Source: Acidobacteriota bacterium (GTDB lineage: Bacteria; Acidobacteriota; Terriglobia; Acidiferrales; UBA7541). Taken from it: a DNA stretch of 64,000 nucleotides. The translations under genes and the position numbers were made by a program. The notes beneath the pieces were generated by a model that saw only the letters and a program-made list of their open reading frames with translations, ran no database searches and was not told the origin of the DNA. The DNA lies in assembly GCA_003223325.1 (NCBI GenBank), contig QHYS01000017.1, forward strand, positions 1-64,000. Reading direction: 5' to 3'. Shown one piece after another: positions 1 to 64,000 of the stretch (positions are counted from its first letter, which is position 1; each line of letters starts with the position of its first letter).

Positions 1-464
1 GTGCCTGGTGGAAAATGGAAAATTTAAAAAAGGTAATCGCTCTACGCGTGTTACGGGCGAACGGGGATTGGGAAGAATACTGGACCAACGTGCATCAGGA
101 GGCTGCGTAAACTGACTCGCACTTTCAATTGCACCCGTAATAGGCAGTGATCTTGCAGCCAGGTTTGAATCGTGCCTCCCTTAGACGACACGGCCCCACT
201 CGAGCCCCGGCGGGGAGAAGTGCTCTCAGCTGATCCGCTAACACCTGCTGGGCCGTCGGGGAGAGCAAGAACCATCCCGATAGCACCTCACCGATGTTCA
301 TGCTCGACTTCACGTCTGCAGCGATAGACGCAAAGAAAAGCTAATTCTCAACGTAACAATTGCCAAACTCTATTGCGCGCCGCGGCCCCAGTAGAATGCA
401 AAGGGCACAGTCGCAAATGATTATATTGTGCTCAGTCTTCGATCTGAGTAGCGGCTATGCGCCC

Positions 465-1358
465 TCAGTAAAGATTTTCCGCCGAGCAAAGCCCATCATG
501 GAGACCAATCCAGAGCCGAATAAACACGAGTGTTCCCGGCTCTGGAACAGGCGGAGCTTCGTTAATGTCAGACTGGAATTGAAAGGTGTCAACCGTGCCG
601 TCGCTCCAATTAATTGTCGCTCCGGTTTGAACGCTTCCGTCCTCGAATATTTGGCAGCCACGGTCTCCAGTACACGTATTGCCGTATGGATTGCTGTCGA
701 CATCCGAGTGGAAATTAATATTAATGCTTTGACCCGCTCTCCCATTTTGCGAACCGACGTCGATTTCATCCGATACTGAGTTTGGTTCCTGAATGAAGAC
801 AAGGTCAGAGAATCCGCTATTTGAATTCGAAACTGAAGGTCGGGGCGCTCGCTCCAATGAAGCTTACGCTCTACTGTCCTGTGGTAATAATCTAAGACTG
901 TTGAATCTACGTACATTTTCTGAAGTGGATATAACCAATGCCATAGGCTACCGAGAATTTTCAAGAACTTTCCTTTCTATATGCCAGATATTGGACATGC
1001 CAGGCGGCTGCACCGAACTGATAGTCGCAGAGGCGCTGGGGGCTGCCACATTTACCGTGCAGAGTTCGTCCGACGACACCGTGCAAATAATGATGGTTAT
1101 ACGAGTTGGGTTGGAGGTAGTGGCGGTAGGGGGCCCCTCAGCCACATCGGTAAAAGTGACTGTGTCGGCCCTAGCCGACCCAACTGCCAAAGACCCTACT
1201 GCCAAGCACGTCAGAAAAGCCCAACTCAGAACCCACGTTGCTGACGCATGGATAAGGCTGTGGTGCCGGGTTCTCATATCCGCCCCCAAAATGTGGAATT
1301 GGACTGAGAAACTGCCGAAGATCTCTAGCATGTTGCTCGCCGATGTCTGTTTTGTCAA
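465..1358 (-). pseudogene. Frameshifted PEP-CTERM-sorted exported protein
   Basis: Signal peptide in the 948..1358 frame (WVLSWAFLTCLAVGSLAVGSARA). C-terminal PEP-CTERM signal split over two frames: ...PPVPEPGTLVFI (465..857 frame), then GSGLVSMMGFARRKIF (455..964 frame). Confidence 0.6.
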
Positions 1359-1573
1359 AACACAAGACTTGCAGTGCGTTGCGAGGGAGACGGATATAGA
1401 AAAAGTTATAGAAAAAGGCTAACCCTGCCTACATGCCTATAGTGGATCATGTCACAGCGGCTGGACCCTCCAGACTCCCGTATCGTCTCTCGGGGTACCT
1501 GGGATGATGCCTACCGGCACATAAACATTAGTCAAGCGCAAATGGCTGCTACGCTAGAGCAGGAGGAATATAC

Positions 1574-1840
1574 ATGAAAGACTTAGAGCGATGCAGCCTT
1601 TCACAATTAGACCTGCTATGCCAAAAAGTTCACGAAAACCCTTGTTCCACTTCCATCGAGGCTGACCAAGCTCGTGACCTGAGCAATGACAAGCGGAGCC
1701 TATTCCAGCGCATGCAGAAAGATTCCACGTCGTTCAAACAGCCGGGGCTTAACGATAAAAACATTGGAGAATCTCAAATCGAAGCCTTGAGACGGCGCAT
1801 GGTAGATTTTCTTGCTGCCACACCAGACCGTTGGAATTAA
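1574..1840 (+). CDS. Hypothetical protein
   Basis: 88-aa ORF preceded by AGGAGG-like RBS (agcaggaggaatatacATG). Confidence 0.45.
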   Translation: MKDLERCSLSQLDLLCQKVHENPCSTSIEADQARDLSNDKRSLFQRMQKDSTSFKQPGLNDKNIGESQIEALRRRMVDFLAATPDRWN

Positions 1841-2069
1841 ATGGGAAAACGCAACCAGTAATTATGACCTTCGAAGGAAGTAGTGTCCGCAATTCTTGCC
1901 AAATCCACATGGGGGCAAATCCTACGCTTCTTCGATATTTGCGGCCAAGAAGCGGCAGTCACAAACTTCCTTTGTACAGTTCAGGAGCAAGCATCGTAAA
2001 CACTTCCGTTACCTGCGCCCGCAGATCTTCTTTTTATTTTGGTGGTAGAATCCGCCGCACGGAGAAAGT

Positions 2070-2447
2070 ATGTCGATTCAATGGGGACGCGTCCTACTTG
2101 CCGCTTTCCTAATGGAACTCGTCCTCTTCGCTATCGCGGTCCCGCTAAACCTGAGCGGGGCAGGGCGAGTTAATCTCTACGTGATTCCGCCAGCCGCGCT
2201 CATCGCTACGTTTGCTATTACGGTTTGGCTTGGACGCCGGATCAAGTCGAAGTTCGTGCTGCATGGCGTCCTCATCGGCGTCGTAGGCACGCTCATGTAC
2301 GTCGCTATCACTCGTGGGCAACCGGAACCGTGGCAATACGTGCTCGGCAACGCGTTAAAAGTTGCTGGTAGGGCCGCTGCCGGAATGGTCCTGGCGCAGC
2401 GTCAAGGTGCCGGACGGGAAATTAGCGATGATCGTTCACAAGTGTGA
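2070..2447 (+). CDS. Hypothetical integral membrane protein
   Basis: 125-aa ORF with several hydrophobic segments and an upstream GGAG-type RBS. Confidence 0.6.
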   Translation: MSIQWGRVLLAAFLMELVLFAIAVPLNLSGAGRVNLYVIPPAALIATFAITVWLGRRIKSKFVLHGVLIGVVGTLMYVAITRGQPEPWQYVLGNALKVAGRAAAGMVLAQRQGAGREISDDRSQV

Positions 2448-2679
2448 CCTTTGTGGTCAGGTGAAGGAGTGTCTCCAGAAGGAGATCGACCGCAAGGAAT
2501 ATGACATCTGCCGGGAATGCTGGAGTGAACTCCAGGCCAAGCTACAAGGCAAGGGTAGAGCCAAGGAGAGCAGAGAAATAGTTTTGCTTCCGCCTCCCAA
2601 AGAGCCGAACGAGGCTGAAGAGAAGCCGAGGCCGGGAGAGCCGCCCATTATTCGGGGCAGTTTTGACAGACCCAATTAG
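2428..2679 (+). CDS. Small zinc-ribbon-like protein
   Basis: CDLCG...CRECW paired CxxC motifs from an internal ATG of ORF 2362..2679. Confidence 0.5.
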   Translation: MIVHKCDLCGQVKECLQKEIDRKEYDICRECWSELQAKLQGKGRAKESREIVLLPPPKEPNEAEEKPRPGEPPIIRGSFDRPN

Positions 2680-2708
2680 CGGTACTCGTTGCCTCGATGG
2701 AGCATGTT

Positions 2709-3572
2709 TTATGGCTTCTTCCGGAAGTCAGGGCTGTGTTGCGCAAAGAGCCACTCGATTAGACCATATTCTACGTATGCATGTTCCCACACGTTGTGCC
2801 CGACGCCCGGATACTCCGTATATTTCACGTTACTACCGAGCTTCCGCAGTGTGGCGACTGTTTGACGTGGACCCGAGACGGGAACGCTTGTGTCGTCGGC
2901 ACCCTGGAAGACCCAGATTGGCAGACTCTTTATTTTTTTGAACTCAGCGGCAGCATATACCTTCCGAAACGGAAATTCTTTGATCGTCCCACTGGCACAA
3001 AGAGGCACAGCAGCAGCGAATAGATTCGGGTGCCGGATAATCATATCCCAGGTCCCAAAGCCGCCGAGCGATTGTCCGGTGAGGTAGCTTCGAGATTTAT
3101 CGATATTGAATTCACGCTCCAGCATGCCGACGATCTCCAACATCATCCGGGCCTCAGGCGATGACTCAGCGAGTTCGGGACCGCCCCAAGTCGTACCTTC
3201 AGGTGCTTGCGGTGCGACTACAAAAGCAGGGTGTTCGCGTTGGGCCTTTTCATAAGTCCAAACGTGAGACCCGTTCGTATTACCACCAGAAATCTGCTTC
3301 AAATTGTCAGTTCCGTTCCCTCCACCGCCATGCAGGTAGATGATAAGAGGATAAGAATGAGCGCGATCATAGCTCTGTGGAATAAAGAGACGATACGGCA
3401 TCACATTTCCGGCTGAATCCGTATACTGCCGGGCCAAAAAGCCGTCTGTTGTATCCTCTGCAAGCGAGGAACACGGAATAGAAAGTGTGCAGCACGAAAT
3501 GATGGAAATGATGGCCACAACTATCAGAAATCGTGTCATAACCCAACCTTTTGCTGCGCTGTGGCGTATCAA
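2709..3572 (-). CDS. Secreted alpha/beta hydrolase (predicted peptidase/esterase type)
   Basis: Signal peptide; YLHGGGGNG oxyanion region; nucleophile elbow TGQSLGGFG; GVGHNVWEHAY. Confidence 0.8.
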   Translation of the reverse strand: MIRHSAAKGWVMTRFLIVVAIISIISCCTLSIPCSSLAEDTTDGFLARQYTDSAGNVMPYRLFIPQSYDRAHSYPLIIYLHGGGGNGTDNLKQISGGNTNGSHVWTYEKAQREHPAFVVAPQAPEGTTWGGPELAESSPEARMMLEIVGMLEREFNIDKSRSYLTGQSLGGFGTWDMIIRHPNLFAAAVPLCASGTIKEFPFRKVYAAAEFKKIKSLPIWVFQGADDTSVPVSGPRQTVATLRKLGSNVKYTEYPGVGHNVWEHAYVEYGLIEWLFAQHSPDFRKKP

Positions 3573-3727
3573 AACATGCTTCGAAATCTCTGTCTATGGT
3601 CACCTGTGGCTGATTTGTTGCGGATTTCACCGCCAATTAAATCTCGGGTCCAGGTCGGCGGCCTCCTTGGTGTAGAATCCGCGCGACCTGCTCGTCAAGC
3701 AAAGTAAAACCTCGTGGAGGAAACGCA

Positions 3728-4201
3728 ATGAAGCACACAATCGATACCCTGGTGAGTCAATTCGAGCGGGGTAGTCTGACCAGACGACAACTAGTCCAAG
3801 CCCTGCTCATGGTCGCGGCTTCGCCTGCACTGGCGCAAGAACGTCCGGTGGGTGCATTCCGTCCAACTGGCATCGACCATGTTCAGATTACAGTCACAGA
3901 TCTCAAAGCAACTCAGCAGTTTTACGAAAAGCTGTTCGGGGTGACGACCACCTCTCCCAATCCAACACAATTGAGTCTTAGATTCGGGTCGGCGGGTAAT
4001 ACTATCAGCGTGCATAGTGAAAGCGGCCCAATTAAGCCGATTGACCACTTCGGGATTGCAGTCGAAGACTTTTCCACGGAAGCAGCGCTTGCGACCGTCA
4101 AGCGCGTTGTGCCGGGTATGAAAGCGGAGACGAATGGGACATCAGTTTTTGTGATAGGGCCGGATGGTGTTCGCGTCCAGATTGTGCCTGCAAGGAAGTA
4201 A
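3728..4201 (+). CDS. VOC (glyoxalase/bleomycin resistance) family protein with N-terminal anchor/signal
   Basis: GIDHVQITVTDLKATQQFYEKLFG; N-terminus LVSQFERGSLTRRQLVQALL then a hydrophobic segment; paralogous to 53915..54376. Confidence 0.8.
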   Translation: MKHTIDTLVSQFERGSLTRRQLVQALLMVAASPALAQERPVGAFRPTGIDHVQITVTDLKATQQFYEKLFGVTTTSPNPTQLSLRFGSAGNTISVHSESGPIKPIDHFGIAVEDFSTEAALATVKRVVPGMKAETNGTSVFVIGPDGVRVQIVPARK

Positions 4202-4604
4202 AGTACTTTTGTTAGTGGGACAGTTTGAGTTGCTGTCTTCTTCTATTGGGAGGTCTATATGAAGCGCACACGGACCCTCGGATCAGCCGGTAGGAACGTG
4301 ACGATAGTCGTTAGCTTTCGGTGTAGTTAGCTTTATCCAGCAACAAACATCATAAAGTTAGCGCAAACCGGGGCAGCAGGAAATGGCGGACGCAGTAAAG
4401 GAGAGCGAAAGCATACGCGATGTTGACATAAGAGTATACGTCAACATAATCCGTTATTCGAACAATCGCCCTAAGGTACTCCTACTTTCCAGATCGTTCG
4501 AATAAACAGGTTCGAAGGCGAAACCCCTAGGTTCATCACTTTGACAAGGGCTTTGAGCGGGTGTTGCGGGGACGCGGGCACGAGCCAGCCTGCCGAGTTC
4601 CGAT

Positions 4605-5564
4605 TCAGTTTTTCAGGAAATTACGCGTATCCTCAACGGCGAATGTTGCTATCGGTTTCTTCACTGGTTGCATAGTCGTGATCACTACCACACTGGTCAG
4701 AACAAACAGAGTCCCCAGAATCGTTCGCAGACCAAGCCCTTCGCCGCCCAGGAAATATCCCAGCAGCACGGCCACAACCGGATTGACGTATGCGTAGGTA
4801 CCGACTTTGGTCGGTGACTCGTGGTCAATCAGCCACACGTAGGCGGTAAACGCGATGATAGAACCGGCGACAATCAGGTAGGACAACGACAGCCACGTTG
4901 CGCGTGAGACCGCCCCTGGATGGAAGTGACGAAATTCGCCGAGCGCGGCAGACGTGAGAGTCAGCAACACTCCTCCGGCGAGCATCTGCGCCCCCGAGCT
5001 CATGACCTTGGAAGTTGGAAGCGGCAGCTTGCGCGTAAGCGCCGCCGCCACCGACCAACCTATAGATGCAACGATTAGTGCCACCGCACCCGCACTGTCG
5101 ATCGGCTGCCCACCCAGGCTCAATGAACGACTCATCAGCACTGCTACGCCGCCAAGACCGATCAAGAGCGCCAAGGCCAAGCGAGCGGTGAGCTTTTGCG
5201 TTCGCAGCAAGATGATTTCTGATAGGGCCATAAACGCCGGGATCGTAGCCATGATGACCGCGGCCATGCCCGAAGGCACGCGCTGCTCGGCCCAGAACAA
5301 CAGCCCATAGTCGAGGACGAAGATCAAGATCGCAAGTAAAAATGCCGACATCCATTGTCGCCCGCTCGGTGAGCGCTCGCCCCGCGCGGTCATCCAGCAG
5401 TAAAGAACGAGTCCTGCAGCCAGGAACCGCATCGCCGCGAGAAGGAACGGCGGAACTTCGCGGACGCCAACGCGAATGGCAAGAAATGTAGATCCCCACA
5501 CAAAGTAGATAATCGCGAAAGCCAACAGAGTCTTCCACGCCGGGGAAGAGGTTTGGGTTTCCAT
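4605..5564 (-). CDS. EamA/DMT family transporter
   Basis: 319 aa, about 10 hydrophobic helices; IYFVWGSTFLAIRVGV...PPFLLAAMRFLAAG and a second EamA repeat. Confidence 0.9.
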   Translation of the reverse strand: METQTSSPAWKTLLAFAIIYFVWGSTFLAIRVGVREVPPFLLAAMRFLAAGLVLYCWMTARGERSPSGRQWMSAFLLAILIFVLDYGLLFWAEQRVPSGMAAVIMATIPAFMALSEIILLRTQKLTARLALALLIGLGGVAVLMSRSLSLGGQPIDSAGAVALIVASIGWSVAAALTRKLPLPTSKVMSSGAQMLAGGVLLTLTSAALGEFRHFHPGAVSRATWLSLSYLIVAGSIIAFTAYVWLIDHESPTKVGTYAYVNPVVAVLLGYFLGGEGLGLRTILGTLFVLTSVVVITTMQPVKKPIATFAVEDTRNFLKN

Positions 5565-5809
5565 AGCAGATCCTTACAGCACTCTACCAGCAACGAATCC
5601 TGTGGGTTAATTAGGTGCGTCCTGGGCTTCCGTACCTTGTAGCCTTGCAAGCTGGAGGGCTCTATCGTGCTGAAGCTCAAAGGCAGTCCACCGAAGGGCG
5701 CGGGCCAATACATGTATAATACCGGGCCGTTAAGTCGCGGGACCTAGGCGCCCGCGCGGCCTTTACGGGTCAATTTTTAAGTCCTTTCGCATTTGAGTGC
5801 GGAGGCTCT

Positions 5810-6280
5810 ATGGCTGATTATGCAACTACGAAATCGTTCGAAACACGGAGCAAGGTACGGGGCTCAGAGCCCCGATTGAGCGACGCCGTTTGGGCTTACA
5901 CCATCTTACGCCTCTCCTTCGGCGCCAATATCATGCTGCACGGTGTGAGCCGCCTTCTGGCCGGGCATGCTGCATTCCTGGCCTATCTGAATCATTATTT
6001 TGAAAAGACTCCCGCCGTCCCGGCGAGCCTGTTGCCTGCGTTCGCCTGGGTGCTGCCGCCGGTGGAAACTACACTGGGTCTGCTGCTGTTTTTCGGGTTG
6101 TTCACGCGATTCGCGTTAATTGCCGGCGCGCTGGTTCTGACCGCATTGGTCTTCGGCACAAACCTCGCGCAGGATTGGAATGTCGCCGGACTACAACTGC
6201 TCTACGCCTTCCTCTATTACTACTTGCTGGTTCATCGCGAGCAAAACGTGGTTTCCTTCGACGGGATCCTGGGCCGATGA
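5810..6280 (+). CDS. DoxX family membrane protein
   Basis: ILRLSFGANIMLHGVSRL...PVETTLGLLLFFGLFTRFALIAGAL. Confidence 0.85.
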   Translation: MADYATTKSFETRSKVRGSEPRLSDAVWAYTILRLSFGANIMLHGVSRLLAGHAAFLAYLNHYFEKTPAVPASLLPAFAWVLPPVETTLGLLLFFGLFTRFALIAGALVLTALVFGTNLAQDWNVAGLQLLYAFLYYYLLVHREQNVVSFDGILGR

Positions 6281-6345
6281 ACCGCACTTACCTGTCTGCG
6301 CATCAACGGAATAGAAGGAAATAAGTTCAAGAGGACAAAATACAC

Positions 6346-9036
6346 GTGAAATACGTTTACTTCTTTGGCGCGGGCAAAGCGGAAGGCACCGGCGATATGA
6401 AGGAGATTCTCGGTGGCAAGGGCGCGGGACTTGCCGAGATGACGCGTATCGGTCTTCCGGTTCCGTACGGCTTCACCATCAGCACAGCATGCTGCGATTA
6501 CTACCTGAAACACAACCATAAGCACCCGCCGCGGCTGCGGTCGGAGGTGGAGAAGAATCTCTCACGGCTAGAGCGCGTGGTGGGGAAGAAATTTGGCGAT
6601 GCCCGGGACCCGCTGCTCGTGAGTGTGCGCTCAGGTTCGGCCCGTTCCATGCCGGGGATGATGGAAACGATCTTAAATCTGGGCCTGAACGATCAGAGTG
6701 TGGAGGGCTTGGCCCGGCGGACGAATAATGCGCGCTTCGCTTGGGACGCGTATCGGCGCTTCGTGCAGATGTATGCCACTGTGGTAACTGGTTTGCCCAA
6801 AGAAGAACTCGAGGGGCGGCTGCGAGCGTTGAAAGAGCGGCTGAAGGCCATGGACGACACGCAAGTGGGGGCGGAGCATTGGCAGAAACTCGTGACGGAA
6901 TATAAGCACTATTTCAAAGAAAAAAAGGGCCAGCCTTTTCCGGAAAATCCTGCAGAGCAACTCTGGGGCGCGATCGGCGCAGTATTTGAATCATGGATGG
7001 CTGAAAAGGCCGTGACCTATCGCCGCGTCGAACACATTACCGGCCTTCTCGGAACCGCGGTAAACGTGGTGCAAATGGTGTTCGGAAATACGGGCGATAA
7101 CTCGGGTACGGGAGTTTGCTTTACGCGGGATCCCTCGACGGGCGAGAAAAGCTTTTACGGAGATTTTCTTGCCAATGCGCAAGGTGAGGACGTTGTAGCG
7201 GGTATTCGCACGCCTGTGCCGTTGCGTGAACTGGAGCGGAGGATGCCGAAAGTTTATAAACAACTCGACCGCGCCCGGCAAATGCTGGAGAAGCAATATC
7301 GCGATATGCAGGATATGGAGTTTACCGTCGAGGACGGGAAGCTTTACATGCTGCAAACACGCACCGGCAAGCGCGCGCCGGCCGCCGTCTTCCGTATTGC
7401 CGCAGATATGGTGCAGGAAGGTTTGATCAAGCGCGAGGAAGCCATCGAGCGTATCCAGGCGCAGGATATTGAGCGGCTGTTTTATCCGGTCATTGCGTCT
7501 ACGGTCCCTCGGCAGGAATTGGTGCAGCGAAAAATCTGCACCGGAGTCAATGCTGTTCCTGGAGCCGCAGTGGGCCGAGCTGTTTTTATGGCACACGAGG
7601 CCGAGGAATGGGCCAAGAAGGGCGAAAGAGTCGTCCTCGTTCGGCGCGAGACGAGCCCGGAAGACGTGGGTGGTATGGCCGTGGCGCAGGGCGTGCTCAC
7701 GGCGACGGGCGGCAAGACCAGCCACGCGGCAGTCGTGGCGCGCGGCTGGGGGAAATGCTGCATCGTGGGCTGCGAAAAGTTGTTTATTGACTATGCAGCC
7801 AAGCAGATGTCCTCGAACGGCCGCGTTGTTCGTCAAGGTGATTGGATCACTCTAGATGGCAATGACGGCACGGTTTATGCCGGCCAGGTCCAGTTGGCTT
7901 CACCACAAATGCCCAAGCACTACCACACGGTGCTCGAATGGGCTGACGAAATTCGCAAACTGGGGGTTCGCGCGAATGCGGATACGGCGCAAGATGCCCG
8001 TAAAGCCCGCGAAATGGGCGCAGCGGGAATCGGGCTTTGCCGCACCGAACATATGTTCTTCAAAGACTTCGAGCACCCGGAACGCAGCGCAGACCGTCAA
8101 CTCGCCATTCAGGAAATGATCATTGCCGATAGCCGGGAGGCGCGGCAGAGGGCGCTCGACCGGCTTCGGCCGTTTCAGCGCGGCGACTTCATGGGAATCT
8201 TCCGCGCCATGGACGGCTATCCAGTGACGATCCGCTTGATTGATCCGCCGCTGCATGAATTCGTGCCCCATGACGCGGAGAAGCAAAAGGAGCTAGCGCA
8301 GAAGATCGGCCTGGCGCCGGAAGTGGTGGCGCGTCGCGTGGAGCAACTCAGCGAATCAAATCCCATGCTGGGCCACCGCGGCTGTCGCTTGCTCATCACT
8401 TACCCGGAAATCCTGGATATGCAAGTGGGTGCGATCATCGAGGCGGCCCTGGAATGCCGCAAGGAGGGAATTAAGGTTATCCCGGAGATCATGCACGCGC
8501 TCACGATGGATAGAAAGGAGCTGCAGATTCTCGTCGACGAGACGCGGCGCATCGCGGATAACCTGATCCAGAAGGCTGGCATTAAACTCGAATATCTGGT
8601 GGGCACCATGATTGAGTTGCCGCGCGCCGCTCTGCTGGCAGACGAACTCGCAGAGCCTGCTGAGTTTTTCAGCTTTGGCACCAATGACCTTACACAAACC
8701 GTAATGGGGCTCTCGCGCGATGATGCCAGCCGCTTCCTGCCCGAATATCTGGACGAAACAAAAGCGGCCATCTTCAGCACGGATCCCTTTCAGACGCTGG
8801 ACCGAGCGGGCGTGGGCATGATGGTGGAATGGGCCATCCAGCGAGGTAGGTCTAGGCGTCCGAAGCTCAAGGTGGGCATCTGCGGCGAGCACGGCGGCGA
8901 TACCGAGAGCGTCAAATTCTGTTATCGCGTGGGGATGGACTACGTCAGCGCTTCGCCATTCCGTGTGCCAATCGCGCGGCTAGCTGCTGCACAAGCGATC
9001 ATCGAGGATAAGCGCAGCAAGCGCCCACGCCGGTAG
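6346..9036 (+). CDS. ppdK: Pyruvate, phosphate dikinase
   Basis: 896 aa; GGKGAGLAEMTRIGLPVPYGFTIST; catalytic His region GGKTSHAAVVARGWGKCC; EHMFF, C-terminal FGTNDLTQ and CGEHGGD. Confidence 0.98.
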   Translation: MKYVYFFGAGKAEGTGDMKEILGGKGAGLAEMTRIGLPVPYGFTISTACCDYYLKHNHKHPPRLRSEVEKNLSRLERVVGKKFGDARDPLLVSVRSGSARSMPGMMETILNLGLNDQSVEGLARRTNNARFAWDAYRRFVQMYATVVTGLPKEELEGRLRALKERLKAMDDTQVGAEHWQKLVTEYKHYFKEKKGQPFPENPAEQLWGAIGAVFESWMAEKAVTYRRVEHITGLLGTAVNVVQMVFGNTGDNSGTGVCFTRDPSTGEKSFYGDFLANAQGEDVVAGIRTPVPLRELERRMPKVYKQLDRARQMLEKQYRDMQDMEFTVEDGKLYMLQTRTGKRAPAAVFRIAADMVQEGLIKREEAIERIQAQDIERLFYPVIASTVPRQELVQRKICTGVNAVPGAAVGRAVFMAHEAEEWAKKGERVVLVRRETSPEDVGGMAVAQGVLTATGGKTSHAAVVARGWGKCCIVGCEKLFIDYAAKQMSSNGRVVRQGDWITLDGNDGTVYAGQVQLASPQMPKHYHTVLEWADEIRKLGVRANADTAQDARKAREMGAAGIGLCRTEHMFFKDFEHPERSADRQLAIQEMIIADSREARQRALDRLRPFQRGDFMGIFRAMDGYPVTIRLIDPPLHEFVPHDAEKQKELAQKIGLAPEVVARRVEQLSESNPMLGHRGCRLLITYPEILDMQVGAIIEAALECRKEGIKVIPEIMHALTMDRKELQILVDETRRIADNLIQKAGIKLEYLVGTMIELPRAALLADELAEPAEFFSFGTNDLTQTVMGLSRDDASRFLPEYLDETKAAIFSTDPFQTLDRAGVGMMVEWAIQRGRSRRPKLKVGICGEHGGDTESVKFCYRVGMDYVSASPFRVPIARLAAAQAIIEDKRSKRPRR

Positions 9037-9095
9037 ATAGCGCGCTTCGAGGTATGCCTGAGAACCCGCGTTGAGTCTTCAGCGACGAATCGGCA

Positions 9096-9195
9096 TGTCA
9101 TTCTGAGGAGTCTCCCGGGGCGGACGACGAAGAATACCTCTTGGCATGGTCCTTTTGGCAGAGAGATTCTTCGCTGCGTTCAGCTCAGAATAATA
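9096..9195. repeat. Imperfect inverted-repeat (MITE/REP-like) element
   Basis: Starts TGTCATTCTGAG, ends CTCAGAATAATA, internal gaagaatacctc/gagattcttc; same terminal motif as the element at 26740. Confidence 0.5.
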
Positions 9196-9202
9196 GCGCC
9201 AG

Positions 9203-9898
9203 TCACTTCTTCCCGGAGTCACTGCGCGAAAGCGTCTGTGCCCAGTCGCGAACCGATTGTGCCAGTTCGCGCAATACCTCGGCATCGGTCTTACCCGAAC
9301 TCTTCAAAACATGGAATGAGTGGTCCGCCGTTTCGATTTCTCGCAAGGTGGCCCACGTGCCCAGATTAGCGCAGATGGGGCGCAGTAGTTTCAACTCGGC
9401 GAATTGATCGCGGGTACCTTGCAGGAAAAGCATTGGTTTTCGGACCTGAGTCAAGTGTGCGGCGCGTTTCGTGCCCGGGCGGCCGGGCGGATGCAGCGGG
9501 AACCCGAAAAACACCAGGCCCTGCACTTTTTCCAGCTCAGGCGCCAATTCAGAGCGATGTTCTGCCGCCGCCAGGGAGGTCATGCGTCCGCCCATCGACT
9601 TGCCTCCGGCCAAAAGCGGAAGCTCAGGCGCGGTCTTGCTGGCCGCATGCACGGCAGCTCGGACGGCGGATGTCAGTACGGACGGCGCATCGGGGACGCG
9701 GCGTCGCTGCTCCATATACGGGAACTGATACCGGAACGTCGCCACCTCGACACTCGCCAACTCGACTGCAAGTTTTTCTAGAAATGGATGGCCCATTCCG
9801 GCGCCGGCGCCGTGCGCCAGCACGAGCGCGCAACGCGTACTTGCCGGCCGCAGCCACAGGGCGGATACGTCGCCTATATTTGGCACCGCAAGTTTCAA
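9203..9898 (-). CDS. Alpha/beta-hydrolase (dienelactone hydrolase-like)
   Basis: LVLAHGAGAGMGHPFL; GGKSMGGRMTS nucleophile elbow; PMLFLQGTRDQFAEL; DHSFHV. Confidence 0.85.
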   Translation of the reverse strand: MKLAVPNIGDVSALWLRPASTRCALVLAHGAGAGMGHPFLEKLAVELASVEVATFRYQFPYMEQRRRVPDAPSVLTSAVRAAVHAASKTAPELPLLAGGKSMGGRMTSLAAAEHRSELAPELEKVQGLVFFGFPLHPPGRPGTKRAAHLTQVRKPMLFLQGTRDQFAELKLLRPICANLGTWATLREIETADHSFHVLKSSGKTDAEVLRELAQSVRDWAQTLSRSDSGKK

Positions 9899-10204
9899 CC
9901 GATCCTCCTTTTTAGAGACGGCGGCGGCGACGACTTAGGGTTTGCTGAGGCGCGTCCCCGCTTTTGAACCGCCAAATGTCTTTCTAGCTCAAGGTGAAGC
10001 CTTTCGAACAAAGAGGGTTAGAAACCGAATTGGGCTATGTGTGAAGCTTACAGGACCTTGAGCAGGATATAGTACTTCGAGTACTTCAGCCGCCAAAAGA
10101 ATTTCGGTCAAGCTGGCAACAAAATCTAAGTCGAGGCTAGGCTGTGGTACATTCTCTTCAGGACCATCGCCACAGCTCATACTTCAGGGAGTCCTAACGC
10201 AATC

Positions 10205-11755
10205 ATGATTATTATTCGCAAAGAACGATATGAAAAGGAGTGGGCCGCGCTCCGAGAGGAGTGGCGGAGAGAAATGGAACGTTCCCTAAAGGCGGTCGCG
10301 GAGGAGACGCTCTCGCGCTTATCACGCGACTCCGAAATCATGGAAAAGGAAGTGGCTTCGCGTGTCGTTGGATTGGGCGAGGCGCTGACGGAGGTGGCCA
10401 CTCAATCCGAAGACAAGCTCAACATCTTACGCGAGACGCTGAATCAGCAAGGCGACCGGTCCCGAGAAACGCTCCTGCAGTTGGAGGCCGCAGAGCTGCG
10501 CATCAACGATGAGTCCGCGAAACTCGCGCAGGTTACCGGCGAAGCGGACCTCAAGCTCAGTGAGTTGCGACAGTATCTCGACGAGCAAAATGCGCGCCTG
10601 CATGAATCGTTGCGGCAATTGCAGTCCGCCGACGAACGCCTCGGCGAACAGCTTTCCAACCTCGATCGGCTGGCGCAGGCGGCGGGACAAGGTCTCGAAT
10701 CCCGCGCTACCGCTGTCATGGAAGCCACCAGCCAGGAAATGAAGCGACGCGCCGAAGATACAATGGCCGCATGGTCCGAACAGATACGGACGATCGAGGA
10801 GGCCACAGGCCGGGAGATCGATCGGTTTACCAGCCAACTCAAAGCCGAGCTGAGCAGCCGCTTGGAAAGCACCAACGAGATAGTGAAAAATATAGAGGCC
10901 ACCGCGACGGCCGCGCAAGCGTCATTGCAGAATGCGCAGGAGAGCCTAGCAAAGGTTTCGGAACAGGCCCTGGAAGCCGCTGCCGCGCGAATGCAGGCCT
11001 TTATGCAGGATTCGCTCGCCAAATCAGAGCGCCAGATGGAGGAGTCGGGCCGCGCGGCCACCGGCAAGTGGATCGCCGCGCTCGAGGATAAGGCCACAGA
11101 CGCGACGTACACGGCTTTCGGTGCGCTCTTCAAGGTTTCGGAATGGTGCGAGAAGAAAGCCCAGACGCGCATGGAAGCTGCACTCGAGAAAGGGTTGAAT
11201 GCGGCCTCCGATAACGTCAGAGAAAAGGCGGAGGCGGCCCTTCAAGAATTGTCAGCGAAAGCGCAGGCGGCCAGCGGGCAAATCGCGGCGTTTATCGAAG
11301 AGGGGCGCGCACAGATCCGCGCCACATGGGAAACGGAAGGGGAGCAGCTCACGTCCCGGCACCGCACCGCGTTAATGGAGGAGGCGGAGGCCGCTCTGAG
11401 CAGGGCCAGCCACGATTTGCTGACTCAAGTGAACTCCGCACTCGAGACCGTTCGGGCGGAAACACTGGTCCAGGAAAACAGATTGAAAGACATCATCGCT
11501 CAACTCGGTGATCAAGCCATGCACGCTCACGAAATGCGCTTGGATCAAGTTTCCCGTTCATCCTTGCAGGAAGCGATTAGCAAGTTCAACCAGGAATCCA
11601 CAGCAGTCCTTGAAACCCTGGTCCACTCGACCGAGGAGCGTTTGCGTCACACCTGCAATGAAGTATTTACGGAAGTGGGCGAGGCCCTTCGGCAGAGATT
11701 GCTGGAGCTTACTTTTCTGCGGCCTGCGGCCAAAGCTGCGACGGATTCTGCGTAA
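10205..11755 (+). CDS. Long coiled-coil protein of unknown function
   Basis: 516 aa, heptad-rich Ala/Glu/Arg composition; short RBS-containing leader (gggagtcctaacgcaatcATG). Confidence 0.75.
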   Translation: MIIIRKERYEKEWAALREEWRREMERSLKAVAEETLSRLSRDSEIMEKEVASRVVGLGEALTEVATQSEDKLNILRETLNQQGDRSRETLLQLEAAELRINDESAKLAQVTGEADLKLSELRQYLDEQNARLHESLRQLQSADERLGEQLSNLDRLAQAAGQGLESRATAVMEATSQEMKRRAEDTMAAWSEQIRTIEEATGREIDRFTSQLKAELSSRLESTNEIVKNIEATATAAQASLQNAQESLAKVSEQALEAAAARMQAFMQDSLAKSERQMEESGRAATGKWIAALEDKATDATYTAFGALFKVSEWCEKKAQTRMEAALEKGLNAASDNVREKAEAALQELSAKAQAASGQIAAFIEEGRAQIRATWETEGEQLTSRHRTALMEEAEAALSRASHDLLTQVNSALETVRAETLVQENRLKDIIAQLGDQAMHAHEMRLDQVSRSSLQEAISKFNQESTAVLETLVHSTEERLRHTCNEVFTEVGEALRQRLLELTFLRPAAKAATDSA

Positions 11756-11785
11756 GAATCGATACCGGGTCGTGCAGTTACAGGT

Positions 11786-12334
11786 CTAGTCCTTTTCTGA
11801 GTTCATTCGGCGAAAGGTCAAATTTACCCGACTCCCACAAGGTGTTTGCGATTTTGGGACGCAGTGTTGGTACCTCTGTTGGAATCCAGCCGGCATCACG
11901 AGAAGGCTTCCGGAAGTGAGTATGTAGGTCTGTACGGCTTTCTTATTTTTTGTGATCGGACGCACGAAGAATGCGCGCGAGGCGCCGAGACTAAGCGACG
12001 CGATCGGGTGGTTTGAATCCATCTTCTGCTCATCGTCGGAATGCCAGGAGACGCTATCCTGGGCATTCGCGTACCTGTTAAGAAGCACGCTATTGTAATC
12101 GCCTCCGAACCGCGCCCGAATCCTATCCCTAATCGCTTCGACTTCCGGCGTCCAACTGGCAGGCTCGAGCGTACGCCCCGAGAACTTGTATGCGTAGGGC
12201 CCTATCCAAACTTCTTCTCGAGGAACAGGATGGCCTCTGAATTTGCCGCGAGTCCAACATAGGCCCTGAACAGAGGCGAGCAAGGTTTCTGCCTCCGGCG
12301 GCGTGAGAAACGATTCCACGAAAACGGGATTCAT
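11786..12334 (-). CDS. AlkB-like 2OG-Fe(II) dioxygenase
   Basis: FNSVLLNRYANAQDSVSWHSDDEQKM...PIASLSLGASRAFFVR...SGSLLVMPAGFQQRYQHCVPK. Confidence 0.9.
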   Translation of the reverse strand: MNPVFVESFLTPPEAETLLASVQGLCWTRGKFRGHPVPREEVWIGPYAYKFSGRTLEPASWTPEVEAIRDRIRARFGGDYNSVLLNRYANAQDSVSWHSDDEQKMDSNHPIASLSLGASRAFFVRPITKNKKAVQTYILTSGSLLVMPAGFQQRYQHCVPKSQTPCGSRVNLTFRRMNSEKD

Positions 12335-12520
12335 TTGTCAGCGGTTTGCCCGCCTGCTACATTTTGATACACGTATTCGGAGGGTTCAACGACTAGGGTT
12401 CCAAACCCGGCCGATGCCTGGCGGCAAGCATTGTCTGCGGACCGCCTCCACGTGTACTTTAGCGTCATAGAGGTGTCGCGCAAGTTTCCGCAGAGCAAAC
12501 GGAATTCTAGGTGAAAGTTT

Positions 12521-14221
12521 ATGTCGAAGATAGCGCTTGTGGCCGTCGTCATGCTCGCAGCACTCAGTTCATTCTTGTTTGTGCCGCGTCAGATCGAGGC
12601 CGCGAATTCGCTTGTCGCCTTGAGCGGGCAGGTGAGCTCGGAGAAGGAAGGACCGATGGAAGGCGTGATTGTCGGCGCCAAGAAAGACGGCTCCACGGTT
12701 ACGATCGACGTGGTGAGCGACGACAGCGGCCGCTATAGCTTCCCCTCCTCGAAACTTGGGCCGGGGCACTATTCCCTTAAAATTCGCGCGGTTGGGTACG
12801 AGATGGAAAGCCCCAAGACTGTGGATGTTTCACAAGGGGCAAGCGCGACAGCGGATATCAAGCTCCAACCGGCAAAGAATCTTGCCGCGCAGTTGAACAA
12901 CGCGGAATGGCTCATGAGCATGCCCGGAACTGATGCGCAGAAGAGGTTTCTCCTCGACTGCACCGGCTGCCATACCCTCGAGCGCATTGCACGGTCCACT
13001 CACACTGCCGATGAATTTGTGCCGCTGATCCAGCGCATGGGCCTTTACTCCCAGGGGAGCACGCCCGCGCGTCCTCAACTGCTGGCCGGCGGGGCACGCA
13101 GACCACCTACCGAAGCAGCAGTAAAAGCGCTCCAACCCGTAGCCGAATGGCTGGCCACCACGAATTTGAGTTCCACTGAGAAGTGGGACTATACGCTCAA
13201 GACCCTGCCGCGACCTAAGGGCAGGGCCGGGCGTGTGATCGTTACGGAATATGAGTTGCCGCGGAAAGTGGCGCAACCACACGACGTGGTGGCCGACTCG
13301 ACGGGCACCGTGTGGTATTCGGATTTCGCCGACGAACTCATCGGGAAGCTTGATCCAAAAACCGGCGAGGCCACGGAATATCCGATTCCTCTGCTGAAAC
13401 CGGGATTCCCGAAGGGATCGCTCGAGCTGCAACTCGATAAAGATGAGAATCCGTGGCTGGCCTTGATGTATCAGGGAGGCATCGCCAAATTCGATAGGAA
13501 GACCGAGAAAGTTCGAGTGTTTCCGTTACCAAAAGCACTGCAAAAGGATCACACGCAGGAATCGATGGTGATGCCGATTTACTCGAATGTTGACGGCAAG
13601 GTTTGGACGAACAATCAGGACGACCATTCCATTCTGCGGCTGGATCTGAAAACAGGGGCATACGAGAATCTGGGCACGTTTGCCATACCCGGCGCGGGCC
13701 GTAACCTCAACGCGTATGGCATCCCGGCGGACCATCGGAACAATCTCTATCTGCTGGATTTCGCCGCCGATAATATAGGCAGGATCGACGCGAAGACCAA
13801 AGAGTTCAAGGTTTATCCCACGCCAACGCGTGACTCGCGGCCGCGCCGCGGTATGGTCGACGCGCAAGACCGTCTGTGGTTCGCAGAATACGGAGCCAAT
13901 GCCGTGGCCATGTTCGATCCAAAGACAGAGAAGATCCAGGAATGGAAAGTGTCCACACCGTGGAGCGCGCCCTACCAGGCGATAGTTGATAAGAACGGCG
14001 ACGTCTGGACAGCTTCCATGTTCACCGATTTCGTCGTTCGGCTCAACCCCAACAAGGGAGAGGTCACGGAATATCTGCTGCCGCAGCAGACCAATGTTCG
14101 GCGTGTCTTCGTCGACAATTCAACGACGCCGGTGACATTTTGGGTGGGCAACAACCACGGCGCCTCGATTATGAAGCTGGAACCGATCGATGAAAATGTT
14201 CAGTCGAGAGCTGCTAGATAA
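12521..14221 (+). CDS. Exported carboxypeptidase-regulatory domain + monohaem (CTGCH) + streptogramin-lyase (Vgb-like) beta-propeller protein
   Basis: Signal peptide, LSGQVSSEKEGPMEGVIVGAKKDGSTVTI, DCTGCHTLE haem motif, repeated DP-KTGE-TEYP/IGRIDAKTKEFKVYPTP; paralogue of 62432..64000. Confidence 0.85.
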   Translation: MSKIALVAVVMLAALSSFLFVPRQIEAANSLVALSGQVSSEKEGPMEGVIVGAKKDGSTVTIDVVSDDSGRYSFPSSKLGPGHYSLKIRAVGYEMESPKTVDVSQGASATADIKLQPAKNLAAQLNNAEWLMSMPGTDAQKRFLLDCTGCHTLERIARSTHTADEFVPLIQRMGLYSQGSTPARPQLLAGGARRPPTEAAVKALQPVAEWLATTNLSSTEKWDYTLKTLPRPKGRAGRVIVTEYELPRKVAQPHDVVADSTGTVWYSDFADELIGKLDPKTGEATEYPIPLLKPGFPKGSLELQLDKDENPWLALMYQGGIAKFDRKTEKVRVFPLPKALQKDHTQESMVMPIYSNVDGKVWTNNQDDHSILRLDLKTGAYENLGTFAIPGAGRNLNAYGIPADHRNNLYLLDFAADNIGRIDAKTKEFKVYPTPTRDSRPRRGMVDAQDRLWFAEYGANAVAMFDPKTEKIQEWKVSTPWSAPYQAIVDKNGDVWTASMFTDFVVRLNPNKGEVTEYLLPQQTNVRRVFVDNSTTPVTFWVGNNHGASIMKLEPIDENVQSRAAR

Positions 14222-14224
14222 AAA

Positions 14225-14806
14225 TCAACGCTGCGAGGCCAGGATCCTCTCGACGTCTGTGCATGCCATGTGCAGAGACTTGATCTTGGTTCCGTAGGTG
14301 GTGAGCCCCAGTTGTCCGGGCGTGATCTGATGGCAGGTGGTGCAACCGAACTCCTGAAACCGCGCCGCTCTCTGTTTTTCCTCTGCGCTGCGATCCGCGG
14401 GCTTCACTTGGGCGATTACGTTCATCGAAGTGAGCAGAGCGATACAGCCTTCAAATCCCTTGCCCACCTGCGTGCCGCGTTCCGTGAAACCGAGTTTCCC
14501 GTTCGCGCCGAGCGTGTGGCATTTGTTGCATCCGTGGTGTTCGAAAACGTAGTGCGCGAGCTCAGCTGAACTCATCTTGGACATTTGCGCGTCCGTCAAC
14601 TCATTGGCCGACGTAGAAGCCTTAGATGACTGCGCACGTTGAGAACTCGGCTGGGATTGAGAGAGCAATAGAACGGAGCCGAGCAAAAGAGAAGTGACAC
14701 CCAGCGAGGCTGTCGCAGTTCTTGTGAGGTTTACAGGATTCTTGAAATTAGGCCTGGCAGGAGACAATAGACTCGCTACCTTTGCAACCTTGCGTCCTAC
14801 AATCAT
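14225..14806 (-). CDS. Cytochrome c (two CxxCH)
   Basis: HGCNKCHTLGANG and FGCTTCHQITPGQLG; N-terminal hydrophobic segment. Confidence 0.8.
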   Translation of the reverse strand: MIVGRKVAKVASLLSPARPNFKNPVNLTRTATASLGVTSLLLGSVLLLSQSQPSSQRAQSSKASTSANELTDAQMSKMSSAELAHYVFEHHGCNKCHTLGANGKLGFTERGTQVGKGFEGCIALLTSMNVIAQVKPADRSAEEKQRAARFQEFGCTTCHQITPGQLGLTTYGTKIKSLHMACTDVERILASQR

Positions 14807-14845
14807 TGTCCGCTCCTTTAGAAAATGGGATCCATCAACAAATTG

Positions 14846-17122
14846 CTACCGCGCCGAGCGAGTCGTCCCGTTTCCCAAGGTTGACTGAGTTTGGGAACGC
14901 TCCGAAAAAAGGTTGGGTGCGAGAAAGCTGAACAATCCGTTGCGAATGCTGTCGGTGGCGAAGACTTCGCCGTCCTTGGGATCAATGGCCACTCCACCGG
15001 GATGGACCAAAAAGGTGTTGTCCCCCTGGATGATCGCGCGCGGCGGCACATCGCCATTATCATTTATATCCCAAACGCCTATAAAGCCCAGAGCGCCGCT
15101 GTTCCAAGGCGATGGCAACTGCACGTCGTGGGGCAAATCGGTCCGCGGTTTTTCCAATTGGTAGGGAGGATGGCTCTCATTGTTGATTGCAGCAACAAAA
15201 AGCTTGCCTCGCTGGGGATCGGAAGCAAGTTGCCAGGGCCGCACGATTCCCGTCTTTGGCCCGGCGATCACTGCTCGCGGAGCTACGTCGCCTTGATCGG
15301 TCCGCCCGAAGATAAACAGGCCCGTCTTTCTGCCAGGCACGCTCGCGGCGCTGGCGGCAATGAGGCGATCGTGTGTCGAGTCGACGGCGACGCCCACGAC
15401 AAACAATAGTCCGGTGCGAGGACCTTGAATGATGCGCTTGGGCGGCACGTTTCCGTTGGCACTCCGATCGAAAACCAAGACGCTACGGCCGCTCGAATCT
15501 CCGACGATGATTTCGTTGTCCTGCTCATCCACGGTAACGGTGTGCGGCCGGATCATCTTCGTGTTTGTTCCTTGGATCACGCGAATCGGCGCCTCGGAAC
15601 CATCGGCGCCGCCACGAAACACCAGTACGGCATCGGCCAGCGCGACCGGGACGACGACTTCGTCATGCGTCGCATCGTAAGCGATCCCATGCATCGTTCG
15701 GCTCAGGCGCGTAGATTGGCCGGCGATAATTCTCACTGGATTTGAATTTCCGTTTGCCGACCTGGCAAACACCGCGATCCGCGGCTGGCTCACTCAATTG
15801 GGAACCAGGAGCTGATCGCGCTTGGAATCGTATGCGACGGCATACGGGTTACCGAAACCGCCAGTTGGCGTCCCTGCCGGAGCGTTGCGAATGATTCGCT
15901 TGGGTGCGATATCGCCGCTAGCATCGCGCGCAAAAACCAGCGCGGTGTGGTCGCCGTAGTTGGCCACCCAAAGTTCATTGTGTTCGACGTCAACGGCCAC
16001 GCCCATGGGGCTCGAAATACCCGTTTTTGCCCCTCGAATCACGCGCGCAGGAGTGACATTGCCCCGCGCCGTGCGGCGAAATACGAGAACGGAATTATCG
16101 CCATTATTCGCGACGGCAATTTCATCGTGCGCACCATCGAGATCGATTCCCATGGGCCAATTCAGCTTCGTATTTGGACCCTGGATTGTGCGCACGGGCT
16201 TGGCATCCCCCCTGGCCATTTCATCGAAGACGTTGATTGAGGGCGGTACAAATTCTCCGCCGAGAATACTCTCCTCGCCAGCCGGCACCTGCGCGTCGTA
16301 AGCGGTGTAGGGCGCGATCTCCGTCGAATTCCCGTGGCTTGCCACCATAATCTCGCGGTGATTTACATCCCATCGCACGCCGTGAGGGTCCGCCAGATTC
16401 GTGTGAGGTCCCTTGATGATGCGGAGCGGAGCTTCCATGCCATTGGAGTCGCGGCGGTAGACGGCGAGCATGCTGAGCTGCTGAACCGAGATGACCATTT
16501 CTTGGCGCGAGTCGTTCAGGGAAATTCCCCAACTTTGGTGCGGGACGTATAGATGACGCTTCGGTTTGAGATCGCCATTCGCATCGTAGTCGAACACGGC
16601 GATACGATCTTCGACGTCGTTATTCACGGCATAAATTTCCCGGCGCTGCGGATCAATTTCGACTCCCGCAATGAAACCGACCTCGGTCTGTGGGCCGATA
16701 ATCTGCCACATGGGGGATGTCACCGCCGACGAGTTGCCGCCCGCCGAGCGATCATAAGTCAGGACGCTTTTGCGGTTCTCGTCGCTCATGAGCACGCGAT
16801 TACTGTGTGTATCCAGGACGATGCCGTTGAACGTGGGGTAAGGGTCGATCACGTAGCGAACCGGAGGAAGCTGTCCAACGCCGATGGTGCCGGCATTGCT
16901 TTGTGGAGCAGCCAAAACGTTTGGCCCGCCATCGCCCCACCACGTGCACATATCACCCGTCGGATCAGCCATCAGGCGCGCAAGTGGACTCGAGGGATAG
17001 GTGAGGACGATCGGCACTCGGCGCCCCACAAATCCAAAGAAGCACAAGCCCCAAGCGCCGAAAAACGCGATCAGCCGCAACGATAAGGAGCGCCAGACCC
17101 GGTTAACTGAAGCCACCACCAA
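14846..17122 (-). CDS. Candidate selenoprotein: exported NHL-like beta-propeller (about 758 aa) with in-frame UGA at 15794-15796 (copy C)
   Basis: ORFs 15794..17122 and 14846..15793 are adjacent in one frame: ...AYDSKRDQLLVPN-[TGA]-VSQPRIAVFARSANGNSNPVRIIAG... N-terminal hydrophobic segment only in the upstream half; conserved hairpin downstream of the TGA. Confidence 0.8.
15752..15770 (-). promoter_or_regulatory. SECIS-like hairpin, copy C
   Basis: Sense strand GTTTGCC-AGGTC-GGCAAAC: 7-bp stem, 5-nt loop; loop begins 30 nt after TGA. Confidence 0.75.
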
Positions 17123-17364
17123 TCACCTCGAAGCCAGTTGGAAACACGCTCCTAACCTTTCGCCGCTCTCGCCCAAACGCGTGCTCCAATGCAGCCACTA
17201 TATTCGTTGAATCGTGAGGTTACAAGCTTCTTATAATAGGCACGCTCTACCTCCGTGCTGGGCTCGATCATCTCCTCTCGAAAGTATTGGCCGAACAAGG
17301 CGGGTTGTTGCCCGGCCAAGGCGTTTAGTCCTAGTATGGAAGCCGCACCGGAGGCGGTCTGACT

Positions 17365-17688
17365 ATGGCGCGGAATGGGCAACATCGCGAAGCTGCTTCT
17401 CGGGACGTGAACCCGGACCATATCGTTAGCGTCCAGGATTTCTCGCGGGACACGTTGCGAAACGTCATCGCACACCTTAAGGCGTCCACTTCGTTTGAAC
17501 ATCTCGTCTATCGCGAGGCGGAGCTCGACGCCATCTGGACCATTACGGGTTTTTTTCTGGCGAATGAGCTGCCTTCCCGCCGGGACGATGCGGTGAAACG
17601 GCTGCACGCCGGGGCACAGAAGGCCCATGATCTGGTGGCGGATCGCCGCCCCGAAGCCGCGGCCACGGTTTTGGAGGCTTTTTTGTAA
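17365..17688 (+). CDS. Hypothetical protein
   Basis: 107 aa, GGAGG upstream of ATG, short gap to the Rieske gene; antisense ORF 17152..17628 is less protein-like. Confidence 0.5.
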   Translation: MARNGQHREAASRDVNPDHIVSVQDFSRDTLRNVIAHLKASTSFEHLVYREAELDAIWTITGFFLANELPSRRDDAVKRLHAGAQKAHDLVADRRPEAAATVLEAFL

Positions 17689-17707
17689 ATTGGGACGGGA
17701 TCGCTAA

Positions 17708-18994
17708 ATGCTCTCAATAGAAGAAAATAATCTACTGACCCAGACCGACCCGGGGAAGCCTGCCGGGCAGTACTTCCGCCGATTTTGGTTGCCGGCATTG
17801 CTACCAACCGAGGTGCCGAATCCTGACTGTCCCCCGGTGCGGGTCCGGCTCCTCGGAGAAGATCTCCTCGCATTCAGGGACACGAAGGGCCGGGTAGGAC
17901 TGATTGATGAGTTTTGTCCGCACCGCCGAGCCAGCCTCTTTTGGGGGCGTAACGAAGAGTGGGGTTTGAGGTGCGTGTATCACGGATGGAAGTTCGACGT
18001 AAATGGCACGTGCATGGACATGCCCAACGAGCCGCCGGAGTACGGCTTCGGAAACAAGTTGCGCACCACGGCCTACCCGACGCGTGAGTACGGAGGTTTG
18101 GTTTGGACCTATCTGGGTCCTCCGGAGCACGAGCCCGAGTTGCCCAAACTGGAGTGGGCGCGCGTTGCGGACAATCAGCGCTACATGTCAAAACGCTTCC
18201 AGGAGACGAACTACCTGCAAGCCATCGAAGGGGGTATCGACTCCAGCCACTCGAATTTTCTTCACGCCAGCCTAGACGCGTTTCGGGTGACCGATTCCTA
18301 CGTGGAAAAGGTAAAAAATAGCGGCACTCTGCGGGCGAAATATCATCTCTTGGACAAGGCGCCGCGATTCACGGTAAAGAAGACCGATTATGGCCTGGTG
18401 ATAGGAGTGCGGCGCAATGCTGAGGACGACAGGTATTACTGGCGGCTAACGCAGTTCCTGCTTCCCAGCCACACCATGATTCCGTATGAGAAGGGGCTCG
18501 CGATTCACGGGCACTGCTGGGTGCCGCGAGATGATCAGACTTGCTGGGTCTGGACGATCAGTTGGAATCCCGAGGGACCGCTCTCCGAGGAGGAATGGAA
18601 GACGATTCGGGATGAAACCTTCGTGCATGCGCAAGTGGATCCGGTTACCTTCCGGCCCGTGCGCAATAAAGCGAATCAATACCTGTTAAATCGTGAGAAA
18701 CAGCGAACCGCGAACATGACGGGCATCCACGGATTTGCCTCGCAAGATCAGGCGATTCAGGAAAGCATGGGGCCAATAGTGGACCGCGCGCGGGAACGCC
18801 TCGGGACCAGCGACACGGCGATCATTGCTGCGCGCCGCTTGCTGCTTCAGGAAATTCGGGACCTGGCCGAGGGGCGCGAACCGTACACAGCGCGCCATGG
18901 CGACGTTTACTGGGTCCGCTCCGCCTCGCTACTTTTGAAGCGCGACGTCGAGTTCGACGAAGGCTCGCGCGAACTGACGAAGGCCGAGGTCTAG
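17708..18994 (+). CDS. Rieske non-haem iron ring-hydroxylating oxygenase (phthalate 4,5-dioxygenase-like)
   Basis: Rieske motif CPHRRASLFWGRNEEWGLRCVYHGWKF; EGGIDSSHSNFLH mononuclear Fe region. Confidence 0.9.
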   Translation: MLSIEENNLLTQTDPGKPAGQYFRRFWLPALLPTEVPNPDCPPVRVRLLGEDLLAFRDTKGRVGLIDEFCPHRRASLFWGRNEEWGLRCVYHGWKFDVNGTCMDMPNEPPEYGFGNKLRTTAYPTREYGGLVWTYLGPPEHEPELPKLEWARVADNQRYMSKRFQETNYLQAIEGGIDSSHSNFLHASLDAFRVTDSYVEKVKNSGTLRAKYHLLDKAPRFTVKKTDYGLVIGVRRNAEDDRYYWRLTQFLLPSHTMIPYEKGLAIHGHCWVPRDDQTCWVWTISWNPEGPLSEEEWKTIRDETFVHAQVDPVTFRPVRNKANQYLLNREKQRTANMTGIHGFASQDQAIQESMGPIVDRARERLGTSDTAIIAARRLLLQEIRDLAEGREPYTARHGDVYWVRSASLLLKRDVEFDEGSRELTKAEV

Positions 18995-19750
18995 GTGAAC
19001 TCGAAGACGCCATGCACCGAAATAGACCTTGAACGGGGCCTTCGTGAATCGGGCATCCGCGAAGAACTGGTGCAGGCCTGCAAGGTCCTCTACGCCGTCA
19101 AGGCCGCCGGAGACGGGCTCGGCGGACACCTGAGCTTCCGGTTAGACGAAAAACGGATCCTTATTAAGCCGCGCCCGGTTAGCTGGCGAGGGCTAAAGCC
19201 TGAAGACCTGATCGTCATTGATGGCAACGGCAAGCGTGTGGATGGAGCCGCAGGCGAGCGCAGCGCCGTGCGCGAATGGCCAATTCATGCCCAGATTTAT
19301 GCCGCGCGGCCAGATGTGCAGTGCGTGCTGCATGCTCATCCCAGCGCTTCAACCCTCATGGCCGCCCTCGGCATTGCGGTTGAGCCATTGGATCAGGATT
19401 GTGCTGCATTCGCGGGCCGGCTTCCGATGCTCGACAATGGCGCCGTGAGCATCGCCACGCCGGAGCTAGGCGATGAGGTTGCGCGGGTGCTCGGCAAAGG
19501 GGGTGCCGTGCTGCTGAAGAATCATGGCAGCATCGTCGCGGGAGCAGACGTTGCATATGTGTGCGTTACGGCGTACAGGTTGGAGAAGGTCGCGGAGACG
19601 ATGTTAAGAGCGGCTACTCTGACAAAGCTGCCAGTAATGTCACCCGAGACGAGCGCTGCCATTCTTCAGGCGAGAGAAGCCGTCGAACCCGGCGCTGGCA
19701 GCAAGATGAACCAAGAGCGGTGGCAAATGATGCGGGACTATTATCTGTAA
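18995..19750 (+). CDS. Class II aldolase/adducin family protein (possibly dihydroxyphthalate decarboxylase-like)
   Basis: VLYAVKAAGDGLGGHLSFRLDEKRILIKPRP...IHAQIYAARPDVQCVLHAHPSASTLMAAL...LKNHG; GTG start directly after the upstream stop. Confidence 0.85.
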   Translation: MNSKTPCTEIDLERGLRESGIREELVQACKVLYAVKAAGDGLGGHLSFRLDEKRILIKPRPVSWRGLKPEDLIVIDGNGKRVDGAAGERSAVREWPIHAQIYAARPDVQCVLHAHPSASTLMAALGIAVEPLDQDCAAFAGRLPMLDNGAVSIATPELGDEVARVLGKGGAVLLKNHGSIVAGADVAYVCVTAYRLEKVAETMLRAATLTKLPVMSPETSAAILQAREAVEPGAGSKMNQERWQMMRDYYL

Positions 19751-19799
19751 ATCGTCTGAATCCTTTCATGCAGCACGGCGATCTGGGAGATAAATAGAT

Positions 19800-22010
19800 A
19801 TGCCCGAGAGGCGAACGGCTTGGCTTATGAGCGCGGGCGCTGCACTTATGTTTATCGGGGGCTGTTTCAATCTGTTTTTCCGCGCGACCCCCTCCCTTTT
19901 CCATTTCGGAACGCAAGCCAGCGTGGCCAGCGATGACGCGGCGGACGATGACGATAGCTGCGCCGACACGACGGAATTGGCAATGGCGATGACCGCGTGG
20001 AGGCAGACGCAGCAACGAGGAATCCATTCTGCTTTGTCTACCGAGGTTGAGACTGCGCCGGTTGGGGGGGACATCGCTCCGGCGCGTTCCGTTGTCGATG
20101 CGTACGCGAGTCTCCACAGTGTGGCGGTCGATCCTGATGCGAACCAGGTAATGGTGAGCGATTCCAATAGAGGCGCGATTTTTTTCTATAACCGAAGCGC
20201 CGGAGGCAACTCGTCGCAAATCGCGAATCCGGAGCGGGTGATCCGAGGGCCGAGTACGGGCATGATGTTTGTTGCCGGGATCGCGTTGGATACCACTGAT
20301 CGCGAGGTTTTTGCCGTAAACAACGATATCGGGGACCGCATGGAGGTGTTCCCATACGATGTGGAAGGGAACACTAAACCGAAGCGCGTGCTCTCGGTGC
20401 CACACGGGGCCTGGGGTGTGGCGCTCAATCCGATGCGGAAAGAGGTCGCCGTTTCGATTGAGCACCCCAACACAGTGGTGGTCTACCGTCGCGAAGCCAC
20501 TGGCAGCGAAGCGCCGCTGCGAGTGCTGCGCGGTCCAGAAACCGAATTGGCCGATCCTCATGGGATCGTAGTTGATACTGGCCACGACGAAATGCTCGTC
20601 GCGAACCACGGTAATTGGGCTCCTCTGACGCGCGAAGAGGAACAGGCGCAGGGAGGGCTCAGGGGCGGTCATTTCGCTCTGCCGTCCATCAATACGTATG
20701 CCATAGACGCCAAAGGCGACGACAAGCCCATTCGTAAAATTCAAGGCGCGCAGACGCAACTGAACTGGCCAATGGGGCTGAGCCTGGACGCGACGCATGA
20801 CGAAATTGCCGTGGCCAATTACGGCACGAATTCAATTCTGGCTTTCCGCCGCAACGCTGGTGGCGACGTGGCGCCACTGCGGGTAATCAGGGGCGATCGG
20901 ACAGGAATCTTGGGTCCGATGGGAGTGGCCATCGACGTCAAGAACGACGAATTATGGGTCACGAATTACCGGGACCACACCGCCGTCGTGTTCGCGCGGA
21001 CAGCGAACGGCAATGTGGCTCCGAAGCGGGTGCTACGCAATGCTCCTGCCGGAACACCCGCGGTCGGTTTTGGCAATCCGGGAGCGATTGCCTACGACTC
21101 GAAGCGAGGACAGATTCTGGTTCCGAATTGAGTGAGTGTACCCAGGATACTGGTATTTGCCAGGTTGGCAAACGGCAACGAAGGACCGGTAAGGGTAATC
21201 GAAGGCCAGGGTACCAAGCTCAGCCGCACGATGCACGGCATCGCATACGATTCCGTACATGATGAGATCGTCGTGCCGGTACATTTGGGAGGAGCGGTTC
21301 TTGTGTTCCGCGCCAGTGCCACGGGGGAAGAAGCGCCGATACGTATCATTCAAGGCCCACACACTCACATCCTGCGCCCGGAAACCGTGAACGTGGACGT
21401 GAAAAATAACGAAATCGTGGTCGGCGAGGACGTCGGACAGGACGTCATGTTCTTTCCGAGAGAGGCCAATGGAGACGTCGCGCCGCTGCGGACGATTCGT
21501 GGACCAAAGACGGGATTGGACGAAGTGCGCGGTGTGACGGTCGATCCTGTCCGAAATCTGCTCGTGGTTTCCAGTCGCAGCGGGAAGGGAACCACGGGAG
21601 TCTTCATCTTCAACCGGACTGATAACGGCGACGTGGCGCCGCGCTCGGTTATCGCCGGACCGAAGTCGGGAATCATCCGCATCCGGCAGGTCGAGGTCGA
21701 ACCCGAACAGGGCAAGATCTTCGTGGCCGTGAAGAACAATGTGGAATCCTACAGATTTGCAGATGGCTCGCCTTCGCCATGGAATCCCGATAAGCCTGGA
21801 TTTATTGGAGTATGGGATATCAACGATAACGGGGACGTGCCGCCGCGTGGTGTAATCAAGGGACCGGCGAGCGAAATGGTGTGGCCCGCGGGCGTGGCCC
21901 TCAATCCGGGAGACCGCGAGGTCTATACGATCGACAGCGTGTCCAATGGGATGTATTCGTACTATATGCCGGAATTCTTTCCCGCCGAGAAGCACCCCAA
22001 AAGGCAATGA
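19800..22010 (+). CDS. Candidate selenoprotein: exported NHL-like beta-propeller (about 736 aa) with in-frame UGA at 21129-21131 (copy A)
   Basis: ORFs 19800..21131 and 21132..22010 contiguous in one frame: ...AYDSKRGQILVPN-[TGA]-VSVPRILVFARLANGNEGPVRVIEG... N-terminal hydrophobic/lipobox-like LMFIGGC only in the upstream half. Confidence 0.8.
21156..21172 (+). promoter_or_regulatory. SECIS-like hairpin, copy A
   Basis: TTTGCC-AGGTT-GGCAAA; loop begins 30 nt after TGA (21129-21131). Confidence 0.75.
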
Positions 22011-24121
22011 TCAAAAAACTAGCCGCCGGACGTGTGCTCCGGGTGGCGTTGCTTGCGGCGCTGGCGACGCTAGGACGGGCCGCACCTCGGGAAAGTAAAT
22101 CCAGCAAACCGTCTCCTGAGGACATACCTCCTATCCGGATGATTGCTGACCCGTACCCGGCGTTTAACGGTATCGCGGTAGACGCTGCAAACGGGATCGT
22201 GGCCATGAGCGATCCGAACCGCAAGAGCGTGGTGCTTTACGATCGCGCCCGAGCGGGCCAAGGGGGAGCGAGCCGAGGCGATGCAAGTGTTCCCCTGCGC
22301 CAGATCATGGGCCCGGACTCTTTCCTGGGGATGATTGCGGGAATTATTCTCGACCCCCGGCGTCAAGAGATTTATACGGCGAATAACGACATCGAAGACA
22401 CGGTGGTGGTGATGCCCTACGGCGCGTCGGGTAATGTGAAACCGGCGCGCGTATTTTCGGTTCCGCATCAAGCTTGGGGCCTGGCGTTGAGCGATGTCGC
22501 CGACCAGATCGCCGTCACAGTGGAGGTCCAAAATACACTTGTCTTCTACCGGCGGCAGGTGAAGGGCGTGGAGGCCCCGGTGCGAATCATTCGCGGGGCA
22601 GACACCGGCTTGGCCGATCCGCACGGCGTCTATTGGGACGAAGCGCACAATGAAATCGGCGTCGCAAATCACGGAAATTTCCGAGGAATTGTGAAGAACA
22701 GGGGAGGCGGCTGCGCACCCTCGCTCGTGGTCGAAAACGAGGCCGAGGCGGGCGAGTCGCGGCCTCCATCGATTCGGATTTTTGCGGCGACCGCAAGAAA
22801 CAATGCGAAACCGCTGCGCGTGATTCAAGGCTCGAGGACGGGTCTCGACTGGCCGATGGGAGTCGCTTATGACCCCCAACATGATGCCATCGTTGTCGCG
22901 AATAACGGCGACAGCTCGGTTTTGATCTTCGGCCGAACGAGCGGCGGCGATGTGGCGCCGCTAAGGTCGATTCGTGGTGGTCGCACTGGCATTAGTCGTC
23001 CGATGGGCGTTGCGATCGATACGCTGAAGGGCGAAATTTGGGTTTCGAACTGGGGTGATCATTCCGCCCTTGCATTCGACAGCGGCGCGCGCGGTAACGT
23101 GGCGCCGAAGCGGACCATCAGGAGCGCTCCCGCAGGAACGCCCACGCCGGGGTTCGGCAATCCCATGGCCCTTGCCTATGACTCGAAACGCGACGAGCTC
23201 TTGGTGCCCAATTGAGTGACCCAGCCGCGCATCGCAGTGTTTGCCAGGCTGGCAAACGGAGATGCGGCGCCGACCCGGCTCATCACGGGGCAAAATACTC
23301 TACTCGGGCGCACGATTCACGGCCTTGCCTACAATCCCACGCGTGATGAAATCGTGGTGCCGAACGCCCTGGCGGATGCGGTTCTGGTCTTCCGCGCGGC
23401 CGCCGCGGGTTCCGAGCATCCGCTGCGCGTCATCGAAGGGCCACACACGCTTCTGGTAACGCCTCACGCCGTCAGTTTGGATTTGCGGAATCAGGAGATT
23501 CTCGTCGCCAGTCTGACGGGAAGACGCATCAACGTATTTCGCTGGGACGCCAACGGAGATGCCGCACCGGTTCGGCTTATCGAAGGGCCAAAAACCGAGC
23601 TTGGTCATGTTGTGGGACTCGCCGTCGATCCGGAGAGGAACCTGCTCGCCGTCGCGAATACTCACGAAATCCTGATCTTCAATCGCACGGACAATGGAGA
23701 TGTTGCGCCTCGGGGCCGGATCGCAGGGCCGAAGACGGGCATAACCGATGAGCCTTGGCAAATGGAGTTCTATAAGGGTCGCATTTTTTTGGCGGCCTCC
23801 AATCATTTCCATCAGAATCTTTATGACGGAGTCACGCTCAGGCCCGACGCGACTGATGTGCCCGATGATCCGTGGCTCAACCCCATTTTAGGTTTCATGG
23901 GTATCTGGAACATTACTGACAATGGAGACGTAGCGCCTCTGGCGATGATCCGCGGTCCTTTTAGCGGCTTGATTCACCCGGTGGGCTTAGCGTTGAACCC
24001 TAAAGATGGGGAAGTTTATGTGTCGGATAGCGTGAAAAATGGAGTTTTGGGCTTCTTGGTGCCCCAATTCTTCCCGCAAGAAAAACCAAATGTGAATTCT
24101 GATGGTCGGCAGTCAAAGTAA
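22007..24121 (+). CDS. Candidate selenoprotein: exported NHL-like beta-propeller (about 704 aa) with in-frame UGA at 23213-23215 (copy B)
   Basis: ORFs 21881/22007..23215 and 23216..24121 contiguous in one frame: ...AYDSKRDELLVPN-[TGA]-VTQPRIAVFARLANGDAAPTRLITG... Signal peptide MIKKLAAGRVLRVALLAALATLGRA at the proposed 22007 start (ATGA overlap with the previous gene). Confidence 0.8.
23239..23257 (+). promoter_or_regulatory. SECIS-like hairpin, copy B
   Basis: GTTTGCC-AGGCT-GGCAAAC; 5-nt loop begins 30 nt after TGA (23213-23215). Confidence 0.75.
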
Positions 24122-24127
24122 CGGCTT

Positions 24128-25627
24128 ATGACTCGGCTACCGTCGGCGACAAAGGGAAACGAGCCAAGGACCAGCTCGGTAGTGGGTTCTACGGAACAAA
24201 CCGTCCGAGCAGCGCCTCTGGTCGAAAGCGTTGGTAGGGGACTTGCCACCCGCAAAGTGATCGGCGGTGTCCTGACGATCGCCCTGCCCCTCGCGTTGTG
24301 GTTCGCCCCTCTACCGCTTGCGATTAATTCCCGGCATGCGCTGGCGGTGGCATCGTTCATGATCATCGCCTGGATTACGGAAGTGCTTCCGCATGCCCTC
24401 ACTGGCTTGGCGGGATGCTATCTCTTCTGGGTGCTAAAAATCGTCGATTTCGAGGCAGCCTTCAGTGGGTTCGCAGATCAAACTCCGTGGTTTCTCTTCG
24501 GCGCCGCATTGATCGGCATGATGGCTTCCAAATCGGGCTTGGCGCGCCGTCTGGCGTATCTCGTCATTTTACGGGTGGGAGCGGGTTACTCGCGGCTTTT
24601 ACTCGGATTGATTTTTTCCTCTTTGTTGCTGACGTTGCTCGTGCCTTCGGGAATCGCATGCGTTGTGATCATGGCTGCGGTGGCCGTTGGGTTGATGGAG
24701 GTCTTTGGGCTATCGCGCGGAAGCCGTGTGGGACGAGGCATTTTTGTCACTTTGACGTATACCGCGGGAATCTTCGACAAAATGGTGATCGCCGGTGCAT
24801 CTTCCATTCTGGGACGCGGGCTGATCCAAAAGATGACTGGTATCGAAGTTTATTGGAGTCAGTGGCTGATGGCGTTCTTGCCGTGTGTTCTCGCCACCGT
24901 CGTGGTGATCTGGCGCCTCGTGCTGTGGCTTTATCCGCCGGAAAAAGAGGCTGTCCAAGGCAGCGTTGAATTTTTGCGCGACTCCCTCGAAAAGATGGGC
25001 GCGTGGACGTCAATGGAAAAGCGCTCGCTGCTCTTGATGTCCTTAGCTATCGCGCTATGGGCTACTGATCTGATTCACCATATTCCTCCAGCGGTAATTG
25101 GCATTGGCGTGGGCCTGCTGGCAGGCGTGCCCGGTTTGGGCATCCTGGAACTCGAAGATCTCAAGCGGCTCAACTACTTGCCAGTATTTTTTACGGCAAC
25201 AGCGATCAGCATGGGCGAAGTGCTGCTCAGAACGAATGCACTGAATTCCATGACCACCGTTCTGTTTGCGTGGATGCGGCCCTGGGTGACCAACGTATTC
25301 TCTCTAGCTCTTGTCCCGTATTGGACGGCTTTCGTTTATCACATGTTCCTGGGCAACGAGATTTCTATGCTCGCCACGTCGCTGCCGCCACTCATGAACT
25401 TTGCGAAAACGGCGGGAATTCATCCATTGCCGCTTGGATTACTCTGGGCGTTCGCTGCCGGTGGAAAAATTTTCGTGTATCAATCGGGAGTGATGGTCAC
25501 AGGCTACTCTTATGGTTATTTCGAGGCGAAGGACTTGCTTCGTGTCGGATTTTGTCTGACGGTAGTTGAGTCGATCGTGCTGCTGTTTATTGTTCCTTTT
25601 TATTGGCCGTTCATTGGAATCCGTTGA
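24128..25627 (+). CDS. DASS/SLC13-family sodium:anion (di/tricarboxylate-type) transporter
   Basis: 499 aa, about 12 hydrophobic helices; HALAVASFMIIAWITEVLPHALTGLAGCYLF; second half GNEISMLATSLPPLM. Confidence 0.85.
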   Translation: MTRLPSATKGNEPRTSSVVGSTEQTVRAAPLVESVGRGLATRKVIGGVLTIALPLALWFAPLPLAINSRHALAVASFMIIAWITEVLPHALTGLAGCYLFWVLKIVDFEAAFSGFADQTPWFLFGAALIGMMASKSGLARRLAYLVILRVGAGYSRLLLGLIFSSLLLTLLVPSGIACVVIMAAVAVGLMEVFGLSRGSRVGRGIFVTLTYTAGIFDKMVIAGASSILGRGLIQKMTGIEVYWSQWLMAFLPCVLATVVVIWRLVLWLYPPEKEAVQGSVEFLRDSLEKMGAWTSMEKRSLLLMSLAIALWATDLIHHIPPAVIGIGVGLLAGVPGLGILELEDLKRLNYLPVFFTATAISMGEVLLRTNALNSMTTVLFAWMRPWVTNVFSLALVPYWTAFVYHMFLGNEISMLATSLPPLMNFAKTAGIHPLPLGLLWAFAAGGKIFVYQSGVMVTGYSYGYFEAKDLLRVGFCLTVVESIVLLFIVPFYWPFIGIR

Positions 25628-25664
25628 GTTCGTACCCGCTCGGCGAAACAGGTCCCTTTGCATA

Positions 25665-26705
25665 TCACGATGGCGCGCGGTTGGCCTTGCTGACTGAGGG
25701 ACTGGCCTTTAATCGGCTGTACACATTTCGCGCATTGCCTTCGTAAATCTTTCGCTTATCTTCCTCGCGCAGCCACGGAACGGCCTCGATGTAGCGCTTC
25801 GTATCGTCGAAATAATGGCCCGTTTCGGGATCGATGCTCTTAACTGCCCCAACCATCTCTGAAGCGAAGAGAATGTTGTCGATCGGAACGACTTTCGTCA
25901 GCAGGTCAATGCCCGCTTGATGGTAAACGCAAGTATCAAAATAGATGTTCCTAAGGAGAAGTTCCCTCAGCGGGGGACGCTTCAAATCCTGCGCGATGCC
26001 ACGATAACGGCCCCAATGGTAGGGGACCGCACCGCCGCCGTGAGGAATGATGAACTTCAGCGTCGGGAAATCTTTAAAAATGTCGGACGTCAGAAACTGC
26101 ATAAAAGCAGTCGTATCGCCGTTCAGGTAATGCGCGCCCGTGGCATGAAAGTTCGGATTGCACGAGGCGCTGACGTGAATCATCGCGGGCACGCTGAGCT
26201 CAACCATCTTTTCATAAAGCGGGTACCAAAAGCGATCGGTTAGCGGCGGGTCGCTCCAGTGTCCGCCCGAGGGGTCCGGATTCAGGTTGCAACCAACGAA
26301 ACCCAGTTCCTCGACGCAACGCGTTAATTCGCCGATGCAGTTGGTGGGTGGCACGCCGGGTGATTGCGGCAGTTGGCAGACGCCGGCGAAGTTCTCGGGA
26401 TAAAGCGAGCAGACCCGGTAGATCAGATCGTTGCAGACCCGCGACCATTGCAAACTGGTGCCGGCGTTTCCAATGTGATGGCCCATGCCCATGGCACGAG
26501 GGGAAAAGATGGTGAGGTCGGTGCCGCGCTCCCGCTGGAATTTCAACTGCGCGTTTTCAAGGCTGGCGCGAATCTGATCATCGGTGACCTTCAGGGCCTC
26601 AGAAGAAAACTCCGAAGGATCGTTAAGTCCGTCGATTTGTCGCTGTCGATAGGCTTCCAATTCCCGCGGCGCCGTCGTGTAATGCCCATGACAATCGATA
26701 ATCAT
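25665..26705 (-). CDS. Amidohydrolase family, 4-oxalomesaconate hydratase (LigJ)-like
   Basis: MIIDCHGHYTTAPRELEAYRQRQ; NLNPDPSGGHWSDPPLTDRFWYPLYEKM; FIIPHGGGAVPYHWGRYRG; ILFASEMVGAV. Confidence 0.85.
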   Translation of the reverse strand: MIIDCHGHYTTAPRELEAYRQRQIDGLNDPSEFSSEALKVTDDQIRASLENAQLKFQRERGTDLTIFSPRAMGMGHHIGNAGTSLQWSRVCNDLIYRVCSLYPENFAGVCQLPQSPGVPPTNCIGELTRCVEELGFVGCNLNPDPSGGHWSDPPLTDRFWYPLYEKMVELSVPAMIHVSASCNPNFHATGAHYLNGDTTAFMQFLTSDIFKDFPTLKFIIPHGGGAVPYHWGRYRGIAQDLKRPPLRELLLRNIYFDTCVYHQAGIDLLTKVVPIDNILFASEMVGAVKSIDPETGHYFDDTKRYIEAVPWLREEDKRKIYEGNARNVYSRLKASPSVSKANRAPS

Positions 26706-26739
26706 TGATCGCCTCTCGATATTACTCCACATCCGGATC

Positions 26740-26897
26740 TGTCATTCTGAGCGGGTTGACACCCTACACGCGAAGGATCTCTCTTACTTTCTTTTCGGTC
26801 ATAAAGGCGAGTGTAGGAGAGCTTGCTCGCGCGCCTTCTTTCTAACGCGAACGTGCCCCCAAAGTGGGGCCTTTCGCAGGGCGCGCTCAGAATGACA
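26740..26897. repeat. MITE-like element with perfect 14-bp terminal inverted repeats
   Basis: TGTCATTCTGAGCG (26740-26753) and CGCTCAGAATGACA (26884-26897); no ORF. Confidence 0.7.
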
Positions 26898-27067
26898 GCA
26901 AACTCAGTGCGCATCCTATGAAGTGAACATGATGTTGTCAAATGTCTCGCGTTTGCGGGACTTGGGGGTTTGCCGAGCCTCTGCTAGCATGCTCGCGCTG
27001 ATTCTAATTATGGATGATCACCGGATGCATGGTCTCGCCTCGACCGTGCGATCGGAGGAGGTTTGGA

Positions 27068-27931
27068 ATGGCTGAACTCCCAAGGCTAAACGGCGTCATC
27101 CGCGCGCTCGAGCAGGGCCAGACAGCCATCGCCGCGTTTACAATCGCCGAAATCGATTCCGCACTGGCATTCAGCACTTCCCGTTACGACGCGATTGTTT
27201 TCGAAATGGAGCACAATCCGTGGGATGCGCGACGTCTTCGAGATTGCCTTCAATACATGCTCAATCGGCGGCAGATCGCGGATGCGGGTTCGATCGCGCC
27301 TGGCGTTACGCCATTGGTGCGCATTCCGCCAAATGGCAACGAAAAGAATCAGTGGCTTGCCAAGCAGGCGCTCGATTTAGGTGCGTACGGAATCGTGTGG
27401 CCGCACATCAGCACCGTAGAGCAAGCCTACAACGCCGTGGCCGCATGCCGATATCCGCGCTTGAAGACGGCCAAGCTTAGTGAACCGGCGGGCATAAGAG
27501 GTGATGCGCCCCTGGCGGCCTCACGTTATTGGGGCCTCACGCAGCAGGAATATTATCGCAAGGCGGACGTGTGGCCCTTGAATCCGCAGGGCGAAATTCT
27601 TGTTGTCCTGATGATCGAAGATACACAGGGAATCGCAAATCTTCGCGCGATCTTACGAAATGTTCCGGGCATAGGCTTGATCCTGATTGGAGAAGGCGAT
27701 TTGAGCCAGGAACTCGGCTCTCCGCGCCAATATGATCACCCTTCTGTCGTCGAGGCCATGGCGCAGATCGTTGCGAGTTGCAAGGAGTGCGGTGTTCCTG
27801 TCGGGCACCCTCATGTCGATTCCAATAATGCCGAGCGGATACTTAAGGAAGGATATCGCTTCCTGATGGCTGCCCCAACCCGGAGCTACGCTGCGCTGGA
27901 GAAATGCCGCCAACTCGCCGGACGCGTTTAG
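27068..27931 (+). CDS. HpcH/HpaI family aldolase
   Basis: VIRALEQGQTAIAAFTIAEIDSALAFSTSRYDAIVFEMEHNPWD...VVLMIEDTQGIANL...IGEGDLSQELG; GGAGG upstream of the 27068 ATG. Confidence 0.85.
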   Translation: MAELPRLNGVIRALEQGQTAIAAFTIAEIDSALAFSTSRYDAIVFEMEHNPWDARRLRDCLQYMLNRRQIADAGSIAPGVTPLVRIPPNGNEKNQWLAKQALDLGAYGIVWPHISTVEQAYNAVAACRYPRLKTAKLSEPAGIRGDAPLAASRYWGLTQQEYYRKADVWPLNPQGEILVVLMIEDTQGIANLRAILRNVPGIGLILIGEGDLSQELGSPRQYDHPSVVEAMAQIVASCKECGVPVGHPHVDSNNAERILKEGYRFLMAAPTRSYAALEKCRQLAGRV

Positions 27932-27998
27932 GTCGGCAGTCATAGCTCAACCTCGCTGTGGCCAGCTTTCGTAGATTTCCATCGCTGCAAAAGCCTGC

Positions 27999-28970
27999 CT
28001 ACTCCAAATTCAGCGCACCCGGAGCGAAGAGCTCTTCGATGCCAAACTTTTTCGGAATCACCTGTTGATCGACGGCGAACTGGACGATTGTCTCGAGAGC
28101 TTTTCCATTGGATCCTTTGATCCCGAACGGAAAGGGATCTCCGACCACTCGTCTCAGTGCGATGGCCGTTTCGTCGGCCGAAGAAAGATCTTTGCCGGCC
28201 TCCAAGTGCGCGAGATAAATTTTCTTGGCCCCTTGAAAGGCACGGAAGAGCTCACAGGCCAATACGGGCGCAGCTTGGAGTACGGAATCCTTTACCACCA
28301 GCCCGTGATTGATGGGATATACGCCCGTTTTCTGGAAGTAGGCGAAGCCCGCATTGCGAGCGTCCGGAATGAGCTGCTGAATTTCGGGCGAATTCACGCG
28401 CACGTCCCCTACCGCCGCTGCGATCTTACCGGAAAGCAATAACTCTGCCATCGGTTTTCCACGCAACGAATAGTCCACGTTCGCAGGGGCCTTGTATTCC
28501 GCGACGTGTTCGTCATCGGTGGGAGCCCAGGTGATCTTATTTAGGTCCACACCGTATTCGGTCTGCAGAATTCCTCTCGCCCAGAGACCCGTCGTGACCG
28601 TATAGCCGCGATTGACAGCCACGGTCCGGCCTTCGAGATCCTTCGGCTTCTTAATTCCCGAACTCACATTGTAGAAAATCGCCCAGTGGTGGAAATTCCT
28701 GGTAAGGAACAATGGGATGGCCGTAATGGGCTTGCCGTATGCCTTGGCGCAAAGATACGTGGTAAGGGCCATCTCACAAATATCGAATTCGAGACCGCGC
28801 ACCATGCGTCGCATCGCTGCGACGATGGGATCGACTTGAATATATTCGAACTTCAAGTCACTATGAACGCTTCCGTCCTTCAAAGGCTTGGTAAGCCCGT
28901 AATTGCCGATGGCGATGGTCAGGGGAGGCACTCGAATGGTTCCGCAGGCATCGGGTGCTAGAATACTCAT
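27999..28970 (-). CDS. 4,5-dihydroxyphthalate decarboxylase-like / periplasmic-binding-fold protein
   Basis: LTIAIGNYGLTKPLKDGSV...FEYIQVDPIVAAMRRMVRGLEFDICEMALTTYLCAKAYGKPITAIPLFLTRNFHHWAIFYN. Confidence 0.8.
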   Translation of the reverse strand: MSILAPDACGTIRVPPLTIAIGNYGLTKPLKDGSVHSDLKFEYIQVDPIVAAMRRMVRGLEFDICEMALTTYLCAKAYGKPITAIPLFLTRNFHHWAIFYNVSSGIKKPKDLEGRTVAVNRGYTVTTGLWARGILQTEYGVDLNKITWAPTDDEHVAEYKAPANVDYSLRGKPMAELLLSGKIAAAVGDVRVNSPEIQQLIPDARNAGFAYFQKTGVYPINHGLVVKDSVLQAAPVLACELFRAFQGAKKIYLAHLEAGKDLSSADETAIALRRVVGDPFPFGIKGSNGKALETIVQFAVDQQVIPKKFGIEELFAPGALNLE

Positions 28971-29272
28971 CGCCTCATTTGGTGGCAAGGACTGTATCTC
29001 GGCGCGGCGAACTTCCGTGACCTGCAGCCGTTCATTAAGCGCATCTTCGACGCCTTCGGTCCGCGATGAATGCTCTGGGGCGCGGACATACCTCCAGCGA
29101 TACCGAATGTCTTGACCACGTTCGGGGGTCGCAAGACTTCCTATCCTCGGAGGACAAGGAATGGATCCTGGGGAAGACTTTAGCCGAAGCATTGAATTGG
29201 CGCGAAGTTCGTCCCGTCACGCCGTCCTACAATGCGACGGCGAGCCAATAATTGGAGCTGGCGCCAGCCAAG

Positions 29273-32119
29273 TCAGAACGCATAGCGCAATTGTATGCGC
29301 GCAAATCGCGCCGGCTGAATTTCTTCGGGCAAGCGCAGATTGAACGAGCTTCCGGTGAGTTCGTTTTCCTGAATCTTGTAGCTGCTGTTGGCCACGTTTA
29401 GGATATCCAGCGCCGCGTCAAACCTGCCGACGCGAAGGCGAAATTTTCGCCGAAGGCGGATATTGCCGTTGATGACGCCCTCGGCGCGATTTCCGCCGAG
29501 GGCATTAAACAATTGGGTGCCGCGAGAAGTTGCGTCGATCACGAAGGGTCCTTGAGCCAGTCCCTTCACCAATAATTGCCGCGCGAAGACGAGTCCGTCG
29601 AGGTAATCCACGATTCCGGCCAATTCGATTCCCCACGGCAAGCGATACATTCCTTCCACCTTGCCGAGAAAAGCGCGGTCCATTTCGGCTCTGCCGCTGG
29701 CATTCACGAGGGTATTGGGGTCCATATAAAGTGCGCCCACCACGCCGGGATCATTTTCAAAGACGGCATTCCCCGGATTCGTCGGTCCGTAGGATTGCTC
29801 TGCCACGAATGAGGCATTGAGAAAAAAGCTCCGCCATTCCGCGCGAACTTCGGCTTGCAGACCCTTGTCCAAATTGCGCAAGTCGGGCGGGTTCGTCAGC
29901 AGGTAATGATCTTGTCCGAAGGTTGCTGGATTCTGCTGGTAGACCGTGAGCTGCTGATCGTCGAAAGTGCCCGGGATGCCGTCCGGCCCCGGATCGAGAA
30001 TGGAAACAGGAGTGAAGGCCGAGGAAGGGACGCCCGTGTTCACGGCAGCAATGCGGCGCCGATCGTCACGCCGGAAAAGGCTCATGCGCAGATCCAAGGC
30101 ACGCGCGGGATTGATCTCCGCGCCCACATCAAATTCGTCGCCGAAGGGCCGTGCGAGCCAGGGCGAGATCGAAGAATAAGGCCCGCCAAAACGCAACAGC
30201 AGAGCACCCAACTCAGTCGGCTCGAACAGTCCGTCGGTATTCCGATCGATCCACTGATATTCGCTTCCGCCGAGACTACTGGGATTGCCGAAATCGAGAT
30301 ATCTGCCGGCCAGGGGCAAGTAGACGCGAAAATAGGTCGCGCGCAGGACGAGCCCGCCACCATGCGGCACGACCCAGGCGAAACCCGCGCGAGGCGAAAT
30401 GTTGTTCCATGCAATCAGGCCGGACTGTGGGGGAAGCGCACGGACGGGAACGAAACTCCCGGATGGGCTCGATTGCTCGGGCAGCGAACCGCGCGCAAAG
30501 TCTGCAATGGCGCCGACATCGAGCGACAGGGCGTCCCCGAGAAGGATATGGTCGGCGAAGCTCAGAGTTGAGCTTCGGATAATCGAACGGCTGTCCGCGG
30601 GAGTATTGAACTCCACCGCGAACGCTGGCGTGCCGCCAGTGGTGACCAGGTTCATATCGGACCGCGTGGTGAAGCGATTCGTTGGTGACGAGCTTTCGAA
30701 CCCGGCGCCGAATACGAGCTGATGACGCGACCTTAGGGCCTGAAACACTGTCGGCTGCCAGGTTGCATTCACCTGCTGCCGTGTGCCGAGTGCGAGATTT
30801 GCGAGCGGAGCTGCTCCGGTTATGCTTCCGCCGAGGAGTTCTATGCGGCTTTGTGAGAGCGGGTTGAGCGGTGTGGTATCGAGATGCGCGACGGAATACT
30901 GATAGCGCAACTGCAGGGTACCGATCATCTCGTCCGGCGCGATGTGGCTCCATCCAACTTGAAGGAAGTTAAACCCATCCGCTTCGCTTTCGTCTTGAAA
31001 GCCGTACGGCGAAACGAAGGACGGAGCCATTCGCCGACTGGTTAGAACTTCGAACCCCGCGGGTGTGGCCCAATTGAATAAACTCATACGTGAGCCGCTG
31101 TACAGCAGATCGAACTGATCTCGTGCTCCCGCTTGAATGCGAAGACGGCTGTCGACGAAGCGCATGCGGCTATCCAAGTTATTTCCGGGGCCGGCAATCG
31201 GGACCTTTTGCGACGCCCACTCTCCAGCTCCCGCGAGGAACAGGTCGGCCCATTTGGTCAATGCGCCGCCAGCTTCCACTGCGTTTCGCGTAAACCAGCG
31301 ATACTGCTCGGTTTGCTGCAGGGCCCCTCGATTCACGGGCGGCGGAAGATTGCTCCAGGCAACCGCCCCGCCCGTGTCGGTGGTGGAAAGATCGCCGTGC
31401 CACGAGGAGATTGGCTGAGAAGGGAAAAAGTCTACCTCGCTGGCGTAAGCGGGCGAGGCTGTCTGTGCGAAGCCCGATCGTGTGACGATTTCGTCGATCG
31501 AGCTCACATCCGGCAGAATCGCTGGCTGGCCCGGTTGAAACGAGTTAGTGGCATCCATTCCCATTAACTTGAATTCCGTGCCGGTCCAGGAAAATCCACG
31601 TTGGGACTGCCAGGCCAGCCGATCGTCACCGAGGCCAGCAAAGCTAAGCGGCTGGGTAGCCGTGCCCGGTTCGCGGTTGAGCATGATGAACGAAAAATTG
31701 AACGGTCCGGATGACATCTGTGGAGAGCCGGACCATACGCCGGCATTTTCTGCCGCTCCGGTCTCGATGCGAATTTTTCCTGAACTGTCGATGATGAGGC
31801 TGATGTTTTGATTCTGCAGAGGTTTGATATCGATCGAGACGGTTGGGGATATCGAAGCACGCCGATCCTGGACGGTCACCTCGTAGCGCCCATAGGGCAG
31901 CGTTAGAGAAAATGTCCCCTGCGCATCCGTGTTCACCATCGCCCGGAATCCAGGCTCAGAGGAAATGATGATCGCCGCCTTCACCGGCTCCCTCTCGGCA
32001 TCGCGAAGCTTTCCTGTGATGCTTCCTGTAGCGATTTGCGCGAGCGACGCATGTGAAGGTAGAACGGTGAGCGTAAGCAATGCGAGCCGAAGGGCCTTCG
32101 GATGAGCGGTGAGGGGCAT
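29273..32119 (-). CDS. TonB-dependent receptor (Oar-like, carboxypeptidase regulatory N-domain)
   Basis: 948 aa, signal peptide, GSITGKLRDAEREPVKAAIIIS...LPYGRYEVTVQ, C-terminal aromatic YAF. Confidence 0.9.
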   Translation of the reverse strand: MPLTAHPKALRLALLTLTVLPSHASLAQIATGSITGKLRDAEREPVKAAIIISSEPGFRAMVNTDAQGTFSLTLPYGRYEVTVQDRRASISPTVSIDIKPLQNQNISLIIDSSGKIRIETGAAENAGVWSGSPQMSSGPFNFSFIMLNREPGTATQPLSFAGLGDDRLAWQSQRGFSWTGTEFKLMGMDATNSFQPGQPAILPDVSSIDEIVTRSGFAQTASPAYASEVDFFPSQPISSWHGDLSTTDTGGAVAWSNLPPPVNRGALQQTEQYRWFTRNAVEAGGALTKWADLFLAGAGEWASQKVPIAGPGNNLDSRMRFVDSRLRIQAGARDQFDLLYSGSRMSLFNWATPAGFEVLTSRRMAPSFVSPYGFQDESEADGFNFLQVGWSHIAPDEMIGTLQLRYQYSVAHLDTTPLNPLSQSRIELLGGSITGAAPLANLALGTRQQVNATWQPTVFQALRSRHQLVFGAGFESSSPTNRFTTRSDMNLVTTGGTPAFAVEFNTPADSRSIIRSSTLSFADHILLGDALSLDVGAIADFARGSLPEQSSPSGSFVPVRALPPQSGLIAWNNISPRAGFAWVVPHGGGLVLRATYFRVYLPLAGRYLDFGNPSSLGGSEYQWIDRNTDGLFEPTELGALLLRFGGPYSSISPWLARPFGDEFDVGAEINPARALDLRMSLFRRDDRRRIAAVNTGVPSSAFTPVSILDPGPDGIPGTFDDQQLTVYQQNPATFGQDHYLLTNPPDLRNLDKGLQAEVRAEWRSFFLNASFVAEQSYGPTNPGNAVFENDPGVVGALYMDPNTLVNASGRAEMDRAFLGKVEGMYRLPWGIELAGIVDYLDGLVFARQLLVKGLAQGPFVIDATSRGTQLFNALGGNRAEGVINGNIRLRRKFRLRVGRFDAALDILNVANSSYKIQENELTGSSFNLRLPEEIQPARFARIQLRYAF

Positions 32120-32199
32120 AACTCGGGCGTTAGTCTAGCCCGCATTTCTCACGAGCGTAACCATCGAGGTTTCCGCATCGCCTGCGCGAAACAAAGAGA

Positions 32200-32523
32200 C
32201 TAGCGGCTGAGCTGATGCAAGAGCGTTCTAATTCTCTCTGGGGATGGCGGCGCAAGCTCAAATATTGGTTCGACGTCAATATCAGGAAAACCCAGGAGCG
32301 TGAGTCGCGCGCTGAGCGTCTCTCGGATGTGTTGGGCGCTGGCGCGAGGCATTTTCAGTAGCGCTCCAAAGATCACTTTGTGATCGGGATTGGCGTACGT
32401 ATGCACGGCGAGGCGCTCGAGGATTTCCGCGTGCGTTTGCGGATCGAGCGCTGACGCGCAGAGCGCCGCGAGGAGCGAGCGTTCCATTTCCGCGGTAGAC
32501 AGGTGGCGCTCCGCTTCGTCCAT
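32200..32523 (-). CDS. Hypothetical protein (weak resemblance to DnaB N-terminal-type helical domain)
   Basis: 107-aa ORF overlapping the start codon with the stop of the upstream TPR gene. Confidence 0.55.
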   Translation of the reverse strand: MDEAERHLSTAEMERSLLAALCASALDPQTHAEILERLAVHTYANPDHKVIFGALLKMPRASAQHIRETLSARLTLLGFPDIDVEPIFELAPPSPERIRTLLHQLSR

Positions 32524-34502
32524 TATCGAAAGGGCTTATGGACATGTCCGCCCCCGGAGAGGCGCTGCATGGCGGCGAGTGCAATCGCGTTTCGAGGATC
32601 GGTTTCTAGTCCGGCGCGGTACTCGCGAAGGGCGTCTGCGATCCGGCCTTGCCGCTCATCTATCATCGCGAGACCAAAATCGGCATGGTTGTCGATTTGA
32701 TTCAAAGCCAGGGCGGCTTGATAGTCCGCGCGCGCCTTTTGTGGATCGCCGGCAGCCAGATCCAGATCACCGAGGTTGTCGTAGGCCTCCCAATTGTCAT
32801 CCGCTTCAGCTGAACGCGCAAATTGCTCGCGCGCTTCGGAAATGCGTCCCTGTTGGAGAAGGAAATGGCCGTAGCTGTTGCGCGCGTTTGTCGCGAGGGG
32901 TGCCAAAGTTACGGCTTGCCGGAATTCGCGATCGGCGTCGGCTACGCGGCCCATTTCCGCATACATCTCGGCGAGGTGCCTGTGAGGATCCATATATTTC
33001 GGTTGAGAATGAATGGCTTGAGCGAAGAGATCGGCGGCCTCGCTGTAACGCTTTTGATTCTTGCGCAGCAGGCCCAGATTATTCAGAGTTGGGGAATAAG
33101 GCCGGCCGGGACCCATCGCGAGAGTCCATTCGCGTTCCGCGGCGGCCCAATCGCCCTGGTCGGAATAGACGACCCCGAGGTTGGTGTGGATCAATTGCGC
33201 GTCGGGTTGCGTTTCGAGCGTGCGGCGATAAAGCACTTCGTCGGTGCGCCAATCGCGATTCCGTTCAACCGTGAGGATGGCGCACAGGCAGCCGACGACC
33301 ACGAGGCCAAGCGCTACACCCTGCCGTAACAGAAGCTTGCTAGCGGATCGCGGCTCGCTCTGAGCCTTGCGCCAGAGCTTTGCGACAGCCCATCCGACCA
33401 GCCAGCAGAAGCCAATTGAGGGCAGGTAGAGATAACGCTCTGCAAAAACTTGCGCAGGCATCCAGCGGGCATTCAGCGCAGGCGCGAGCGTGGCTGCCAT
33501 CCAGGGAAATGCAAATGAGAGCGGGCGAGCGTGGCGCCAGAGCCAGACAAACAACCCGGCAGCTAATGCTAATGCCAAGAGTCCCGCGAGAACGCGAGGG
33601 TCGCGGAGGCTACGACTCTCATGGAAAACATAGAAGGCAGTGAGATGGGTGGGCCAGACAAGCTTTCTCAGGTAAGCCCCACTGAGTGCCATGGAGTTGA
33701 GCAGGACCCCGCTCCGGGGCATCGCACGCCGCGCCGTGGCCGGCGCGAAGCTGCCTAGGGCCAAACGCCGAAATACAACATATACCACCGCAGTCAGACA
33801 AAGGGGCAGATAGAGGCGTAACTTCCTGCGAAACGGAACCACCGATCGGCCGGAACGGTAGAAATGCTCGTAAACGACAGCGAGAGCCGGTAAAACCAGG
33901 GCCTGTTCCTTGGAGAGAAGGGCGAGGCAGTAAGCTAGAAGCATCAAAACGTAAGACAGCCATGAGGGCACGTTCTCTGGTCCTGTGTCCGTGAGGCGCA
34001 GATAGAATAGAAATGTCAGAAGGAAGAAGAAACTCAACTCGAGATCCGTGATCCCCGCAACCCAGGCGACCGATTCGGTGTGAATAGGGTGCAGGGCGAA
34101 AAGGCCAGCGGCGATAAGCACAAGCAGGCGGTTTGCGAAGAGACGTTCGGTTACGAGAAAGACCAGCAATACAATTGCAACGTGCAGGACCAAATTCATG
34201 AGATGAAAGCCGAAGGCCAGCTGGCCGAAGGTTTTGTAGCAGAGGAGATATGCCAGCGTCATCAACGGCCGATAATAGTTGCTGACTCCCTGCGCGCCTT
34301 GAAAGCTCCAGACGTTGCTGTCGAAAATCCTGCCCAGATACCGAAAGTTATGGACATAGGGATTTTCCAGAATTTGTTGCCGGTCGTCATAGACGAGGCC
34401 GTTGGCGAGTGTATTCAGGTAGGGCAGGGCCGCGAGCAAAATCAGTACCAGGAACACGACGGCATCGTCCTCGCGTGGTTCCCTATGCAACCGACTGAAC
34501 AT
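32523..34502 (-). CDS. Polytopic membrane protein with C-terminal TPRs (TMTC/glycosyltransferase-C-like)
   Basis: 659 aa; LPYLNTLANGLVYDDRQQILENPYV, about 9-10 TM helices, then TPRs (NLGVVYSDQGDWAAAEREWTLAM). Confidence 0.9.
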   Translation of the reverse strand: MFSRLHREPREDDAVVFLVLILLAALPYLNTLANGLVYDDRQQILENPYVHNFRYLGRIFDSNVWSFQGAQGVSNYYRPLMTLAYLLCYKTFGQLAFGFHLMNLVLHVAIVLLVFLVTERLFANRLLVLIAAGLFALHPIHTESVAWVAGITDLELSFFFLLTFLFYLRLTDTGPENVPSWLSYVLMLLAYCLALLSKEQALVLPALAVVYEHFYRSGRSVVPFRRKLRLYLPLCLTAVVYVVFRRLALGSFAPATARRAMPRSGVLLNSMALSGAYLRKLVWPTHLTAFYVFHESRSLRDPRVLAGLLALALAAGLFVWLWRHARPLSFAFPWMAATLAPALNARWMPAQVFAERYLYLPSIGFCWLVGWAVAKLWRKAQSEPRSASKLLLRQGVALGLVVVGCLCAILTVERNRDWRTDEVLYRRTLETQPDAQLIHTNLGVVYSDQGDWAAAEREWTLAMGPGRPYSPTLNNLGLLRKNQKRYSEAADLFAQAIHSQPKYMDPHRHLAEMYAEMGRVADADREFRQAVTLAPLATNARNSYGHFLLQQGRISEAREQFARSAEADDNWEAYDNLGDLDLAAGDPQKARADYQAALALNQIDNHADFGLAMIDERQGRIADALREYRAGLETDPRNAIALAAMQRLSGGGHVHKPFR

Positions 34503-34573
34503 GAAATCATGGTAGCGGAGGGTAGCGGAGGAATCTAGGACTGCCGCGGTGGAGGTGACATAGGCTCAAACAG

Positions 34574-35090
34574 TATGCTCAATCAAGAATTCAAGGAAGC
34601 CGAGCGTTGTCGAGTCATAAACCCAAACGGGATTGGGATTGCTGTCGAACATCAAACGATAGCGGTCCTCGGATTGGCGAAGCGCTTGGTTGGCCGCCGC
34701 GAGCCGAGCATGGCGGGCCAGTTCGTCGGTCTGGTTGTATAGGCCAGGTTTATCTGTTCCAGACTCTTGGAGCTGGAAAGAGCAAGGGCTTTAGGAAAAA
34801 ATTGAAACAGTCGAATTGCGGTGGGAACGGAAGCCAGCGCGGTAACTGCTTTGATACCTCCTGCGAGCCAGTAGTCCGCATGCCAAATGTTCCAGATTTC
34901 CATCATGTGCGTGGCTCCGCATGACACGATAAACATGACACGATAAAAATGTCGAAGCACACGAACATCTAATGAAAGGGCAAGTCGCGTCGCTTTCGAA
35001 TGAAGTAGATCACGGTGATGGGAATGGACAGATAGGATGCCGCGATGAGTGAGTCAGAGACCAGATGCAGCCAGACCAATCCGGGATTCC
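34574..35090 (-). pseudogene. Remnant of a membrane sensor histidine kinase (ethylene-receptor-like TM domain + start of PAS)
   Basis: Minus-strand pieces NPGLVWLHLVSDSLIAASYLSIPITVIYFIRKRRDLPFH, FIVSCGATHMMEIWNIWHADYWLAGGIKAVTALASVPTAI and RYRLMFDSNPNPVWVYDSTTLGFLEFLIEHTV; frame broken by a 14-bp tandem duplication. Confidence 0.75.
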
Positions 35091-35627
35091 ACAGATAACA
35101 AAAACCACGCGGCATCAAGTCACCGGAAGAAAAGAGATGCCTCACCATTTCCGTACGATCTCCTGCGCGCTAGATCCAAGCCGGAATACCGTTGGAACAG
35201 GAATACGTACGTGTCCCTGCAGACATTGAAAGTTTCAATCCCTGAGGGGATCGCGACCAGGAAGGGGGTAAATGTCTCAATGATTGTGCTTCATGCGAAG
35301 CAGGTGAGCCATTTGCAGCCGTGCAGTGTGCTGTTTCTGTCAACGCGTGGGACGCTGGCTTGCGATCTGTGTGTCACGTGGCCAGCAGTTTTGCCGGTTT
35401 AAAACCGGGACCGAATTCAGCTTTGTCGTTCGCGGTCGAGAACACGATACTCGGCGGGAACGTCGTCTTCGGGTACTTCTTTTGTCTCTGTCGTAACGCT
35501 GCCGGCCCGCATCAGCGAATCGCGGAACGTGACCCAGCATCGGTGACGCGAAGATGACGGGTTTTCGCGGGAAGCTTGCCCACACTTCTCCGCAGGTTCA
35601 TCCTATATGTAAGGAAAAGGAGCACAG

Positions 35628-36398
35628 ATGCCGGTGGAACACCTCAAGGCCGCGGCGCCGTATCTGATCGAACAGAAGTATTCCGAATATTCGGCCGAAC
35701 AGCACCAGGTTTGGCAGGAACTGGTACGGCGCAGACGCTCGCAGGTCGAATCCCATGCCTGCCGGGAATATTTGGAGGGATACCAAATTATTGGCCTTCA
35801 GGAGGATCGCCTTCCGAATCTCGCAGCCATCACTGCGCAATTGAAGCCCAGAACGGGATGGAGCACCACGGCTGTAAGCGGCTTCCTTCCTTCCCAAGCT
35901 TTCTTTGAAATGCTCGCTGCGCGAATGTTTCCGACAACAACCTGGCTACGCAGCCGCGATTCCCTCGAGTACACACCCGAGCCCGACATTTTTCACGACG
36001 TTTTTGGGCACGTACCCATGCACGCGCATCGGGTCTTCGCGGATTTTTTGCAGCACTACGGGAGTGTTTGCGTGCGGATCAACGACCAGGAACTGCTCGA
36101 GCAACTCGGCCGACTATTCTGGTATACGGTTGAATTCGGCTTGATTCGCCAGGACCGAGCCATCAAGGTTTACGGCAGCGGGGTAATCAGCTCGCATCGC
36201 GAGTGCACCAATGTGATTGAGGGCGGCTGCCAAGTGAGGGATTTTGACCTTGAAGAGGTCCTCAGAGCTCCCGTGCGGGTAGATCGAATTCACAGCCTGC
36301 TCTTCGCCATCGAGAGCTTTGATCAACTCTACGAAGCCATGCATGCAGCCGAGGACTGGGCCGAGCAGCGCCTGTTGCAATCCCCTACTGGCCGTTAG
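35628..36398 (+). CDS. phhA: Phenylalanine 4-monooxygenase (aromatic amino acid hydroxylase)
   Basis: TGWSTTAVSGFLPSQAFFEMLAARMFPTTTWLRSRDSLEYTPEPDIFHDVFGHVPMHAHRVFADF; metal-binding HDVFGH. Confidence 0.95.
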   Translation: MPVEHLKAAAPYLIEQKYSEYSAEQHQVWQELVRRRRSQVESHACREYLEGYQIIGLQEDRLPNLAAITAQLKPRTGWSTTAVSGFLPSQAFFEMLAARMFPTTTWLRSRDSLEYTPEPDIFHDVFGHVPMHAHRVFADFLQHYGSVCVRINDQELLEQLGRLFWYTVEFGLIRQDRAIKVYGSGVISSHRECTNVIEGGCQVRDFDLEEVLRAPVRVDRIHSLLFAIESFDQLYEAMHAAEDWAEQRLLQSPTGR

Positions 36399-36403
36399 TC
36401 GTT

Positions 36404-37108
36404 TCAGCCGAGCAACTTTTGCAGCAGATGGTTGAGGCGAGCACGGGCTTCAACTGACATAGTGACAAACTCAACTCCCATCCCCTCTCCGTGATGCGAA
36501 TGGCGCACGATCGCTTGGGCGCCGACCTCGCCGGCAGGAACTTCGAAGGATACATGAAGCAGCTCGCCGTTCGCCGGGGGGGCGGGCGTCGTAATCGATA
36601 GACCCCCCGCGCTGATCGTTTGGACTCTGGATATAACGGATTCGCCGCAGCCTCGCCAGGTGATGCTCATCCCTCGCGGCAACATGATACGCGGGAGCTT
36701 ACGCTTTTCAATTCCTTCCTCGCCTTGTTCTCCCACATGGTTCCAAAATTCTGGCTGCGGCGTGGGAAACACCACTGCTACCTCGAGTTCCAGCGACTCG
36801 CAGCATGAAGTACGCACAACCCGACATTCTTGTACCCGCTCGGTAGCCTCATTGATGAGGAGTAGTTTTTGCCCCGCTACGACAGGCGTTCTCATGCGTA
36901 ACAGCGCGCCAGTGCCGCTCGCGTTAAGAATCGAGTTCTCCTCAAAAAATGGGCTTAAACCCTGGCCATGTCCATAAACTCGAATCTGTGTAGCGATGGA
37001 GCGCCGGCCGCTTCGCCGGCGTTCCGCACTTTCTCCAGCCTCTCTTCTCCCACGGCGGTTGCTTTCAAGAGCTTCTGCCCTTCGGAGGGCTTCGAAAATT
37101 TGGCTCAT
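36404..37108 (-). CDS. PilZ-domain protein
   Basis: RRSGRRSIATQIRVYGHG...NASGTGALLRMRTPVVAGQKLLL; second half KRKLPRIMLPRGMSITW...VQTISAGGLSI. Confidence 0.75.
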   Translation of the reverse strand: MSQIFEALRRAEALESNRRGRREAGESAERRRSGRRSIATQIRVYGHGQGLSPFFEENSILNASGTGALLRMRTPVVAGQKLLLINEATERVQECRVVRTSCCESLELEVAVVFPTPQPEFWNHVGEQGEEGIEKRKLPRIMLPRGMSITWRGCGESVISRVQTISAGGLSITTPAPPANGELLHVSFEVPAGEVGAQAIVRHSHHGEGMGVEFVTMSVEARARLNHLLQKLLG

Positions 37109-37846
37109 GGAGTTTGCTCCCCTCAGAGATCGGCCAATTACTATGCGTTAAACCTTTGCTTTGGCGAATAGGTCTTGCGGACTACCTATCTGGTACAGAT
37201 GGGCTATGTGATCGCTGCCACAGGTATAGATTTCAACCGGCCCTTGAGGGAGTTAGATGTGCGCGGCGTGTACACTGGGCGGATGATTTGAACACTGTCG
37301 TCGATTCCGGCTTTTGGACGCCTACCGCAATCTGTTGAAATCAATAGGCATCGGAAGTTTATGCAAATGGCCCGGCGGTGCAAATGTCTCCAATTGGAGA
37401 ACGCGCAGACCCGCGTGAAGGACGCGTAACTAGAGGGAAGCGCTGGTTCGAGAGCCGAGCTACGGTTGTCTATTCGGTTATAGGTATGGGCATGGGATTG
37501 CGGTTCGAAGCTACTAATCTTTCGCAACTCATGGTCCTAAGCTAAGTGAAGTGGCTGGGCGAACTGAGTGGCGAAGCTACAACCCGAGACGGAGATTTAA
37601 GAAAAGAACGCTTCTGTTCGTACCTCAGCCGACACCCATTGTGTTTTGAAACGAGGCGTAATCGCGGAGAGCATACGCGGGGGAATGCTTCAACGATTGA
37701 CAGCGGCCGCGTAGGGGTGCCACGGTTCTTCCACACCACTCAATAACCAGCCGGACACGGCGGCACAATGAAAATCTTGTCGTTCCTTTGTTGGCAGGGA
37801 GAATAGTTCTAACGGCTACCTGTTTTGGGGCCGATTCAACGCAGCC

Positions 37847-39658
37847 ATGAAGTTATTCACCTCTAGTCTCCGCGGTAATGCGGCGGACTTTGTTCGAGAC
37901 CATTGGCGCCGCAGCGAGCGACGCCAGTGGTGGCTTTCCTCCACGGGCATTGCCGTCTCACTGATTCTCACCTCTGGAATCGTTTGTCTGTTATTGCCCT
38001 CGATGATCCCGGCGTTAGGGGCCTCTTACGCTCTCGATACCGACATAGCCGTGCACGGCTTGGTTGGAATCATTTTACTCTTCGACGTCTATGTCGTTTT
38101 CCAGCAAGTGCAGCTCTCCCGGTTTCGCAAGCAGCTGGCGGAACGGGAGGAACTCTTTCGCCTTATTAGTGAAAATGCGGCAGATATGATTGCCGTCGTC
38201 GACACGGGTGGCCAGCGGCTCTACAACAGTCCTTCCTACCAGAAACTACTTGGCTATTCGCAGGAGGAGCTGGGCAAGACTTCAGCGTTTGAGCAAATCC
38301 ACGCCGATGATCGTACGGCGGTGGTGGATGCTGCCAATGAGGCCCGCCGCACGGGAATGGGCCGAACAGTGCAGTATCGCATCCACCACAAAGACGGCCG
38401 CTGGCTAATCCTGGAATCGACGGCCAGCGTGGTCAGGAACCGTGACGGAGACGTAGAGAAACTGGTCATCGTCAACCGGGACATCACCGAGCGCAAACAA
38501 TTGGAAGAGCAGCTTCATCGCTCCCAGAAGCTCGAAGCCATCGGCAGATTATCCGGAGGCGTAGCGCACGATTTCAACAACCTCTTGGGATTGATTATCG
38601 GATAGAGCGAAGCGCTCCAAGAGCGGGTTCCGCCCGATGATCCTTATCGCGAGGCCGTGGATGAAATTCAAAACGCCGGCAAACGCGCCGCAGCGCTCAC
38701 TCAGCAGCTATTGGCCTTCAGCCGCAAGCAAGTCTTGGAACCGCGGATTCTGAGCCTGAATGCCATCATCGTTGACATTGAGAAGATGCTCCGCCGGTTA
38801 GTTGCAGAGGATATCGAGATGGAGCTCTTACTCGCGCCCGATACCGGAGCCGTAAAAGCGGATCGCAGTCAGATCGAACAAGTGATCCTCAACTTGGTGG
38901 TTAATGCACGGGACGCCATGCCCGATGGCGGCAAGCTGACCATCGAGACCGGGAACTGGACTTTGGATCGCTCCACAGTGCTGCGTCATCCCTACGTCAT
39001 TCCCGGCCCTCATGCCATGTTGAAGGTCACCGACACGGGCTGCGGCATGGATGCCGAGTTGCAGTCCCATATCTTTGAGCCTTTCTTCACAACCAAGGAA
39101 AAGGGGAAAGGCACCGGCTTGGGGTTGGCCACGGCTTACGGAGTAATCAAACAAAGCGGGGGCTACATTTGGGTGGATAGCGAGGTTGGTAAAGGAACCA
39201 CGTTCAGGATCTATCTGCCTGAGGTGAACGCGGTTGCCGAAGCTGTTCCCGAAGTGAAGGCCCCAGCGAAAGTCACGCCTGAACGCCGAACCATTCTAGT
39301 CGTGGAAGACGAACGGTCCCTGCGCAAATTGACGAGGAAGACGCTCAGCGACGGGGGCCACAAAGTCTTCGAGGCAGGTGATGCTTCCGAGGCTTTGGAA
39401 ATTTCAAGAAAGACCGAAGGCGCTATCGACCTTCTCTTGACTGACGTCATTATGCCCGGAATGAGCGGCAAGAAATTGGCCGACGTGTTGTTGAGTGAGC
39501 GGCCCGGCATTGGCGTGCTGTACATGTCCGGCTACACGGATGGACAAATCGCCACGCAGGGCGTTTTGGAAGAAGGAACGGCGATTCTTCGCAAGCCTTT
39601 CACCCGGGACGAACTGATGCGGCAAGTAGAGAACGCTTTGGTTGCGGCGGTGAGGTAA
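37847..39658 (+). pseudogene. Hybrid sensor histidine kinase (TM-PAS-HisKA-HATPase-REC) interrupted by an in-frame TAG at 38603-38605
   Basis: ...[16 protein letters not shown]-[TAG]-SEALQERVPPDDPYREAVDEIQNAGKRAAALTQQLLAFSRKQ...; both halves share one frame. Confidence 0.9.
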
Positions 39659-41056
39659 ATGGGCGCTGGCAGCGGAAATTCCCCATCCATGAGGCTGGTG
39701 GTCATTGATGATGACCCGAAAAATCTCAAGTTTGTGAATTTCATTCTGGCCAACGTTGGCCTGGAAATACATACCGCATCGGACCCCCAGTCGGGGCTGG
39801 ATCTGATTCATCGCCTGCGCCCGCAGATCGTGCTGATGGATCTGGTAATGCCGGGCGTACAGGGAATGGAGTTGCTGCAAAAGATTGTTGAGTTCGATCC
39901 GGGTATCGACGTCATTTTGATGACTGGCTACTACTCGACTGAGTCCGCCGTGGAGGCGATTCAGAAAGGCGCGGCGGACTATTTTCCCAAGCCGTTTTCG
40001 CCCGAAAGGCTTCGCCAGCGCATTGCGCTTATCGTTGAGGACGTGAAACGCAGGCAGCGCAGTTCCACGCTAGAAAACGAACTCCTGGAGAATTTCAAGT
40101 TCGAGGGCATCATTGGGCGCAGCCCGCTAATGCTGGATCTCTTTGCAAAGATTCGGCGCGTCGCGCCTCATTTCCGTAGTGTTCTCGTAACGGGTCCCAC
40201 GGGAGCGGGCAAGGAGCTCGTGGCCAAGGCCCTGCATAAGTTGAGCGGCTCAGGAAAGCGCTTCGTCGCTGTCAATTGCTCCTCCATCACGGAAAGCCTG
40301 GCCGAAAGCGAGCTCTTCGGTCATGTCAAAGGAGCGTTTACTGGAGCCAATCAGGATAAGGTCGGCGTGTTCGAATATGCCGACGGCGGAACGGCAATGC
40401 TGGATGAAATCGGAGAAATGCCTCTAGCGATGCAGGCCAAACTGTTGCGTACTTTGCAGAGCCATGAGGTCCGGCGTGTGGGCTCGCCTGCGGTCACCAA
40501 AGTGGATGTGCGTGTCGTGGCTGCGACGAACCGTGACCTCCAGGAGATGGCCCGCCAGGGAAAGTTCCGCGAAGATCTCTATTTCCGGCTCTCCGCAGTG
40601 GAATTGAAAGTTCCTTCGCTTGCGGAACGTCCGGAGGACTTGCCGCTTTTGCAACGCCATTTCTTGAAGGCTTTCGCTGCTCAGCACAGTAAGCCTGTAG
40701 TAGGTCTCACGCGACGCGCCCAGACCGTGCTGGCGCGCTACCCTTGGCCCGGCAATATTCGCGAGCTGCAAAACGTCATCGAACATGGTTGCATGATGAC
40801 CGAAACGGACGTGATTGACGTGCGTGATCTACCGGAGCGTGTACAGAGTCAAGCCCCCACCACCAAGGCCGACTATGAAGTCTTGATGTCTATCGACCAA
40901 TTGGAGCACCGACACGCCCAGCGCGTCCTCGACCATGTCGGGGGAAACAAGGTGCGCGCGGCGGAAATTCTCGGGATTAGCCGCACGCACCTTTATCAGC
41001 TTTTGAGAGATAACGCCGAAAAACAGAAAGAGCCTGTTTCGAAAGCGGACGAATAA
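39659..41056 (+). CDS. NtrC-family sigma-54-dependent response regulator
   Basis: REC domain, TGPTGAGKELVAKALH Walker A, ELFGHVKGAFTGA (GAFTGA), Fis-type HTH NKVRAAEILGISRTHLYQLL. Confidence 0.95.
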   Translation: MGAGSGNSPSMRLVVIDDDPKNLKFVNFILANVGLEIHTASDPQSGLDLIHRLRPQIVLMDLVMPGVQGMELLQKIVEFDPGIDVILMTGYYSTESAVEAIQKGAADYFPKPFSPERLRQRIALIVEDVKRRQRSSTLENELLENFKFEGIIGRSPLMLDLFAKIRRVAPHFRSVLVTGPTGAGKELVAKALHKLSGSGKRFVAVNCSSITESLAESELFGHVKGAFTGANQDKVGVFEYADGGTAMLDEIGEMPLAMQAKLLRTLQSHEVRRVGSPAVTKVDVRVVAATNRDLQEMARQGKFREDLYFRLSAVELKVPSLAERPEDLPLLQRHFLKAFAAQHSKPVVGLTRRAQTVLARYPWPGNIRELQNVIEHGCMMTETDVIDVRDLPERVQSQAPTTKADYEVLMSIDQLEHRHAQRVLDHVGGNKVRAAEILGISRTHLYQLLRDNAEKQKEPVSKADE

Positions 41057-41084
41057 GGGATTCCTAGCTATAGCTAGCCCGCTG

Positions 41085-42074
41085 CTATCGCCGCTCTTCC
41101 CCTTTGCCGCCCTTTTCTCTTGGTTCGGGCCTATTGTTCTGCTTAGCCGGCTGCCCACGAGGCTCAGGCGCATTGTTTGAACGGCCTCGCGGCTGCGCGG
41201 TTTGCAGCCGCGAGGCTGTCCGCTCGGGCCTATCGGCACTAGGTCGCACATTTCCGCGTGGATTTTCCGCACGCGGAGCCGGGCGATCTTCCCGGCGCGC
41301 ATTCGGAGCTACAGCCCCTGGGTGCTCGCCGCCTCGCCCATTCGGGCTCGCCCCCCGAGCCGCCACGACCTCGTGTCCGCTAAATACGCCTGGCTTAGCC
41401 GTTGCTGCGACGGGCGGTTGCCCGTGATTTGCCGAGGCGTGCAGAGCGCGATTCGATCCGGAGGCATGTTCGTGTTGAGCTTGCTCTGTGGTTGGCGCTA
41501 TATGCTGCTCGCGCGCCGCCGCCTCTTCGGTTGGGCTAGGGCGGGCGGCGATACCGCCAGCGCCGCCGTTATAGCTGACACGGTTAACTGCGACGTTATC
41601 GTTGACCACAGTCCGGTTGTAGCTGTTGTGCACCACCGTGACATTAACGTTGGTAACTGCCCGGTTATAAAAGAAAGCTCCGCCGCGCCAATATCCCCCG
41701 GCATACCCCACCCCTGTGTAGCCGAAACCATAGTTGATTCCGCCATAGAAGCCGACGTGCGGCCCCCAGTATCCCGGGTGCCAAACGTAGACGCCCTCTC
41801 CCCAGCCCCAATAGCCCGGAGTCCAAAGGAATCCGACTCGCGGTGCAATTACCCAGGTCCCAGGAACCCAGAAGTAGCCGTCAGGACCCCAGTACCAATA
41901 GCCGGGAATCCAGATGAAGCCGTTGCCGGGACACGCTGGCTGTTCATAGATGGGTAGTGCCGGCGGGCCCACGTGCACGGATACGCCGACGCTCACTTGC
42001 GCCAGCGCTGGGGAAGATAGGACCAGCACACCGGCCAGAAGCAACAGCCACCGAAGCAGAGATAAATTACGCAT
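41085..42074 (-). CDS. YXWGXW-repeat exported protein with Arg/Pro-rich tail
   Basis: Signal peptide MRNLSLLRWLLLLAGVLVLSSPALAQ; repeats GFIWIPGYWYWGPDGYFWVPGTWVIAPRVGFLWTPGYWGWGEGVYVWHPGYWG. Confidence 0.85.
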   Translation of the reverse strand: MRNLSLLRWLLLLAGVLVLSSPALAQVSVGVSVHVGPPALPIYEQPACPGNGFIWIPGYWYWGPDGYFWVPGTWVIAPRVGFLWTPGYWGWGEGVYVWHPGYWGPHVGFYGGINYGFGYTGVGYAGGYWRGGAFFYNRAVTNVNVTVVHNSYNRTVVNDNVAVNRVSYNGGAGGIAARPSPTEEAAAREQHIAPTTEQAQHEHASGSNRALHASANHGQPPVAATAKPGVFSGHEVVAARGASPNGRGGEHPGAVAPNARREDRPAPRAENPRGNVRPSADRPERTASRLQTAQPRGRSNNAPEPRGQPAKQNNRPEPREKGGKGEERR

Positions 42075-42322
42075 CTTCCTCACCTCGCGAGCATTATTTG
42101 AAACCGACAAGCACGCATGGGAGACCTGCCGCGGCTGGGCGCCGAGTTTCTCTATTCTAAACCCGCCAAGTAACGGAAAGTTGCTGGTCGCAGAATTCAG
42201 GGCACTTGCATGGAAACAGTGGCGTGCGTTAGTCATCAGGTACGGATTGCCTGCCTGGACGGCGCCGTGGAAGCGAGCTTAGGCGACTCGGGTAGGAGCT
42301 GGGGATTTGAGCCCTTTGCGTT

Positions 42323-43014
42323 TCATGCGGCCCCATGTGCGGTCGCCGCGCAAGTACTGCCAGAGCCCCTGCAGCCATTTTGGCATGCCCGGATGATTTG
42401 CCTGGAGGCGTGCTCGGCACGCACGGAAACGCCAGGCAGCGAATCGGTGATCGTAAACCACGCGTATTCCTTTTTATGAGCGCCCTTAAAGTCGGCGTTC
42501 CGCGGACTTCCCGTGCGCATCAAATTTGGAACTACCGTAGTCACCCAGATTCCATCTTTGGCCAGTTCTGTCCCTAACCCTTCGCTGAATCCGACCAGGG
42601 CGAACTTGCTGGCCGTGTACGGCAAGAGGTGCGGGAAAGCCACTTTGCCCCCAATAGATGTGATATTTACGATCCGTCCCTTATGGCGCTGTTTCATGCC
42701 TGGAAGGACGCCCATGGTGGTGTGAACGGCACCCCAGAAGTTGACGCTCATGACTTCTTCGAAATCGCCTACTGTCATGTGCTCCAGGGGGCCGACAAGA
42801 ATGGTTCCGGCGTTATTGACCAGCACGTCGACCGCGCCGAGCGTATTTTCAACCGATGCCAGGAACGATCGAACCTGTGCTGGGTCCGACACGTCGGCAT
42901 TGCCCACAGAAAAAGTGGTCTCTTCGCGCCGCAAATTCATCCCGCACGCGACCAAGGTCCTCTTCATCGCGGGCGCAAATGGCCACGCGGGCGCCATGCG
43001 CGGCGAATTCCCTA
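42323..43014 (-). pseudogene. 5'-truncated, frameshifted short-chain dehydrogenase/reductase
   Basis: REFAAHGARVAICARDEEDLGRVRDEFAARR (42849..43310 frame), then NADVSDPAQVRSFLASVENTLGAVDVLVNNAGTI...YTASKFALVGFSEGL (42323 frame). Glycine-rich N-terminus missing at the 43015 breakpoint. Confidence 0.8.
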
Positions 43015-43713
43015 GGTGTTGGTCGATGGCCGAGCCGTCTATACGCCCCTTTTCGGCGGCGTTTATTGGGACATGGTGGACGTGCCGCTCGAAGACATTG
43101 ACCGCATCGAGGTAAATTCGCGGGCCGGGCGGGACAGTATGGGGCGCCAATGCGGTGAATGGCGTGATCAACGTTATTACAAAAAGCTCTGCAGACACGC
43201 GGGGCGGCTTGCTGACGGCCGGCGGCGGGACCCAGGTGCAAGGGTTTGGCATTGTACAGTACGGCGGAAAAATCAAGGATAGCACCCATCGAATCATCGA
43301 ATCTTTGCAAAGTAACTCAACAACGAGCACTTCCCCGATTTCAACGGACTGAACGGCGAGGATGGCTGGCATCTGCTGCACGGTGGTTTTCGGGCATACC
43401 GCGTTTTCTGCCAAAGACTCCTTGATGACTGAAGGAGACGTTTATAAGGGGAAGGAAGGCTCGATCTTCATGCATTCCGTCTTCTCTCCCCCTGACAACA
43501 TAAACGTACCGGGCCTAGCCGCATTGCTGGGAGGAAACGTACTGGGCCGCTGGAGTCACGTTTTTTCGAGTCGCCGTGACATGACAGTTTTATTTTGACA
43601 ATTACGATCGGGACGGTCCGGAATTAAACGACTTCCGCAATACCTTTGATCTCGATTTTCAGAATCACATCAACCTAGGCGCCCATCAGGACCTTATTTG
43701 GGGCCTAGGCCGA

Positions 43714-45274
43714 GTGGCCGGAGGCCATTGCTGGCCTCCAGCCCTCTAAGAACCGGACTTGAAAGTTTCCCTTCATCCGGCTCGAGCACTCAATAACGCC
43801 TCCATAAAAAACGAAGACGCGGCCTTATTCAAACGCAGATAAGGCCTACTCGATACTGACTTGCGGCCGAGTCACACGGCGGTGAAAAAATCCAACCGAC
43901 GTGTGTGAAGCTGCACCAACGGTTTACACCGTCGTCATTTGCTTTGCTTCATTCCGCGGTTCTGCAAATGGTCTCGAGTTCGAGCACCAACGAGAAGTGG
44001 GCTCCGTTTCCGGCGAGGTACTGTTGTCCCAGGGAGGCGACGCAACCGCCGAGTAGCCAGGCGCGATTACTCGCGCCCAGCCCTCTAAGAACCGTGCGTA
44101 ACACTTTCGCGTTACACGGCTCGAGCACTCAACAACGCCCCCATAACGAACGAGGACGCGGTCTTATTCAAATGCAATTAAGACCTACTCGATACTGGCT
44201 TACAGCCGATTCGCACGGCGATGGAAAATTCACCAGGCGTGTGGGAAGCCGCACCAACGGCTTGCGCCGTCGTCATTTGCTTTGCTTCCTGTCCGGCGAG
44301 GTGATGTTGTCCCAAACAGGCGACGCAACCTCTATCTGCGCTATTACAGCGCAGCATTCGCTTCCTTTCGCGCTCCCATACCCACATCGCCATTGTCCGC
44401 CTCACGGCTTCCTACCCCACTTTGTGGGGAACGATACGGGTTTACTCTGTTCCGCTGATTGGACATGTCAGGTAGTTTAGGTGCCCTCTGTACGCCGGCA
44501 GTGTTGTATTGCCCATGACGGAGGAGATAGAACCCTCCGTGCCCACTGCAAAAAGAGCGCATAGCATCTTCCGCTCCCTTCGGGTAACGACGCTTGCGAG
44601 AGTTTGCATCTGCTCACCGTGGTACCAACCCTAGCCCCGATCCGGATCGATGCTCCCAGATGCACCGTTGCCTCGCGGTTCCAGTGCCAACCTTTCGGTT
44701 GCGGGATTCATTGTCAGAGTGCTACCTAACAGGTCGTTGCCTTCCCGCTATGACTCCTAGGGTACTCGTCATGGGAGACGAGGTCCGGACGGAAGAGAAC
44801 TTCTTCCGATGGACAATCACAATCAACAGCTTTACAGGTCGCAGTCTAGATACCCGCATCGCCATCGATCGGCCTTGCGGCTTCCCTTCCTCTTTCAAGG
44901 AGCGATACGGGCTTACCCTGTTCCGTTGAAATGACACGATAGATTAGGTCCATTCCTCTACGCCGGCAGTGCGGTTTGCCCATGACGGAGTACGGTACAG
45001 ACTCCGTACCCAGTGCAAAAGAGCGCATAGCATCTTCCGCTCCCTGATGCTCACGACGCTTATGGAACGTTCGTGTATTCTGACCGTGATGCTAGCAGTT
45101 GCACCATTACCTCGCGGTTCTGGTGCCGACCTTGTGGTCGTGAGTACATTGTCCGAGGGCTATTCGACGGTTCGTTGTCTCGCCGCCTTACCTCGTAGGC
45201 CACGTTCGATGGGACGAACGGTCTGATCGATCCTCCTTTGCCAGACAATCAATTCAACAGCTTTCAGGTCGCAG
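43714..45274 (-). mobile_element. Outer ORF-less group II intron of a nested pair (boundaries +/-10 nt)
   Basis: Minus-strand 5' CTGCGACCTGAAAGCTGTTGA...; domain V GAGCCGGATGAAGGGAAACTTTCAAGTCCGGTTC (34 nt, 43750-43783) followed by GGAGGCCAGCAATGGCCTCC hairpin and CCACTCGG; interrupted by the inner intron. Confidence 0.75.
44053..44843 (-). mobile_element. Inner ORF-less group II intron (about 0.8 kb) nested in the outer one
   Basis: 5' CTGCGACCTGTAAAGCTGTTGATTG...; domain V GAGCCGTGTAACGCGAAAGTGTTACGCACGGTTC (34 nt, 44089-44122); GGCGCGAGTAATCGCGCC hairpin; CTACTCGG 3' end; no RT ORF. Confidence 0.75.
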
Positions 45275-46340
45275 GTACCGCCGCACCGCTGACAAAACCG
45301 TAGGTACGATTGACCAGGCCATTCTTCCAGAGAACCTTGCACGCAAGCTGTTCGACGCGTTCATCCAAGATCAAATAACACTGGAGTCCGACCGCTTGGC
45401 CTTGTACTTGGGATCGAAATTTGCGAACGACTATTTTAGAGGCTTCGATCTTGAGCCGAGCGCTCGATTGGCTTGGACTCCCAGTAATCGCCGCACGTTC
45501 TGGGCCGCCATTTCACGTGCTAATCGCACTCCTGCGCGACGAGATGTGGGTCTGGATGCAGCGCTCGCAGCGTTGCCTGGACCTGCTGAGGTCGCCGTGC
45601 TGGGCAACCCGAACATGAAGTCTGAACACGTCATAGCATATGAGGTAGGTTATCGAGCACAGCCCATTGACCGCGTTCTCTTGACGTCGCGGCGTTTTTC
45701 AATAGCTACCACGGACTGGAGAGCTTAGAGCCGTCTCCCTCATTTTTCGACTCAGGCTCCGTTCCACCCCTTCTCGTTCACCCTATCGTGCGGGGCAACA
45801 AAATGTACGGGACGACGCACGGAGTGGAAGCATCTGTAAATTGGGAAATAACGCGTCGTTGGACGCTCAACTCCGGCTATTCGTTCTTGAATACGAATTT
45901 GCATGCCGATCCCGCCAGTCTGGATACCATGAGCGTGACGGGCACGCAGGGCTCAACCCCGGACAATCAGGCAGAACTTCGGTCCCACGTGGAACTGTCC
46001 CGGGGCTTGAGCTGGGATGCAAATGCCTACTTTGTCGAGCGCTTGGCGGCACAGCTTATACCTTCCTATACGCGGCTGGATATGCAGGTGACCTGGAGGC
46101 TTGCGGAGCGAATCGAACTGAACCTGGTGGGACAAAATCTGCTCAAGGATGACCACGCGGAGTTCAGAGATATTTTGCAAAGCGTCAACTCATCGCTCGT
46201 CAAGCGCAGTACCTATGCCAGGCTCACTTGGCAGTTTTGATCGAGGACCAGGCCAACGCGGCACCTTTGCATCTTAGGTTTTCGCAGCATGGAATCCAGT
46301 CAAATGAAGCGCAGTGCTGTGGCCAAATTCATGTGGACAT

Positions 46341-47621
46341 CTAGCGGACCTGGGCCTCCGGCGCGCCGACCTCGCGCGCCACGTATAAAGTCAACGACAC
46401 CGCGCCTACCAGCGCCGCGCCGAGCAGCACGGTCGGGCGGAATCCCAGCCAGGTGATAACTGCTCCGGCCGGAAAGTCCCCCAGCGGCCGAATGCACATG
46501 ATCAGCAGGGTATTCAAGCTCATGGCGCGGCCTCGCATTTCGACTGGGACGCGCAGCTGAAGCAGCGTAATGGTGGTGGCTCCGGCTATATTCTGCGCGG
46601 CTCCCACGACAAACAGAGCAGGAACGGAAACGCGTAGGCTATCACTCCAGCCAAACACGGCGAGCGCTATCGTCCAGAGCAGAATTGCCCCAAACACAAG
46701 CCGGCTATTGTCAGTGGTGCCTGCCAAGGAGGGCAAGATCAGTGCACCCACGACCGTGCCGGCCCCGACGGCCGAGAACAACACACCGAGCTGCGTGGGA
46801 CCAACGTGCAGAACTTCCTTGGCAAACACGGGCAGCGCCAGCGCTCCCGAGGGACCAAAAAATAGCAACGCTGCGTATGCGGGAACTACACTCGGAAGCA
46901 CAGAATCGCGACGAACGTATTGCAGCGCCTCGCGCGCGGAGGCAAGGAGCCTTCCACCAGGCCGGCGCGTGTGCTCCTGCGGTGTCCGCAAGAGGAGCAG
47001 TGCGACGAGCACAGCGAGAAAGCTCGCGGCATTCAAAAAGAAATTTCCGGCATAGCCGATTCTGCTCAAGACCAAGCCCGCAAGCGCCGGTCCCAAGATC
47101 GAAGCGCCATTGAAGACGGCCGATTGCAGCGAAACGGCGTTCATCAAGTGTTCCTTGGGCACGAGAGAGGTGATCAGCGCGTTGCGCGCGGGCTGGTCAA
47201 AACTCAACGCAGAGCTGCTCGCAAAAGCGACCAACAGGATGATCCAGAAGCGGATCAGTCCGGTCAGCGTAAGAATGCCTAGAAGGACCGCGAATCCCAT
47301 CATGAGGCTTTGCGTTAGCAGCAGTAGTCGCCTTTTGTCGAAACGGTCCGCAACGCTACCGCCTATGGCTGCAAACAGAAGGAACGTCAGAGCCTGGGTC
47401 AAACAGACCGTACCAAGTGCCGCTGCCGAGCCGCGAGTTAGGTCGAGGACGAACAGACTGAGGGCGACAATTTGCATCCACGTACCGACGGCAGATACCG
47501 CCAACCCCGTCCATAACCGCCGAAAATCGCGATAGTGAAGGGCTCGAAAGGTGCGAAGGAGCGAGCTGGAATCTGCCTGGGAGAGCGAAACTTCTCCCTC
47601 GGTCTTCGTGCTTGCATGCAT
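46341..47621 (-). CDS. MFS transporter (EntS/enterobactin exporter-like)
   Basis: FRALHYRDFRRLWTGLAVSAVGTWMQIVALSLFVLDLT...FDQPARNALITSLVPKEHLMNAVSLQSAVFNGASILGPALAG. Confidence 0.9.
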   Translation of the reverse strand: MHASTKTEGEVSLSQADSSSLLRTFRALHYRDFRRLWTGLAVSAVGTWMQIVALSLFVLDLTRGSAAALGTVCLTQALTFLLFAAIGGSVADRFDKRRLLLLTQSLMMGFAVLLGILTLTGLIRFWIILLVAFASSSALSFDQPARNALITSLVPKEHLMNAVSLQSAVFNGASILGPALAGLVLSRIGYAGNFFLNAASFLAVLVALLLLRTPQEHTRRPGGRLLASAREALQYVRRDSVLPSVVPAYAALLFFGPSGALALPVFAKEVLHVGPTQLGVLFSAVGAGTVVGALILPSLAGTTDNSRLVFGAILLWTIALAVFGWSDSLRVSVPALFVVGAAQNIAGATTITLLQLRVPVEMRGRAMSLNTLLIMCIRPLGDFPAGAVITWLGFRPTVLLGAALVGAVSLTLYVAREVGAPEAQVR

Positions 47622-47680
47622 ACCGGTTGCTCTGATAATATAGCGGTCAGTAGCAACTGGCTACTGAGAAGGGTGCACCT

Positions 47681-47758
47681 ATGGAATGGGAAACCCCGCA
47701 AGTTGAGGAGATCTGCCTTAGCTGCGAAATCAATTCTTACAGCAACGGCGAGCTCTAA
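47681..47758 (+). CDS. pqqA: PQQ precursor peptide PqqA (25 aa)
   Basis: MEWETPQVEEICLSCEINSYSNGEL*: short peptide with the E-x3-Y (EINSY) crosslink motif, RBS gagaaggg, just upstream of pqqB; absent from the ORF track. Confidence 0.85.
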   Translation: MEWETPQVEEICLSCEINSYSNGEL

Positions 47759-47843
47759 TCTCGATCTCGAGGCGGTAACGTTCGTAGCTGAAATCACTGG
47801 GACTGGCACACGGCTTTAGTGCCCTCCTTCTTCCTGCCCTGCA

Positions 47844-48767
47844 ATGCTGGTAAAAATATTGGGCAGCGCGGCGGGTGGTGGCTTCCCACAGTGGAATTGT
47901 GGTTGTGTGAACTGCCACGGTGTTCGCGACCGCAGCTTCAAGGGTTCTTTTCGCACGCAGGCTCAACTTGCTTGGAGCGCCGCTCCCAGTCGGTGGAGTC
48001 TTCTGAACGCCTCTCCGGACCTGCGCGTGCAAATTGAAGCCACTCCCGATCTATGGCCGCCGAACGGCACACGTAACTCCCCAATTCATGATGTGATCCT
48101 TGCGAGCGCCGAAGTGGACCAGGTCCTCGGTCTGCTGCTCCTTCGCGAGTTTCATTCGTTTCGTGCGTATGCCACCCGCTCGGTTCGCAAGATTCTCACC
48201 GAAGACAACAGTCTGTTTGGCGTTCTCGCTCGCTTCCCCGGTCAGGTTTGCTGGCAGGATATCCCGCTGGACCGGCCTTTCTGCGCTGGAGGCGCGCGCT
48301 TAGAGGTGTTGCCACTTCGGGGCTCGTTTCCCGGTTTCGTAAGGGCGCCCAGATTGGCGGAATTGAATGCCGCGGATGCGGTGATCGGTCTCTTGATCTC
48401 ACCCGAATTGGGCGCCAGTTCAAGTGGAAGAACACTGGCGTTCCTGCCGGGGGTATCTTGCATCCCTGATGCCCTGCTCGAGCGCCTGCAGAGTTGCGAC
48501 GTGCTGCTCTTTGACGGCACGTTCTGGAGTGATGACGAACCGTTGCAAATTCCGGGCGTCACGCGCACCGCGCGGCAAATGGGTCACGTGCCGCTCTCAG
48601 GCCCTGGTGGGAGTCTCGAATGCTTCGCGGCGCTCCAACGACCGCGCAAAATTTTCATTCACATCAACCACACCAATCCCATTCTGGACGAAGAGAGCAT
48701 GGAACATCGCATGGTTCGCGAAGCCGGCTGGGAAGTGGCAGGGGATGGCATGGAGATGACCCTGTGA
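47844..48767 (+). CDS. pqqB: PQQ biosynthesis protein PqqB
   Basis: MLVKILGSAAGGGFPQWNCGCVNCHGVRDRSFKGSFRTQAQLAWSA; DGTFWSDDE; MGHVPLSGPGGSLECFA; HINHTNPIL. Confidence 0.97.
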   Translation: MLVKILGSAAGGGFPQWNCGCVNCHGVRDRSFKGSFRTQAQLAWSAAPSRWSLLNASPDLRVQIEATPDLWPPNGTRNSPIHDVILASAEVDQVLGLLLLREFHSFRAYATRSVRKILTEDNSLFGVLARFPGQVCWQDIPLDRPFCAGGARLEVLPLRGSFPGFVRAPRLAELNAADAVIGLLISPELGASSSGRTLAFLPGVSCIPDALLERLQSCDVLLFDGTFWSDDEPLQIPGVTRTARQMGHVPLSGPGGSLECFAALQRPRKIFIHINHTNPILDEESMEHRMVREAGWEVAGDGMEMTL

Positions 48768-49460
48768 CGCCGGTTCAAGATCAACAGCGCCTCGCGCCGG
48801 CTGAACTGGAAGCGCGCCTGCGGGCCATCGGCCCGGAGCGATACCACCACCGACACCCTTTCCATCAATTGATGCACGAAGGCAAGCTGACTAGGGGTCA
48901 GCTTCAGGCTTGGGCGCTCAACCGCTATTACTACCAGAGCATTATTCCGATCAAGGACGCGATCATTGTCTCGCGGAGCGGGGATTCTGCATTTCGTCGG
49001 GCTTGGCGCAAGCGTATCATCGATCATGACGGAGACGGCGCTCATCCGGGCGGCATCGAAAAGTGGATCGCTCTGGCGGAGGCGACAGGTCTCGACCGGG
49101 AGCAGGTCACGTCGCAGCGCGGAATTCTGGCAGGCGTGTACTACGCGGTGAATGGCTACTTGGATCTAGCTGATCGCGCTGCGTATCGATCGGCTGCGCC
49201 AGTATTATCCGTGGTTAAGTGGCGGGCTGGCCTATTTCGATGCACGGCTTACCCAAGCGCCGGAAGACGCGCAGTTCGCCCTCGCCTGGGTCATCGAACA
49301 CGCCCGCACACCCATCGAGCAGGAACTCGCGCTCGGGGCACTGCGCGCCAAGTGCGATATTTTGTGGGCGCAGCTCGATGCGCTTTATTTCGCATATGTC
49401 TCTCCCGGCTGGCCGCCTCCCGGCGCGTTCCACCCGGGAGCGGAGAGCGTGACGAAATGA
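48764..49460 (+). pseudogene. pqqC: PqqC, internal deletion plus frameshift
   Basis: Frame 1 RYHHRHPFHQLMHEGKLTRGQLQAWALNRYYYQSIIPIKDAII...GVYYAVNGYLDLAD, then frame 2 RIDRLRQYYPWLSGGLAYFDARLTQAPEDAQFALAWVIEHARTPIEQ...DILWAQLDALYFAYVSPGWPPPGAF; segment corresponding to SPLEAIASCLTELFAPNIHEE is missing. Confidence 0.85.
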
Positions 49461-49738
49461 GCGCGATGGAACGAAATCGCGTGCCGCGGCTCGCGCCTGG
49501 GTGCCGCTTGAACGCTGCCGGAGGTCCAGAAGATCTGCTGCTGATTCCTGAAGGGGCCCTGCGGCTGAAGGGACCGGCGCGCGCTATCGTGGAACTTTGT
49601 GACGGTGAGCGCACGTTAGCCGGCATTGTGGAAGAACTGCAGCGGCGCTACACTTCCGCGCAACCGGCTACAATTGAGACAGAGGCCGTGGCACTTCTCG
49701 CACGTCTCCGCGACAGAGGTGTCCTCGAATACGCATGA
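49457..49738 (+). CDS. pqqD: PQQ biosynthesis peptide chaperone PqqD
   Basis: RVPRLAPGCRLNAAGGPEDLLLIPEGALRLKGPARAIVELCDGERTLAGIVEELQRRY; ATGA overlaps on both sides. Confidence 0.95.
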   Translation: MSAMERNRVPRLAPGCRLNAAGGPEDLLLIPEGALRLKGPARAIVELCDGERTLAGIVEELQRRYTSAQPATIETEAVALLARLRDRGVLEYA

Positions 49739-50814
49739 AGTACACTCCCCGTGCATTGATCGCCGAGCTCACCCATCGTTGTCCGCTGCATTGTGTTTAT
49801 TGTTCGAACCCGCTTGAGATGCAGCGTCGCTCGGAGGAGCTCTGCACTGCTGACTGGCTCTCGATCTTCCAACAAGCCGGCGAAATGGGCATCCTGCAAT
49901 TGCACCTGACAGGTGGAGAACCTTTATCGCGAGCCGATCTTACGGAACTGGTACGCGCGGGCCGCGAAGCGCAACTTTATTCGAATCTGATTACCTCCGG
50001 GGTGGGCCTCGACGAACGCCGGATGGACGAATTAATCGGCGCCGGTCTCGAGCACATCCAATTGAGCTTCCAGGATAGTGAAGAGGTGCCTGCAAACGAA
50101 TTCGCTGGCACTCGTAGCCACGCGCTCAAGCTGCGCATCGCGGGGATGATTCGCGAGCGTCGCGTCGCGTTCACGGTGAACATGGTCGTGCACAGGCGCA
50201 ACCTCGATCGGCTGAAGGAGATGATCGACTTTGCCGAGCAGACCGGAGCGCAACGGCTGGAAATTGCCAACGTGCAATATTATGGTTGGGCCTTCCGCAA
50301 CCGAGAGGCATTACTCCCCACGCGCCAACAACTGGAGCACTCTATTGAAGTTGTGGAGGCCGCTCGCGAGCGACTCAAGGGCAAACTGCGCATTGACTTC
50401 GTTTTTCCCGATTATTATGCAAAGTATCCCAAGCCCTGCATGAACGGCTGGGGGCATCAGCAGATGCTCATTGATCCGGCGGGTCGTGTGCTGCCTTGCC
50501 ACGCGGCTATGGTTATCCCTGGGCTCGAGTTCCCGAACGCCCGCAAGCGCTCTTTGCACTGGATCTGGGAGGACTCGCCGGCGTTCAACCGCTTCCGGGA
50601 TGAGAGTTGGATGCCGGAACCATGCCGGAGCTGCGATCGCCGCACGCGCGACTTCGGTGGTTGCCGCTGCCAGGCTTTCCTGCTGGCTGGCGATGCCGCG
50701 GCAACCGACCCGGTTTGCACCCTCGCGCCGACGCATGCCGCAGTGGAAGAAATATTGCAGCGCGTCAATGGCGGCGCCGAGCGAAACTGGGTGTACCGCA
50801 TCGATCCAAGTTAA
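49735..50814 (+). CDS. pqqE: PqqA peptide cyclase PqqE (radical SAM)
   Basis: LIAELTHRCPLHCVYCSNPLEMQRR; HLTGGEPLSRADL; C-terminal SPASM-type Cys cluster CRSCDRRTRDFGGCRCQAF. Confidence 0.97.
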   Translation: MKYTPRALIAELTHRCPLHCVYCSNPLEMQRRSEELCTADWLSIFQQAGEMGILQLHLTGGEPLSRADLTELVRAGREAQLYSNLITSGVGLDERRMDELIGAGLEHIQLSFQDSEEVPANEFAGTRSHALKLRIAGMIRERRVAFTVNMVVHRRNLDRLKEMIDFAEQTGAQRLEIANVQYYGWAFRNREALLPTRQQLEHSIEVVEAARERLKGKLRIDFVFPDYYAKYPKPCMNGWGHQQMLIDPAGRVLPCHAAMVIPGLEFPNARKRSLHWIWEDSPAFNRFRDESWMPEPCRSCDRRTRDFGGCRCQAFLLAGDAAATDPVCTLAPTHAAVEEILQRVNGGAERNWVYRIDPS

Positions 50815-50856
50815 TCAATTTCACATCGATCGGCGCGAGAGCGCGGAATCGACAAC

Positions 50857-51378
50857 TTATTTTCCGATTGGCACCAGGGCCGCCCCGGCGGGTCTCCACT
50901 TGCCATTTTCCTTTTCGAACATCCGCAAAACGCGGACTTCAATCTCGCTGATCTTGCCGTCTGCACTTTGGCGTTTGAGACGTGTATGATCGGTGGCCAG
51001 CGCAAAACTCTCGTAGACGGCCATTAGTTTGAAATCGTCCGGGTAAGGCCCCACTCCCGGAGAGGGATGCGCGGCGCGCTGCGCGGCAATCATCTGCGCT
51101 TTGCTCTGAACCTGGCCTTCCGGCGAAATCTCGAAAAATTGGTTCGTCCAGTACTGATTGCGGAATTCGATACACTCTTTGTAGTCCTTGTGATAAGGAC
51201 CGGCGCCGGAGCTGCACAGCCACTGTTGGTCGGCGTCCCACAGCTCCTTCTCTAAGGTTGCTCGATCTTCACCCTTGCTGACCGAGGCCTTTTTGGCGGG
51301 TTCCTGGCCGCCGGCGAGAGATGAAATCGCCAGAAGGATGGCCACGAACAAGCCGCGCGTAGCAAAAGTAATTTTCAT
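50857..51378 (-). CDS. Exported SnoaL/DUF4440-like protein
   Basis: Signal peptide MKITFATRGLFVAILLAISSLAGG; NTF2-like architecture ending RMFEKENGKWRPAGAALVPI. Confidence 0.7.
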   Translation of the reverse strand: MKITFATRGLFVAILLAISSLAGGQEPAKKASVSKGEDRATLEKELWDADQQWLCSSGAGPYHKDYKECIEFRNQYWTNQFFEISPEGQVQSKAQMIAAQRAAHPSPGVGPYPDDFKLMAVYESFALATDHTRLKRQSADGKISEIEVRVLRMFEKENGKWRPAGAALVPIGK

Positions 51379-51568
51379 GGAAGCCTCCTTGAGTGGCGCA
51401 CCACTACTACACGCAAAATGCGGTTCGAAACTGCCGGGCTTAAAGCCCAGCGCTGCACACTGATCATGGAAGTCCGCATTACACTTCGACGACGGCAGAA
51501 ATGTGGCGCCGCCCTTCAGGACGGCATCTGTACATGCCGCAACAATCGCATCGGACACCCTGTGCTCA

Positions 51569-52459
51569 TTATTTTGTCTGACTGCCGACGACTTTGTTGT
51601 ATTCGGCGGTCTCGGCGGGCGAACAGATCATTTCGCGAACATCGAAATCGTCCGCGAGCAAGTGAAATGGGAATTTGTCCATCGCGACCCAAGGCTTTGT
51701 GTACATTTTCGGATCGTCAATCGTCACGGTGAGCTCCAGGTGATCATGGTCCACCCGATGAAAACGTTCCTCCACCAGAAGATCGCTGCTATGGGGACGC
51801 CCCGCCTTGTCCACCCACGTCCGTTCGTCCGTTCCCATGGTCTGCACCACCAGAGTCGTGTCGTCCACCCACTTGCCGACGGAGTACCCGAACCACCGTG
51901 GCTCGGGATCCTTCGGAAATTCCCGCCCGTCCGTCCAGATCACGCGCCAGATCTTGTCGAATTCGTATAGCATCACAATCTTAGACGGCGTTTGCAGAAT
52001 CTGCGTCTCGCGGAGTTCGTAAAGATCTTCCCGTGGCATCCCTTGAGGGTTGCAGAAGAAAACCGGATCGCCGATATCCGCGGGCAGCACTTCTCTGTTT
52101 CCGTTTCCTGGCTTGGTCCGGCTCAAGAGCTCGAAACCCAGCGGCGTATAAGGAGGCTCGTGCTTGCCATCGGCCGGCATGGACTTCGAGCCTGTTCCTT
52201 GAATTCCGTCGCTTGGCCCGTTGGCCGGTTCCCAGGTTCCGGAAATGTCGTGGCGCGGTGCCGGCCCTAGCGTCTGATTTTTGATGGAACTCACCTGCCG
52301 GTTCCAGCCATCGGGAACGTGAACGGCTGCTTGCGCCTGCGACTGTGTCGTCGGCGTCGCCTGGGACTGCACAAGCAGCGAGCCAACCAACGATCCAACC
52401 ATCGAGAAGGTCGAGGCCACCAGAGCTGCACTAATCCAGCCCACCATTCGTTTTGACAT
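51569..52459 (-). CDS. Exported hypothetical protein, paralogue of 55903..56967
   Basis: Shared ...RHDISGTWEPANG...GIQGxG..., ILQTP-x-IVMLYEF, W-x-IWTDGRE-P-DPEPRWFGYSVGKW. Confidence 0.8.
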   Translation of the reverse strand: MSKRMVGWISAALVASTFSMVGSLVGSLLVQSQATPTTQSQAQAAVHVPDGWNRQVSSIKNQTLGPAPRHDISGTWEPANGPSDGIQGTGSKSMPADGKHEPPYTPLGFELLSRTKPGNGNREVLPADIGDPVFFCNPQGMPREDLYELRETQILQTPSKIVMLYEFDKIWRVIWTDGREFPKDPEPRWFGYSVGKWVDDTTLVVQTMGTDERTWVDKAGRPHSSDLLVEERFHRVDHDHLELTVTIDDPKMYTKPWVAMDKFPFHLLADDFDVREMICSPAETAEYNKVVGSQTK

Positions 52460-52750
52460 ATCACTCCTTTCGCCCGCGGCAGTGAACGAGCCCGACTCGC
52501 GCCAAAGACTCTTAGAATCGTCGGCTACGGCGCGCCGCCGCCATGCTGCAGCTAGTGCTCTTCGCTTTGCTGGACAATAGGCAAACATATTTTGAGGATT
52601 GAGGCAATCGCAATCAATTGGCCCTCATGCCTGGTCTTCAATCGGCTGTCAGCTCGGGCGTCTCCGCGGAATCGTGTAAAACCGATTGACCCGAGTCCTT
52701 GGACACCACATAATCCGGCGGCATAGGACTTGCGAATTCGAGGAGGTTCC

Positions 52751-53881
52751 GTGGGAGAGAGATTGACACGGCGTGAAGTGGTGAAGCGCGCTGCTTGGCT
52801 TGGTGCTGGCGCGGTGTTGGCGGGAACCGGGAGGCTGGACGCCCTTCTGGGGCAAGCGGGCCAACGTTTGGATGAATCCTCCAGTCGGATTGGGTGGCCG
52901 GCGGTAACGCCGCTTCCCCCGCTGGACGATCATTACCCGCTGATGCCGACGTGGAAAACTGAGCTGCGGCAACTCGCGCCGAATGTCTACGTGTACCAGC
53001 AGCAGGGAGGCACTGGTCTTCCCAACGCCGGAATCTCTAACGCTGGTCTATTCGTCGGTGAAGATTGGTCAGTGGCCCTGGATGCTCTGGGATTTCCGCT
53101 GCAGACCAAAGCGTTCCTTGCAGCAGCCAAGAAGGCCACGGGCGGCAAGCCGATCGCGCAACTGATTAACACGCATCACCACGGCGACCACGTAGCCGGA
53201 AACCAATTCTTCCTGCCGGCGCAAATTCTGGGCCATCCATACTGCCGTCAAGAAGTCTTGAGGGCTGTGCCCACAACCCCAAGGTCGTGGCCGAAACAAG
53301 AGGGCATAGCCGACGGCACCGAGGTGCGCAAGCTGACGCCGCCAAGCGTCACCTTTGAAGACAACCTGATCTTCAACGTCGGCGGCAACGTCGTCGAATT
53401 CCACTTTGCGGGGCCCGCTCATACCTGGGGAGACATCATCGCCTTTTTGCCGCGGCATAAAATTCTTTTCGCCGGTGACTTGGCCTTTTTCCATCTGGTG
53501 CCCTACGCCCATAACGGCCACGTCACGAAGTGGTTGGAGGCAATCGATAAAATCATGAAGATGGACGTGGACACCATCATCCCGGGCCACGGGCCCGTTG
53601 GCGGAAAGAAAGACCTGGCAGAGATGGCCGAATATTTTCGCGTCTTGAAGGTCGAGACCAAAAAGCGCTACGACGCTCACATGAGTGCTGGCCAAGCCGC
53701 GGCGGATATCAAGATGGGCAAGTTCGACAACTGGATGGGCCCGGAACGAATCGTGATGAACACCGTCCGTCTGTATGACGAATTCAAGGGCACGCTTACG
53801 CCGGATATTGATATGGCCGGCACCAAGAGCGCGATCGAGGAGTACAACTCGATTAAAGCCGGCGGAAAGAAGTCAGCTTGA
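52751..53881 (+). CDS. MBL-fold metallo-hydrolase with Tat-type signal
   Basis: VGERLTRREVVKRAAWLGAGAVLAG; INTHHHGDHVAGNQFF; AGDLAFFH; IIPGHGPVGGKKDL. Confidence 0.9.
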   Translation: MGERLTRREVVKRAAWLGAGAVLAGTGRLDALLGQAGQRLDESSSRIGWPAVTPLPPLDDHYPLMPTWKTELRQLAPNVYVYQQQGGTGLPNAGISNAGLFVGEDWSVALDALGFPLQTKAFLAAAKKATGGKPIAQLINTHHHGDHVAGNQFFLPAQILGHPYCRQEVLRAVPTTPRSWPKQEGIADGTEVRKLTPPSVTFEDNLIFNVGGNVVEFHFAGPAHTWGDIIAFLPRHKILFAGDLAFFHLVPYAHNGHVTKWLEAIDKIMKMDVDTIIPGHGPVGGKKDLAEMAEYFRVLKVETKKRYDAHMSAGQAAADIKMGKFDNWMGPERIVMNTVRLYDEFKGTLTPDIDMAGTKSAIEEYNSIKAGGKKSA

Positions 53882-53914
53882 GCAGCTTTCGTTTTGGAAC
53901 GGAAGGAGGCATCG

Positions 53915-54376
53915 GTGGAGACGATCATTTCCAATCTCGTGACAAGGTTCGAGAGGGGCGCACTCACGCGCCGGGAATTGATTCGCGGGTTGGCCATGCT
54001 GGCTGGCGGAAGCGGAATGGCCGCTGGACTTCAAGAGACCGGCTTCAAAGGTGCGAAAATCGATCACATCAGTATTCAAGTCACCAATTTGCAGCGTTCG
54101 ATCGAGTTTTATGAAAAGCTGTTCGGTTTCTCTGTGGTGAGCCAAGATAAAAGCAATGAAATTGTGCGTTTGGGGATCACCAAGACTCTCATTTCGCTCC
54201 ACCACAAGAATCCGACCGGTATCGTGGATCACTTTGCGATCGGGGTGGACCACTTCGACAAGGAATCGGTAACGCGCGATTTGAAGCTGCGCGGCGCAAC
54301 TCCGGAAGAAAATATCGACGCCGGTTTTCACATCAAGGATCCGGAAGGGCTTAGCGTGCAGATTGTTCAGGCTTGA
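53915..54376 (+). CDS. VOC family protein
   Basis: FERGALTRRELIRGLAMLAGGSGMAAG then KIDHISIQVTNLQRSIEFYEKLFGF; GTG start after GGAGG. Confidence 0.8.
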   Translation: METIISNLVTRFERGALTRRELIRGLAMLAGGSGMAAGLQETGFKGAKIDHISIQVTNLQRSIEFYEKLFGFSVVSQDKSNEIVRLGITKTLISLHHKNPTGIVDHFAIGVDHFDKESVTRDLKLRGATPEENIDAGFHIKDPEGLSVQIVQA

Positions 54377-54435
54377 GTAACCGGCTGAGTCCCTGAGCCC
54401 GCTGATGAGAAAAGCGAAGTGGGAGACAGGAATCC

Positions 54436-55342
54436 ATGCCACACAATAAGGTGCGCTACTCTGGCATTGCGTCGGCACTGCTGATGTTCATTGCTGCGTT
54501 GCTCATAGCGAGCGTCGTGGCGGGCCAGCGGGCCGATGCCAAACTCCCGGCGCAAGCCCAACGTCAGGCGCCCGCATCGCTGAGGCTGTACGTCTTCGAC
54601 TGCGGTAAATTGAAGATTAGCGATACCAGTGTGTACGGGTTCGCGCCAAGCGATCTCTGTGCCTTGCTTTCTGGTGGCGCATCCGAAGGGGACGCTCATG
54701 TGGGACACCGGCGTCTTGGCGGACAAGATGCTGGCGTCCGGTGGGAGCGTAACGGGGGGTAACCCTGGGAGCTCGGCGATGGCCACCGTGACGAAGCCCT
54801 TAAAGGCGCAGTTGGCCGAGGTTGGATACGCGCCGCAGGATATTACGTACCTGGCACTCTCGCACTGCCATTGGGATCACACCGCAAACGCGAACGATTT
54901 CGCCAGCGCCACGTGGCTCGTGCGGCAGGAAGAGCGCGATGCCATGTTCACGCAGCCGCCGGCTTTTGCGCGCTGCCTTACACCGGAAACTTTCGGCGCG
55001 CTGAAGAACAGCAAGACGGTAATCCTCAAGACTGACGAATACGACGTCTTTGGCGACGGGGCCGTGATCATCAAATCGGCTGCCGGGCACACGCCCGGCC
55101 ACCAGGTTCTTTTTCTGAAATTGCGCAAAGCGGGCCCCGTATTGCTCTCGGGCGATCTGTATCATTATCCAGAAGAACGCGCCCAGCACCGCGTTCCAAA
55201 GACCGATTTCAACCGCGATCAAACCGCTGCTAGCAGAGCTGCGATCGAGGCTTTCTTGAAGAAAACGGGCGCGCAGCTTTGGATTCAGCACGATTTCACG
55301 GCCAATGCGAAACTCAAAAAGGCCCCCGCTTACTACGATTAG
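54436..55342 (+). pseudogene. MBL-fold hydrolase (AHL-lactonase-like) with single-nucleotide frameshift near 54660
   Basis: Frame 1: signal peptide...LRLYVFDCGKLKISDTSVYGF. Frame 2: VPCFLVAHPKGTLMWDTGVLADKM...LALSHCHWDHTANAN...AAGHTPGHQVLFLKL. Confidence 0.8.
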
Positions 55343-55404
55343 CTTTGTCAATTGAATGAGACATTAGTTATCGAGATAGATGTTCGCCGATTGGAGGCAT
55401 CGCA

Positions 55405-55824
55405 ATGAGACATAGGGTTATCGCAATTTTCGCTGTGGCTACAGGCCTTCTAGTGGTTTGTGTTTCCCTGTTCGCGCACCACGGTGCCGCGTCATTCGAC
55501 ACGACGAAAAAACTCACACTTAAGGGCAGCGTCGTGGAATGGTTTTGGGCCAATCCGCATTGCTTTTTGAGGTTTGACGTCAAAGATGAAAACGGCCAAA
55601 CCGTGCAGTGGGTCGTCGAGACTCAAAGTGGACCCAACATAGTCCCTCTCGGCTATACCAAGCAGACCTTTAAGCCTGGAGATGAAGTTACCGTCACTTT
55701 GACGCCAGTCAGAAATGGGAAGCCTCTCGGGCGTCTGTTGTCGGTCGTGCTCCTCAATGGTAAGAAGCTAGGCACGGGCGGCATCGTTTCTGGCTCCGGA
55801 TCCGGGTCGGACTATCCCCAATAA
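55405..55824 (+). CDS. DUF6152-like exported protein
   Basis: MRHRVIAIFAVATGLLVVCVSLFAHHGAASFDTTKKLTLKGSVVEWFWANPHCFLRFDVKDENG. Confidence 0.8.
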   Translation: MRHRVIAIFAVATGLLVVCVSLFAHHGAASFDTTKKLTLKGSVVEWFWANPHCFLRFDVKDENGQTVQWVVETQSGPNIVPLGYTKQTFKPGDEVTVTLTPVRNGKPLGRLLSVVLLNGKKLGTGGIVSGSGSGSDYPQ

Positions 55825-55941
55825 TGAGGAATTGGCTCCGGCCGAAAGCTTCACGTGCCGAAATCGGTGCGCAGAGTATTTTGAGAATGTTCGAACTAAG
55901 CCGTGGAATCCGAACCCATCGGAACGGGAGGGAACCTTTCG

Positions 55942-56967
55942 ATGCCAAAACGCCCTCTAATAGAAAATCATTTGACGGTTCCGCTGATTGCCCCTTTGAT
56001 TGGCCTGATTGCGGTTTTAACTTTTTCGCCTAGGGCGCGCGCTCAGGCTCGGCTGCCCGGAGCGGTCTACGATTTTGATCGCAAAGGCGAAAAACCCGGA
56101 CCAGCCCCAAAGCGCGACATCTCAGGAATTTGGGAACCCGCCAACGGGGTAGCCGGCGGAATCCAGGGGAAAGGTGCCGCTGCCATGGAATCGTGCAAGC
56201 GCGATAAACCCGGCGGGAAGTATACGGTCGATCCCAATGCGCCGGTCACCGACACGGGCTACGCCACACCCGATTGCTTGAAACCGGATGTTGAGCCCCC
56301 GTACACACCTCTAGGGCGCGAAACCCTCAAGGCCCATATCCCCGTCGAGGGGTATCGCATGGTTCCTGACGCGCTGACGAACGATCCCATCCTCAAATGT
56401 GATCCAGGGGGCTTCCCGCGAATGAATCTTCATAATTTTAGGACCAGCGAAATCCTGCAGACTCCCACTCACACCGTGATCTTGTATAAATTCCAGCACC
56501 GCTGGCGACAAATCTGGACCGATGGCCGCGAACTGCCAAACGATCCCCAGAATCCGGCATGGGGAAACAGCGCCGATGCCCTTCCTCCCGAACCACGCTG
56601 GTGGGGATACTCGGTGGGCAAGTGGGCCGATGACTACACGTTTGTCGTCCAGACGAACGGATTCTACGATGACAGAACCTGGCTCGATAACGCCGGCCTT
56701 CCGCAAAGTGACGCCATGCAGGTGGAAGAAACCTATCACCGCGTGGACGCCGACCATTTGGAGCTTTCCATCAAAATTACCGACCCGAAGATATACACGA
56801 AATCTTGGGTGGCTCTCGACAAACTCCGTTTGAGGTTGCAATCACCCCATCTCGAAATTCAAGAAATGGAGTGCTCCCCCTCAGACCAGGAACGCTGGAA
56901 TAAGTACTTCGGCAGCCAAACCGGCCCCACCGCCGCCCCCGCTACCGGCCCCGATAAGGCCAAGTAG
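55942..56967 (+). CDS. Exported hypothetical protein, paralogue of 51569..52459 (start could also be 55903)
   Basis: MPKRPLIENHLTVPLIAPLIGLIAVLTFSPRARAQ; RDISGIWEPANGVAGGIQGKG; EPRWWGYSVGKWADDYTFVVQTNGF. Confidence 0.75.
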   Translation: MPKRPLIENHLTVPLIAPLIGLIAVLTFSPRARAQARLPGAVYDFDRKGEKPGPAPKRDISGIWEPANGVAGGIQGKGAAAMESCKRDKPGGKYTVDPNAPVTDTGYATPDCLKPDVEPPYTPLGRETLKAHIPVEGYRMVPDALTNDPILKCDPGGFPRMNLHNFRTSEILQTPTHTVILYKFQHRWRQIWTDGRELPNDPQNPAWGNSADALPPEPRWWGYSVGKWADDYTFVVQTNGFYDDRTWLDNAGLPQSDAMQVEETYHRVDADHLELSIKITDPKIYTKSWVALDKLRLRLQSPHLEIQEMECSPSDQERWNKYFGSQTGPTAAPATGPDKAK

Positions 56968-57691
56968 CCTCGGCTATCTCCGGAACTCCGAACGCGCAAA
57001 CTGCCGGCTGGGGAATAGAGCGCCATCCTACATTCAATCGCCGCCCACTCGCGCCCCCCAAGCTCATCCCGACCCGAGGGCCGCAGCCCGAGCGATTTGC
57101 TGTTTGCGGTGCGTGCCAACACTGATATCCCCAGAATGTGCGGAATGAGCTGCGAAGGTATCCAGCGAATGTCTTTCGGAAACGTTGCGCCTCCCGGCGA
57201 TGATAAACTCGCCTCGGGTGCTAGCGATGGAAGAACCTGGAATGAACTTATGAATTCCCCATTTTGCGGAGCCTCTAACATCCGTCGTGTGGTAACGGAT
57301 TACACCGGCACTCTCTCCCTTGGAGGCAGGTTAAGCACTGGCGTCGAAGATCGCCTGCGAAGACTTAAGAACTCGTAGAAATAGATGTTATTTCGGCTGA
57401 TTCTTTCGGTACCGCCTCAGGGCAGCTCGCCTGTGTACCATTGCGACCACAAATATTGCCGCAGCGATCCCGGCATGACCGAGACAAGGTAATTCACGTC
57501 AAGAAAAACAATCCGTCACAAATGGCGGCGTTTGGTAACGGCAACAACGACGCATTAAACTGATGCTGAAAGCAGTTAAGGACGGCGCACGGACTCGCTA
57601 ATTGCGGTTGACATTGGAGAAGGGTGCTCGGTCCGGGTTGTGTCAAGCGTCAACATCTTCATCGTGGGCATTACAAACGCACTTGACCTGT

Positions 57692-57731
57692 AAAAAGAGG
57701 GGCGGGGGGAGGGCCCGGGAGGGCCCCCTCC
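57692..57731 (-). terminator. Putative Rho-independent terminator of the 57733..59403 gene
   Basis: Minus strand GGAGGGGGCCCTCCCGGGCCCTCCCCCC...TCTTTTT: GC-rich hairpin followed by a T-run directly after the stop codon. Confidence 0.55.
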
Positions 57732-57732
57732 T

Positions 57733-59403
57733 TCAGTTTGTCCGAGTGTTGGTGCTGCTCGTCTGGGCATTCAAGTATCGCTTAAAAAACGCTATCGCCC
57801 GCGGCCAGGAATCAAGGGTCGCTACGGCATTTTCACCCAGTGTCTGGTGCTCGAGGAACGCGTGAGTCACGTTGGGATAGATCTTGAACTCGAACGTCTT
57901 CCCGAGCCTCTGCATCTCAGGCGCGGCAGCGGCCACCTTGGGTGCCAATCCAGGGTCATCATCGCCGGCAAACGCGAGAACTGGAGCTTGTATTTTTGCC
58001 ATCGTAGCGAGGTCGGGAGGGGCGCCATAAAAGCTTACGGCAGCGTTGATCCCAGGTATCTCCGCCGCGCTTTCCCAAGCAAAGCCGCCGCCGTTGCAGA
58101 AGCCGGTGATGCCGCTCTTGCCATTCGCCCGCGGCAGATTGAGCGCGTAGTCTCGCGCCGCCCTGAGAAGCCCTATTTTCTCGGGGACAGGGCGCGTCCC
58201 CAACGCCTTGGCCAGATCGTCGGGGTACTTGAACGAATCAAAATTGCCTCCGTTCGGGCCCAAACCGGAGGCCAGATCCGGCATGATGACAATGAAGCCT
58301 TGGAGCGCGAGTTTATCGGCAACGACGCGCATCCAGTCTGCTCCTTCACCTTTTCTTGGGGCCTCGCCGATGTCCATACCGGGTCCCGGATGGATGAGGA
58401 CTACCACCGCGGCCTTGTCGTTGCCGAGCGGTTGGAGGAGCCAAGAATGCAGCTTCACCGAACCCGCGGCAGTGCTCGCCGGGATATCGACCCACTCGCC
58501 ATGGCGAGGCGATTGATCTACCACTTTCTCGGGGCCGCCGAAATGACCCGGTACAATGTCGCTACGCTTGGCGATCTCTTGCTGGGCATCGCGCTGACGG
58601 GCCGCAGAAGCGGCGGCAGCGGCGTCATCTTTAACCGCAGGCAGCGTGGACTTCGCTTGCGGCGTTGCCTCCGGCTCCGCCAAGCTCGTTAGCAGGGCCA
58701 GGGTGTTGTGCCAGGCGTGCTCGGTCAGATCGAATTTGACCACACGCTGCTGCGTCAGGCTGCTTAGGGCGGCGTCGAGGCGGTTTTCGCTCCAGTTAAA
58801 ATCAAGCATCGCACTCTTGCCGTTGGAGCCTGGCAGGCTTACGAAATAGTCACGCACGGCTTTCGTCCGGCGCTCGGTCTCACCTTCGCCCAAGCGGGCG
58901 AGCGCCGTCGCGATAGCTTCATGGGTGGCGAACGAGTCAGTACCGCCGCCGTTCGGCCCCAAGCCCGAAAGGAGGTCAGGAACGACTGTGATGTAACCCT
59001 CATTCACAACCTCAGTGCCGACCGCGCGTACCCAGTCACTCAGCCCTTGATTGCGCGCCGTGACTACTGCGACCGGTGCCGTGTCGCCCAAGTCCGGATA
59101 AATGACAAAGACTCGGATCTTGACTGAGCCCATCGGCACTTCCAGCCATTGCGGGTGATGGTGCGGCAACGACGCATTCAGCACGATTTTCGCCGTGTCC
59201 TCGGACGGCAAGCCCAAGGGCATTGCCCTAGTCGAAAACCTGCCCGCGAATGTGCCTCCCGTAGCTGAAACGCTCACCGTCTTCTCAACGGCCAGGGCGG
59301 CCTGAACACCGCGTCCCGGCACAAACCGATCACCCGTGGCGAGCAAAAACGCGGACACAACGATCGCTACTGCGCCAACCTTTGATATCCGACCAGTCTT
59401 CAT
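57733..59403 (-). CDS. Exported protein with two tandem dienelactone-hydrolase-like domains
   Basis: Signal peptide MKTGRISKVGAVAIVVSAFLLATG; repeated PDL-SGLGPNGG---DSF modules; C-terminal GFCNGGGFAWESA and VTHAFLEH. Confidence 0.85.
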   Translation of the reverse strand: MKTGRISKVGAVAIVVSAFLLATGDRFVPGRGVQAALAVEKTVSVSATGGTFAGRFSTRAMPLGLPSEDTAKIVLNASLPHHHPQWLEVPMGSVKIRVFVIYPDLGDTAPVAVVTARNQGLSDWVRAVGTEVVNEGYITVVPDLLSGLGPNGGGTDSFATHEAIATALARLGEGETERRTKAVRDYFVSLPGSNGKSAMLDFNWSENRLDAALSSLTQQRVVKFDLTEHAWHNTLALLTSLAEPEATPQAKSTLPAVKDDAAAAASAARQRDAQQEIAKRSDIVPGHFGGPEKVVDQSPRHGEWVDIPASTAAGSVKLHSWLLQPLGNDKAAVVVLIHPGPGMDIGEAPRKGEGADWMRVVADKLALQGFIVIMPDLASGLGPNGGNFDSFKYPDDLAKALGTRPVPEKIGLLRAARDYALNLPRANGKSGITGFCNGGGFAWESAAEIPGINAAVSFYGAPPDLATMAKIQAPVLAFAGDDDPGLAPKVAAAAPEMQRLGKTFEFKIYPNVTHAFLEHQTLGENAVATLDSWPRAIAFFKRYLNAQTSSTNTRTN

Positions 59404-60191
59404 CGCCCATCTCCTTTGGGTCCGTGCCCGGCTCGAAATTTGCCTGGGATTTTCCATTTGTCCGGCCAGATGGCCTCTTATACACCCAAGGCCATTCCGA
59501 ATGAAGCGAAATGCCCTTCGTCGTGCCCGTGTTCGATTTCGGGAGACCGCCAAGTCTCTTCGCCGCGACAACAACTTCACGAGCTTAATCTCGTTCTCGC
59601 TGAAGGGAGCGGCAGTCCCCACGTGAAATCAATCCTGCATTCAAAGATCATCGTCGCATACGGCGCATAAAGAAAAAGGACGGCTGTCCCCCGGGACCGC
59701 TCCCGAGCGCGGTTGTCTCGTTAACCTGAGCGTATTCCTAGGTCAAACAGGACAAACATGCCCCAGGAGTTGGTTCTAGCTTGCCCAAAACCGATTGCCC
59801 GCGGCCATTACCCTTTGAGGCAACAGAGGGCAGAGGGAGCCGTACCGTTTCACGTCCGACCAGTTCACCTCGATGACCTAAGAGCCAGGTCAATAACGCA
59901 ATGTGGACCTGTGACACGATGCCAACGAAAAAATAAAATGCGGCAGCTCCGAGACGAGAGATTCATTTGAACGCGGGAGAATCGGGGCCAAGTTCCAATG
60001 CTCAGATTTTCGGAATAGGCTCCGCGTTGGTGAGGCCAGGTGTGCACAGAAAAGATTTCTGCTTGACACACTGAGGGATGCGTGGTGCAGTGGGCACCAT
60101 AAGCGGTATCTAGTGGTCCGTTTCAAAGGAAAATCGACGCGGCCGGAAAGTTAAGCATTTCGCTGAGGAGTTTCGGCAAGGAGGTATCGAG

Positions 60192-61549
60192 ATGAAGGCC
60201 GTGCGGAGATCCAGGTATTGCGGCGCTAGTGGCGTCATTCCAGTGGTTTTCATGGTGATGGTCGCGGTGGGTATGTCTCCAACGCGCGTAAAGGCGCAGG
60301 CAAACGGGGCCACGACACAGGGACAGGTCACCTTTGCTAAAGACGTCGCCCCGATTCTTCAGCAGAAGTGCCAGGACTGTCACCGGAGCGGATCGATGGC
60401 GCCCATGTCTCTCATAACGTATGAAGAGACGCGTCCGTGGGCCAGGGCGATCAGGCAGCGCGTACTGACGCGCACCATGCCGCCATGGCATCTCGACAAG
60501 TCGTTGGGTATCCAGCATTTCAAAAATGATATATCGCTGAGCGACGAGCAGATCGATACGATCGTCCGGTGGATCGATGCGGGAGCGCCTCTGGGAAATC
60601 CTAACGACATGCCACCTCCGAGAGTTTGGCCGAATGACGACGGCTGGCAACTCGCCAAACAGTTCGGTGCGCCAGATATGGTCATCTCGTCAGACCCCTA
60701 CACCATGCCTGCTCACGGACAAGATGTGTGGTGGAAGCCGTACACTGCAGTGCCGGTGACCGAGCCCCGGTGGGTGCGAGCGGTTGAGATTCGGCCAGCC
60801 ACACCCGCAGGCCGCCGCATCATGCATCACGTCCTCGCACGGCTGCAGCAAGATGAACCCGATCAGAGGTCGAGTCTCTTCGTGGGCACCGACACTCAGA
60901 ATGACGGTCCGGGATTGCTGATGGAGTGGGCGATCGGAAAGAACTACGACATCTATCGCCCCAATACCGGAAAGTTGCTGCTACCCGGGTCGCATATCTG
61001 GTGGGAACTCCACCTACACGCCGTCGGCCAGGAGATCACCGATCGTGCTGAGTTGGCAATCTATCTCTATCCGAAGGGGCAGGAGCCGAAATATCGGACG
61101 TACTTGATGGCTTACGGGGCAACCCAGTCTGACGACGGCCCTCTTTTGGACATTCGTCCCAACTCCATCGCGGAGACGGAGGGATACCACGTGCTGAGGC
61201 GGCCGGCCCGCCTCGAGAACTTCCAGCCACACATGCATCTGCGGGGATGCTCAGCTATGTGGACCATTTCAATTTTAATTGGATGACCAACTATATTTAT
61301 GCCGACGATGCGGCACCGGTGCTGCCGGCGGGCACCGTGCTGCATATCACCGCGTGGCACGACAACACGGTGAATAATCCGAACAACCCCGATCCGAACC
61401 AATGGGTTGGATGGGGCGATCGCACGGTCGACGAAATGGCGCACGCTTGGGTCAATGTGACTTTCATCGGCGACGAAGATTATCAGTCGTGGCTCACGGA
61501 ACAAAAGTCAAAGCAGATTGCATCCGCCGCTGCTCGGGCGCGGAAATAG
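60192..61549 (+). pseudogene. Exported cytochrome c / type II copper monooxygenase-like protein with deletion + frameshift at about 61240
   Basis: QKCQDCHRSGSMAPMSLITYEETRPWARAI; ...RLENFQPHMHLRG | MLSYVDHFNFNWMTNYIYADDAAPVLPAGTVLHITAWHDNT in another frame. Confidence 0.8.
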
Positions 61550-61573
61550 ATCACCCGCAAGGAACCGGAACCA

Positions 61574-62354
61574 TGCAAGTGCGGCGTTCGAGCGTGATCA
61601 TTTTATGGATGGCGGGCGTGCTCGGGAGCGCCGCGCTGGTGCAGGCGCAAAGCTTGCCTCTGGAGCCTAGGCACGACGCGGGTCAGAGCATTACAGCCGC
61701 CTTCGAGGGTTGGTTTGCAAACCAGGACGGTACCTATAGTATTCTACTCGGCTATTACAATCGTAATCGCAAACAAGATTTGGATATTCCGGTCGGGCCG
61801 AACAACCGGATTGAGCCGGGGGGACCCGACCAGGGCCAGCCAACGCACTTCTTGCCCGGGCGGCAGTGGGGGGTCTTCACCGTAACGGTGCCCAAAGATT
61901 TTGGGATTCGGAAGCTCACCTGGACGCTCGTCGCCAACGGCCAGACGACCGTCGTTCCCGCAAGCCTCGATCCGCTATGGGAGGTCTCACCCTTCATCGA
62001 GGCGAGCGAAAATACGCCGCCGACGATCCGGTTTGAAGACGGGGCCTCGGTACAAGGCCCGAGCCCGATCAGCACGAGCCTCTCAACTATTATGGGGAAC
62101 CCGCTGACGCTGGCCCTTTGGGTTTCCGACGATGCCAAGACGATTTTGGGGATGCAACCACCCAAGACCCCTCCTGTGATCTTGACCTGGAGCAAATTCC
62201 GTGGACCAGGCGAGGTGACGTTTGCCGATGCGAAGTCAGCGAGCCCGGTGAATACATCCTGCGCGTCGTGGCCAACGATTGGTCCGGAAACGGCGGCCAC
62301 GGATTTCAGTGCTGCTGGACGAATGCTCAGATACGGGTCTCCGTAAAGCCGTGA
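61574..62354 (+). pseudogene. Exported hypothetical protein with deletion + frameshift at about 62230
   Basis: ...LTWSKFRGPGEVTFAD in frame 1, then VSEPGEYILRVVANDWSGNGGHGFQCCWTNAQIRVSV in another frame. Confidence 0.75.
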
Positions 62355-62431
62355 GCGACGCGACGGGGTAGGCAGTACTTCGTTTTCGGAGTCAAAAATG
62401 AGGTGCGGGCTGAAACCAAAGGAGGCCAGTC

Positions 62432-64000
62432 ATGCGTAGGGCGAAGCTTGTTGCAGGGACATTAGTGGCCAGTGCCTTGCTGGGCGTGACCTTGGTGGGC
62501 TTTTTGATGGCAGAAACGCCGGCTCCTTCGGCGCACGCAGCGCTGACGGGCAAGGTGACGTCACAGGCGGAGGGCGCAATGGAAGGTGTGATCGTCGGTG
62601 CAAAGAAGGCGGGCTCCACGATCACCACTTGGGTGGTGAGCGACGCCCAGGGTCAGTACGGTTTCCCGCGCGACCGAATGGAGCCAGGCAGGTATGTCAT
62701 CAAAGCTCGCGCCGCAGGATATGAGCTGCCAAATACTTCCGTGGAGGTAACGGCCGAACCCGCCCAGTTGGATTTGCAGCTTAATAAGGTAACCAGCAGC
62801 TCGAAGCTCGCCATGCAGCTCTCCAACGGTGAGTTGCTCACGAGCGTGCCGGGAACCCGGGAAGACAAGATGGCGCTTGGGGGCTGCGTGAATTGCCACA
62901 CGCTGCAACGTGTGCTGTTTTCTCGTTATAACACGGAAGAGATGATACCAGTCGTACAACGGATGGCCATGCACACGAATAACTCTTCTCCGTTGCATCC
63001 CTGGACCCGACCTCCCAGGCCGGCAAGCACGCCGACGGAGAGGCAGATCGCCGCCGCCAAATATTTCAGCACCGTCAACTTGAGTTCGGTGGATACCTTT
63101 GAATTCCCGTTGAAGACCAAGCCGCGGCCTAAAGGCAAGGCAACCGAGGTGATTTACACAGCGTACGACCTGCCGCGACCGGATGCGGCGCCGCATGACG
63201 CCGCGCTCGACGCGCAAGGGAACGTTTGGTATTCCGATTTTGATTCCCAGTTTATTGGCAAACTCGATCCGAAGACCGGCAAAGTGGTGGAGTATCCCGT
63301 TCCGCTAAACCGCGTCGGCCCGTTCGCTCAGGGCGGTCTGCAGATCGCTTTTGACAAAGAGGGGCGCGTTTACTTCGGCAACATGTCGCAAATGCAAATC
63401 GTCAGGTTCGATCCCAAGACAGAAAAAATGGAGACCTTTAAGCCTCCCATAGCGGATTCGAATATTGGAGATGGCCATCTGACGATGATTGACCCCGCGT
63501 TCCAGCAGGTGGATGGCAAGATATGGGTCAACGTCGCCGACGGTACCGACGAGTCAGGCGGCACGTGGCATGTCGACTTGGTGACCAACACTTGGACTCA
63601 CGTTAGTTATCCACCGGGTAGCCCTTCCGCTCGTGCCTACGACGTGGTTGCCGATTCTAATAACAACATGTACGGCATGAGCTTTACGAACGACAAGATT
63701 TGGATGACGAACGGTAAGACCCTACAAACGGTGTGGTATGACCTACCGCCGAAAGCTGAGGGTTGCCGGCGAGGACACCTGGACTCCCAAGACCGATTGT
63801 GGTGTGGTGAGTTTAACGGCAACGGTATCGCGATGTTCGATCCGAAGACGCAAAAGATCACCGAGTGGAAGGCTCCCACGCAGTGGACGCGTCCGTATGA
63901 CGCGCAGTTCGATGACAAGACGTATGCCTGGGGCGCGGGAATGGACAATGATATTGCGCTCCGGCTCAATAGCCAGACTGGTGAATTCACCGAGTATCTC
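62432..64000 (+). CDS. Exported carboxypeptidase-regulatory + monohaem (CVNCH) + Vgb-like propeller protein, open to the window edge
   Basis: MRRAKLVAGTLVASALLGVTLVGF; LTGKVTSQAEGAMEGVIVGAKKAGSTITTWVVSD; GGCVNCHTLQRV; DPKTGKVVEYPVPL; not in the ORF track because there is no stop in the window. Paralogue of 12521..14221. Confidence 0.85.
   Translation, partial: MRRAKLVAGTLVASALLGVTLVGFLMAETPAPSAHAALTGKVTSQAEGAMEGVIVGAKKAGSTITTWVVSDAQGQYGFPRDRMEPGRYVIKARAAGYELPNTSVEVTAEPAQLDLQLNKVTSSSKLAMQLSNGELLTSVPGTREDKMALGGCVNCHTLQRVLFSRYNTEEMIPVVQRMAMHTNNSSPLHPWTRPPRPASTPTERQIAAAKYFSTVNLSSVDTFEFPLKTKPRPKGKATEVIYTAYDLPRPDAAPHDAALDAQGNVWYSDFDSQFIGKLDPKTGKVVEYPVPLNRVGPFAQGGLQIAFDKEGRVYFGNMSQMQIVRFDPKTEKMETFKPPIADSNIGDGHLTMIDPAFQQVDGKIWVNVADGTDESGGTWHVDLVTNTWTHVSYPPGSPSARAYDVVADSNNNMYGMSFTNDKIWMTNGKTLQTVWYDLPPKAEGCRRGHLDSQDRLWCGEFNGNGIAMFDPKTQKITEWKAPTQWTRPYDAQFDDKTYAWGAGMDNDIALRLNSQTGEFTEYL

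Follow-up and report, generated by a model that had tools for sequence, protein, structure and literature searches.

The in-frame UGA codon found at one fixed position in three paralogous, exported beta-propeller genes is most probably decoded as selenocysteine (Sec), which would make these genes members of a new bacterial selenoprotein family. On the sequence evidence, a probability of about 0.93 is assigned to this reading; the figure refers to Sec and not to the function of the protein. The genes lie in a window of 64,000 nucleotides (the whole stretch of DNA that was analysed) from an Acidobacteriota genome assembled as 6.1 Mb in 377 contigs and 98% complete. Sec is favoured because uninterrupted relatives carry cysteine at the same residue, the hairpin that follows the codon fits the bacterial SECIS model and the machinery for Sec is encoded in the genome. 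In the proposed mechanism, the UGA would be decoded by SelB and Sec-tRNA-Sec under the direction of a compact SECIS hairpin located within the gene, starting 24 nt after the codon. The exported product is predicted to carry Sec in its second propeller, where the b-c loop of the first blade would hold it; there it may act without a partner cysteine, perhaps together with histidine residues. The enzyme may pass electrons to a c-type cytochrome encoded beside several of the copies, and in this genus it would sit in an aromatic-acid catabolic cluster. The initial annotation had proposed a candidate new selenoprotein family, a proposal now supported by the conservation of the TGA, covariation in the SECIS, the cysteine forms and the Sec machinery.

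Three loci interrupted by TGA at one residue

The three genes are regarded as encoding putative propeller selenoproteins when read through the TGA. Copy A occupies positions 14846–17122 of the minus strand (758 aa, from a TTG start that is uncertain), while the adjoining copies B and C are placed on the plus strand at about 19800–22010 (736 aa) and at 22007–24121 (704 aa). Each is composed of an upstream open reading frame ending in LVPN-TGA and a downstream one starting with VSQP, VSVP or VTQP, and the predicted Sec codons are located at 15794–15796 (minus strand, U443 of copy A), 21129–21131 (plus strand, U444 of copy B) and 23213–23215 (plus strand, U403 of copy C). With the TGA treated as a residue, the proteins align from end to end and each contains one TGA, in a column common to all three. 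Relative to copy B, sequence identity is 52% for copy A and 50% for copy C. An export signal was found in the upstream part of every copy and the downstream parts were without one. Both features, the break at an identical residue and the export signal confined to the upstream part, had been described in the initial annotation and are confirmed here. Moreover, the downstream dN/dS values calculated between congeneric or closely related copies ranged from 0.05 to 0.12, and computation showed purifying selection to act upstream as well as downstream of the TGA. The loci are thus characterized by an in-frame UGA flanked on both sides by conserved coding sequence, as is required of a selenoprotein gene.

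The hairpin downstream of the TGA

A SECIS-like hairpin starting 24 nt past the TGA, within the coding sequence, is typically of the form TTYGCC-AGGYY-GGCRAA. It is located at 15753–15769 in copy A (minus strand, TTTGCC-AGGTC-GGCAAA), 21156–21172 in copy B (plus strand, TTTGCC-AGGTT-GGCAAA) and 23240–23256 in copy C (plus strand, TTTGCC-AGGCT-GGCAAA). The loops AGGUC, AGGUU and AGGCU resemble that of Escherichia coli fdhF. When columns are counted from the T of the TGA as 1, a small hairpin in columns 13–25 is followed by the 6-bp stem and 5-nt loop in columns 28–44. In most sequences this second stem reads TTTGCC-AGGYY-GGCAAA, and in eight it reads TTCGCC-NNNNN-GGCGAA. The SECIS-like hairpin after the TGA recurs across the family as a conserved and covarying structure, in which the second stem is paired in 168 of 168 cells (28 sequences and 6 pairs). 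At pair 30-42, both sides have changed in the eight sequences; each base occupies the third position of its codon (Phe or Ala), and the changes are synonymous. The states of this pair require three changes on the tree and therefore represent about two independent double changes. In the small hairpin, which in copy A lies at 15772–15784 (minus strand, CCGCG-GAT-CGCGG), covariation from C-G to A-U is seen in 10 sequences, and its register is unpaired in the clade of copy B; it may be an accessory element.

Several observations indicate that the pairing is specific for this site. When the partners were shifted by one to three columns, pairing over the whole structure fell from 95% to 35–50%, and in comparable peptide contexts elsewhere in these proteins the six pairs were formed in only 5 of 153 places. 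The codons used at the site are strongly biased, Ala being encoded by GCC in 28 of 28 sequences (36% overall) and Arg by AGG in 23 of 24 (11% overall). The peptide encoded over the hairpin (VFARLANG) is not conserved in the cysteine homologues, which fits a requirement of the RNA, rather than of the protein, for holding the sequence fixed. A covariance model recovered the five sites of the genome itself with E values of 1e-14 to 5e-10, the next match in the 204 kb searched having an E value of 0.2; made from these same sequences, the model tests specificity only.

The element was compared with the published criteria for bacterial SECIS elements (PMC13188914). The distance from the UGA to the loop is 30 nt, the loop has 5 nt with G at position 1 or 2, and the stem has 6 bp. 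The 20-nt hairpin reaches -7.5 kcal/mol or lower in 26 of 28 sequences, copy B (-6.9 kcal/mol) being one of the two exceptions. Apart from the energy in these two sequences, the element agrees with the published model (PMC13188914). The unconstrained fold of the 54-nt region of copy B favours another structure, which counts against the proposal. Single-sequence folding of this region gave z values of -2.0 to -1.0, which are weak when taken alone and were not used as evidence.

Selenocysteine machinery

The genes selA (545 bits), selD (368 bits) and selB (348 bits, as pieces summed in one frame) are present in the same genome, all of them above the curated cut-offs. A complete tRNA-Sec was not found in this assembly by Rfam, ARAGORN or pattern search, and the sub-threshold Rfam matches to tRNA-Sec were other tRNAs (Leu, Ser, Thr, Glu, Gly and others). 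A search with the sequence of a congener located the first 30 nt of the gene, 100% identical, as the terminal 30 nt of contig C156. The end of this contig shares about 1.2 kb of upstream synteny with the congener G415, in which tRNA-Sec is intact, as it is in all three congeners. Therefore, the gene was probably cut by the assembly rather than being absent. Six other sites in the genome (G000 contigs C299, C81, C50, C370, C206 and C135; loci L100 and L102–L106) carry a copy of the tRNA-Sec 3' end, of some 24 nt or more and extending through CCA. Integrative elements with tRNA-Sec as their attachment site would be expected to leave such copies, and these repeats may explain the assembly break inside the gene. 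Another genome of the same family (G400, locus L091) contains two complete tRNA-Sec genes on one strand, at 1565–1663 and 5214–5312, about 3.6 kb apart.

Among the 16 distinct genomes carrying the TGA form, selA was found in 14, the other two being 73% and 77% complete. No selA match was obtained in G466, the source of two of the cysteine forms. This co-occurrence is consistent with Sec decoding and is weak alone, because selA is widespread among the Acidobacteriota, with matches in 252 of 396 genomes.

Homologues and cysteine forms

Two more full-length paralogues with TGA at the site are encoded in the same genome, on contigs C60 and C10 (52% and 39% identical to copy B, respectively), and the copies inside and outside the window are otherwise intact. 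A stray C-terminal fragment of 76 codons, 88% identical to copy B, lies on contig C288 (3167–3394; L037), the rest of that gene being absent. Scans that covered 84,980 species genomes and 396 genomes of Acidobacteriota revealed homologues in Acidobacteria subdivisions 2, 4 and 6, in Luteitalea and in several further families. All 28 distinct Acidobacteriota sequences with a readable site have TGA there, a recurrence far beyond chance; locus L059 provides an additional TGA sequence, and L051 ends exactly at the TGA. The weak homologues L054, L062 and L063 proved to be generic repeat propellers without the site, and the plasmid collection contained only distant relatives (27–36% identity).

Cysteine occupies the Sec residue in three homologues (L048, L049 and L112) from two archaeal MAGs, L048 and L049 being labelled Calditenuaceae, and these archaeal homologues are single uninterrupted reading frames. 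Three archaeal MAGs contain cysteine-containing or N-terminal partial homologues (L048, L049, L112, L113 and L115). On a midpoint-rooted tree, built with the Sec and the SECIS-coded residues masked, the three cysteine homologues form one clade nested among the Sec forms. This position makes a transfer between Acidobacteriota and archaea likely, and suggests that it was accompanied by Sec/Cys replacement, in either direction. The tree needs only one Sec/Cys swap, which counts against the proposal.

Predicted structure, gene neighbourhood and possible function

The AlphaFold2 model of copy B (pTM 0.82, with a low-confidence N terminus) has about twelve blades, and that of its second half alone (pTM 0.89) has six. 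As Pfam NHL repeats were also detected above the cut-off, the product is predicted to be an exported protein made of two six-bladed NHL-type propellers. In the model of copy B, Sec444 directly follows the strand 438-443 of the second propeller and falls in the b-c loop of that propeller's first blade. The invariant H479 lies 35 residues past Sec, near the start of the next blade. In the usual layout of propellers, the b-c and d-a loops lie on one face, so that Sec and H479 could be neighbours in space. Three histidines of the first propeller are also conserved, H254 in 27, H270 in 26 and H202 in 25 of 28 sequences. The 28-sequence alignment contains no conserved cysteine besides the site itself, and thus no partner cysteine, and no UxxC/CxxU, UHxP or known redox motif is conserved in the family. 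Matches to NHL propellers were obtained by PDB profile search and by Foldseek, in which the second half pointed to the NHL domains of TRIM71 and Brat and to the lyase PAL (3fvz, TM 0.66); in Foldseek the full-length model matched generic double propellers only, with no function indicated.

A gene for a small c-type cytochrome with two CxxCH motifs lies at 14225–14806 on the minus strand, 39 nt downstream of copy A and on the same strand. Such a gene is found directly 3' of the propeller in the window, L039 and L121, and a cytochrome c gene is near the propeller in L118. The cytochrome beside copy A is possibly a redox partner. At 12521–14221 of the plus strand, the window also encodes a virginiamycin-B-lyase-like propeller fused to CarboxypepD_reg, with one CxxCH haem motif; genes for such fusions occur near the propellers in the window, L122 (the C60 paralogue) and L050. 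Neighbour clusters were kept only with Pfam or CxxCH support, as clustering of raw reading frames gave many antisense artefacts. Within the genus, the neighbours include a LigXa-type Rieske oxygenase, from whose gene copy A is divergently oriented, a DASS anion symporter, an amidohydrolase, an HpcH aldolase and a class II aldolase that is nearest to 3,4-dihydroxyphthalate decarboxylase, below its cut-off. These catabolic neighbours suggest an aromatic-acid pathway. Elsewhere in the window (43709–45221, minus strand), Rfam gave two matches to each of the D1-D4-7 and catalytic-core families of group II introns, a pattern suggestive of two copies or pieces of an intron.

The protein might be a periplasmic or outer-surface oxidoreductase in which Sec acts without a partner cysteine and delivers electrons to the neighbouring c-type cytochrome. 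This proposal is tentative, with less than an even chance of being correct, and the redox role is a guess because no partner cysteine or known redox motif is conserved. If the residue is Sec, a non-redox role is also conceivable, and a metal-dependent enzyme of this kind is about as likely as the cytochrome-feeding one. Sec would then serve as a ligand to a metal, in a lyase, hydrolase or binding protein of the NHL type that acts in a PAL-like mode. The conserved H202, H254 and H270 of the first propeller and the invariant H479 of the second, the place of PAL among the NHL-fold matches, and the catabolic enzymes and transporter in the neighbourhood all agree with a metal site; on the other side stand the c-type cytochromes encoded next to several loci and the view that most known selenoproteins are redox proteins (PMC13188914). 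The most complete picture is also a doubtful one: an exported tandem propeller in which Sec and His, with no partner cysteine, would form an active site or a metal site on the channel face, expanded to five paralogues in one soil bacterium as a set of periplasmic enzymes that are coupled to c-type cytochromes and engaged in the breakdown of plant aromatics. If true, it would represent a new chemical use of selenocysteine.

Other explanations of the interrupted frame

Programmed or leaky readthrough in which a standard amino acid (Trp, Gln or Cys) is inserted at the UGA is improbable. The sequence alone is silent on which residue is inserted, and a hairpin could stimulate readthrough of this kind. 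However, the uninterrupted homologues carry cysteine at the site and never Trp or Gln, the hairpin conforms to the SECIS model, and the genome encodes the Sec machinery, all of which agree better with decoding as Sec.

Still less probable is a pair of translationally coupled proteins, with termination at the TGA and a restart at the adjoining codon. In copies A, B and C this codon is GTG, which could start translation, but six of the 28 homologues have GTA or GTC there, so it is not a start codon. A coupled restart also fails in the light of the structural model, since the TGA falls within a blade and would part two of its strands; moreover, an export signal is lacking downstream, each archaeal homologue is one unbroken frame, and the hairpin with its covariation would be left unexplained. 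The opinion given in the initial annotation, that separate proteins are implausible, gains further support in that no homologue was found with its halves as separate genes. Its other contention, that random nonsense mutation is unlikely, is borne out by the retention of TGA in two further paralogues of the genome and in all 28 Acidobacteriota sequences. Decay of the paralogues into pseudogenes can be dismissed, since the truncated fragment on contig C288 is set against the same TGA in 28 sequences across the phylum, in copies that are otherwise intact and show low downstream dN/dS.

Comparison with known systems

The 2026 catalogue lists 119 prokaryotic selenoprotein families or subfamilies (PMC13188914). 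Neither this catalogue nor the 2025 deep-Sep set (PMC12013277) contains a propeller, NHL or lactonase family, and the text of a 2022 review (PMC9312934) names no such selenoprotein, in line with the initial annotation, to which no described NHL-type propeller selenoprotein was known. No other description was found in the full-text literature, subscription literature and preprints being outside the scope of the search, and no NCBIfam model matched above its cut-off.

Selenoproteins with this fold, absent from the catalogue, would occur in an abundant and poorly cultured soil phylum and would offer a new protein shape in which to seek selenium chemistry. Because standard gene calling breaks each gene into two truncated reading frames, misannotation is likely. 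The proteins are multi-copy, exported and without the usual UxxC/CxxU, so their use of Sec may be of an undescribed kind, and the archaeal cysteine relatives provide a ready Sec/Cys comparison for biochemistry.

With bacterial selenoproteins such as formate dehydrogenase (FdhA/FdhF), the family shares the in-frame UGA, the SECIS-like hairpin at the published distance, SelA, SelB and SelD, a tRNA-Sec gene that in this genome is visible only as its first 30 nt, and the Sec/Cys pair; it is unlike all 119 catalogued families and has no UxxC/CxxU or UHxP. The fold and repeat are shared with the NHL six-bladed propellers (TRIM71, Brat and the Pizza designs) and with PAL, for which the likeness is a match of fold only, known here from the predicted structure. 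In contrast to the NHL structures, to which identity is only 14–18%, the family is tandem and exported and carries a predicted Sec. A propeller linked to selenium is the selenium-binding protein/methanethiol oxidase (SELENBP1, SBP), which binds selenium but is not known to be made with encoded Sec; the Pfam search, taken up to E = 1, gave no match to the SBP family profile. The lactonase, SMP-30 and 6-phosphogluconolactonase propellers gave weak profile matches over single stretches (26 bits for 6-phosphogluconolactonase, against an NCBIfam cut-off of 370), and to our knowledge no Sec occurs in these families. Sec decoding itself is already known; what is new is the protein family and its predicted Sec-carrying fold, the NHL beta-propeller.
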